From positions 1 to 34,387 of the forward strand of contig QMQE01000002.1 in NCBI GenBank assembly GCA_003650445.1: 34,387 nucleotides of DNA. Direction: 5' to 3'. Positions 1 to 34,387 of this stretch are shown here, piece after piece (within the stretch, counting starts at the first letter, position 1; every line of letters starts with the position of its first letter). This stretch comes from Acidobacteriota bacterium (lineage in GTDB: Bacteria; Acidobacteriota; Holophagae; Thermotomaculales; Thermotomaculaceae). The notes below the pieces were generated by a model, which was not told where the DNA came from, ran no database searches, and saw nothing but the letters and a program-made list of their open reading frames with translations. Both the position numbers and the translations under genes were made by a program.

Positions 1-451
1 AAGATGCGAGCTTGTTCCCGGTTTTTTTGCCGGGAAGTTCTGCATTCAGCAAAATGAGTTTGAGACCTCGATACGACTTCATCTCCCACTCTGTGAAAGT
101 CTCAGCCGTTGTTTTCCGATAAAAATCCTGAACGTCACAAGCAACTACCTCCACAACTTTTGCCTGTGATCCAAAAAACACCGACCCGATGAATGGCAAT
201 GTTCCCGGTTGTTTGACCCCATACGCGTATCGATATTCTGGAGAATATAACGCAATAAAATTGACCGTGTTGACTTCATCCGGCGGACCCATGATTTTTC
301 TGACCTCTGCCTCAGTCATACCCTTCTTAACTTCCTGCCTGAGCCTGTTGCGCTGTGCAATAAGTCCCGCATCCTGATCCGCACAGACGGGAACTGCAAA
401 ACTGATGGCAACTACGAAAACAAAAACCCTCTGAATATAATTGAGTTTCAT
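1..451 (-). CDS. Secreted hypothetical protein with BamE/SmpA-like 'KGMTEAEVRKIMGPPDEV' motif (3' end outside window)
   Basis: Manual minus-strand translation from ATG at 451: MKLNYIQRVFVFVVAISFAVPVCADQDAGLIAQRNRLRQEVKKGMTEAEVRKIMGPPDEVNTV...; signal peptide; open to window edge, so absent from the ORF track. Confidence 0.7.
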   Translation of the reverse strand, partial: MKLNYIQRVFVFVVAISFAVPVCADQDAGLIAQRNRLRQEVKKGMTEAEVRKIMGPPDEVNTVNFIALYSPEYRYAYGVKQPGTLPFIGSVFFGSQAKVVEVVACDVQDFYRKTTAETFTEWEMKSYRGLKLILLNAELPGKKTGNKLAS

Positions 452-507
452 GATTTTATGATAGCACATAGATAAACCCCCGAACACTTCTCTGTCGCTT
501 CGCTCAG

Positions 508-539
508 TTGGAGTAGGGGTAGGAGTTGGGGTAAGAAAA
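508..539 (+). repeat. GGAGTA/GGGGTA degenerate hexamer array
   Basis: TTGGAGTAGGGGTAGGAGTTGGGGTAAGAAAA; near-identical to 22778..22809. Confidence 0.75.
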
Positions 540-560
540 GTCAGGAAATTGTCTGCTTCC

Positions 561-628
561 ATTCTTCACTCATCACTCTTCACACATCACAGTGCCGGAG
601 GCACGGCATCACTCATCACCCATCACTA
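561..628 (-). repeat. GTGATG-type array around hairpin GTGCC TCC GGCAC, starting on the thioesterase stop codon
   Basis: Minus strand TAGTGATGGGTGATGAGTGATGCCGTGCCTCCGGCACTGTGATGTGTGAAGAGTGATGAGTGAAG. Confidence 0.75.
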
Positions 629-1033
629 CATATTCTTACTGATCGGCTTCTTCTTCCCATTCTTGTCGATGGCGACGTAGGTGAATGCGGCTTCGGTCAC
701 TTTCAGGAATGGGGATTCTCCATCTTCCCGGCGGCCGACGGATTTTACCCATACCTCCAGTTCCAGGGTGATGGAGGTGGTTCCGATCCGAACAACCGAC
801 CCGTAGCAGGCGACAACATCCCCCACCAGTACCGGATGGATGAATTTCATTGAGTTTACCGCCACTGTAACCATTCGGGAGTTGGCAATTTCCTGGGACA
901 TGATCCCGCCTGCAATGTCCATCTGTGACATGATCCAACCGCCGAAGATGTCACCCTTTGAATTCGTGTCTGCCGGCATAGCCAGTGTTCGAAGTATCAA
1001 TTTCCCCCTGGGTCCCGCTGCATTTTCAACCAT
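626..1033 (-). CDS. Acyl-CoA thioesterase, hotdog fold (YciA-like)
   Basis: MVENAAGPRGKLILRTLAMPADTNSKGDIFGGWIMSQMDIAGGIMSQ...; start trimmed from the 1219 ORF start because the upstream extension is translated intergenic repeat. Confidence 0.85.
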   Translation of the reverse strand: MVENAAGPRGKLILRTLAMPADTNSKGDIFGGWIMSQMDIAGGIMSQEIANSRMVTVAVNSMKFIHPVLVGDVVACYGSVVRIGTTSITLELEVWVKSVGRREDGESPFLKVTEAAFTYVAIDKNGKKKPISKNM

Positions 1034-1076
1034 ACCTTCCTCCTCTTCTTGCCAATCCTCATCCCCGTGGGCGGCA

Positions 1077-1165
1077 GAAAGTGCAAGTGAAAGTGCGAGT
1101 GCGTGAAAGAAGGGATTGTCACTCATCACTCTTTCAGAGTGGGCGTTGCGAGTGGGCGTGCGCGA
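1077..1165 (+). repeat. AGTGCG/AGTGGG degenerate hexamer array
   Basis: GAAAGTGCAAGTGAAAGTGCGAGTGCGTGAAAG ... AGAGTGGGCGTTGCGAGTGGGCGTGCGCG. Confidence 0.55.
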
Positions 1166-1287
1166 CAGAGTAGGGAAAATCAGGGAGTTGGCCTTTCCCG
1201 TCTTTTTCAAACTCGTCACCCATCACTTCTTGTTTCCATTCACTATTCACGCGTCCGTCAGAACGCTTCACCTTTCACCTCTCGTTT

Positions 1288-1341
1288 CCTTCCTCCTCCT
1301 ACCCCAACCCCAACTCCTACCCGTCTGCGCCGCAGGCGCAG
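1288..1341 (-). repeat. Hairpin CTGCGCC TGC GGCGCAG plus GGGTAGGAGTTGGGG array
   Basis: Minus strand CTGCGCCTGCGGCGCAGACGGGTAGGAGTTGGGGTTGGGGTAGGAGGAGGAA, directly after the YihY stop codon. Confidence 0.7.
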
Positions 1342-1342
1342 C

Positions 1343-2140
1343 CTACATATCTTTCGCCACTTCGGCGCCGAAGAGGTAAATCAAGATGGAATAGTAAATC
1401 CATAGTATCAGCAGAATCAGAGAGCCGATGGAGCCGTAGACCAGCGAGTAGAGTTTGATGGAGACGATGTAAAGGCCAAAGATGTGTTTCAAAATTTCCC
1501 AGAGCATGGTGGCGACAAAGCCGCCGGTCAGCGCCCTTCGAAAAGACATGTGAACGTGGCTCATGTATTTGTAGGACAGGGCGAAAAAGATGGTTTCAAG
1601 AAAAATCTGGCCAAGCAGGATGACTGTGTATTCGTTGACAAAGGGCAGGGTTTCCAGTTTTTTGCTGATGACGAAGAAGGTAGAACCGGAAAAGAAAAGC
1701 ACGAGCAGTACAAAGGCGGTTACCAGAAAGAAGATGAAGGATTTCAGTGTGGCTTTCCAGGTGCTTCGCTCTTCATGGGTTTCAAAGATGATGCTCAGCG
1801 CGTTCTCCATTACCGTGAATACCCGAAACGCGAAATAAAAGACGGCGATGGCACTGATGACAGAAAAAACACGTCCACTGCTGATGATGCTGTCCACGTT
1901 GCCGATTACGGCCTGGGATATGGTTGGAGGAAAGAGTTTCAGGTACTGCTCCAGTTTCAGAAGAGACAGACTTTCCTGAAACAGCATTGTGGACACATAA
2001 ATTAACAGGATAAAGAAAGGGAAAATAGCGAGAAACGCGTAGTAAGACACTGCAGCCGCAAGGGTAAATACGTTCTTCTTATAGAAATTTCTAAATATGT
2101 GGCCTAATTTTTGAAATACCGTCAGCAGGTGTCGGTTCAT
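1343..2140 (-). CDS. YihY/BrkB-family inner membrane protein
   Basis: Multiple TM segments; N-terminal 'NFYKKNVFTLAAAVSYYAFLAIFPFFILLIYV' typical of the family. Confidence 0.85.
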   Translation of the reverse strand: MNRHLLTVFQKLGHIFRNFYKKNVFTLAAAVSYYAFLAIFPFFILLIYVSTMLFQESLSLLKLEQYLKLFPPTISQAVIGNVDSIISSGRVFSVISAIAVFYFAFRVFTVMENALSIIFETHEERSTWKATLKSFIFFLVTAFVLLVLFFSGSTFFVISKKLETLPFVNEYTVILLGQIFLETIFFALSYKYMSHVHMSFRRALTGGFVATMLWEILKHIFGLYIVSIKLYSLVYGSIGSLILLILWIYYSILIYLFGAEVAKDM

Positions 2141-2143
2141 CTG

Positions 2144-3034
2144 TCAGTCCTTTGGCCGTTCATTGTAATAGAATGACCACTTCACATGAATTTTATCCTT
2201 CTTGATGAAATGAGGCAAGGGCGGAAATGGATTGGAGTATTTGATGGCAAACTCCGCCGACATGTCCAGGGGGTCCACTCCCGTTTTTTTCAAGATCCCG
2301 ATGTTCTGAATGCTACCGTCTCTCAGGATGTCGAATTCAATAACAACACTGCCCTTGAGGTAGAGGTTCCGCGCTACTTCCGGTACTTTCCAGTTGGACC
2401 GTACAATCTGTTGTACTTTTTTTGCGTAGGGGCCAAGGTCAAAGCCTTGAGTATCAATGGAAAAATTGCCCGGTATGACCAGACCGCCATTTTGGCTATC
2501 GTAAATTTCAGGGTCTGTGACAGAGAACATGCGGCTTAAATCCACCAGTGGCTTTGCTTTGCTGGCTCTTCCGCTTTTCCCTTCAGCCTGCTGTTTTCCG
2601 GCAGCACCGGCCTGTTCCAGTCCGGTTTCTCCCCGTTCCTGTTTTCTTGTGGCTTTTTCTCCTTTTGATAACCGGTCCGCCTGAGTGGGCTTTTGCTTCA
2701 TTTCCCTCTGGTTTATTTTCATGGCTTTATGCATGACCACGGATGATGTGTTTCCTTTGGATAGTGCTTTCAAGGAAGGCGCCCCGCTGCCCCCGGCAGC
2801 CTTCCGGCTGATGTCTGAATATAATCTGGCATCTGAATTAGGTGTTTCTTTATCGTCAGGCAGGTCCACGAAGGTGAATTTGATGGATTTGTTCTTTTTC
2901 GCACTGGCCTGGAGGTTCGGCTGAAATTCCACCCGCATGGCCCGAAACATGGTCTTGTCTGCGGTAACAAAGAATATTAAAAGCACAATGATGGCCATGA
3001 AAAAGGCCTCAGTCAGAGAAATTTCCCGCTTCAC
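2144..3034 (-). CDS. TonB-like protein with C-terminal TonB domain
   Basis: N-terminal TM, charged Gln/Lys-rich linker, C-terminal 'YAKKVQQIVRSNWKVPEVARNLYLKGSVVIEFDILRDGSIQNIGILKKTGVDPLD'. Confidence 0.75.
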   Translation of the reverse strand: MKREISLTEAFFMAIIVLLIFFVTADKTMFRAMRVEFQPNLQASAKKNKSIKFTFVDLPDDKETPNSDARLYSDISRKAAGGSGAPSLKALSKGNTSSVVMHKAMKINQREMKQKPTQADRLSKGEKATRKQERGETGLEQAGAAGKQQAEGKSGRASKAKPLVDLSRMFSVTDPEIYDSQNGGLVIPGNFSIDTQGFDLGPYAKKVQQIVRSNWKVPEVARNLYLKGSVVIEFDILRDGSIQNIGILKKTGVDPLDMSAEFAIKYSNPFPPLPHFIKKDKIHVKWSFYYNERPKD

Positions 3035-3948
3035 GCAAACATCTCCATGGCAGCCCGGAATATCTTATGGCGCACCGCACTGAAATCCCCGGACGGGACG
3101 ACAGGATGCACACGGTTACTCAAAAAGGCCACCGCTGTCCGTCGGTTATTGGAGACCGCAATACCGGTTCCGGTAAAACCCAGATGATAGTGGTACCCCC
3201 CCCCTTGCATCAGGGGCAGAAAGGCATCCTCCATGCCAGATAGTGCCTGTAACAGTGCCATTGCCCCATTCGCCGTGGCAAAAAGTCCGGCATTCCCGGA
3301 AATCCCCCCATCGGAAAAGGCGTTGAGGTCGTGGGTTTCCCCGTGGATGTCCCGGCCCAGCCGAAAGTGGGACGGGTCTGGTGTTTTCACAAATTCCTCC
3401 GACAGTTTTAGTTCAAATTGATTTCCATGCTCAGTGGGGGCCACGTCCGGCCTTGGGCCGGGGTTGATCTCACAACCGGGAAAGCCCCGCAGGAATTCTC
3501 TCACAATTTCCGAAAAACGGGTCCCCACTGCCTTTTCCACCGCACGGGACAGGAGTATGTACCCGAGGCAGGAGTATGTCGGTGTTTCAGCATTTCCCAC
3601 CGCATCAAGTCCCCGCTGACGGATGGAATCCAGATAGCTTTCCCTGAACAAATAGAGGGGAAGCCAGGGTTTCAGGCCTGCGCGGTGGCCCAGCAGTTCA
3701 ATCAATGAGGCCTGGATTCCAGCCTCCGGCAATATGTCCATCAGTGGAAGTTCCAGTCTCCCGAGACTTTTTTGAACAAGGGGAAAGGTGACGAGGGGCT
3801 TGGTCAGAGATGCCGTATCGTAAACCAGGTCAGGGCCTTCCAGCGGGAACCGTTCAAAGAACACAGATTTCCCGTCCCGGTAAACCCGACAGTCAAAGGA
3901 CGGCACAAGTGATTGTTCAACAAGCTCCTTTAAAATTCGGTGAAGCAT
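3031..3948 (-). CDS. Beta-lactamase-family (class C-like) serine hydrolase
   Basis: SxxK motif in 'YDTASLTKPLVTF', 'YSCLGYILLSRAVEKAVG', and 'GFTGTG' third motif. Confidence 0.8.
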   Translation of the reverse strand: MLHRILKELVEQSLVPSFDCRVYRDGKSVFFERFPLEGPDLVYDTASLTKPLVTFPLVQKSLGRLELPLMDILPEAGIQASLIELLGHRAGLKPWLPLYLFRESYLDSIRQRGLDAVGNAETPTYSCLGYILLSRAVEKAVGTRFSEIVREFLRGFPGCEINPGPRPDVAPTEHGNQFELKLSEEFVKTPDPSHFRLGRDIHGETHDLNAFSDGGISGNAGLFATANGAMALLQALSGMEDAFLPLMQGGGYHYHLGFTGTGIAVSNNRRTAVAFLSNRVHPVVPSGDFSAVRHKIFRAAMEMFA

Positions 3949-4874
3949 TTCCCGGAGGCAGCCATTTCTGAAACAACTTTGGTGTAGAGCAGCGCTTTCA
4001 ACCCGTCTTCCCCGGAAACTTCAACCGGCCGATTCGAGATGATACTATCCAGAAAAGAGCCGATTTCTGCTTCCAGCTGATCCCGGTCCGTCACCGGCAG
4101 TGGGTGGTTCACCATTGAGCTGTCTCTGAAAAACATTTTTTTCAGTTTCCGGTTGTTCAGGTCGGCACTGTAATAGGTGTTTTCTTCCCCGTCAAAAACC
4201 CGCAAGCTCCGCTCCCGCTCCGATGCCACCCGACTGACGTTCAATTCGGCAATGCAACCGGATTCCAGTTCCACCATGGCAAAGGCAATGTCGGTTTTGT
4301 CTGTCACAACTTTCGTACCCTTCACGGTAATCCGTCTTACCGGGGAATTGTCCAGTGCAAACACCAGATCCATGTCGTGAATCATCAAATCCAGCACCAC
4401 GTCAATGTCCGTACTCCTCCCGGTAAAGGGGGAATAGCGATTGGCCCGGATCATCCATGGGGTTTTAACGTTCTCCTTCAGGGCTGTGAAGGCCCGGTTG
4501 AACCGCTCAATATGCCCGACCTGAAGCTTAACATCACGCTGGCCTGCCATTTCAATGAGCTGTTCCGCCTCATCCACATTGTCTGTGATGGGTTTTTCAA
4601 TCATCACGTGGATTCCATTTTCGATGAAAAACCGGGCCACATCAAAATGATAAACTGTCGGAGTGGCAATGGTCACCGCCTCTACTTCGCCGACAACCCG
4701 GCGAAAATCCCGAACATACGGTACCTTGTATTTTGCCGCAATCTCCCGGCCCCGTTCCTCATCCACATCCACAACACATACGAATTCACAATTTCTTAAT
4801 ACGCTCATCACACGGGCATGGAAACCGCCGAGATGGCCGCTCCCGATTACGGCTGCTTTAATTTTTTTTGTCAT
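3930..4874 (-). CDS. Gfo/Idh/MocA family oxidoreductase
   Basis: Rossmann 'AAVIGSGHLGGFHARVM', 'EKPITDNVDEAEQLIEMA'; start MTKKIKAAV chosen over upstream M at 4889. Confidence 0.85.
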   Translation of the reverse strand: MTKKIKAAVIGSGHLGGFHARVMSVLRNCEFVCVVDVDEERGREIAAKYKVPYVRDFRRVVGEVEAVTIATPTVYHFDVARFFIENGIHVMIEKPITDNVDEAEQLIEMAGQRDVKLQVGHIERFNRAFTALKENVKTPWMIRANRYSPFTGRSTDIDVVLDLMIHDMDLVFALDNSPVRRITVKGTKVVTDKTDIAFAMVELESGCIAELNVSRVASERERSLRVFDGEENTYYSADLNNRKLKKMFFRDSSMVNHPLPVTDRDQLEAEIGSFLDSIISNRPVEVSGEDGLKALLYTKVVSEMAASGKCFTEF

Positions 4875-7290
4875 GGGCTTTCTCTCCATAGAAAAAATAG
4901 TCCTTGAATGGTTTATGCTCGGGCTTCAATTCTGTCTCTTTCACAAGGTAATTCCAGTGGCCCGGTTCATTTTTCAAGTAATTATCAAACCAGGCCATCA
5001 CAAATTCCTCCTGGGCAATCCAGTTGGAAAACTTTCCTTTCATTCCGTGATTTTCCCCGAAAAACCGAACATAGGCTGTTTTCTTCCCCAGCACGTTTAA
5101 CGCTGTAAACATCTGGTCTGATTCTACAATCGGCACGTTTGTATCCGCATCCCCGTGCATCAGCAGCAGGGGTGTCTTCACCTTGTCCGCATTAAAAAGC
5201 GGGGACTTGTCCACATACACCTCCCTTGCGTTCCAGGGATAAGAACCCGCCAACGCCGTCATTCCATAGAGGTAGCCCCAGTAACCGCCGCCCCAGTAGG
5301 AGGTGATATTGCTGATACCGTACTCCGAAATCAAGGCCTTGAACAAGGTCGTTTTTGTCGCCAGTGACATGGCAAGAAATCCGCCGTAACTGCCGCTGTA
5401 GGCACCCATACGCGCCCCGTCAACCGAGGGCTCATGCTTCGCGGTGTACGCCGCCGCTTCAATGAGATCAGCTGCGGATTTATCCCCCCATTCGTTGACA
5501 TGTTCAGCGGCAAATTTTTCGCCACGGCCCACCGCGCCCCTGGGGGTGGTCAGCAGAACGAAGTAGCCGTTTCCGGACAGCCACTGGAAAGTCGGATGGA
5601 ACACCGGGCCGCAGGGCACCACACCGCCGTAGTAAAACACAATGAGGGGATAGGTTTTGCCGGGTTCAAAGTTGGCCGGATATACGAGGGAATTGTGAAT
5701 TCTGTATCCATTCTTTGACTTAAATGTGAACTCTTTGAATGGAGACAATGCCCCTTTTTCCTGCCTGTTATTCTGAAAATCTACAATCTCCTTTTCTCCA
5801 AGGAAAAGGGCCGGATAGCGGTCAATGGCGGAAGACATGAACAGCGTTCCCCCTGCGGTGGGACAAAACCCGTTCACCACGCCCCCCGGAATGTCCACTC
5901 TGGAAACCTCGCCATCTTTGTAGCGGAAAACCGCGCCCTTTCCGTCCAGTGTGGCAATGAACATCAGCTCCCCCGGACTCACTGTCTGAAGCGTATCAGA
6001 GGTCTGGCGTGTGTAGATAATATCGATGCCGGGACTGAACGTGGCATCCGATGTTACACAGTGGATTTCACCACTTGTCATATCCAGTGTAAACAGTGCT
6101 TTATCATAGTAGTTGGTCTGTTGGCCCTCCCGGTACGGCCGCCGCTGGGAAACAAAAATCACGGTTTTGTCATCGAGATATTTCACCTCATCAAAACTGC
6201 GGCTGTAGGCGCCAACCTGTTGAGCCTCCAGTGTTTCCAGATTCAAGTCCATAACCTTGAATGATGACCACGGGTAGCGTTCAATATCATCAGAGAGGGA
6301 GAGTACCGCGTGTTTCCCCCGGACATCATAGGCAGAAATGGACACCGGCCCGTAGAGTTTCCGAAGTACAACGCCGTCTGTGGACAGTGAGAAAAAGAAA
6401 GATTTGCTCAACCAGGACGGCCGCTTCTGTTCCATCCGGGTCCAGAGGGAATACTCCCCTTTTTTCTTCTCCTTGAATGTGTCCCGGACAATAAAATATA
6501 GAAATCGGCCGTCTTCTGACACGGTAAGTCCGGAAACCGGTTTGTCCATCAACCGGACGAGGTGTCGTTCCATGGAATCCGGATTCAGCACCATGATTTT
6601 TTTGCCCGTAACATAGTAAAGCCACTTATTGTCTCCGGAAAATACCGGTTGCCCGGCATCCTCAATTTCATGGCTTTGAATCTCTTTTTTGTCCAGTTGA
6701 ATCACGTCCAGAGAACGCATTCGTTTCCCCTTTTTGTCCCGCCTGGACACTGTCACTGCTGCAAAGTGCCCGTTCCGGCTGGCGGTAAAAAACCCCGGAC
6801 TCACCAATTTCGTGTAATCCAGGTGGGAAAACGGGCGATCCGGTGTCAATTTTACAGTCGCGTCCAGGCCGTCAAGTGTTACCGGAACAACACCATCAGT
6901 GGCCGGTTTTCCCTTCAACAGCATGCTGACTTTGTGTCCTCCGGTTTCAAACACCAGCGGCGTATCCGCCTTCACCGGCTTGTCATCAAGAAACAACAGG
7001 GCCTGTACACCTTTCTCGACCTTGAAAGAAGCTGTTTGAAAGCGCGGAACATTCAGATAACAGACCACAGCCACTGTTCCCTCTCCTGAAAGAACGACCG
7101 TGTCCGTTTTTTCAAATACAACATCGGAGGTGAACTCCGGCAATTTATCCCCGGCTTTCGGGAAAATCCCGGTGAGCATGGTCACGCCTGGCGCCAGTTT
7201 CGCCGTCAACACCGGTTTCAATGCCAGTGTTGCCGGGCGAACGGGAAGCACGAAGATAAGAAAACATCCGATTAACCAGAATCGTTTCAT
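4858..7290 (-). CDS. S9 prolyl oligopeptidase family peptidase with N-terminal beta-propeller
   Basis: Signal peptide; catalytic 'GSYGG' Ser motif, 'HGDADTNVP' Asp, 'GENHG' His. Confidence 0.9.
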   Translation of the reverse strand: MKRFWLIGCFLIFVLPVRPATLALKPVLTAKLAPGVTMLTGIFPKAGDKLPEFTSDVVFEKTDTVVLSGEGTVAVVCYLNVPRFQTASFKVEKGVQALLFLDDKPVKADTPLVFETGGHKVSMLLKGKPATDGVVPVTLDGLDATVKLTPDRPFSHLDYTKLVSPGFFTASRNGHFAAVTVSRRDKKGKRMRSLDVIQLDKKEIQSHEIEDAGQPVFSGDNKWLYYVTGKKIMVLNPDSMERHLVRLMDKPVSGLTVSEDGRFLYFIVRDTFKEKKKGEYSLWTRMEQKRPSWLSKSFFFSLSTDGVVLRKLYGPVSISAYDVRGKHAVLSLSDDIERYPWSSFKVMDLNLETLEAQQVGAYSRSFDEVKYLDDKTVIFVSQRRPYREGQQTNYYDKALFTLDMTSGEIHCVTSDATFSPGIDIIYTRQTSDTLQTVSPGELMFIATLDGKGAVFRYKDGEVSRVDIPGGVVNGFCPTAGGTLFMSSAIDRYPALFLGEKEIVDFQNNRQEKGALSPFKEFTFKSKNGYRIHNSLVYPANFEPGKTYPLIVFYYGGVVPCGPVFHPTFQWLSGNGYFVLLTTPRGAVGRGEKFAAEHVNEWGDKSAADLIEAAAYTAKHEPSVDGARMGAYSGSYGGFLAMSLATKTTLFKALISEYGISNITSYWGGGYWGYLYGMTALAGSYPWNAREVYVDKSPLFNADKVKTPLLLMHGDADTNVPIVESDQMFTALNVLGKKTAYVRFFGENHGMKGKFSNWIAQEEFVMAWFDNYLKNEPGHWNYLVKETELKPEHKPFKDYFFYGEKAHDKKN

Positions 7291-7488
7291 AATAACTCCT
7301 TAAATCTATTTCTGTTCCCGCCCATTGTCCCAGATTCTGTGCAGAAAAGCAAGTTTAAGTAGAAGGAAAGGCTAAGGTTAAGTTCAGAAAATACAGGGGA
7401 TGGGTAATTCCCCCATTCCCGCGCACAAACACCTTCGCCCATGCTCTTCGCCGAAAAATGGATAGGGTTAACAGGATAGGCGTAAATT

Positions 7489-7686
7489 TTATTTCGGGTC
7501 GAATCCAAGGAGAAGTATGTTGTGGAAATAAAGCCAGATCATGGTGGCCAACCCCGAGTACAAAACGCCGACAGCAATGATTTTCACACACACCTTGTAC
7601 CACGGCATATCCTCCCGGCCCTTAAAAAGAACCTCAAATGCCCGCATAAACACATAGGCACTGATTGTAAAAAATGTATATCCCAT
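7489..7686 (-). CDS. Small 65-aa membrane protein
   Basis: MGYTFFTISAYVFMRAFEVLFKGREDMPWYKVCVKIIAVGVLYSGLATMIWLYFHNILLLGFDPK; start trimmed to ATG preceded by AGGAGG. Confidence 0.65.
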   Translation of the reverse strand: MGYTFFTISAYVFMRAFEVLFKGREDMPWYKVCVKIIAVGVLYSGLATMIWLYFHNILLLGFDPK

Positions 7687-7761
7687 GTTCCCATCCTCCT
7701 TTTCAGCCACACCGCACAGGCGAAAATGGCGTCCCCGATTTTGCAGACTTCCTGTTTTTTG

Positions 7762-7791
7762 AGTATAGACGCCGCACTTATCCAGTGTCAA
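7762..7791 (-). promoter_or_regulatory. Sigma70-like promoter for the 65-aa membrane protein
   Basis: Minus strand TTGACA (7791..7786) - 18 nt - TATACT (7767..7762). Confidence 0.55.
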
Positions 7792-7797
7792 GAAAGT

Positions 7798-7826
7798 TTG
7801 TTACGGGAATCCGGATGCAGTATACT
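7798..7826 (+). promoter_or_regulatory. Sigma70-like promoter for the methyltransferase
   Basis: TTGTTA (7798..7803) - 17 nt - TATACT (7821..7826), with palindrome CAGTATACTG. Confidence 0.5.
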
Positions 7827-7876
7827 GTCTGTGAGAATCCAGGTTCACATGGGCCGTGGCCGAAACGGAGGATATA

Positions 7877-8884
7877 ATGACAGAAAGAAACGGATCATTG
7901 ACAGCGGAAAAACTGGAAGAAATGGTTCGGAGCTGGCAGGCATCCCGAATTGTGCTCAGCGCGGCGGAATTGAAGGTATTTGACCACATGGAAACACCGG
8001 CATCGTCGTCAACCGTGGCAAAGGCAATTGCTGGAGAACCCCGCTTCACGGACCGGCTCCTGAACGCGCTGGCGGTCCTTGGGCTATTGAAAAAGAAAAA
8101 CGGGCAGTTTCAAAATACAGCGGTTTCATCCGCGCACCTCGTGTCGGGGAAACCCGGCTACTGGATGGGGCTGGCCCATACCGAACACATGTGGCAGAGC
8201 TGGAGCCGTCTCACTGACATCGTGAGAACGGGGAAACCGGCCCGGGCACTCCCGAATCCTCCAAAAATAGAAAACTGGTTAGACGCCTTCATCACCGCAA
8301 TGCAGCAGTACGGTTCTGAACGGGCCCTCCGAATCATTGACATGCTGGACTTTTCCAATGTCAGAAGTTTCCTTGACGTGGGCGGCGGCTCCGGCGCGTT
8401 CAGTGTGGAACTGGCAAAACGTTTTCCGGGCATGGACATCTGTATCTTTGACCTGCCGGATGTTATTCCCCTGACAAAGCGCTTTGTGAACAAGAGCCAT
8501 GTTTCCGGCATCCGCTACGCCGAGGGTAATTTCCTCGATTTTCTTCCGAAGGAAGGCTTCGACATGGTATTCATGTCCCACGTAATTCATTCCAACCCTC
8601 CGGAAGGGGTAAAAACCCTGTTTCGACATGCCTTTCAGGCGACGGCACCGGGTGGACAGGCCGTTATCCACGACTTTATTGTCAACGACGAGCGAACCGG
8701 GCCACCCTGGGCGGTGATTTTCGCCCTGAACATGCTGGTGAACACCGACGGCGGAGACACCTTCAGCGAATCGGAAACCCGTAACTGGCTGGAAGAGGCC
8801 GGATTTACCGACATCACCCACCGGGACACCGGCTTAAATTCATCCCTGGCCACAGCAAAAAAACCGGAGGCCCAACAGAAATAA
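7877..8884 (+). CDS. SAM-dependent O-methyltransferase with N-terminal winged-helix dimerisation domain
   Basis: MTERNGSLTAEKLEEMVRSWQASRIVLSAAELKVFDHM...; 'FLDVGGGSGAFSVELAKRFPGMDICIFDLPDVI' SAM-binding motif; GGAGG upstream of ATG 7877. Confidence 0.85.
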   Translation: MTERNGSLTAEKLEEMVRSWQASRIVLSAAELKVFDHMETPASSSTVAKAIAGEPRFTDRLLNALAVLGLLKKKNGQFQNTAVSSAHLVSGKPGYWMGLAHTEHMWQSWSRLTDIVRTGKPARALPNPPKIENWLDAFITAMQQYGSERALRIIDMLDFSNVRSFLDVGGGSGAFSVELAKRFPGMDICIFDLPDVIPLTKRFVNKSHVSGIRYAEGNFLDFLPKEGFDMVFMSHVIHSNPPEGVKTLFRHAFQATAPGGQAVIHDFIVNDERTGPPWAVIFALNMLVNTDGGDTFSESETRNWLEEAGFTDITHRDTGLNSSLATAKKPEAQQK

Positions 8885-11256
8885 TGAAAAAACTCGCCGC
8901 TTTCCTGTTTGTTTTTGTTCTTCTCTGCCTCCCGCTGAAGGGGAAAGAATTTACCTTCCGGATCTGCCACATCCCGGAACACCCCTGGCAGACAAATCTC
9001 CTGGTCATCAACCCGGGGGACAGTGATCTGGCGCTGCAGCTCCATCACATCTCAGAAAACGGGAACGAAGCGGTCGGCGACATGCTCACCCTTTCTCCCG
9101 GCGGCACCACCCTACTGAACGCGGATGCCATAGGCAACGGAGGCACCGGATGGCTGGCATGCGATGGTGACACAGCCCCGGCCGTGGTGCTGAGCTACCG
9201 TTACAGTGACAGCAAATCCATCTGCCGCTTTCCCCTGTCCCCGGACAAAACCAGCACAAAGTGGCTGCTGCCGCTGCCGTCGGACGGACCGTCAGACTGG
9301 TACGGCATTGCTGCCGCCAATTTCGGAGACAACACAGTTCAACTGACTGTTGCCGGAATAAAAGAAGGCAATATTATTGAACAAATTACCCTTTCCATTG
9401 GAAAAAACCAAAAAGCGGTGGATACCCTGTCCCACATCTTCCGGGAACTGAACTTCCAGCGACCGGAGTGGCTTCTACTGACAGCTCCTGTGGCAATGCC
9501 TGCCCCCATCGGCATTGCGGGAAACAACAGCCAGGACCGGCACCTGTTTTTTTCCGCCGAAGCGCTTGTCCCCGCCGGTGAAGATCAGGCGAGATACGCC
9601 ATTCCCCACGTGGCAGAAAGCAACTGGGACAGCACCGTGGAGCTCATCAACCCCGACAGCAGCAGCCTTGAAGCCACCCTCTATCGCCCCTATAAAATTC
9701 CATGCGCGAGGCCTCTGTCAGACACCCTGCTGCACCCCCTGGGAACCGCAAGCATTGACATATACAAGACCGGAGAGCCGGGACCACTGGTTATCAATTC
9801 CAGGATTCCCGTCGTTGCCCGGCTTCGCTACCACTACAAAGATTCTCCCTCGGTATGCAGTTTTTTCCTGGAAAATCGCTGGAGCCGGAAGTGGATTCTC
9901 CCGGATACGAAAGAAAACTATCTCAGCTGGCATGGAATCGCCATGGGAAATCCCCTGTCGGTACCGGTTGAAGTCACCATCACCGCCTACACCGCAGACG
10001 GGCCGGTGGCAGGAAACACAAGGACGGTGGAAAACGGGGGAAAATGGGTGGGACTGGCCTGGCAGTGGTTCTCAGATTACGAAGAAACGGCTCCGAACCT
10101 GTCTGAAGTTATTTATTTTCTAATTGAAAGTAATGTCCAACTGTCAGCACCCCTGCTCATTGCGGGAAACACCGCCCAGGACCGCCACGTCTTCCTGCCT
10201 GGAATCCCGGTGAATGAACCGGACACCTTCACTAAAAGCGGTCCGGCCCTCGGTAATTACTGGCCCACCGCTGGCTGGCGGGAATGCCGACCGGAGGAAG
10301 CGGGAATGGACAGCTCAAAGCTCCGAAAAGCCCGGGACTACGCCGCCAATCCCGCCATCAACACCCATGGACTGCTGGTAATCCGGGACGGCTACATCCT
10401 GGCGGAACAATACTTCCGGGGCAATAGCGAATCCACCATCCGCCACAGCTTCTCCATCGCCAAGAGCTTTGCAAGCTGCCTCACCGGGATCGCACTGGAC
10501 AGGGGTGAAATCCCCGGATTGGATATTCCCATCTACACCTTCTTCCCCGAATGGCAGCAGCCGGACACCCCGGCAATCAAAAAACGCATCACCCTGCGGG
10601 AACTTCTGACCATGACATCGGGAATCAAATGGAACCAGGATGCCCCGGATTACGACCTCGACAGGATGATTTTAAGCGGAGACTACGTCTCCTACGCCCT
10701 GAACAAAGCAGTTGTACATGAGCCCGGAACCTACTGGCAGTACAGCAATGGCGGTGCCGCCCTGTTCTCTGGAATTATTCAGTCCGCAACGGGGAAAACC
10801 CCTGAGGAATACGCCAATGAGGCCCTCTTTCCTGAAATCGGCTTTCAATACGACATGTGGGAATCGGACCGGGCCGGCCACAGCACCACCGCCTGGGGCA
10901 TCCACACCACAGTCCGCCAATTTGCCAAATTCGGCTACCTCTACCTGAACGACGGAAACTGGGACGGCAACCAGGTGATTTCCAAAAACTACGTCGCCCT
11001 TTCGGGCCAGCCGGTATCAGGTTCAGTCAACTGGTACGGCTTCCTGTGGTGGCTGAAGCCCTCCCTTGAAAACTGGGAAAATTCCCCGGTGCCCGACAAT
11101 CTGATAATTGCCTGGGGAAAATACAGCCAGCAGATCTTCGTCATGCCGGACCAGAACCTTCTGGTACTCCGCTTCGGCAATGATCTCTACTCAACCACTG
11201 ACGAATGGGATGAAGTCGAATTCCTGTCCCTCATTCTGGACGCGATAAAAGAGTAG
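8884..11256 (+). CDS. Secreted beta-lactamase-family serine hydrolase with duplicated N-terminal module
   Basis: TAATG overlap with previous CDS; signal peptide; C-terminal SxxK 'SFSIAKSFASC' and 'YSNGGAALFSGII'; N-terminal half carries two copies of a roughly 220-aa module. Confidence 0.8.
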   Translation: MKKLAAFLFVFVLLCLPLKGKEFTFRICHIPEHPWQTNLLVINPGDSDLALQLHHISENGNEAVGDMLTLSPGGTTLLNADAIGNGGTGWLACDGDTAPAVVLSYRYSDSKSICRFPLSPDKTSTKWLLPLPSDGPSDWYGIAAANFGDNTVQLTVAGIKEGNIIEQITLSIGKNQKAVDTLSHIFRELNFQRPEWLLLTAPVAMPAPIGIAGNNSQDRHLFFSAEALVPAGEDQARYAIPHVAESNWDSTVELINPDSSSLEATLYRPYKIPCARPLSDTLLHPLGTASIDIYKTGEPGPLVINSRIPVVARLRYHYKDSPSVCSFFLENRWSRKWILPDTKENYLSWHGIAMGNPLSVPVEVTITAYTADGPVAGNTRTVENGGKWVGLAWQWFSDYEETAPNLSEVIYFLIESNVQLSAPLLIAGNTAQDRHVFLPGIPVNEPDTFTKSGPALGNYWPTAGWRECRPEEAGMDSSKLRKARDYAANPAINTHGLLVIRDGYILAEQYFRGNSESTIRHSFSIAKSFASCLTGIALDRGEIPGLDIPIYTFFPEWQQPDTPAIKKRITLRELLTMTSGIKWNQDAPDYDLDRMILSGDYVSYALNKAVVHEPGTYWQYSNGGAALFSGIIQSATGKTPEEYANEALFPEIGFQYDMWESDRAGHSTTAWGIHTTVRQFAKFGYLYLNDGNWDGNQVISKNYVALSGQPVSGSVNWYGFLWWLKPSLENWENSPVPDNLIIAWGKYSQQIFVMPDQNLLVLRFGNDLYSTTDEWDEVEFLSLILDAIKE

Positions 11257-11292
11257 TCCCTGAAGCAGAAAACCAGATGGATATTTTTAAAC

Positions 11293-11320
11293 TTGACTTT
11301 AATTTTATCCATGCTAAAGT
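11293..11320 (+). promoter_or_regulatory. Sigma70-like promoter with embedded inverted repeat, placed for leaderless transcription
   Basis: TTGACT (11293..11298) - 16 nt - TAAAGT (11315..11320); ACTTTA (11296..11301) and TAAAGT (11315..11320) are reverse complements. Confidence 0.5.
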
Positions 11321-11326
11321 TAAACC

Positions 11327-12493
11327 ATGTTTGAGAGATGGATCGCGTTAGATGCAAATAAAAGCACCCTGCTGACCGGCCCGAGAAGATGCGGAAAAAC
11401 AACTTTACTTAAGCATTGCTACCCAGACTTTGCGTATGCCACCCTGGATGATCTGGACTTACTGGATTGGGCAAGGCGGGATGGGAAGGGATTGATCCAA
11501 TCACTTGGAAATCGCGTAATTCTGGATGAGATCCAACGTCATCCACCACTGACAGTGGCTGTGAAATATGCCATTGATAAAGGAAATGCCCATTTTCTCA
11601 TGACCGGTTCCAGCACCATCGGCCTGCTTGATGCCGGGGCCGATTCCCTCGCCGGAAGGATCAATATCCGTTCTCTTCCCACCGCATGCTGGGGAGAAAA
11701 CCGGGGCCTCCCCACTCACCGGATTTTTGAAGATGCCGTTCCTTTCCCTCAACTGCGAGAGGCGGAGCGTTTGCTGCCGGATGCGATTCGCTTTGGCCAG
11801 TTTCCTGAAATTCTCACGGCAGATTCACCTGAGAAAAAGCAGGAACTTCTCAAAAACTATCGGGACACGTACTTTACCAGGGACCTGATGCAACTGACAA
11901 ACATTGAAAATCTCGACGGGTTGATGGCACTTTACCTCAACGTCATCCGTTCCATCGGCTCATCCCTCGAAGTTTCAAACCTTGCAAGGGAAGCCGGAAT
12001 CAGCTTTGTAACGGCAAAAAAATATCTGAACTCCCTCCTTCAATCCCAATTGACGTTCAGGCTGGCCGGTTATCAGTACGGACCGGCCAAGCGCTACACA
12101 AAGGCGGCAAAAACCTATCTCGCCGATATGGGAATTGCACAGGGATTCAGGGCCCGCCTGTCCGATGGGCAGGCAATGGAAAACTTTGTGATTGCGGAAT
12201 TGGAAAAGCGGCGAAAATTGGGATTTATCCCCGCCGACCGCCTGTACCACTACCGTTCTGCAGGGGGGCGGGAAGTGGATGTTGTGTTTGAAACCGATAA
12301 ATTCCTCACCGCCATTGAAATCAAATGCACAAAAAAGCCCTCCCGTCGGGACACCCGCAACCTTGAGGATTTTGCTGCCGGTGTCAATGCGGAAAAAGCC
12401 GTACGCTGCTTCCTCTTCTATTCCGGCCTCGAATATCAGGAAATCGGCAACGTGAACCTCCTCCCGATTGCCGCCCTCTACCGGGGGAAATGA
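11327..12493 (+). CDS. AAA ATPase with DUF4143 C-terminal domain
   Basis: Walker A 'LLTGPRRCGKTTLLK', 'NRVILDEIQ' Walker B, 'FLMTGSST' sensor-like motif, C-terminal 'GREVDVVFE...AIEIKC'. Confidence 0.85.
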   Translation: MFERWIALDANKSTLLTGPRRCGKTTLLKHCYPDFAYATLDDLDLLDWARRDGKGLIQSLGNRVILDEIQRHPPLTVAVKYAIDKGNAHFLMTGSSTIGLLDAGADSLAGRINIRSLPTACWGENRGLPTHRIFEDAVPFPQLREAERLLPDAIRFGQFPEILTADSPEKKQELLKNYRDTYFTRDLMQLTNIENLDGLMALYLNVIRSIGSSLEVSNLAREAGISFVTAKKYLNSLLQSQLTFRLAGYQYGPAKRYTKAAKTYLADMGIAQGFRARLSDGQAMENFVIAELEKRRKLGFIPADRLYHYRSAGGREVDVVFETDKFLTAIEIKCTKKPSRRDTRNLEDFAAGVNAEKAVRCFLFYSGLEYQEIGNVNLLPIAALYRGK

Positions 12494-12802
12494 GTGGAAA
12501 GAATTTACTGTCTTTGGTTTCTTTAATAGATCCTTTCGCAGAGGATATCATACCGGTCAATGATTAATAAAAGCCGTTAAACAGGCGAACGTAATGGGTC
12601 CAAGAACCACCTTGGAAACCTTACCCCTCTCTACAATATTCACCTGCTCATCTCCCTTTTGTCTGCTTCTTAACCATTTTATTCCCCGCTCCCCTATCCC
12701 TTTCCTTATCTATTCTTTTCCAATGATTTTTCAATTCAGTGTCCCAATCGAATGGAGGGATGCCAGCGTTGGACGTCCGGGCCATCCGGCCCCTGAAGAA
12801 AC

Positions 12803-12830
12803 GGGGCCTTGTGGCCCCATTTCTTTTTGC
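12803..12830. terminator. Terminator-like hairpin between convergent genes
   Basis: GGGGCC TTGT GGCCCC followed by ATTTCTTTTT; minus-strand side has a shorter T-rich tract. Confidence 0.55.
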
Positions 12831-12847
12831 AAGCGATGTCGATAAAT

Positions 12848-14020
12848 TTATTTCATGCTCTGGTCGAGATCGGCGATGAGTTCATCCACATCTTCAATGC
12901 CGACGGAGATTCGGACAAGGCCATCGCTGATACCGGCCTGTTCCCGGAGCTCCTTCGGCATGCCGGCATGGGTCATGGACGCCGGGTGCTGAATCAAAGA
13001 CTCTACCCCTCCGAGGGAAACTGCCAATTGGGCAATTTTCACACTGTTCATCATACGCTTTCCGGCGGCAAGGCCGCCCTTCAGCTCAAAACTGATGATT
13101 CCGCTGAACCCGTTCATCTGCTTTTTAGCAATTTCATGCTGAGGATGGGATTTGAGCCCCGGGTATTTTACCCAGGACACTGCCGGATGTGCTTCAAGGT
13201 ATTCAGCGATTTTCTGTGCGTTTTCGTTGTGTTTTTTCATTCGAAGGGACAGGGTTTTGATACCCCGAAGTACCAGAAAAGCCTCAAACGGAGGGATTAT
13301 TCCACCGAGATGATTGAGAATGTAACGGCAGGTTTTGTATTGCTCTTCGGTTTTCACCACAATCATTCCCGCAACCACATCGGCGTGGCCGTTGAGAAAT
13401 TTGGTCATACTGTGAACAACAATGTCCGCCCCGTGGTCCAACGGACGCTGGACAGCCGGGGAAGAGAAGGTGTTGTCCACCACGAGGATAGCACCGGCAT
13501 CATGGGCAATCTTTGCGGTTTCTGCAATATCAGAGACAACGAGGGTGGGATTCCCCGGTGTTTCCACGTAAATCATCTTTGTGTTGGGACGAACCGCATT
13601 TTTTACAGCGGAAAGGTCTGAGGTATCCACAAAAGTGTGTTCCACACCAAATTCCACCAACACTTTTTCAAGGGAGGTGGATGTGGGGCCGTAAACGGAT
13701 TCACTGCATACCACGTGGTCACCGGCTTTCACAAATGCCATAAAGGTGGTGTTAATAGCAGCCATGCCGCTGGCGGTGCCCAGGCCCTTGTGGCCATTTT
13801 CCAGTTCCGCCACCGCGTCTTCCAGTGCTTTCACTGTGGGATTGAGCATCCGGGTGTAGATGTATCCTTCCTCTTTCCCCGCAAAAAGTGCCGCACCGTG
13901 ATCGGCATCCCGGAACTTGAAGGTGGATGTCTGGTAGATGGGGGGCGCCACCGCGAGGTGTTCGTTTTCACTCATTCCGGCATGTACGCACAGGGTGTCC
14001 ATTTTGTGTTTCATTTTCAC
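12848..14020 (-). CDS. Trans-sulfuration PLP enzyme (cystathionine gamma-synthase / methionine gamma-lyase family)
   Basis: 'YVETPGNPTLVVSDIAETAKIAHDAGAILVVDNTFSSPAVQRPLDHGADIVVHSMTKFLNGHADVVAG' with PLP-lysine motif SMTKFLNGH. Confidence 0.9.
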   Translation of the reverse strand: MKMKHKMDTLCVHAGMSENEHLAVAPPIYQTSTFKFRDADHGAALFAGKEEGYIYTRMLNPTVKALEDAVAELENGHKGLGTASGMAAINTTFMAFVKAGDHVVCSESVYGPTSTSLEKVLVEFGVEHTFVDTSDLSAVKNAVRPNTKMIYVETPGNPTLVVSDIAETAKIAHDAGAILVVDNTFSSPAVQRPLDHGADIVVHSMTKFLNGHADVVAGMIVVKTEEQYKTCRYILNHLGGIIPPFEAFLVLRGIKTLSLRMKKHNENAQKIAEYLEAHPAVSWVKYPGLKSHPQHEIAKKQMNGFSGIISFELKGGLAAGKRMMNSVKIAQLAVSLGGVESLIQHPASMTHAGMPKELREQAGISDGLVRISVGIEDVDELIADLDQSMK

Positions 14021-14043
14021 TCCTTCTCAGATTTCTTTCTATC

Positions 14044-15294
14044 TCAATGATTGCATTGATTTCCCGCAATATTTAAATTGTCGTTCAGGTAGTCTTTTGC
14101 CACCTTTGCCGCATTGTCCGCCGCGACGCCAATGACCACGTCCACACCCTTGTCCACCAGGATTTTACGGGCACTTTCGCCCAGCCCACCGGTCAACAGT
14201 ACATGGGCCCCCTGAGCCGCAATCCAGGAAGGGATTACGCCGGGTTCATGGGCCGGAGGAGTCAGGGTTTTGGCCTCCACAATAATTTTTTTCTCCGTAT
14301 CCACGATAAAAAACGCAAAACCGGAGGCATGGCCGAAGTGGGCGTCCAGTATCCCGCTGGCATCCACAGGCATGGCAATGGTCTGGATGCGGTCATCTTT
14401 TCGAGCTGCTACGGCCGCTGCACCTTCTTTTACGGTTTCTTTTTTCACCGGCTTTTTTTCTTCCAGTTCACTCAACACTTTCACAATGGGGTCAAAGGCA
14501 GACATTTCCTTGAACGCATGCATCAGTTTTCCGTTGTCAGATGCTTCCAGAAGATTATGGTTCAGCGGCAACTTTGCCAGCAGGGGGACACCGGCGTCCT
14601 TCGCCATTTCTTCTCCACCTTTGCCGGGGAAAATTTCAATATCTTCACCACACTTGGGGCATTTGAAGGTGCTCATGTTCTCCACAATACCCACGAGATC
14701 CATGTTCATTTTTTTACAGAAGGTGATGGATTTCTGCACGTCTTCCACCGCCATTCCCTGAGGCGTAGTCACGATGATGCCCCGGGCATCCGGAACCATC
14801 TGAAGGATGGAAAGAGGCTCGTCTCCGGTTCCCGGAGGGCAATCTACCACAAGGTAATCCAGTTCTCCCCAGTCCACATCGGAAAAGAACTGTTCAATCA
14901 GGCCGATCTTCAACGGGCCGCGCCAGATCAGGGCTTCTTTGTCGTGGGGCAGTAGAAATCCCACCGACATCAGTTTCAAGTTGTCTGTCATGGGCACCGG
15001 AATCATTTTTTCCTCGTCCGTCATCCCCGGGCGCTGGTCTTTTACACCAAAAATACGGGGAATGCTGGGGCCGTGGATGTCCACATCGAGAATCCCCACC
15101 CGATGCCCTTCCACCGCCAGTTTTGTGGCAATGGATGCTGCGACAGTGCTTTTCCCAACGCCGCCCTTTCCGGACAGCACTACGATTTTATGTTTAATTC
15201 CGCCAAGGGTGTTCTTTACCTCGCGTTGCCGGGCAATCTGTTCCGGGTTTTGATTCATTCCGCACGAACCTGTCGAACAGGAATTTTCACTCAT
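14044..15294 (-). CDS. Mrp/NBP35-type ATPase fused to C-terminal NifX/NifB-like (dinitrogenase Fe-Mo cofactor) domain
   Basis: 'IVVLSGKGGVGKSTVAASIATKLA', 'FKCPKCGEDIEIF'; C-terminal 'IQTIAMPVDASGILDAHFGHASGFAFFIVDTEKK...'. Confidence 0.9.
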   Translation of the reverse strand: MSENSCSTGSCGMNQNPEQIARQREVKNTLGGIKHKIVVLSGKGGVGKSTVAASIATKLAVEGHRVGILDVDIHGPSIPRIFGVKDQRPGMTDEEKMIPVPMTDNLKLMSVGFLLPHDKEALIWRGPLKIGLIEQFFSDVDWGELDYLVVDCPPGTGDEPLSILQMVPDARGIIVTTPQGMAVEDVQKSITFCKKMNMDLVGIVENMSTFKCPKCGEDIEIFPGKGGEEMAKDAGVPLLAKLPLNHNLLEASDNGKLMHAFKEMSAFDPIVKVLSELEEKKPVKKETVKEGAAAVAARKDDRIQTIAMPVDASGILDAHFGHASGFAFFIVDTEKKIIVEAKTLTPPAHEPGVIPSWIAAQGAHVLLTGGLGESARKILVDKGVDVVIGVAADNAAKVAKDYLNDNLNIAGNQCNH

Positions 15295-15327
15295 TTTGTA
15301 TCCTCCAAATGATTCTGTAGATGTTGT

Positions 15328-16206
15328 CTATTCAGTCTCTTCAGCCAATCGCGCTTTGAGCCGTTGCCAAACGTCGGCCACGGCCGTCGCCACCGGCGAA
15401 CCGGGAGCGGCCTCAATGACGGTCTGGCCATTGTTCATAGCCGAAATCACTTCTTCGGCATGATAGGGAATTCGGCCGAGACGGTCAAATCCGTTTCCCA
15501 CAGCCAGAGCCTCTATGTTATCGGACATTTCAGGGTGAATGTCAAACTTGTTTATCACCACACCCCCGGAAAGTTTGAAATGAGACATCAGCTCAAACAC
15601 CCGTTCCAGGTCATGGTACCCGGATATGGTGGGCTCGGTAACCACCAAAACGTAGTCCGCACCCGTTACTGACGCGACTACCGGACAGCCGACGCCGGGG
15701 GACCCATCCACGAGAATCAGCTCTTTCCCCTGCTCCACTGCCGCCGCTCTGGCATCGTTTCGGACCCGTGTCACCAGTTTACCGGAGTTTTCCTGCCCCG
15801 GGTTCAGCCGTGCGTGGAAAAAGGGGCCCAGCCTGGAACTGGAATGAAATACCGTTCCGGTGTACTGGGGTTCAAAAAGAATCGCATCGTGGGGACAGAA
15901 ATAGTAGCAGGCGCCGCAGCCCTCGCAGGCCAGCGGCTCCACCACATAATCTTCACTGATGGCGTCAAACTCGCACACTTCCCGACACTTTCCGCAAGCG
16001 GTGCATGGGTCCTGGAGAATTTCCGCCAACTTCCCCCCTGTGAAACTCTCGGTGTGATGGGTTTCTGGATCCAGAACCAGGAACATATCAGCGGCATCCA
16101 CGTCACAATCCGCCAGTACCGCGTTTTTCGCCAGTGAAGCCAAGCCCAGTACAACGGTGGTTTTACCGGTTCCGCCTTTCCCACTGATAATTACAATTTC
16201 CTTCAT
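15328..16206 (-). CDS. MinD/ParA-like ATPase with inserted 2[4Fe-4S] ferredoxin domain
   Basis: 'IVIISGKGGTGKTTVVLGLA' and 'CTACGKCREVCEFDAI...CEGCGACYYFCPHDAI'. Confidence 0.9.
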   Translation of the reverse strand: MKEIVIISGKGGTGKTTVVLGLASLAKNAVLADCDVDAADMFLVLDPETHHTESFTGGKLAEILQDPCTACGKCREVCEFDAISEDYVVEPLACEGCGACYYFCPHDAILFEPQYTGTVFHSSSRLGPFFHARLNPGQENSGKLVTRVRNDARAAAVEQGKELILVDGSPGVGCPVVASVTGADYVLVVTEPTISGYHDLERVFELMSHFKLSGGVVINKFDIHPEMSDNIEALAVGNGFDRLGRIPYHAEEVISAMNNGQTVIEAAPGSPVATAVADVWQRLKARLAEETE

Positions 16207-17057
16207 TGCCCCAACTCCTCTTTCACCGCATCCAGAAGCCCGACAAAGCGGTAGCGATACGCGGGAAGCTCACGGATGGCCAGATTCCCGTGGGAATAGC
16301 ACTCCGCAATCTCCCGTTCCAACGGAACACTTGCTAAAAGACGGATGTTTTCGGTTTCACAGAAATCCGCAACGGAGGTGTTCCCCTCCATTGCCCGGTT
16401 TTCCACCACACCGAACTTCAGCTTCAGGCTCCGGCACATCTCAACAGCCAGTTTCAGGTCATTGATGCCGAACGGTGTCGGTTCTGTTACAAGAATCACA
16501 TAATCACAGCCCTGAATCGTTTCCACAACCGGACAGGATGTCCCCGGAGGCGAATCCAGAATCACGACACCGCCTGAAGGCAGCCGGTCTTTGACAAACT
16601 TGATAACCGGTGTCGCCAGTTCAGTGCCCACTTTCATCTCCGCTTCCATGAACAATCCACGTCCGAACTGTCCCTTCAGGAACGTGCCAATTACCTTGTC
16701 CCGTTTACCGATTGCGCCTTCCGGGCAGATTCGCATGCAGAACCCGCAGCCGTGACACATGTCCTCAAATACATAGGTCTTGTCTTTTACTGTAATCAAC
16801 GCGTGAAACTCGCAGTGGGAAGAACAAAGCCGGCACCCGGTGCATTTGTCATTGTCAATAACCGGCACCTCAATGGTAACCGGAATCGTCTCCATGATTT
16901 CCGGTTTGATAAACAACTGGCTGTTGGGTTCTTCCACATCGCAATCCGCCAGCGTTACCCCCTCACCCATATCCGCCAGCAGAGCTGCCAGATTGGTCGC
17001 GACAAAGGTCTTCCCTGTGCCGCCTTTTCCCGATGCAACCGCAATTCTCATGCTCAA
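16203..17057 (-). CDS. MinD/ParA-like ATPase with inserted 2[4Fe-4S] ferredoxin domain (paralogue)
   Basis: 'IAVASGKGGTGKTFVATNLAALLA' and 'CTGCRLCSSHCEFHAL...CHGCGFCMRICPEGAI'. Confidence 0.9.
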   Translation of the reverse strand: MSMRIAVASGKGGTGKTFVATNLAALLADMGEGVTLADCDVEEPNSQLFIKPEIMETIPVTIEVPVIDNDKCTGCRLCSSHCEFHALITVKDKTYVFEDMCHGCGFCMRICPEGAIGKRDKVIGTFLKGQFGRGLFMEAEMKVGTELATPVIKFVKDRLPSGGVVILDSPPGTSCPVVETIQGCDYVILVTEPTPFGINDLKLAVEMCRSLKLKFGVVENRAMEGNTSVADFCETENIRLLASVPLEREIAECYSHGNLAIRELPAYRYRFVGLLDAVKEELGQ

Positions 17058-17105
17058 CCCCCTCGCAAAACCACATTAGCACAGGAAATCCGCTTTCAAT
17101 GAACA

Positions 17106-17134
17106 AAAGAAGGGGTGCGGCCAAAGCCACACCC
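17106..17134 (-). terminator. Hairpin downstream of the DUF5320-like gene, possible attenuator/terminator
   Basis: Minus strand GGGTGTGGC TTTG GCCGCACCCC TTCTTTTG. Confidence 0.45.
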
Positions 17135-17163
17135 ACAATTCTCATCTTATTCAATTCCTGTAA

Positions 17164-17502
17164 TTACTTGTCCTCATCCTTGTCTTTGGCCAACTGATCC
17201 AGCCGTTTTTTCGCAGCTTCCAGCTGACGGGAAAGGGCATCCACTTCGCTCTCGAGAAATTGCTTCTCGTCCACAGCAGGGACAGAAACCGGAACACCCC
17301 ATCCCGGAGCATATCCCCGGTGAAAACCAAAGCCACGACCCATTCCACGACCCATTCCGCGGCCAAAACCGCGGCCAAAACCACCACCGGCCATCCGGCC
17401 GCCGTTCACTGCGCCCGGAGCATCATATCCATTACAAAATCCCATTCCTCTACCGGTCCTCGGACCATAACCCATTGGCCCGGAATGATCACCATACGGC
17501 AT
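17164..17502 (-). CDS. DUF5320-like small Gly/Arg/Met-rich protein with C-terminal coiled coil
   Basis: MPYGDHSGPMGYGPRTGRGMGFCNGY...GRGFGRGMGRGMGRGFG...; ATG at 17502 preceded by GGAGG. Confidence 0.75.
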   Translation of the reverse strand: MPYGDHSGPMGYGPRTGRGMGFCNGYDAPGAVNGGRMAGGGFGRGFGRGMGRGMGRGFGFHRGYAPGWGVPVSVPAVDEKQFLESEVDALSRQLEAAKKRLDQLAKDKDEDK

Positions 17503-17544
17503 ATGCACCTCCTGTTTTATTAATAAAAAAATGAATAAATAAAC

Positions 17545-17760
17545 TTATCTGCCGCGACCGCCGCCGCGGCCCATTCCACGGCCAGAACCACGGCCCTGCC
17601 CACGGCCAATTCCGGCACCTCTGCCCTGACCGCGGTTACCGCCCAGCCTGCCCGGACCCGGTTGTTCAGAACCTGGTCTGTCGTTTCCAGCGGATTTCCC
17701 CAAACCTCTACCGGTACGGGGACCTTTTCCCTCTGGCCCTGTCTGATCACCCTGTGGCAT
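17545..17760 (-). CDS. DUF5320-like small Gly/Arg-rich protein
   Basis: MPQGDQTGPEGKGPRTGRGLGKSAGN...GRGQGRGSGRGMGRGGGRGR; GGAGG before ATG at 17760. Confidence 0.7.
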   Translation of the reverse strand: MPQGDQTGPEGKGPRTGRGLGKSAGNDRPGSEQPGPGRLGGNRGQGRGAGIGRGQGRGSGRGMGRGGGRGR

Positions 17761-17816
17761 AAACACCTCCTACTGCACTGGCCAACTGTTAAAACAGCCG
17801 GTTTTTATATGGTTGT

Positions 17817-18137
17817 TCAGCCTTTGACAAGCTGTTCAATCGCTTCCTTTACCGTCCATGCGGGTTCAGCTTCCTTCATCTGAATCCCCGCAGTTTGCAA
17901 TACCTGTGCGGCCTTCGGCCCGAAATGGCCTGAAATCACCATTTCCACACCCTTATCCGCGATAAACTGGGCAGTCTGTGTGCCGGCCCCCTGGGCCAAC
18001 GCGATATTTTCACCGTTTCCGGTATATTCGGAATCTCCGGATTCAGTGTCATAAAAAACAAACCCCTGTGCCCGTCCAAACCGGGGATCAATCTTATCTT
18101 CCATTGTCTTTCCAAGTGTACTTACTGCAACTTTCAT
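17817..18137 (-). CDS. NifX/NifB-like (ORP-like) Fe-Mo cofactor-binding-family protein
   Basis: MKVAVSTLGKTMEDKIDPRFGRAQGFVFYDTESGDSEYTGNG...; start trimmed from 18269 so it does not overlap the DUF134 gene. Confidence 0.85.
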   Translation of the reverse strand: MKVAVSTLGKTMEDKIDPRFGRAQGFVFYDTESGDSEYTGNGENIALAQGAGTQTAQFIADKGVEMVISGHFGPKAAQVLQTAGIQMKEAEPAWTVKEAIEQLVKG

Positions 18138-18156
18138 GATGCATTTCTCCTCTTTT

Positions 18157-18534
18157 TTATCTTCTTTTGCTACCACAACGGTGACGGCCCATCCCTCTGC
18201 CACGGGGCATTTCCCATCCACAATCATCACAACGGCCCCGGTTAACCACCTCCACGTTTCCACCCTCAATCACCAGTGCCTTTCCAGTGACAATGGCATC
18301 GGCAACCTTGCGCCGGGCCGTCTCCACCAGCCGGGAAAGGGTGGGCCGGGAAATCTCGATCAACGCCGCCGCACCTTCATGGTCCATACCCTCAAAATCC
18401 ACGAGGCGAAGGGCCTCGAACTCATCCAGCGCCAAGATTATCTGATCCATCTCCATTGCGGGAATTCCCACCGCCTTGAACATCCTGAATCCCGGCTCCA
18501 TTCCAACGAACCGGAGTTTCCTTGGTCGCGCCAT
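18157..18534 (-). CDS. DUF134 (UPF0251) family HTH DNA-binding protein
   Basis: MARPRKLRFVGMEPGFRMFKAVGIP...ILALDEFEALRLVDFEGMDHEGAAALIEISRPTLSRLVETARRKVADAI; Cys/His-rich tail. Confidence 0.85.
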   Translation of the reverse strand: MARPRKLRFVGMEPGFRMFKAVGIPAMEMDQIILALDEFEALRLVDFEGMDHEGAAALIEISRPTLSRLVETARRKVADAIVTGKALVIEGGNVEVVNRGRCDDCGWEMPRGRGMGRHRCGSKRR

Positions 18535-18557
18535 CCTTCACCTCCATACCCAATGTA

Positions 18558-18573
18558 ATGAACATATGTTCAT
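18558..18573. promoter_or_regulatory. 16-bp perfect palindrome ATGAACATATGTTCAT, candidate operator
   Basis: Lies in the 17-nt spacer of TTGCAT-N17-TACATT on the minus strand upstream of the DUF134 gene. Confidence 0.65.
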
Positions 18574-18654
18574 AATGCAAGCTTTTTCTAAAAAATTTTC
18601 ACAAAAATGACAAAACCGTACAATCTGAGCCTTTCTCATCCGAGTGAGCAGAAA

Positions 18655-18680
18655 TAGGAGTAGGAGCAGGGGGAAGAAAA
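18655..18680 (+). repeat. Degenerate copy of the GGAGTA array
   Basis: TAGGAGTAGGAGCAGGGGGAAGAAAA. Confidence 0.55.
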
Positions 18681-18807
18681 ATCAAAGATCTGGCCATCCT
18701 CCTTATCACCTGTCGTGCTTCACTCATCCCAGATTCTTTTACTGAAGATTCAGGATGTGCCTGCGGCAGGAGCTGCGGCTGCAATAGCTGAAAAGGACCA
18801 CACGGAT

Positions 18808-18838
18808 AAAAAAAAGGGGGCGAAATTCGCCCCCTTTT
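18808..18838 (-). terminator. Rho-independent terminator of the 2-hydroxyacid dehydrogenase gene
   Basis: Minus strand GGGGGCGAA T TTCGCCCCC followed by a T-run. Confidence 0.8.
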
Positions 18839-18858
18839 CAGTTTCATAGGTAAAATAT

Positions 18859-19785
18859 TTACTTGTTGACCTGAAAGGTGGTGTCACCTTTCTCAAAGAA
18901 ACCGAGAATCTGGTTGGCAGCGGCAAGTGCAGCGTTCACATTTGCTTCCAGTGTCTGCGCCCCCATCTTCTTTGCAGTGAAAAATACACGATCCGGGTAC
19001 TGAGCCAGGAGTTCATCTTTGCAATCCGGTGCAATATCAGACACATAGCGGAAATCCGGTCGTTTTTCCAGCATTTTCTTCAGTCCCTCTTCGTCAATCA
19101 CTTCCTTCCTCGCCGTATTGATTACCGTTGCTCCCTCCTTCATCCGGGACATCAGGGGAAAATTGATGGACTTGATGGTGGGCTTGATTGCCGGGATGTG
19201 CAATGAAACATAGTCCGAGCGATCATACAGCACTTCCACTGAATCCACCGGTTCTACATCATCTTTCCGAATGGTATCCGCTGGGACAAAAGGGTCATAG
19301 GCCAGTACCTCCATGCCAAAACCGCGGGCAATCCGTGACACATTCCGCCCCACATTGCCGTAAGCCTGCAAGCCCAGGGTCTTGCCCTTCAGTTCAGTAC
19401 CGGCTTTCCCGGAATACGCCCGCCTGGCCATGTAAATCATCAGGCCAAACACCAGCTCCGCCACTGCGTTGGAATTCTGCCCGGGGGTATTCATCACCAC
19501 AATTCCCTTTTCGGATGCGGCTTCCAGATCCACATTGTCGTATCCTGCACCGGCCCGGACTACAATCTTGAGGTTCGGGGCATTGTCCATCACTTCCCTC
19601 GTTACCTTGTCGCTGCGTATAATCAGTGCTTCCACATCCGACACAGCATTGACAAAGGCCTGCTGATCCGGATAATTCTCCAGAACCTGCAGTTCATACC
19701 CTGCGCCTTCCATTATCTTCCGAATCCCGTCCACAGCAATTGAAGCAAACGGCTTAACTGTCGCAACCATTACTTTTTTTGACAT
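18859..19785 (-). CDS. D-isomer-specific 2-hydroxyacid dehydrogenase (phosphoglycerate dehydrogenase-like, no ACT domain)
   Basis: MSKKVMVATVKPFASIAVDGIRKIME...; 'IVVRAGAGYDNVDLEAASEKGIVVMNTPGQNSNAVAEL'; start trimmed to the ATG behind GAGGGGAATC. Confidence 0.85.
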   Translation of the reverse strand: MSKKVMVATVKPFASIAVDGIRKIMEGAGYELQVLENYPDQQAFVNAVSDVEALIIRSDKVTREVMDNAPNLKIVVRAGAGYDNVDLEAASEKGIVVMNTPGQNSNAVAELVFGLMIYMARRAYSGKAGTELKGKTLGLQAYGNVGRNVSRIARGFGMEVLAYDPFVPADTIRKDDVEPVDSVEVLYDRSDYVSLHIPAIKPTIKSINFPLMSRMKEGATVINTARKEVIDEEGLKKMLEKRPDFRYVSDIAPDCKDELLAQYPDRVFFTAKKMGAQTLEANVNAALAAANQILGFFEKGDTTFQVNK

Positions 19786-19818
19786 GATTCCCCTCCATTT
19801 CACATAAGAACTCACCCG

Positions 19819-19904
19819 TTAACTGTAACGCACCACTCTCCCCTTGTCAAAGAGTTAAGGGGAAGTGTTCTGTGCGCCTGCGGCGCCTGTATTCTGTGTT
19901 CTGA
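19819..19904 (-). repeat. 86-bp direct repeat, copy 1; contains promoter TTGACA-N17-TACAGT on the minus strand
   Basis: 85/86 identical to 21494..21579; -35 at 19850..19845, -10 at 19827..19822; hairpin GCGCC TGC GGCGC at 19874..19886. Confidence 0.9.
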
Positions 19905-19986
19905 GGGATAAGAATGGGAATGAGAGTGCGGAAAGAGTACATGTAAGTATCCAGATAATTCCAGAGCTGTTTCAATCGGCTCATTG

Positions 19987-20607
19987 TCATTTTTTCTCAA
20001 GTGTTTTTTTCAGCTCGGCAATTAACTTTTTTGATTTTTCAGGAATATGACAATCAAAACCCGAATCGGTCTTTTCAGTGGCAATCGTCCGTGTTAAACG
20101 TTCCAATTCCTCAGTCCCATGCAATTTTTCAATACCGATGCACGCAATGAATGCCCTCAAAAATGACAGGATGTGAGTCCAGTGGTTATATCCTTCTGGG
20201 GCCTGAATTTGCTCTCGCCAATCACCTACCCTTAATTGGATTTCTTTACCCTGCAACCATCTAATTTTGAGCCATGGATCCCTGTTTTTTATCCGAAGTT
20301 CAAATACAAAAGAATCCACATTATTCTTGTGCAATTTCCTTGTTGAAAACAGGCTTTTCATCAAAATCAATTCCTGGTCTGTATCAAAGCTAATTTTGTG
20401 TGCTTCTGTAGTAAGACTTTTAAGGGCCTTGGGCGTACCAGCCAGGAAAAGAACAGCCAGAACAATCAAGTTTTCGTATCCTTGAATGCCTGGCCTGTCA
20501 GAATGGACAACAAAAAAGACCAGAATAGTGGGAAGTATCAACCCGATAAATATGTTCCCATACAGGACAAGAGATAGTTTTTTGAAGATCATGATCTTTT
20601 TTCCCAT
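19987..20607 (-). CDS. Hypothetical membrane protein (two N-terminal TM segments plus possible PH-like soluble domain)
   Basis: MGKKIMIFKKLSLVLYGNIFIGLILPTILVFFVVHSDRPGIQGYENLIVLAVLFLAGTPKAL... Confidence 0.6.
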   Translation of the reverse strand: MGKKIMIFKKLSLVLYGNIFIGLILPTILVFFVVHSDRPGIQGYENLIVLAVLFLAGTPKALKSLTTEAHKISFDTDQELILMKSLFSTRKLHKNNVDSFVFELRIKNRDPWLKIRWLQGKEIQLRVGDWREQIQAPEGYNHWTHILSFLRAFIACIGIEKLHGTEELERLTRTIATEKTDSGFDCHIPEKSKKLIAELKKTLEKK

Positions 20608-20642
20608 ATTTTACCTTTCTCAAAATGGATAATGTAAGTGTT

Positions 20643-21029
20643 TCAATCTAAACCCAGACTACCGGAATCCGGTCTGATATCCGAATTCCTTCCAGACTTG
20701 TCGTGGATGAGATCAGCTTTTGTAAACAATGGAACGCTTACAAGATCAATGTGCTTTTTCAAAGCTGCTTTTGTAATTTGCGCATACGCCAGCACATCCA
20801 CTTTCAAGGCCAGACTGCTCTCAGCGAAAAGTGTCCATAGCCGGTCTGTTGCTTTTTTGTCAATGTCGCCCCTCAACACAAGGTCAATATCCGAGTTCGG
20901 GCGGTGCGTGCCCTGTGCCCTTGACCCGAATAAATCGACTCGGTCTATCCTGTCGGCAAACGGTGCCAGGATCTCCCGGATTATCTCCAGTTGTTGTTTT
21001 GATAATCCATTGTCCATCTTTTTATTCAC
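20643..21029 (-). CDS. mntA: MNT-type nucleotidyltransferase, MntA-like antitoxin
   Basis: 'DLFGSRAQGTHRPNSDIDLVL' matches GSX10DXD; overlaps the upstream HEPN gene by 8 nt. Confidence 0.8.
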   Translation of the reverse strand: MNKKMDNGLSKQQLEIIREILAPFADRIDRVDLFGSRAQGTHRPNSDIDLVLRGDIDKKATDRLWTLFAESSLALKVDVLAYAQITKAALKKHIDLVSVPLFTKADLIHDKSGRNSDIRPDSGSLGLD

Positions 21030-21456
21030 GACCCTCTTCTTCCTGTGAGAATTGTAAAAGCTTAAAGTAAATCTCTTCCATCGCCGGCAGATAATGGGTC
21101 TTTATATCTTCAATAACACTTTCAAACTGTGCCAGATCGTAGGTGTGTGACATTTTGTTCCTGGCATCCAGCGCGTCCATCCATACCTGACCGTCGTTGA
21201 TTAGTTTTGCGGCAAAGGCTTCTCGGATTACGCTCCGTGGTGTTACCTGGGGAATTACCACGTTCTGGAATTCCAGATAATCTTTCAATGTCTTCCATGC
21301 AAGCTCAATGCTATACTCAAAACGCTGGATAACGCCTTCCTTCTCAAGTTGGTTAAGCCCTTTCTCATCCTTTTGCTTCATTGCCTCTCTTAACAAAACA
21401 TAAGCCCGCTGAAAATTATCAAAGCGATACAACCATCGAGGTTTTTCATCTGGCAC
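21022..21456 (-). CDS. hepT: HEPN / nucleotidyltransferase substrate-binding protein, HepT-like toxin
   Basis: 'DARNKMSHTYD' matches RX4HXY; GTG start at 21456 behind GGGAGG, replacing the ORF start at 21525 that lies in the repeat. Confidence 0.8.
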   Translation of the reverse strand: MPDEKPRWLYRFDNFQRAYVLLREAMKQKDEKGLNQLEKEGVIQRFEYSIELAWKTLKDYLEFQNVVIPQVTPRSVIREAFAAKLINDGQVWMDALDARNKMSHTYDLAQFESVIEDIKTHYLPAMEEIYFKLLQFSQEEEGRE

Positions 21457-21493
21457 TTCATACCTCCCTGAACAATATTCTCTAAATTCTTTC

Positions 21494-21579
21494 TTAACTG
21501 TAACGCACCACTCTCCCCTTGTCAAAGAGTTAAGGGGAAGTGTTCTGTGCGCCTGCGGCGCCTGTATTCAGTGTTCTGA
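21494..21579 (-). repeat. 86-bp direct repeat, copy 2; contains promoter TTGACA-N17-TACAGT on the minus strand
   Basis: One mismatch to copy 1 (t19895 vs a21570); -35 at 21525..21520, -10 at 21502..21497. Confidence 0.9.
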
Positions 21580-21711
21580 AAGAAAGGGAAAAGAACTGAT
21601 ATCCATTGATAAGTTCCCGTTACAGTTCCAGTTTCTCTATTTTTTCTGTCAGAAAACAGAACATATCTTTATTTAATTAAACTCAATTCCAACCTTTCCC
21701 CCACTTCAGCT

Positions 21712-22713
21712 CTACACGCCGCGGAAATCCGGTTCCGGGCTCGGACGGTTGTCGACAATGGTTTCAAGCCGGCCCATCACATCGTCTGTCAGAAGCGACA
21801 CATCATCCAGCGCCTTCATGTTTTCCACCACTTGTTCCGGACGGGACGCCCCGGTAATAACGGTGGAAACATGGGGGTTTTTCAAACACCATGCCAGGGC
21901 CAGGCGAGCAAGGGAAATCCCCAGTTCATCTGCCACTACCTGCAGTTTACGGGCCTTCTCAATTTTCACTTTACCCTCTGGAGTGTCCATGATGCTTTCT
22001 TTCAGCCACTTGTAGCTTGAAAGAGACAGACGGCTGCCTTTCGGAATTCCATTACTGTATTTGCCGGTGAGGATGCCGCTGGCCAGCGGACTCCAGATGG
22101 TCGTTCCCAGCCCAATCCGGTCATAGAGCCGGATATATTCTTTTTCAATCCGCTCTCGCCTCAGGAGATTGTACTGGGACTGTTCCATCAGCGGCGGTAC
22201 CATGCCATTTGCCCTTGCGATGTGCCAGGCATCCATGATCATGTCTGCCGGCCACTCGGACGTTCCCCAGTACATCGCCTTGCCTTCCCGAATCAGCTGA
22301 TTCATGGCACGGACGGTTTCTTCCACCGGGGTAAAAAAATCCGGCCGATGGCAGAATACAAGGTCCACATAATCCATTCCCAACCGGCCTAAAGCAGCGT
22401 CCATTCCCTCCTTAACGTGTTTTGCATGTACACCCTTATCATTGGGGCCAACACCTCCCCAGAAGATTTTCGTACTAATCACAAGGTCGGAGCGTTTCCA
22501 TCCCAGTTTACGGATGATCCGGCCCATCATTTCCTCTGCCACACCGTGGCCGTACACCTCTGCATTATCAAAGAAATTGACCCCCGCGTCATAGGCCGCC
22601 TTCATGCAGGCCTCTGCCGTTTCATCTCCAATCTGGTCCCCGAATGTCACCCAGGCCCCGAAACTCAACGCCGAAACCCGAAGGCCCGATCTTCCCAGTT
22701 GACGATATTCCAT
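21712..22713 (-). CDS. Aldo/keto reductase (Kv-beta/YghZ-like)
   Basis: MEYRQLGRSGLRVSALSFGAWVTFG...'FFDNAEVYGHGVAEEMMGR'...'RPEQVVENMKALD'. Confidence 0.9.
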   Translation of the reverse strand: MEYRQLGRSGLRVSALSFGAWVTFGDQIGDETAEACMKAAYDAGVNFFDNAEVYGHGVAEEMMGRIIRKLGWKRSDLVISTKIFWGGVGPNDKGVHAKHVKEGMDAALGRLGMDYVDLVFCHRPDFFTPVEETVRAMNQLIREGKAMYWGTSEWPADMIMDAWHIARANGMVPPLMEQSQYNLLRRERIEKEYIRLYDRIGLGTTIWSPLASGILTGKYSNGIPKGSRLSLSSYKWLKESIMDTPEGKVKIEKARKLQVVADELGISLARLALAWCLKNPHVSTVITGASRPEQVVENMKALDDVSLLTDDVMGRLETIVDNRPSPEPDFRGV

Positions 22714-22777
22714 CCCGTTTCCTCCCGTAGCTTTTTGTTCCCACCCTTTCCTGCAATTGTATCATCTCAATGGGAAA

Positions 22778-22809
22778 GTAGGGGTAGGAGTTGGAGTAGG
22801 GGTAAGAAA
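22778..22809 (+). repeat. GGAGTA/GGGGTA degenerate hexamer array
   Basis: GTAGGGGTAGGAGTTGGAGTAGGGGTAAGAAA. Confidence 0.75.
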
Positions 22810-22813
22810 GAAG

Positions 22814-22848
22814 CAAAAAAAAGGCAGGGAACATCTGGTTCCCTGCCT
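22814..22848 (-). terminator. Rho-independent terminator of the tricorn protease gene
   Basis: Minus strand GGCAGGGAAC CAGAT GTTCCCTGCC TTTTTTTT. Confidence 0.85.
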
Positions 22849-22901
22849 TTGACTTAAGCTTGTCTGGTCTTGACCTTTTCCGGCCTTAACCTTTTCTCCA
22901 C

Positions 22902-25900
22902 TTACCGGTGCCGGATGGTGGTTTTCACCTTCGGGAAAACGGGTTTTGCGTTGATTTCACCGGTCAGCACTTCAATGGCCTTGTTCAACTGAGCGTCCAC
23001 TCCCTTTGCAAGGTCGTTGGGATTGTTGTGGACAATAATATCGGGAATAGCACCCCGGCTTTCCAGTTGATTGCCGTTGACATCCCAGATGCCAATGAAG
23101 GTCTTGCGAATGGAGCCGCCGTCAATGAGTCCGTGCTCGTTGACCGCAACGACAAAGCCCAGGGTCTGTTCACCGATGAGCTTGCCCAGCCCCAGCACTT
23201 TGAAGGCGTTGGGAAATACCTCCGCGTCGGAGTAGGAATGCTCGTTGCAGAGCACGACCACTTTTCCGCGAAAAAGATTGGACGGCCGGGGCATGTCCAG
23301 CCCGTCCCGCATCCGGGTAACCTGGTATTGGCGCCGTTCCAGATAGTCAATGAGCTGAGGGTCAATCCCGCCACCACCGTTGAAGCGGACATCGAGGATT
23401 AGCCCTTCCTTGTCAAAATAGGCCTGGATGGCATTGAGAAAGGTATTGAGTTGTGCTCCCATCATGTAGTTGAGGTGAATGTAACCAATCCGGCCGTGGG
23501 ATTTTTCTTCCACCAGTTTCCGGTTGCTTTCCACCCAGTTGAGGTAGCGCAAGCGGTATTCGGAGGAAACCGGCTTGACTTTTACTTCCCAGGCGCCCTT
23601 CACTTCAGGCTTGTCATTGACTTTCAGGAAAACGGTTTTTCCGATGGTGTTGAGCAGGTACATGTGATAATCCACGTTTGTGTGGACAGTGGAACCGTCA
23701 ATTGAAATAAGGTAATTCCCCGGTTTTACTTTCTGCCACGGATGGCCCAGCGGTGCCTTGTATTCGCTGTAAAAGGGGTTTCCGGCGTAAATCTTATCAA
23801 ATTTGTAGAACCCGGATTTATCCGGAATGAGCTGTGCGCCGAGGGTGCCGATACTGACCCGTTTCGGATGGGGCATGTCCCCGCCACGGGCACCCTGGTG
23901 GGATGCGTTCAGCTCACCAACCAGCTGTACCAACACCCGATTTACGTCGCTCCGGGTCTGGCAGTAGTCAATCAGTTTGCCATATTTTGTCTTCATTGCC
24001 GGCCAGTCCACGCCGTGGATATCCGGATCATAAAAATTATCCCGGATCAGGCGCCAGCTTTCGTTAAATATCTGGTGCCATTCGGCTTTACGGTCTAAGT
24101 GCATGGAGAGTTTCGCCAGTGAAATTCGTCCATCTTTCCCCGCTGGCCGCCCGGCCGCAATAATCTGGAAACTCCCCTTTTTCGCCAGCAACAGTTTTTT
24201 ACCATCGTGAGAAATGGTAAATCCCTGAATCCCCTTTGCAATAGAGGTCAGCTTTTCCTTCTTGATATTGTAGAGGTAGAGGTCAAATCCCATGTGAAAA
24301 TCCATCTTTTTGCCGGCACTGAGTTTCTGCTCCTTTGGCATAAAGCCGATGTACAGGCCTTCTTTTGCCGCTTTCAGATTCACATAGCGATATCCGGTGA
24401 CGGGCAAGAGCTGGACGCGGTTCATGATACCGTCAAAATCAATATTGACGGTAACTTTGCCGTCTTTCTTTTTATCGCCTTTCTTGCTCTTTTCCTCCGC
24501 TTTTTCCTTCTGGCCTTTCTTGTTGTCTGCTTTTTCAACCTTCCTGGTGTCTTTTTTCTCCACAACTTTTTCTTCGTCCCAGTCCTTTGCCAGGGGGTCT
24601 TTGTCCTCTTTGGCCAAACTCATCATGGCAATACGGGCATTCGCCCCTTCCCGGTCAGTGACAAAATAGAGGTATTTCCCGTCTGTAGAAAAAGTCGGAT
24701 TGTGGTTCTGCTCAAAGGAACGGAAAAGCAGATGGTCTTTGCCTGCTGCCAGGTTGTACACGTGGATTTCAGGCACCAGGTTGCTACCAAGGATGGTATA
24801 GGCAATCCAGGCGGAGTCCGGTGACCAGGAATAATCCATCTGCCCGTAGCGTTTGGACCTGTTCACCAGCGTCTCTTTCTTTGTTTCGGTATTGTATACC
24901 CATAGGGCAAAATCGTTGGACTGGTAGGACAGGTATTTCCCATCCGGCGACCACATCAGGTCTTGCAGAAATTTGCTCTTATGACTGGTCAATTTTACAG
25001 GAGCTGTCTTTGCAAATTGATCCACCAGATAGATATTGTCCGCAATACCGTCCCTGTCGGAAATGAAGGCAATCTTTCCGCCGTTCGGTGACCACACCGG
25101 CTCGGTATCTTTTGAAGCACAATTGAAGGTCAGTTCCCGGATTTCTCCGTTCTTTGCCGGTGCGGAAAATACCTCGCCCCTGGCGGAGAATACCACCCGT
25201 TTTCCGGTGGTGGAAATGTCATAGGTATCGAGAAATTTCACCGGGTTGACAAATTCATAGCTGGGAACTACGTTCTGAACCGTATCCGGAACCTTGATTT
25301 CGTTGGTTTTCCCGGTCTGAATATTGTAGGCGTAGATACCGGCATTGCACTCGAAGACAATCCGTTTCCGGTCGGAGGAGAGGGACGGCCATTGAACATT
25401 GTCTTTTTTAAAATTGGTGAGCCGAACCTGCTTCTTTGTTTTCAGGTCCATGCGGTAGAGGTTTGCCATTGCGCCCTTTTCAGAGACAAAATAGACATTG
25501 TTCCCTACCCACATAGGCCAAGATTCATTTGTTAAAGTATTTGTTAGATTTACGTACTTTCCCGTTTTCTTCGTGTACATCCAGATGTCAGTGTTGGCAG
25601 TGCCCTTATAGCGCTTCCACCACCAGAAGTACAGGGAATGCCGATTCAGGACATAGCCATCCCCCTTGTCATTGAAGCAGAGGGTGGACGCCTGGTCCAC
25701 CGGCAGTACCTCCGGCAATCCGCCTTCAATGCTGACTTTGAAAATACGGGCGAAAAATGGTGAAAAAGAGGCCGCACGGGACAGGAAATAGATTCCCTTT
25801 CCGTCATTGGACCACTCCAGCATCGCCGCACCCTCCGGCTCAAAGGTCAACTGGCGTACGGTTCCCCCCGCTGACGGAATGAGGTAAACATTGGGATTGC

Positions 25901-26150
25901 CGTTGAAATAACTGGAAAAAGCAATCCACTTCCCATCCGGCGAAAACTTCGGGTATGCTTCTGTTCCCACGGCTTTGACCAGGCGAACCGGGTTGGTTCC
26001 GTCGAGGTTGGCGGTAAACAGGTCATTCTGATAAATAAAACACACCTTCGTTGTCGAAGCATCCGGTGTCCGCATCAGATGCATCATGTTGGTGGCCATT
26101 CCAGATACGGACAGCACAGCCACGCACATCAAAACGCAAAATTTTTTCAT
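22902..26150 (-). CDS. Tricorn protease homologue (beta-propellers, PDZ-like and S41 protease domains)
   Basis: Signal peptide MKKFCVLMCVAVLSVSG; WD40-like 'PKFSPDGKWIAFSSYFNGNPNVYLIP' repeats; 'VVLCNEHSYSDAEVFPNAFK' catalytic region; start trimmed from 26216. Confidence 0.9.
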   Translation of the reverse strand: MKKFCVLMCVAVLSVSGMATNMMHLMRTPDASTTKVCFIYQNDLFTANLDGTNPVRLVKAVGTEAYPKFSPDGKWIAFSSYFNGNPNVYLIPSAGGTVRQLTFEPEGAAMLEWSNDGKGIYFLSRAASFSPFFARIFKVSIEGGLPEVLPVDQASTLCFNDKGDGYVLNRHSLYFWWWKRYKGTANTDIWMYTKKTGKYVNLTNTLTNESWPMWVGNNVYFVSEKGAMANLYRMDLKTKKQVRLTNFKKDNVQWPSLSSDRKRIVFECNAGIYAYNIQTGKTNEIKVPDTVQNVVPSYEFVNPVKFLDTYDISTTGKRVVFSARGEVFSAPAKNGEIRELTFNCASKDTEPVWSPNGGKIAFISDRDGIADNIYLVDQFAKTAPVKLTSHKSKFLQDLMWSPDGKYLSYQSNDFALWVYNTETKKETLVNRSKRYGQMDYSWSPDSAWIAYTILGSNLVPEIHVYNLAAGKDHLLFRSFEQNHNPTFSTDGKYLYFVTDREGANARIAMMSLAKEDKDPLAKDWDEEKVVEKKDTRKVEKADNKKGQKEKAEEKSKKGDKKKDGKVTVNIDFDGIMNRVQLLPVTGYRYVNLKAAKEGLYIGFMPKEQKLSAGKKMDFHMGFDLYLYNIKKEKLTSIAKGIQGFTISHDGKKLLLAKKGSFQIIAAGRPAGKDGRISLAKLSMHLDRKAEWHQIFNESWRLIRDNFYDPDIHGVDWPAMKTKYGKLIDYCQTRSDVNRVLVQLVGELNASHQGARGGDMPHPKRVSIGTLGAQLIPDKSGFYKFDKIYAGNPFYSEYKAPLGHPWQKVKPGNYLISIDGSTVHTNVDYHMYLLNTIGKTVFLKVNDKPEVKGAWEVKVKPVSSEYRLRYLNWVESNRKLVEEKSHGRIGYIHLNYMMGAQLNTFLNAIQAYFDKEGLILDVRFNGGGGIDPQLIDYLERRQYQVTRMRDGLDMPRPSNLFRGKVVVLCNEHSYSDAEVFPNAFKVLGLGKLIGEQTLGFVVAVNEHGLIDGGSIRKTFIGIWDVNGNQLESRGAIPDIIVHNNPNDLAKGVDAQLNKAIEVLTGEINAKPVFPKVKTTIRHR

Positions 26151-26209
26151 TAAAAATCCTCCTGAAATCACAAATCCAGTCCATTGTACGGGGTTTAACC
26201 CATGATTGT

Positions 26210-28660
26210 TCAACATTTTGTTATTTTTGAAATAAATTCCCGTAATTCATGCAGAGAATAAGGCTTTTGTAACAATGGGCTCCCACTGCCTACCCCATGC
26301 CGACTGAGCTTCTCCCGATCATATCCGGAGGTGAACGCAACCTGGATATCGGGGTTCAGCCCTTTGATTTTGTGTGATAGCTCAACCCCACTCATCCCGG
26401 GCAAAATTACATCAGTGAATACAACAGCGATCCCCGGATTTTTATTGAATATCTCCAGTGCTTCATCTCCGGATGTTGCGGTCAAAACCTCGAATCCCAT
26501 CTGGGAAAACACCTCTCTCGCAAAATCCAGGACACCGGCTTCATCCTCTACAACAAGGATTTTCCCTTGGAAATTCTCTGTTTTTTCCGGGATGGGAGGA
26601 TGAATCAGAGAAGGGGAAATCGACTCCGAAGGCAATGGCCAGTACACCGTGAACACGGCTCCACCTTCTTTGCCTTCGGACAGCATAACTGCTCCGTCGT
26701 TCTGCCGGGCAATCCCCTGGACCGTTGCCAGCCCGAGGCCACTTCCCTTCCCCACCTCCTTGGTGGTAAAGAAGGGCTCAAAAATCCTCTTTTTCAGTTC
26801 CGGTTGAATCCCCGGTCCGTTGTCTGCCACCTCAATGGCAGCGTAATTCCCCGGTTCCAGTTCCAGTTTTTCAGCTTCGCCCGCATCCAGCTCAGTGGGA
26901 TAAATCCGTAGCCGAATGACAGGGTTCGGGATTTTGTCATGGGCTTCTTCCAGGGCATCCCTGGCATTGGTAATCAGGTTAATTAATACTTGATGAAGCT
27001 GTGTCGGATCGGCTTCCAGTACCGGAAGCCCCGGGTTCAGTTCACTGGAGAAATGAATATTTTCCGGGAGAAGGCGGGAAAGAATTTCATTGAATTCAGG
27101 GAATTCCAGTTTCAGGTCCACGGGCCGCGGCACCCTCATCTGCTTCCGGCTGAACCCGAGAAGCTGGCTCACCAGAATTGCCGCCCGGTCTGTGGCCCGA
27201 AGTATCATCTCGGCCCGTTCCATCACCTGGGGCTGATTGTTTTTCAACTGAATCAACTCGGTTGACCCACGGATAACCGTCAAAAGGTTGTTGAAATCGT
27301 GGGCAATCCCCGCAGCCAGCTGGCCTACCAGTTCCAATTTCTGCTTCTGCTGAACCTGTCTCTCCAGTTTCCGCTCCCGGGTCACGTCCCACATGGTCAG
27401 TCCGTGGAACAGGATGTTTCCGCTTCCGTCCCGAACCGGAAAGGCGGAAATGCCCAGAATGGCACCTCCGTCCGCTTCTTCCTCTCCCTGGATTTCCGCC
27501 TCGCCATCCCAGTTTTTTCCCTCGCGGGTGGCGGCCAGGATTTCATCCAGGAATCCGCTGTCTCCACCGAGAATTTCCCCAATAGACTGCCCCCGGAACC
27601 CGGAAAAATCCACACCGAAAAACTTCCCTGCGGCGGGGTTGGAGAGAAGAAGTCGGCCCTCGCTATCCACAATAATGATACCCTCCTCCGCCTGTTCCAC
27701 CAATGAAGACAGCGCAAGAAGCTCCCGGGAAGTCTGGCGATGAATTTTTATCTCCTGGGACAGGCGTTGATAGGCAAGGCGGGTCTGCCTCGTTTTCTGG
27801 CGGATCAGGAGCAGAAGGAAAAAAGTGTAAACGGCCAGGAGAAACAGCGCTAAGAACGCCGTTACAAAATAGCCCCGATGCTGTTCCCAGAATCCCCGGC
27901 TCATCGATGAGCGAACAAGCCATTTCCTGAGAATTTGAGCATAGGTCGAATTCGAGCCGGACTTTAACCGTAGAAACTCAGCGTCAAAGCGATTGAGCAG
28001 GGAAGCTTTAGCCTTCGACGCGGCAACTGCTACCGAAATCGGGGAAAATACCACCGGTGTATTCTCCATTGAAGCCGGAAATGCCCCTGAAAATGTGAAA
28101 AACCGGTTCACAACCCCTGCGTCCGCTTTTCCAATGGCCACTGCCGCAGTCACCTGGGCATAGCTGGATAGCTCCAGAAATCGACAATCGATACCGAATG
28201 TGCGGGTCAGAATTTTAATCCCATTGGGCCCGGAATAGAAAATGTCCCCCTTCAGTACTGCCAGTGTCCGGCCTTTTAAATCCTGAAGGGAGGTGATACC
28301 ACCTGCCCGGCGGCAGACCAGCTGGCCCCAGTTGAACACAAGCGCTTTCCTTGAAAAAGACACAAAGGCAGCTCGTTCAGGGGTTTCTCCCACGGCGAGG
28401 AGAAAATCCAGATGGCCCTTTTCCAGCCTGTCCAGCCCTTCCTGAAAAGTCCCCGGAACATATTCCGGCTCCCAGTGGGCCCTTTTCGCGATTTTCTCAA
28501 AAATATCTACGATTAATCCGCGGGGCCGGCCATCCGGAGACATGAAAACCAGAGGCGGGTTATCATAAATCCCCACACGGAGCTTTGTAGCAGCCATCCC
28601 CTCTGGAATGAAGCTAAGCAACAAGGCCAGAAACAAATACAGTCTCAATTTATGTTTCAT
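26210..28660 (-). CDS. Hybrid sensor histidine kinase: periplasmic SBP_bac_3 - TM - PAS - HisKA/HATPase - REC
   Basis: 'LRVGIYDNPPLVFMSPDGRPRGLIVDIFEKIA'; 'AAGIAHDFNNLLTVIRG' H-box; 'GKGSGLGLATVQGIA'; C-terminal REC 'VVFTDVILPGMSGVEL'. Confidence 0.9.
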   Translation of the reverse strand: MKHKLRLYLFLALLLSFIPEGMAATKLRVGIYDNPPLVFMSPDGRPRGLIVDIFEKIAKRAHWEPEYVPGTFQEGLDRLEKGHLDFLLAVGETPERAAFVSFSRKALVFNWGQLVCRRAGGITSLQDLKGRTLAVLKGDIFYSGPNGIKILTRTFGIDCRFLELSSYAQVTAAVAIGKADAGVVNRFFTFSGAFPASMENTPVVFSPISVAVAASKAKASLLNRFDAEFLRLKSGSNSTYAQILRKWLVRSSMSRGFWEQHRGYFVTAFLALFLLAVYTFFLLLLIRQKTRQTRLAYQRLSQEIKIHRQTSRELLALSSLVEQAEEGIIIVDSEGRLLLSNPAAGKFFGVDFSGFRGQSIGEILGGDSGFLDEILAATREGKNWDGEAEIQGEEEADGGAILGISAFPVRDGSGNILFHGLTMWDVTRERKLERQVQQKQKLELVGQLAAGIAHDFNNLLTVIRGSTELIQLKNNQPQVMERAEMILRATDRAAILVSQLLGFSRKQMRVPRPVDLKLEFPEFNEILSRLLPENIHFSSELNPGLPVLEADPTQLHQVLINLITNARDALEEAHDKIPNPVIRLRIYPTELDAGEAEKLELEPGNYAAIEVADNGPGIQPELKKRIFEPFFTTKEVGKGSGLGLATVQGIARQNDGAVMLSEGKEGGAVFTVYWPLPSESISPSLIHPPIPEKTENFQGKILVVEDEAGVLDFAREVFSQMGFEVLTATSGDEALEIFNKNPGIAVVFTDVILPGMSGVELSHKIKGLNPDIQVAFTSGYDREKLSRHGVGSGSPLLQKPYSLHELREFISKITKC

Positions 28661-28730
28661 ATTTATATATTAATCGATTCTAATAACTATTTCAAGGAAA
28701 AGGCAATTTTACAAAGTTTCCTGATTAGAC

Positions 28731-28764
28731 AAAAGAGGGAAGCAGTTTGACCCGCTTCCCTCTT
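28731..28764 (-). terminator. Rho-independent terminator of the TMEM43-like gene
   Basis: Minus strand GAGGGAAGC GGGTCAAACT GCTTCCCTC TTTTGT. Confidence 0.7.
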
Positions 28765-28807
28765 CTTGTACAAAACTTTGCTTTAGCCGTTTCCCCGGCT
28801 AATTGGG

Positions 28808-29953
28808 CTATGCCTTTGCTTTCTTGAGTTTTCCCCGGGTCATCACAATCAGTGCAATAGCAACAACCACAAGGGGGACACCAATCAACGGGCGGTAGAA
28901 TATCCAGGCAAAGCCGATGGTGAACAGAGAGATAACCAGTGACAACAGAAAGGCAATGATCCCGGTACCGGCACCGACAATGGAACCAGCTAACGGCACC
29001 ACATCCGCCACCACAGAAAGAGGACTGAAAATCAAGCTGAACCCGATGAGCATCAAGACAAAACCCACAAGGCGCAGAATCCAGGTAAGGACCTTGTTAC
29101 TGTGCGCCTCATTCTTGAACATCGCAGCTGCTGAACGAGTCCCGTTTTCCAGGAGTTCAATACTTCCCCCGGCCTTGGTCTCGTAGGGCTCAAAACTGTT
29201 TCCCACCTGCTTCGCAATGATGCTGACAGTCTTCGGGTGAAGCACCCGGAATGAAACACGGGCATCTCCGATTTCAGGGGCATCGGGAGAAAATCCGACG
29301 TAAAATTCCCCATTTGCAGCCAGGGTGGTGGCGCTGATGGTCAGGGGGACATCCTTGGGTTCAACAGGCAACTGCTCATCTCCACCGATACGGGAAATCA
29401 GTTCCAACGGCAGGGTGAACGCCCCCAATGTCACTTTTTCGGCATAAAAACTCACAGGTTTGTATGGAAGCCGGGAAGGATTCTGGTGTCCGTCCGGATG
29501 TTTGAATTGGGAGGAATTGATGACATGATCCGACCACACCTTGTCGTAGGTGTAGGTGGTTATCTTTTTCTTCCCGCCCCCGAGTTTCTTCTTCGTTGTG
29601 GTTTGAGAACTCTCTTTCCACTGGTACATTTCAACTGAGCGTTCCAGCTTCAGTGCCTGGGCTGAGATCTCAAAAACAGGGTCCTTGAGCGTTTCTGTCG
29701 TATCCGCTTTCCCCGTTACATGAACCAGCTTTCCTTCGTTCTTCGGGTCCACACTGTCCGCTTTTGAAAGGACAACCGCCCCGCTGCCTTCTTTCAATGT
29801 TTTGTAGCGCTCCACCGAACGCCCTTCATTCCAGAACAACAGCCCGAAGGCAATGACAATCATAACCAGGCCAACCAGGATTCCTTTGATTGCACCCCCG
29901 ATCCGGCCGAACCACGATTGATTTGTAACATCTGTAAAACTCTCTCCTGACAT
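28808..29953 (-). CDS. TMEM43-family membrane protein
   Basis: 'GILVGLVMIVIAFGLLFWNEGRSVERYKTLKEG' N-terminus and four-TM C-terminus; start moved to ATG behind GGAGGGG. Confidence 0.75.
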   Translation of the reverse strand: MSGESFTDVTNQSWFGRIGGAIKGILVGLVMIVIAFGLLFWNEGRSVERYKTLKEGSGAVVLSKADSVDPKNEGKLVHVTGKADTTETLKDPVFEISAQALKLERSVEMYQWKESSQTTTKKKLGGGKKKITTYTYDKVWSDHVINSSQFKHPDGHQNPSRLPYKPVSFYAEKVTLGAFTLPLELISRIGGDEQLPVEPKDVPLTISATTLAANGEFYVGFSPDAPEIGDARVSFRVLHPKTVSIIAKQVGNSFEPYETKAGGSIELLENGTRSAAAMFKNEAHSNKVLTWILRLVGFVLMLIGFSLIFSPLSVVADVVPLAGSIVGAGTGIIAFLLSLVISLFTIGFAWIFYRPLIGVPLVVVAIALIVMTRGKLKKAKA

Positions 29954-30318
29954 AAACCCCTCCATTTTTTATTCTTTCCGCTTCGTATTCCCTGACAGAG
30001 AGACTGTGCGCACTCTGCAATTCAAAATCAGAAACGAGTGAATCAACGCAGATTATACCGGAGTTTTCAGTAATCTGTCTAAACTTTCTTTTGTCCCTAA
30101 ATCTGCACCAACTCTCCCAGGCCCCTCAGGGCCCACCGGAGAGGATGGTTCCACCGTGAGCTGTGTTTTTCCCCCGCCTCTTTCTACTTTTCCCTTTATT
30201 CTCATTTCGGCCACCTTTTGGGTTCGTTTCTATGCTATCTAACAATTACATTACACTACATCTTAATCTTAAGGTGGTTTTGTTGTTTTGATGCAGATTT
30301 GGAGGATGATTCGGCTGA

Positions 30319-30347
30319 TTGATAATGGCCTGGCCAGATGATATAAT
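30319..30347 (+). promoter_or_regulatory. Sigma70-like promoter of the EIIA/PII/antiporter operon
   Basis: TTGATA (30319..30324) - 17 nt - TATAAT (30342..30347); spacer contains TGGCC T GGCCA. Confidence 0.7.
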
Positions 30348-30388
30348 GATGTTATGAAAAATGCATTTCAACATAAGGGGAGAATGCA

Positions 30389-30844
30389 GTGAAACTAGAC
30401 CAATTTGTCCGCAAAGCACACATTCGGTTCCAGTTTGATGCTGATGATAAGACCGATTTTTTCAAGAAAATGGCAAGAGACATTACGACTATCCACCCTG
30501 ATTTTGAAGAAGAGCGTTTGCTGGAACTCTTTTACCTTCGGGAAGAAACCATGAGTACCGGAATCGGGAATGGCATTGCCATCCCCCATGTCATGTATGA
30601 AAGATGTGAGAGCCAGGAGATTTTTGTCTACCGGCTGGCCAAGCCCATTGATTTTGCCGCACTGGACAAGAAACCGGTGGAACTGGTATTTGCCATGGTG
30701 GGTGCCCCTTCCCCCAGCAACATTATTAACCTTCAAATACTGGCCAAACTGGCATTGATGATAAAACATCCGGAATTTCTGGAAAAACTCCTTGCCGCAG
30801 AAAGTGCAGATGCCCTCTTCGAGGCCTTGATTCACTATGACTGA
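30389..30844 (+). CDS. PTS EIIA (PtsN/EIIA-Ntr-like) domain protein
   Basis: GTG start behind AAGGGGAG; 'TGIGNGIAIPHV' EIIA active-site His motif. Confidence 0.85.
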   Translation: MKLDQFVRKAHIRFQFDADDKTDFFKKMARDITTIHPDFEEERLLELFYLREETMSTGIGNGIAIPHVMYERCESQEIFVYRLAKPIDFAALDKKPVELVFAMVGAPSPSNIINLQILAKLALMIKHPEFLEKLLAAESADALFEALIHYD

Positions 30845-31178
30845 CGCAAAGCTGCTTGTCTGTATCATCGAAAAAGAAGAGCGTCTCGAGGATGTTCTGG
30901 AAGCCCTGCTGGAAGAAGGAATTACCGGAGCCAGCATCCTGGATGCCAGAGGGATGTTTGAATATATGGCAGACGAAATCCCACTCTTTGCCGGATTCCG
31001 TGCCCTGATTCAGGGAAACAATCCCACCAACAAAATCATCCTGTCAGTCGTGCCCGACCGGGATACCCTGGTCCTCGCCATGGACACTATTCAGTCCGTG
31101 TACGGAGATTTTTCACTGCCCAACACCGGCATCATGTTTTCACTGGACATCGGGGATACCCGCGGACTCCCTTCCTGA
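30837..31178 (+). CDS. PII-like signalling protein
   Basis: KLLVCIIEKEERLEDVLEALLEEGITGASILDARGM...IQSVYGDFSLPNTGIMFSLDIGDTRGL; PII-like size and C-terminal motif. Confidence 0.65.
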   Translation: MTDAKLLVCIIEKEERLEDVLEALLEEGITGASILDARGMFEYMADEIPLFAGFRALIQGNNPTNKIILSVVPDRDTLVLAMDTIQSVYGDFSLPNTGIMFSLDIGDTRGLPS

Positions 31179-31179
31179 T

Positions 31180-32244
31180 ATGTTCACCCGTCTTTTTGTC
31201 ATCATCGCGGTGGCGGTGGCCTATTTCAGTTTTTCGGCAATTTTCAAAAAACGAAAAATCTCCACCTTTGTGGGAATGGAATACCTTATCCTTGGATTCC
31301 TGCTATCAAAATTTCCACTGGGGCAGGGATTATTGAAACCCCTGCTCTACCCCTTCCTTGGCTGGATCGGGCTTTTAATCGGCCTGGAAGTGGATTTCCA
31401 TTATCTGAAGGAGCTGCCCAGGCATTTTCTGACGAAGGCAGCCCTCTGGGCTGTCGGGTTGACGATGGTAATGGCACTGGGCCTGGTACTTTTGACCGGC
31501 AACCCGATGCTTTCAATTTTCGCTTTGGCCCTGGCGCCCATCAGTTTTCGTGTCACTTCCCACTTTATACCTTCCCGGGGTATTGATAATCGTACAGTAC
31601 TCTTTTTTGTCAGCATTCTTCCATTCTTCATTCTTCTGCTTTTCGCAGGTGCTCAGGCAGTTACCCTTTCCCCGCTTTCAACCGTGTATATGATCTGTTT
31701 CAGTACACTTTTTGCCATTTTCTCCCGGGCACTTCTTTCATTGAACCACAAACCGGAGGGATTGCTCCTGGTGCTTATCGGAGTCATTGTCCTGCTATCT
31801 GAAACCTGTGCCGTATTCCAGATTTCTCCACTGACGGTTTCTTTTTTTGCCGGGGTCTACCTTGCCAATACCTGCAAAAAATGCGACCCCATCTACCGGG
31901 ACATTGCGGCGGATGAAAAACCACTGTACATGCTCTTTCTTCTCCTGGTGGGTATGCTGTCCGGCATTCCGGACAACCCGGAATTTCTGTTTTCCTCTCT
32001 TTCCATCATTTTGATTGCGGGATTGCTCCGCTTCGTATTTGTAAAAGTCCCCTGGTTCAATCTAAAAACTCACCCATGGGCCTATTTCATGGCGCCGGGG
32101 GGACTATCTATTGCCATCGGTACGGACATCTGGATACAGAACGGAGGCACGTTTCCGGCCGCATGGTTTTCCTCCTTTCTGGTAGCCGTAATGATCCTCC
32201 AGGCAATCGGCGTAATGGCTGGAAAAATGGGAGATGACAAATGA
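31180..32244 (+). CDS. Cation:proton antiporter-like membrane protein (shorter paralogue)
   Basis: Many TM helices; follows the PII-like gene by 1 nt; overlaps the next antiporter gene by 4 nt. Confidence 0.65.
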   Translation: MFTRLFVIIAVAVAYFSFSAIFKKRKISTFVGMEYLILGFLLSKFPLGQGLLKPLLYPFLGWIGLLIGLEVDFHYLKELPRHFLTKAALWAVGLTMVMALGLVLLTGNPMLSIFALALAPISFRVTSHFIPSRGIDNRTVLFFVSILPFFILLLFAGAQAVTLSPLSTVYMICFSTLFAIFSRALLSLNHKPEGLLLVLIGVIVLLSETCAVFQISPLTVSFFAGVYLANTCKKCDPIYRDIAADEKPLYMLFLLLVGMLSGIPDNPEFLFSSLSIILIAGLLRFVFVKVPWFNLKTHPWAYFMAPGGLSIAIGTDIWIQNGGTFPAAWFSSFLVAVMILQAIGVMAGKMGDDK

Positions 32245-33557
32245 ACTGGAGAGCCATCGGCAGCCTGCTGCTCAACATCATCGCCATTTCTGTCCTGTTT
32301 TTCCTGATACTAACCGGGAGCAGTACGGTATCTCACAGCGCTGCAATCGCCCCCTACCTGGCGTTGGGTTTTCTCATCATCGTCGCCTACCTTACAGGGA
32401 TTCTGGCAAGAGAACTGGGCTTCCCCGCCCTTACCGGGAACCTCTTGGCCGGCATCGTATTCGGTCCGTCCCTTCTGGGATTTATCACGAAAAGCAACAT
32501 TCATTCCCTTGAATTCATTAACACCATCGCCTTGAGTTTTATTGCCCTGTCAGCCGGAGGTGAATTGAAACTTAAGAGCCTCCGGGAGAATGCCAGCGTC
32601 ATTTCAGGCATCACTTTGAGTCACACGGTTCTGATTTTCGGCGGTACCCTGGTGGCCATGGTTTCCTTCCTGAACATCTCCGGAATCCAGGGAATCGCCG
32701 GATCAAGAATCATCTGGATGGCATCCATTGTTCTGGCCGTAGTCGCTGTGGCAAAATCCCCGGCATCCACCATCGCAGTTATTAACGAGTATAAAGCCAG
32801 GGGGCCGTTTACAGACGTTGTACTGGGCGTGACCATGGTGAAAGACGTTGTTGTACTCCTGATATTTGCCGTTTCCATGGGAATAATCCGGGGAATCAGC
32901 GGTGCAGCGCCCTTCTCTCTTTCTTTTCTCTTTCACACCTTTGGAGACATTTTTCTGTCCATTGGCGCCGGCCTGGTTTACGGCGGATTGATGATCCTGT
33001 TTTACCGTTTTGTTGCCCGTGAAATCACTGTGTTCATTGTCATTGCCGCTTTTCTTGCCAATGAACTGGCAAGCTTTGCCGGATTGGAACAGATGCTCAT
33101 GTGCATGATTGCCGGCTTCGTCGTTCAGAATTTCTCCAGGCAAGGGGCTTTGATGATTGAGGGAATTGAAAAAAGTCATCTTCCAATCTACGTCATTTTC
33201 TTTTCCATTGCAGGAGCCGGGTTGGATTTTTCATATTTTGGATCGGTTTACATCCTTGTCACGCTTTTTGTGCTTCTCCGTGTCGGCCTTATCTTCTTCT
33301 CCACTTTTCTGGGAGCGAAACTCACAGGGGCATCCCCCGCCATACGAAAATTTGCCTGGACCGGTTTTCTCACCAATGCCGGCCTGACCCTCAGTATTGC
33401 CATTATTGTCGAAAAGGCATTTCCGGACTGGGGCCGGCCGTTGAAATCCATCATCATTTCCGCCATTGCCATCAATCAGCTTGTGGGGCCGGTGCTGTTT
33501 AAGATTGGCCTGGTAAAAAGCGGAGAAGTGAGGCCGCAGAGCGGCCGTGACAGGTGA
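32241..33557 (+). CDS. CPA2-type cation:proton antiporter (KefB/NhaP-like)
   Basis: 'ELGFPALTGNLLAGIVFGPSLLGFI', 'FIALSAGGELKLKSLRENASVI', 'ILAVVAVAKSPASTIAVINE'. Confidence 0.85.
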   Translation: MNWRAIGSLLLNIIAISVLFFLILTGSSTVSHSAAIAPYLALGFLIIVAYLTGILARELGFPALTGNLLAGIVFGPSLLGFITKSNIHSLEFINTIALSFIALSAGGELKLKSLRENASVISGITLSHTVLIFGGTLVAMVSFLNISGIQGIAGSRIIWMASIVLAVVAVAKSPASTIAVINEYKARGPFTDVVLGVTMVKDVVVLLIFAVSMGIIRGISGAAPFSLSFLFHTFGDIFLSIGAGLVYGGLMILFYRFVAREITVFIVIAAFLANELASFAGLEQMLMCMIAGFVVQNFSRQGALMIEGIEKSHLPIYVIFFSIAGAGLDFSYFGSVYILVTLFVLLRVGLIFFSTFLGAKLTGASPAIRKFAWTGFLTNAGLTLSIAIIVEKAFPDWGRPLKSIIISAIAINQLVGPVLFKIGLVKSGEVRPQSGRDR

Positions 33558-33590
33558 TGGCGTACCTCCGGCACTGTGATACGTGATGGG
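33553..33590 (+). repeat. GTGATG-type array around a GTACC TCC GGCAC hairpin, overlapping the antiporter stop codon
   Basis: GGTGATGGCGTACCTCCGGCACTGTGATACGTGATGGG, closely matching the reverse complement of 561..628. Confidence 0.7.
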
Positions 33591-33691
33591 TTCCGGAAGT
33601 GTTCTGCATTTTGAAAAAGCGACATGTGGTGTGGACGTCAGACAGGGAACCGGCCATGCTCCCTATAAACCGAGGCAAAAAAGATGAAATG

Positions 33692-33715
33692 ACCGGCGGG
33701 AATCAACCCGCCGGT
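33692..33715 (-). terminator. Strong GC hairpin overlapping the 3' end of the terminal minus-strand CDS
   Basis: ACCGGCGGG AATCAA CCCGCCGGT; stop codon at 33703..33705 lies in the loop. Confidence 0.5.
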
Positions 33716-34387
33716 TTCAATGCCTTCAGTGGATAGATAAACCATTGCTCATCTCGCATAGCATACAGTTGATCGTCCACAATAAAGAAACGCCGGGATC
33801 CACCATAAAACATTTTACCATCGGGCTGTTTTTGTGCAAAAATAAGATTTTCAAAGGACAAGTCACCAAGCGAGATCCGTGTAGTATAGTTGCAGCTGCA
33901 CACCACTACACTTTCTCCGTCACGAATAACGGCCGTAGCAAATGTGGCCAACCCCTCCCCCTCACGCAATCCATCAGCCAATACACGATTTATTTCTTTG
34001 AACCGGTCAGTAAAGACATCCGGACAAATCATAAGGTCCTTTATTGGTTTGAGGGAATGACGATTCAGTAAAATGACATCCGGATAATAAGGACGAGCCA
34101 ACCACACATACTTTCCGGCCACGATCGGGATACCTTGTGAAAAATAGCGACCGTCCAGAAAAGGGTTCCCCATTTTCGGCATTGTTCCATAGCTTTCCAG
34201 TTTGCCGCTATCCATGTTAACGAAAAACACATTCGTGTCCGTTGCCGGGGCATTCAACACCAGTCTATGGTTCCGTTCATCCACAGCCAAATGTCGGGCT
34301 TTCCCTTTCAATAGAATTGACCGCTTAAATCTGCCGTCAACGCTGAACACCATTACTTTTTTCTGTTGACCGTCCAGTACATAAACT
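33703..34387 (-). CDS. 6-bladed beta-propeller-like protein (5' end outside window)
   Basis: Frame open upstream of the track's ATG (VYVLDGQQKKVMVFSVDGRFKRSILLKGKARHLAVDERNHRLVL...); propeller-like repeats. Confidence 0.65.
   Translation of the reverse strand, partial: VYVLDGQQKKVMVFSVDGRFKRSILLKGKARHLAVDERNHRLVLNAPATDTNVFFVNMDSGKLESYGTMPKMGNPFLDGRYFSQGIPIVAGKYVWLARPYYPDVILLNRHSLKPIKDLMICPDVFTDRFKEINRVLADGLREGEGLATFATAVIRDGESVVVCSCNYTTRISLGDLSFENLIFAQKQPDGKMFYGGSRRFFIVDDQLYAMRDEQWFIYPLKALKPAG

Follow-up and report, generated by a model that had tools for sequence, protein, structure and literature searches.

The AKR/2-HADH locus and its direct repeat

The window, that is the whole stretch of DNA analysed here (34,387 nucleotides of contig QMQE01000002.1 of an Acidobacteriota bacterium), contains a locus at which genes for an aldo-keto reductase (AKR), a HEPN protein, an MNT nucleotidyltransferase, a 206-residue protein (ORF206) and a D-2-hydroxyacid dehydrogenase (2-HADH) are accompanied by two copies of an 86-bp direct repeat (Table 1). 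The copies are identical at 85 of 86 positions, with T versus A at nt 77 as the sole mismatch, and agreement over such a length is not explicable by chance. The shared sequence stops 3 nt beyond the -10 hexamer of a predicted promoter, leaving 33 nt between copy 1 and the ATG of 2-HADH (19785) and 37 nt between copy 2 and the GTG of the HEPN gene (21456). Both the near-identical pair and the minus-strand TTGACA, 17-nt spacer and TACAGT in each copy, as described in a first-pass annotation, are real.

Table 1. Position, strand and main characters of the features discussed in the text
Feature	Position	Strand	Remarks
2-HADH gene	18859..19785	-	Owner of the native promoter (predicted)
Repeat copy 1 (2-HADH side)	19819..19904	-	Native 2-HADH promoter (predicted) and one arm of an interspersed element
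2-HADH promoter (predicted)	19822..19850	-	-35 TTGACA, 17-nt spacer, -10 TACAGT; -10 and spacing kept in G001, G002 and G003
Element arm E1	19862..19904	+	Subtype continuing TTCTGA, then GGGATAAGAATGGG; same continuation in G000:C103 (L091), 13/14
Inserted segment	19905..21493	.	1,589 bp; absent from G002 and G003
ORF206	19987..20607	-	206 aa; hydrophobic N-terminal stretches (membrane ORF)
MNT nucleotidyltransferase gene	20643..21029	-	GSX10DXD motif
HEPN gene	21022..21456	-	HI0074/NTase_sub_bind family; RX4HXY motif (RNKMSHTY)
Repeat copy 2 (HEPN side)	21494..21579	-	85/86 identical to copy 1
Duplicated promoter (predicted)	21497..21525	-	Upstream of the HEPN/MNT operon; same motif as the 2-HADH promoter
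Complete element E2	21537..21667	+	Arms GAAGTGTTCTGTGCGCC...TTCTGA (left) and TCAGAAAACAGAACATATC (right); subtype continuing AAAGAAAGGG
AKR gene	21712..22713	-	Adjoins 2-HADH in G002 and G003
Repeat-module sites	506-619, 1230-1340, 18640-18690, 22777-22850, 33547-33591		Also at L106, L113, L114, L118 and L132

The genome that holds the window (G000) was compared with those of three congeners (G001, G002 and G003), whose orthologous DNA is 80-82% identical, corresponding to 18-20% divergence. The assembly of G000 is a fragmented draft of 178 contigs (2.16 Mb), in which the locus lies mid-contig with flanks that agree with the congeners. A search with the 86-mer, as proposed with the first-pass annotation, returned two full copies in G000 and otherwise partial matches only: about ten further loci of G000 match nt ~41-86 or parts thereof, second-half matches are present at at least 14 places in G002 and at 8 in G003, and G001 matches only over nt 1-35. 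The sequence GTATTC is common to both copies and otherwise unseen among the matches in G000, as expected if one copy derived from the other. No match was found in the search of plasmid DNA, in the exact-pattern scan of genome contigs, or in Rfam for the window.

The predicted promoter half of the repeat

Upstream of 2-HADH in G001, repeat nt 1-35 are matched at 89%. Alignment of the 2-HADH leaders of four congeneric species revealed a conserved GGAGGGG ribosome-binding site and a -10 hexamer reading TACAGT (TAAAGT in G003), with a -35 hexamer exactly 17 nt upstream that reads TTGACA in G000 and G001 or TTGTCC in G002 and G003, so that the hexamers and the ~17-nt spacing of a sigma-70 type promoter are kept upstream of the orthologues in all four species. 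The motif alone is not significant, as 9 promoter-like sites were counted in 4.4 kb against 4.8 (sd 2.2) in shuffled sequences, and the candidate promoter is supported by cross-species conservation rather than by motif score. Based on the G001 match and on the retention of the -10 and the 17-nt spacing in four species, the promoter half is assigned as native to 2-HADH. The repeat is a composite, in which nt 1 to ~43 correspond to the native 2-HADH promoter and nt 44-86 to an element arm that has no promoter.

The gene upstream of 2-HADH is a different one in G001. The -35 of G002 and G003 is formed by the terminus of another inverted-repeat element (GGGACAAGTTTAAG...). Between 2-HADH and AKR, these two genomes (L059 and L058, respectively) carry the inverted repeat GGGACAAGTTTAAGTTTGAG...AACTCAAACTTGTCCC, one end of which provides the 2-HADH -35; vestiges of the right arm of this repeat are still present in the window near 21668-21705.

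Since no other minus-strand promoter-like site was reported in the short gap between copy 2 and the HEPN start, the HEPN operon probably depends on the copied, predicted promoter, and the HEPN and 2-HADH genes probably both start now from the same predicted promoter. The inverted repeat TCCCCTT-N11-AAGGGGA, which had been proposed to affect promoter access by folding or cruciform formation, is present at the -35. It is not conserved in the congeners, and the fold of the 86-nt repeat is unexceptional relative to shuffles (z = -1.7); control of this kind was dropped from consideration.

The interspersed intergenic element

The second half of the repeat, GAAGTGTTCTGTGCGCC-TGC-GGCGCCTGTGTTCTGTGTTCTGA, forms the left arm of an inverted-repeat element that is intergenic and ~130 nt long, and whose right arm, where present, reads TCAGAACACAGAACAC... 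A 149-nt stretch that holds the complete member E2 folds better than shuffles (z = -3.4). Counts of the pattern GTGTTCTGTGTTCTGA, with at most one mismatch allowed, are 59, 57, 14 and 2 for the four genomes of the genus and zero for five sister-genus genomes, and nt 44-86 belong to what is, in the genomes searched, essentially a genus-restricted interspersed family. Short length, interspersed intergenic position, partly palindromic sequence and 7-nt periods (GTGTTCT) are shared with REP and other intergenic repeats (PMC3733652) and with heptamer intergenic repeats (PMC4679880). Unlike these, the present element is essentially confined to one genus in the genomes searched and is ~130 nt long when complete, with no GTAG/CGTC tag noticed and no established linked transposase. 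A search for RAYT (Y1 transposase) proteins gave one marginal match in G000, on C35 (21.5 bits, or 23.9 with in-frame neighbours, against a cut-off of 23), and no match in G002, though the latter has about as many elements; the C35 locus (L085, G000:C35:14758-14931) carries a 367-aa ORF with the marginal Y1 transposase match, at best a candidate RAYT-like protein.

Several other characters of the intergenic regions were recorded. Many element copies in G000 are found no more than a few hundred bases from the end of a contig (C31, C43, C60, C109, C119 and C141); the assembly is therefore probably interrupted by the family, which may have more copies than were counted. The intergenic regions of the genus also hold several interspersed repeat modules with 6- or 7-nt periods (GTGTTCT, GTAGGAGTAGGG, AGTGCGAGTGAA, ATCACTC and ATTCGTA), which are combined as mosaics and with inverted arms.

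The position of the element relative to genes could be scored on the GAAGTG-end side in 26 of 28 contexts: 12 lie 4-23 nt past a stop codon, one lies farther past a stop, and 13 face a gene start. The interspersed element does not mark promoters, because it adjoins stop codons as readily as starts. The GAAGTGTTCTGTG element often begins 4-8 nt past a stop codon (L005, L008, L011, L030, L035, L037, L042, L044 and L049), which suggests a role at mRNA 3' ends, for example in termination or stabilisation.

These contexts bear on the reading that had been given to the repeat at first, namely that the 86-bp unit is a portable promoter, a mobile regulatory cassette of upstream hairpins plus promoter that moves to gene starts. 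Two copies in the same orientation, each 33-37 nt from a gene start, speak for it, and its first part stands: the promoter is duplicated, sits before both genes and is conserved in four species. Portability is not supported, as there is no third promoter copy in G000 or the congeners, and the congeners carry the promoter only at 2-HADH, so that the promoter half is confined to the two sites here and the congeneric 2-HADH orthologues. The half that is dispersed lacks the promoter and, in 12 of the 26 contexts, follows a stop codon; for nt 44-86, the fixed placement at gene starts on which the reading was staked is not seen. A portable family should comprise several promoter-bearing copies before unrelated genes; none was found, and the reading, which we consider extremely improbable, was rejected.

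Beyond nt 86 the two copies part. After copy 1 comes GGGATAAGAATGGG, which agrees with a family member on G000:C103 in 13 of 14 positions; the highest agreement reached in 2000 random trials was 11. Copy 2 is followed by AAGAAAGGGAAAAG, of which 14 nt recur unchanged in an element of G002. The copies continue as different subtypes of the element, and the right edge of the 86-bp duplication is the arm boundary of the element.

The inserted segment and its genes

The GC content of the segment between the copies is 0.421, compared with 0.507 for the window, and is below that of all 164 same-sized windows tested. The HEPN protein matches PF08780 (6e-43) and carries RX4HXY; the MNT protein matches PF01909 (5e-10) and carries GSX10DXD (GSRAQGTHRPNSDID), with a score of 33 bits, short of the 60 bits set as the NCBIfam cut-off for MntA. 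Class I HepT/MntA modules have RX4HXY and GSX10DXD as their signature motifs (PMC7641770). The adjacent overlapping genes, both motifs and the same Pfam families are shared with HepT/MntA (type VII, PF08780/PF01909 class I) modules, and the pair is regarded as an intact type VII toxin-antitoxin-like operon. It differs from those modules in that it lies under a predicted promoter copied from a host neighbour gene and is followed by an ORF that has no assigned family. For ORF206 no match was obtained in Pfam, NCBIfam or PADLOC, and no relative in the genomes of 60 relatives. The HEPN protein has only remote relatives, with identities of 41% for one encoded elsewhere in G003, 48% in G042, 46% in G095 and 58% in G406, the last being the best among ~400 genomes of the phylum.

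Origin of the duplication

AKR and 2-HADH are directly adjacent in G002 and G003, and HEPN, MNT and ORF206 have no match at this locus in either. Because both congeners show the empty site, the duplication can be read as the by-product of one insertion, and the copy on the HEPN side, whose promoter half belongs natively to 2-HADH, would accordingly derive from the target. The low GC content of the segment, the remoteness of the HEPN relatives and the lack of ORF206 relatives point the same way, to an insert specific to this species. It is thus very likely that a foreign HEPN/MNT operon with its trailing ORF was inserted between AKR and 2-HADH and duplicated 86 bp of its target. The target duplication would comprise the native 2-HADH promoter and the adjoining element arm; the copy kept by 2-HADH would preserve its expression, and the other copy would drive HEPN-MNT. 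The copies differ at one of 86 positions, compared with 18-20% of positions in orthologous DNA of the congeners, which indicates that the insertion is recent, unless gene conversion homogenised the copies.

Alternatively, the congeners might have lost an operon that was ancestral, or an independent insertion might have been followed by gene conversion that produced the promoter pair. Loss through the 86-bp direct repeats would leave exactly the empty site, and conversion would explain the near identity of the copies. The absence of the three genes from the orthologous site in G002 and G003 speaks against these readings, as does the finding that no close homologue of HEPN or ORF206 was detected anywhere in G001-G003; they are further opposed by the different element that G002 and G003 carry at the site and by the low divergence of the copies, which suggests a recent event. 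They are considered improbable.

As to the manner of insertion, a cassette might simply have entered with duplication of an 86-bp target site, through the action of a transposase or the repair of a break with long staggered ends. This would account for the anatomy of the locus, with a unique insert between near-exact flanking copies and an empty site in relatives. Duplications made by transposases are usually far shorter than 86 bp, which counts against this explanation. No transposase or integrase family match was found for the three genes of the insert, no terminal inverted repeats were seen by eye at its ends, and the right edge of the repeat falls exactly at the arm boundary of the element, with family sequence of another subtype running on into the insert. 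A simple target-site duplication was downgraded on account of this continuation and is held to be unlikely.

The switch of subtypes favours recombination anchored on the element, with an illegitimate join at the other end, over a transposase-made target-site duplication; an element of its own thus seems to have come in with the insert. Such additive recombination is put forward tentatively as the mechanism, at somewhat less than even confidence. The incoming DNA would have carried its own family member, of subtype GGGATAAGAGTGGG, beyond the end of ORF206, and this member would have paired with the resident element, while the other end would have joined illegitimately at a point 3 nt downstream of the -10. 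Everything from the anchor to the join would thereby be duplicated, giving the order reductase, element, promoter, HEPN, MNT, ORF206, element, promoter, 2-HADH. Homology to the family is found at one edge of the insert.

One homologous end, one illegitimate end and a gain of foreign DNA are shared with homology-facilitated illegitimate recombination and single-crossover integration (PMC3240628). The differences are that the target is duplicated here and not deleted, and that a short dispersed repeat would serve as the anchor. In its classical form, homology-facilitated illegitimate recombination usually leads to loss of recipient DNA (PMC3240628), which counts against the proposed mechanism. 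Both duplications and deletions were documented from one-ended homologous integration, the homology-facilitated events proper giving deletions; in that E. coli system, the duplications arose from single crossovers of re-circularised molecules (PMC3240628).

Generality and implications

Direct repeats of at least 40 bp and 88% identity within a contig were sought in 810 kb of G000; the other eight pairs are closely spaced, none by more than ~450 bp. As no comparable pair with gene-sized spacing occurs there, the event looks like a single case and not a general mechanism. It would be a long shot to propose that foreign operons are captured next to host promoters by recombination anchored on the dispersed hairpin elements of the genus, with the promoter duplicated and both the newcomer and the resident gene expressed. 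On the comparative data, the 86-bp pair is a one-off insertion scar and not a mobile promoter, and relatives need to be checked before a near-identical repeat upstream of genes is taken for a mobile regulatory element. The locus offers a clean and recent snapshot of how an acquired toxin-antitoxin-like operon can gain a host promoter, here a predicted one, without silencing the neighbouring gene, and, since part of a repeat element was duplicated along with this promoter, the locus suggests that captures of this kind can be guided by dispersed repeats.

Follow-up and report, generated by a model that had tools for sequence, protein, structure and literature searches.

How toxin-antitoxin pairs without a transposase spread across distant phyla is an open question, and it is raised by a three-gene block in a draft genome (2.16 Mb, 178 contigs) of an Acidobacteriota bacterium. 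In the window, which is the whole analysed stretch of 34,387 nt and corresponds to one contig (C2), two direct repeats of 86 nt with a single mismatch (99% identical) bracket a minus-strand block of 1,589 bp, which encodes a HEPN protein, an MNT nucleotidyltransferase and a 206-aa protein with two predicted transmembrane helices (Table 1). The sequence-only reading had described such a unit between the repeats, and its three co-oriented genes, with a 35-nt gap before the third, were borne out; the extent that it gave, 19905-21579, holds for the inserted segment up to 21493, while the remainder is the second repeat. The GC content of the block is 0.421, whereas stretches of the same size from the rest of the window average 0.513 +/- 0.022 and never fall below 0.467, and no recombinase or transposase is found among its genes.

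Table 1. Features of the block and its surroundings, in positions of the window.
Feature	Position	Strand	Remarks
D-3-phosphoglycerate dehydrogenase-like gene (PGDH), downstream target gene	18859..19785	-	PF00389/PF02826; 87-92% orthologues in three congeners
Repeat copy 1	19819..19904	-	Promoter TTGACA-17-TACAGT before PGDH and first part of an interspersed repeat, truncated by the cassette at TTCTGA
Inserted cassette (sequence comparison)	19905..21493	-	1,589 bp, GC 0.421; empty site in G002 and G003
Orphan 206-aa protein gene	19987..20607	-	Two predicted TM helices; passenger or accessory; no family or homologue matched
MNT nucleotidyltransferase gene (putative antitoxin)	20643..21029	-	GSX10DXD; PF01909/PF18765; start ATG 21017 or GTG 21029
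HEPN gene (putative toxin)	21022..21456	-	GTG start; RX4HXY; PF08780/HI0074 family
Repeat copy 2	21494..21579	-	Same promoter, before HEPN; on the AKR side, the interspersed-repeat consensus runs on (intact end)
Aldo/keto reductase gene (AKR), upstream target gene	21712..22713	-	PF00248; adjoins PGDH in G002 and G003

The HEPN-MNT pair itself is of a known kind. The HEPN protein (144 aa) starts with GTG 6 nt 3' of a GGAGG and contains RNKMSHTY, which fits RX4HXY, while the MNT protein carries an intact GSX10DXD in GSRAQGTHRPNSDID, a motif also present in 74 of 75 relatives; both motifs had been correctly recognized from the sequence. The start region of MNT abuts or overlaps the stop codon of HEPN. 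Three sequence features of a type VII system are present here: small HEPN and MNT genes side by side in a single operon, the acceptor tyrosine of RX4HXY and the intact GSX10DXD. Among solved proteins, the closest to HEPN is that of Legionella pneumophila (8xdj, E 3e-22), followed by TTHA0048, TTHA0636 and HI0074, and the closest to MNT are the Legionella MNT (8xeh/8xeo) and HI0073 (1no5). The Legionella HEPN is a Mg-dependent RNase that needs Q44 and E47, and its MNT AMPylates Y105 of RX4HXY (PMC11586414; 8xdj, 8xeh, 8xem, 8xeo); in the alignment to 8xdj, Q44, E47, R98, H103 and Y105 all have identical residues here. By family knowledge, HEPN would be an RNase toxin and MNT its AMPylating antitoxin. 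Unlike the Legionella pair, the one studied here is known from sequence alone, is followed by a third, orphan gene and is bracketed by a promoter-bearing target duplication.

The assignment of the pair to the HepT/MntA type, as first proposed, stands only in part. HEPN matches PF08780 with 145.6 bits (cut-off 31.8, E 1e-42) and the curated HI0074 family TIGR01987 with 97.6 bits (cut-off 55.8), whereas a Pfam search gave no match to the HepT family PF01934, and MNT reaches 33.4 bits against the MntA model cut-off of 60, which places the pair outside the HepT/MntA subfamily (PF01934; NF047752). What holds of the proposal is that the nearest solved pair, from Legionella, is a proven HEPN-MNT toxin-antitoxin, and the architecture is shared with Shewanella HepT/MntA (PMC7641770), in which MntA AMPylates HepT, so that the same chemistry may be expected. 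The pair also resembles HI0074/HI0073 of Haemophilus influenzae (1jog, 1no5) in its HEPN family and its related MNT, although the pairwise similarity is only ~30 bits and HI0074 bears a name that refers to substrate binding rather than to toxicity. In PADLOC, MNT has only weak candidate-system matches (PDC-S09, PDC-M05A) and nucleotidyltransferase-like matches, while HEPN and the membrane protein have none.

The third gene, whose product has two hydrophobic segments, begins 35 nt past the MNT stop and is preceded by an SD-like GAGAAAGG. This reading frame is probably genuine, because the start is SD-like, the base pattern is coding-like (GC of 0.44, 0.32 and 0.41 at codon positions 1, 2 and 3) and none of 500 first-order shuffles of the block produced an open frame of 206 codons (longest 203). 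No homologue of the encoded protein was found in public genomes, viral contigs, phages or plasmids, in 396 genomes from the phylum of this bacterium or in 379 from that of the nearest HEPN relative (L051), nor was any match found in Pfam, PHROGs, NCBIfam, PADLOC or PDB sequences, and an AlphaFold (AF2) model built without an alignment was uninformative (pLDDT 45.5). The strand, the short spacing and the SD-like start could suggest a tripartite system, in which the membrane protein works as a third component, e.g., as effector, sensor or membrane anchor in defence or stress, and the repeats mark the acquisition of the whole unit. However, a relative of this protein lies beside none of 80 related HEPN genes, of which ~74 have an adjacent MNT, it is found in no other searched genome, and the locus of L051 lacks such a gene; the GC content of its gene (0.393) is below those of HEPN (0.434) and MNT (0.477), suggesting separate origins. 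We therefore regard a tripartite system as improbable, and the role of accessory or effector that had been suggested for the membrane protein found no tie to HEPN-MNT. As its gene lies within the same duplication, it either arrived together with the pair or had been linked to it before; it is most likely a passenger, and a role in the toxin-antitoxin function is conceivable, although nothing found here supports it.

That the block is an acquired insertion, as the sequence-only reading had proposed, was supported by its low GC content and by comparison with other genomes. Three genomes of the same genus (G001, G002 and G003) were compared, and the cassette was found in none of them. In G002 and G003, PGDH and AKR are adjacent, separated by a short, different repeat-like sequence and by nothing resembling the block, while in G001 PGDH adjoins a different neighbour, a ruvC-like gene. 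The closest HEPN in public genomes is that of a Deltaproteobacteria MAG (L051, 74% identical), whereas the relative in the congener G003 is only 41% identical, which argues for horizontal transfer. The DNA similarity to L051 (71%) is confined to HEPN-MNT and does not extend beyond the HEPN ribosome-binding site, indicating that no promoter travelled with the pair. The proposed check for an empty site with a single 86-bp copy was thus answered in part: the empty site is there in G002 and G003, but an exact single copy was seen in none of the three congeners; G001 keeps the promoter half, and G002 and G003 lack the 86-bp sequence as such, their gap being filled by other intergenic repeats. At ~2470-2570 of L013 (G003) and L015 (G002), a palindromic repeat of another kind (GGGACAAGTTTAAGTTTGAG ... 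CTCAAACTTGTCCC) occupies this gap, which therefore seems prone to gaining repeats.

The 86-bp repeats are composed of two parts. On the minus strand, each carries the same promoter, before PGDH in copy 1 and before HEPN in copy 2, and since the PGDH gene of G001 is preceded by this promoter half as well, it is the native PGDH promoter. Bases 41-86 belong to a short interspersed repeat with a GCGCC-TGC-GGCGC palindrome, an intergenic element of ~45-70 bp (window 19865-19904 and 21540-21579; L132-L160) that occurs genus-wide; this genome has 12 copies, G002 has 23, G003 has 8 and G001 has none. Beyond TTCTGA, other copies of this element run on as AAAGAAGGGAAAAG..., and so does repeat copy 2, while in copy 1 the element breaks off there. 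The native PGDH flank, which aligns with the congeners, adjoins copy 1, and the native AKR flank adjoins copy 2, from which it follows that the 86 bp are duplicated target DNA and the cassette is the insertion. The block landed between the AKR gene and the PGDH promoter, with the 86 bp at the landing point now on both sides, and on this comparison the repeats are to be read as target DNA in duplicate, not as part of the mobile unit. Because the duplicated target holds the promoter, a copy of the host promoter stands before both the cassette and PGDH. An integron-like attC reading of the repeats was rejected, as one half consists of the PGDH promoter, which is conserved among cassette-free congeners.

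Direct repeats that are 99% identical could also serve as recombination sites through which a switchable cassette is removed and restored, and recombination between them is predicted from the sequence to restore a single promoter before PGDH, just as had been pointed out. This use of the repeats is, however, very unlikely, since the block genes include no recombinase and the repeat consists of the PGDH promoter and a common interspersed repeat, both found in cassette-free relatives, while a circle or a mixed population would not be visible from an assembly. No evidence was obtained for the reversible-switch reading, nor for the defence reading, that had been raised for this block. Even more remote is an assembly artefact, in which the block lies elsewhere, e.g., on a small circle, and was joined via the 86-bp repeat. 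The draft state of the genome, a repeat length near common k-mer sizes and the jump in GC content would fit such an error, and a short-read assembler could in principle be misled by an 86-bp repeat, but the other molecule would then have to carry the identical 86 bp with the PGDH promoter in it, and the interspersed repeat by itself lacks the promoter half, which is found here only in the two 86-bp copies.

According to PMC3874152, which cites Nobusato 2000 and Furuta 2010, some restriction-modification systems insert with long and variable target duplications of ~100 bp. The block studied here is likewise an addictive module without a transposase, flanked by direct repeats of target DNA within the range of tens to ~100 bp, with the difference that it is a toxin-antitoxin module. 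We favor, with a probability of roughly 0.7, the reading that the module is a horizontally acquired type VII-like toxin-antitoxin of the HI0074/Legionella subtype, accompanied by an orphan membrane-protein gene, which entered by insertion with long target duplication, a route reported for restriction-modification genes. Recent HEPN-MNT insertions have been described in Deinococcus and Thermus, where, in the passages of PMC2701414 that deal with them, a module present in one strain or species is missing at the syntenic site of a near relative, as is the case here; these passages do not mention a duplicated target, and a term search of the paper did not return 'direct repeat'. In the literature searched, which included few subscription journals, no report of insertion with long target duplication was found for HEPN-MNT.

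Gain of genes through homologous flanks is common in bacteria, and the block may have arrived in this ordinary way, in DNA of a close relative that already had the order promoter-cassette-promoter or promoter-cassette, so that nothing out of the ordinary marks the insertion. The small number of congeners compared (n = 3) leaves room for such a donor; however, this explanation, to which we assign a minor but not negligible chance, above that of a tripartite system, merely shifts the duplication event to another strain, and repeats also bracket other HEPN-MNT modules in unrelated phyla. These were surveyed in 400 bp on each side of 108 HEPN-MNT modules from many phyla, with a cut-off of E < 1e-4 for direct repeats. 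Repeats were found at 8 of the 108 modules and, among 364 further genes from these loci, at 5 (p = 0.003); a first control with random intervals (2/599) was too easy, and the gene-bordered control was relied on. When both copies had to lie within 150 nt of the border, and with L203 and L210 set aside, the counts were 5 of 106 modules and 2 of 364 control genes (p = 0.008), with repeats of 53-106 bp. The numbers are small and the excess is moderate.

The five modules of the tight count have bracketing repeats of 68 bp (93%, L077), 106 bp (82%, L087), 59 bp (90%, L115), 97 bp (93%, L116) and 53 bp (81%, L124). At L077, L087 and L124, the repeated sequence corresponds to the 3' end of the upstream gene, which stays whole; judging by reading of the sequence, this gene is WD40-like at L077, where the downstream copy reads DGSLQFFDAKTGQPGKVAVNR-stop, and hsdM-like, beside hsdS, at L087 and L124. 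In the latter two loci, the module lies just after the hsdM-like gene, and the duplicated hsdM-like 3' end is downstream of the module. An hsdS-like gene adjoins HEPN-MNT at L087 and L124, and also at L079, L086 and L123. The repeats of L203 and L210 were set aside because L210 carries a second, degenerate HEPN fragment (1662-1952) beside the intact HEPN-MNT, so that its 201-bp repeat may represent an incomplete copy of the module; the repeat of this entry is present at length in only 2 of 7 congeners. The repeats of L102, a locus full of repeats, were also set aside, and those of L076 and L071, which are ~1 kb away, were left out of the count. The empty-site comparison covers the locus in the window alone. 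About 95% of the related modules have no visible flanking repeat, which implies that the scar decays or that this route is one of several.

Recombination would normally eliminate repeats of this length, and their persistence around HEPN-MNT may be related to the function of the pair. HEPN is presumably an RNase kept silent by MNT through AMPylation of the RX4HXY tyrosine; if the block were deleted, the supply of MNT would stop, HEPN would remain unmodified or become de-AMPylated, and the cell would be arrested. Deletants would thereby be selected against, and addiction is proposed to protect the direct-repeat scar. Even if DNA of many kinds inserts in the same manner, such selection would explain why scars are found at addictive modules. 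It is a tentative and rather doubtful generalization that HEPN-MNT modules as a class move themselves by insertion with long target duplication, with addiction guarding the scar, a duplicated host promoter being gained and the neighbouring gene left unbroken. The 86-bp duplication, the empty sites of the congeners and the five similar scars in several phyla point to a route of the restriction-modification type, which is testable, because repeat length, decay, duplicated gene ends and the lethality of excision can all be measured.

Other repeats are also present in the window. A second dispersed repeat of low complexity (AGTTGGAGTAGGGGTAGGAG...) occurs between genes in both orientations, at 506-548, 1297-1322, 18647-18689 and 22777-22831, and an inverted pair of 45 nt with a TGCCGGAGGCA-like palindrome is located near both contig ends, at 575-619 and 33547-33591.
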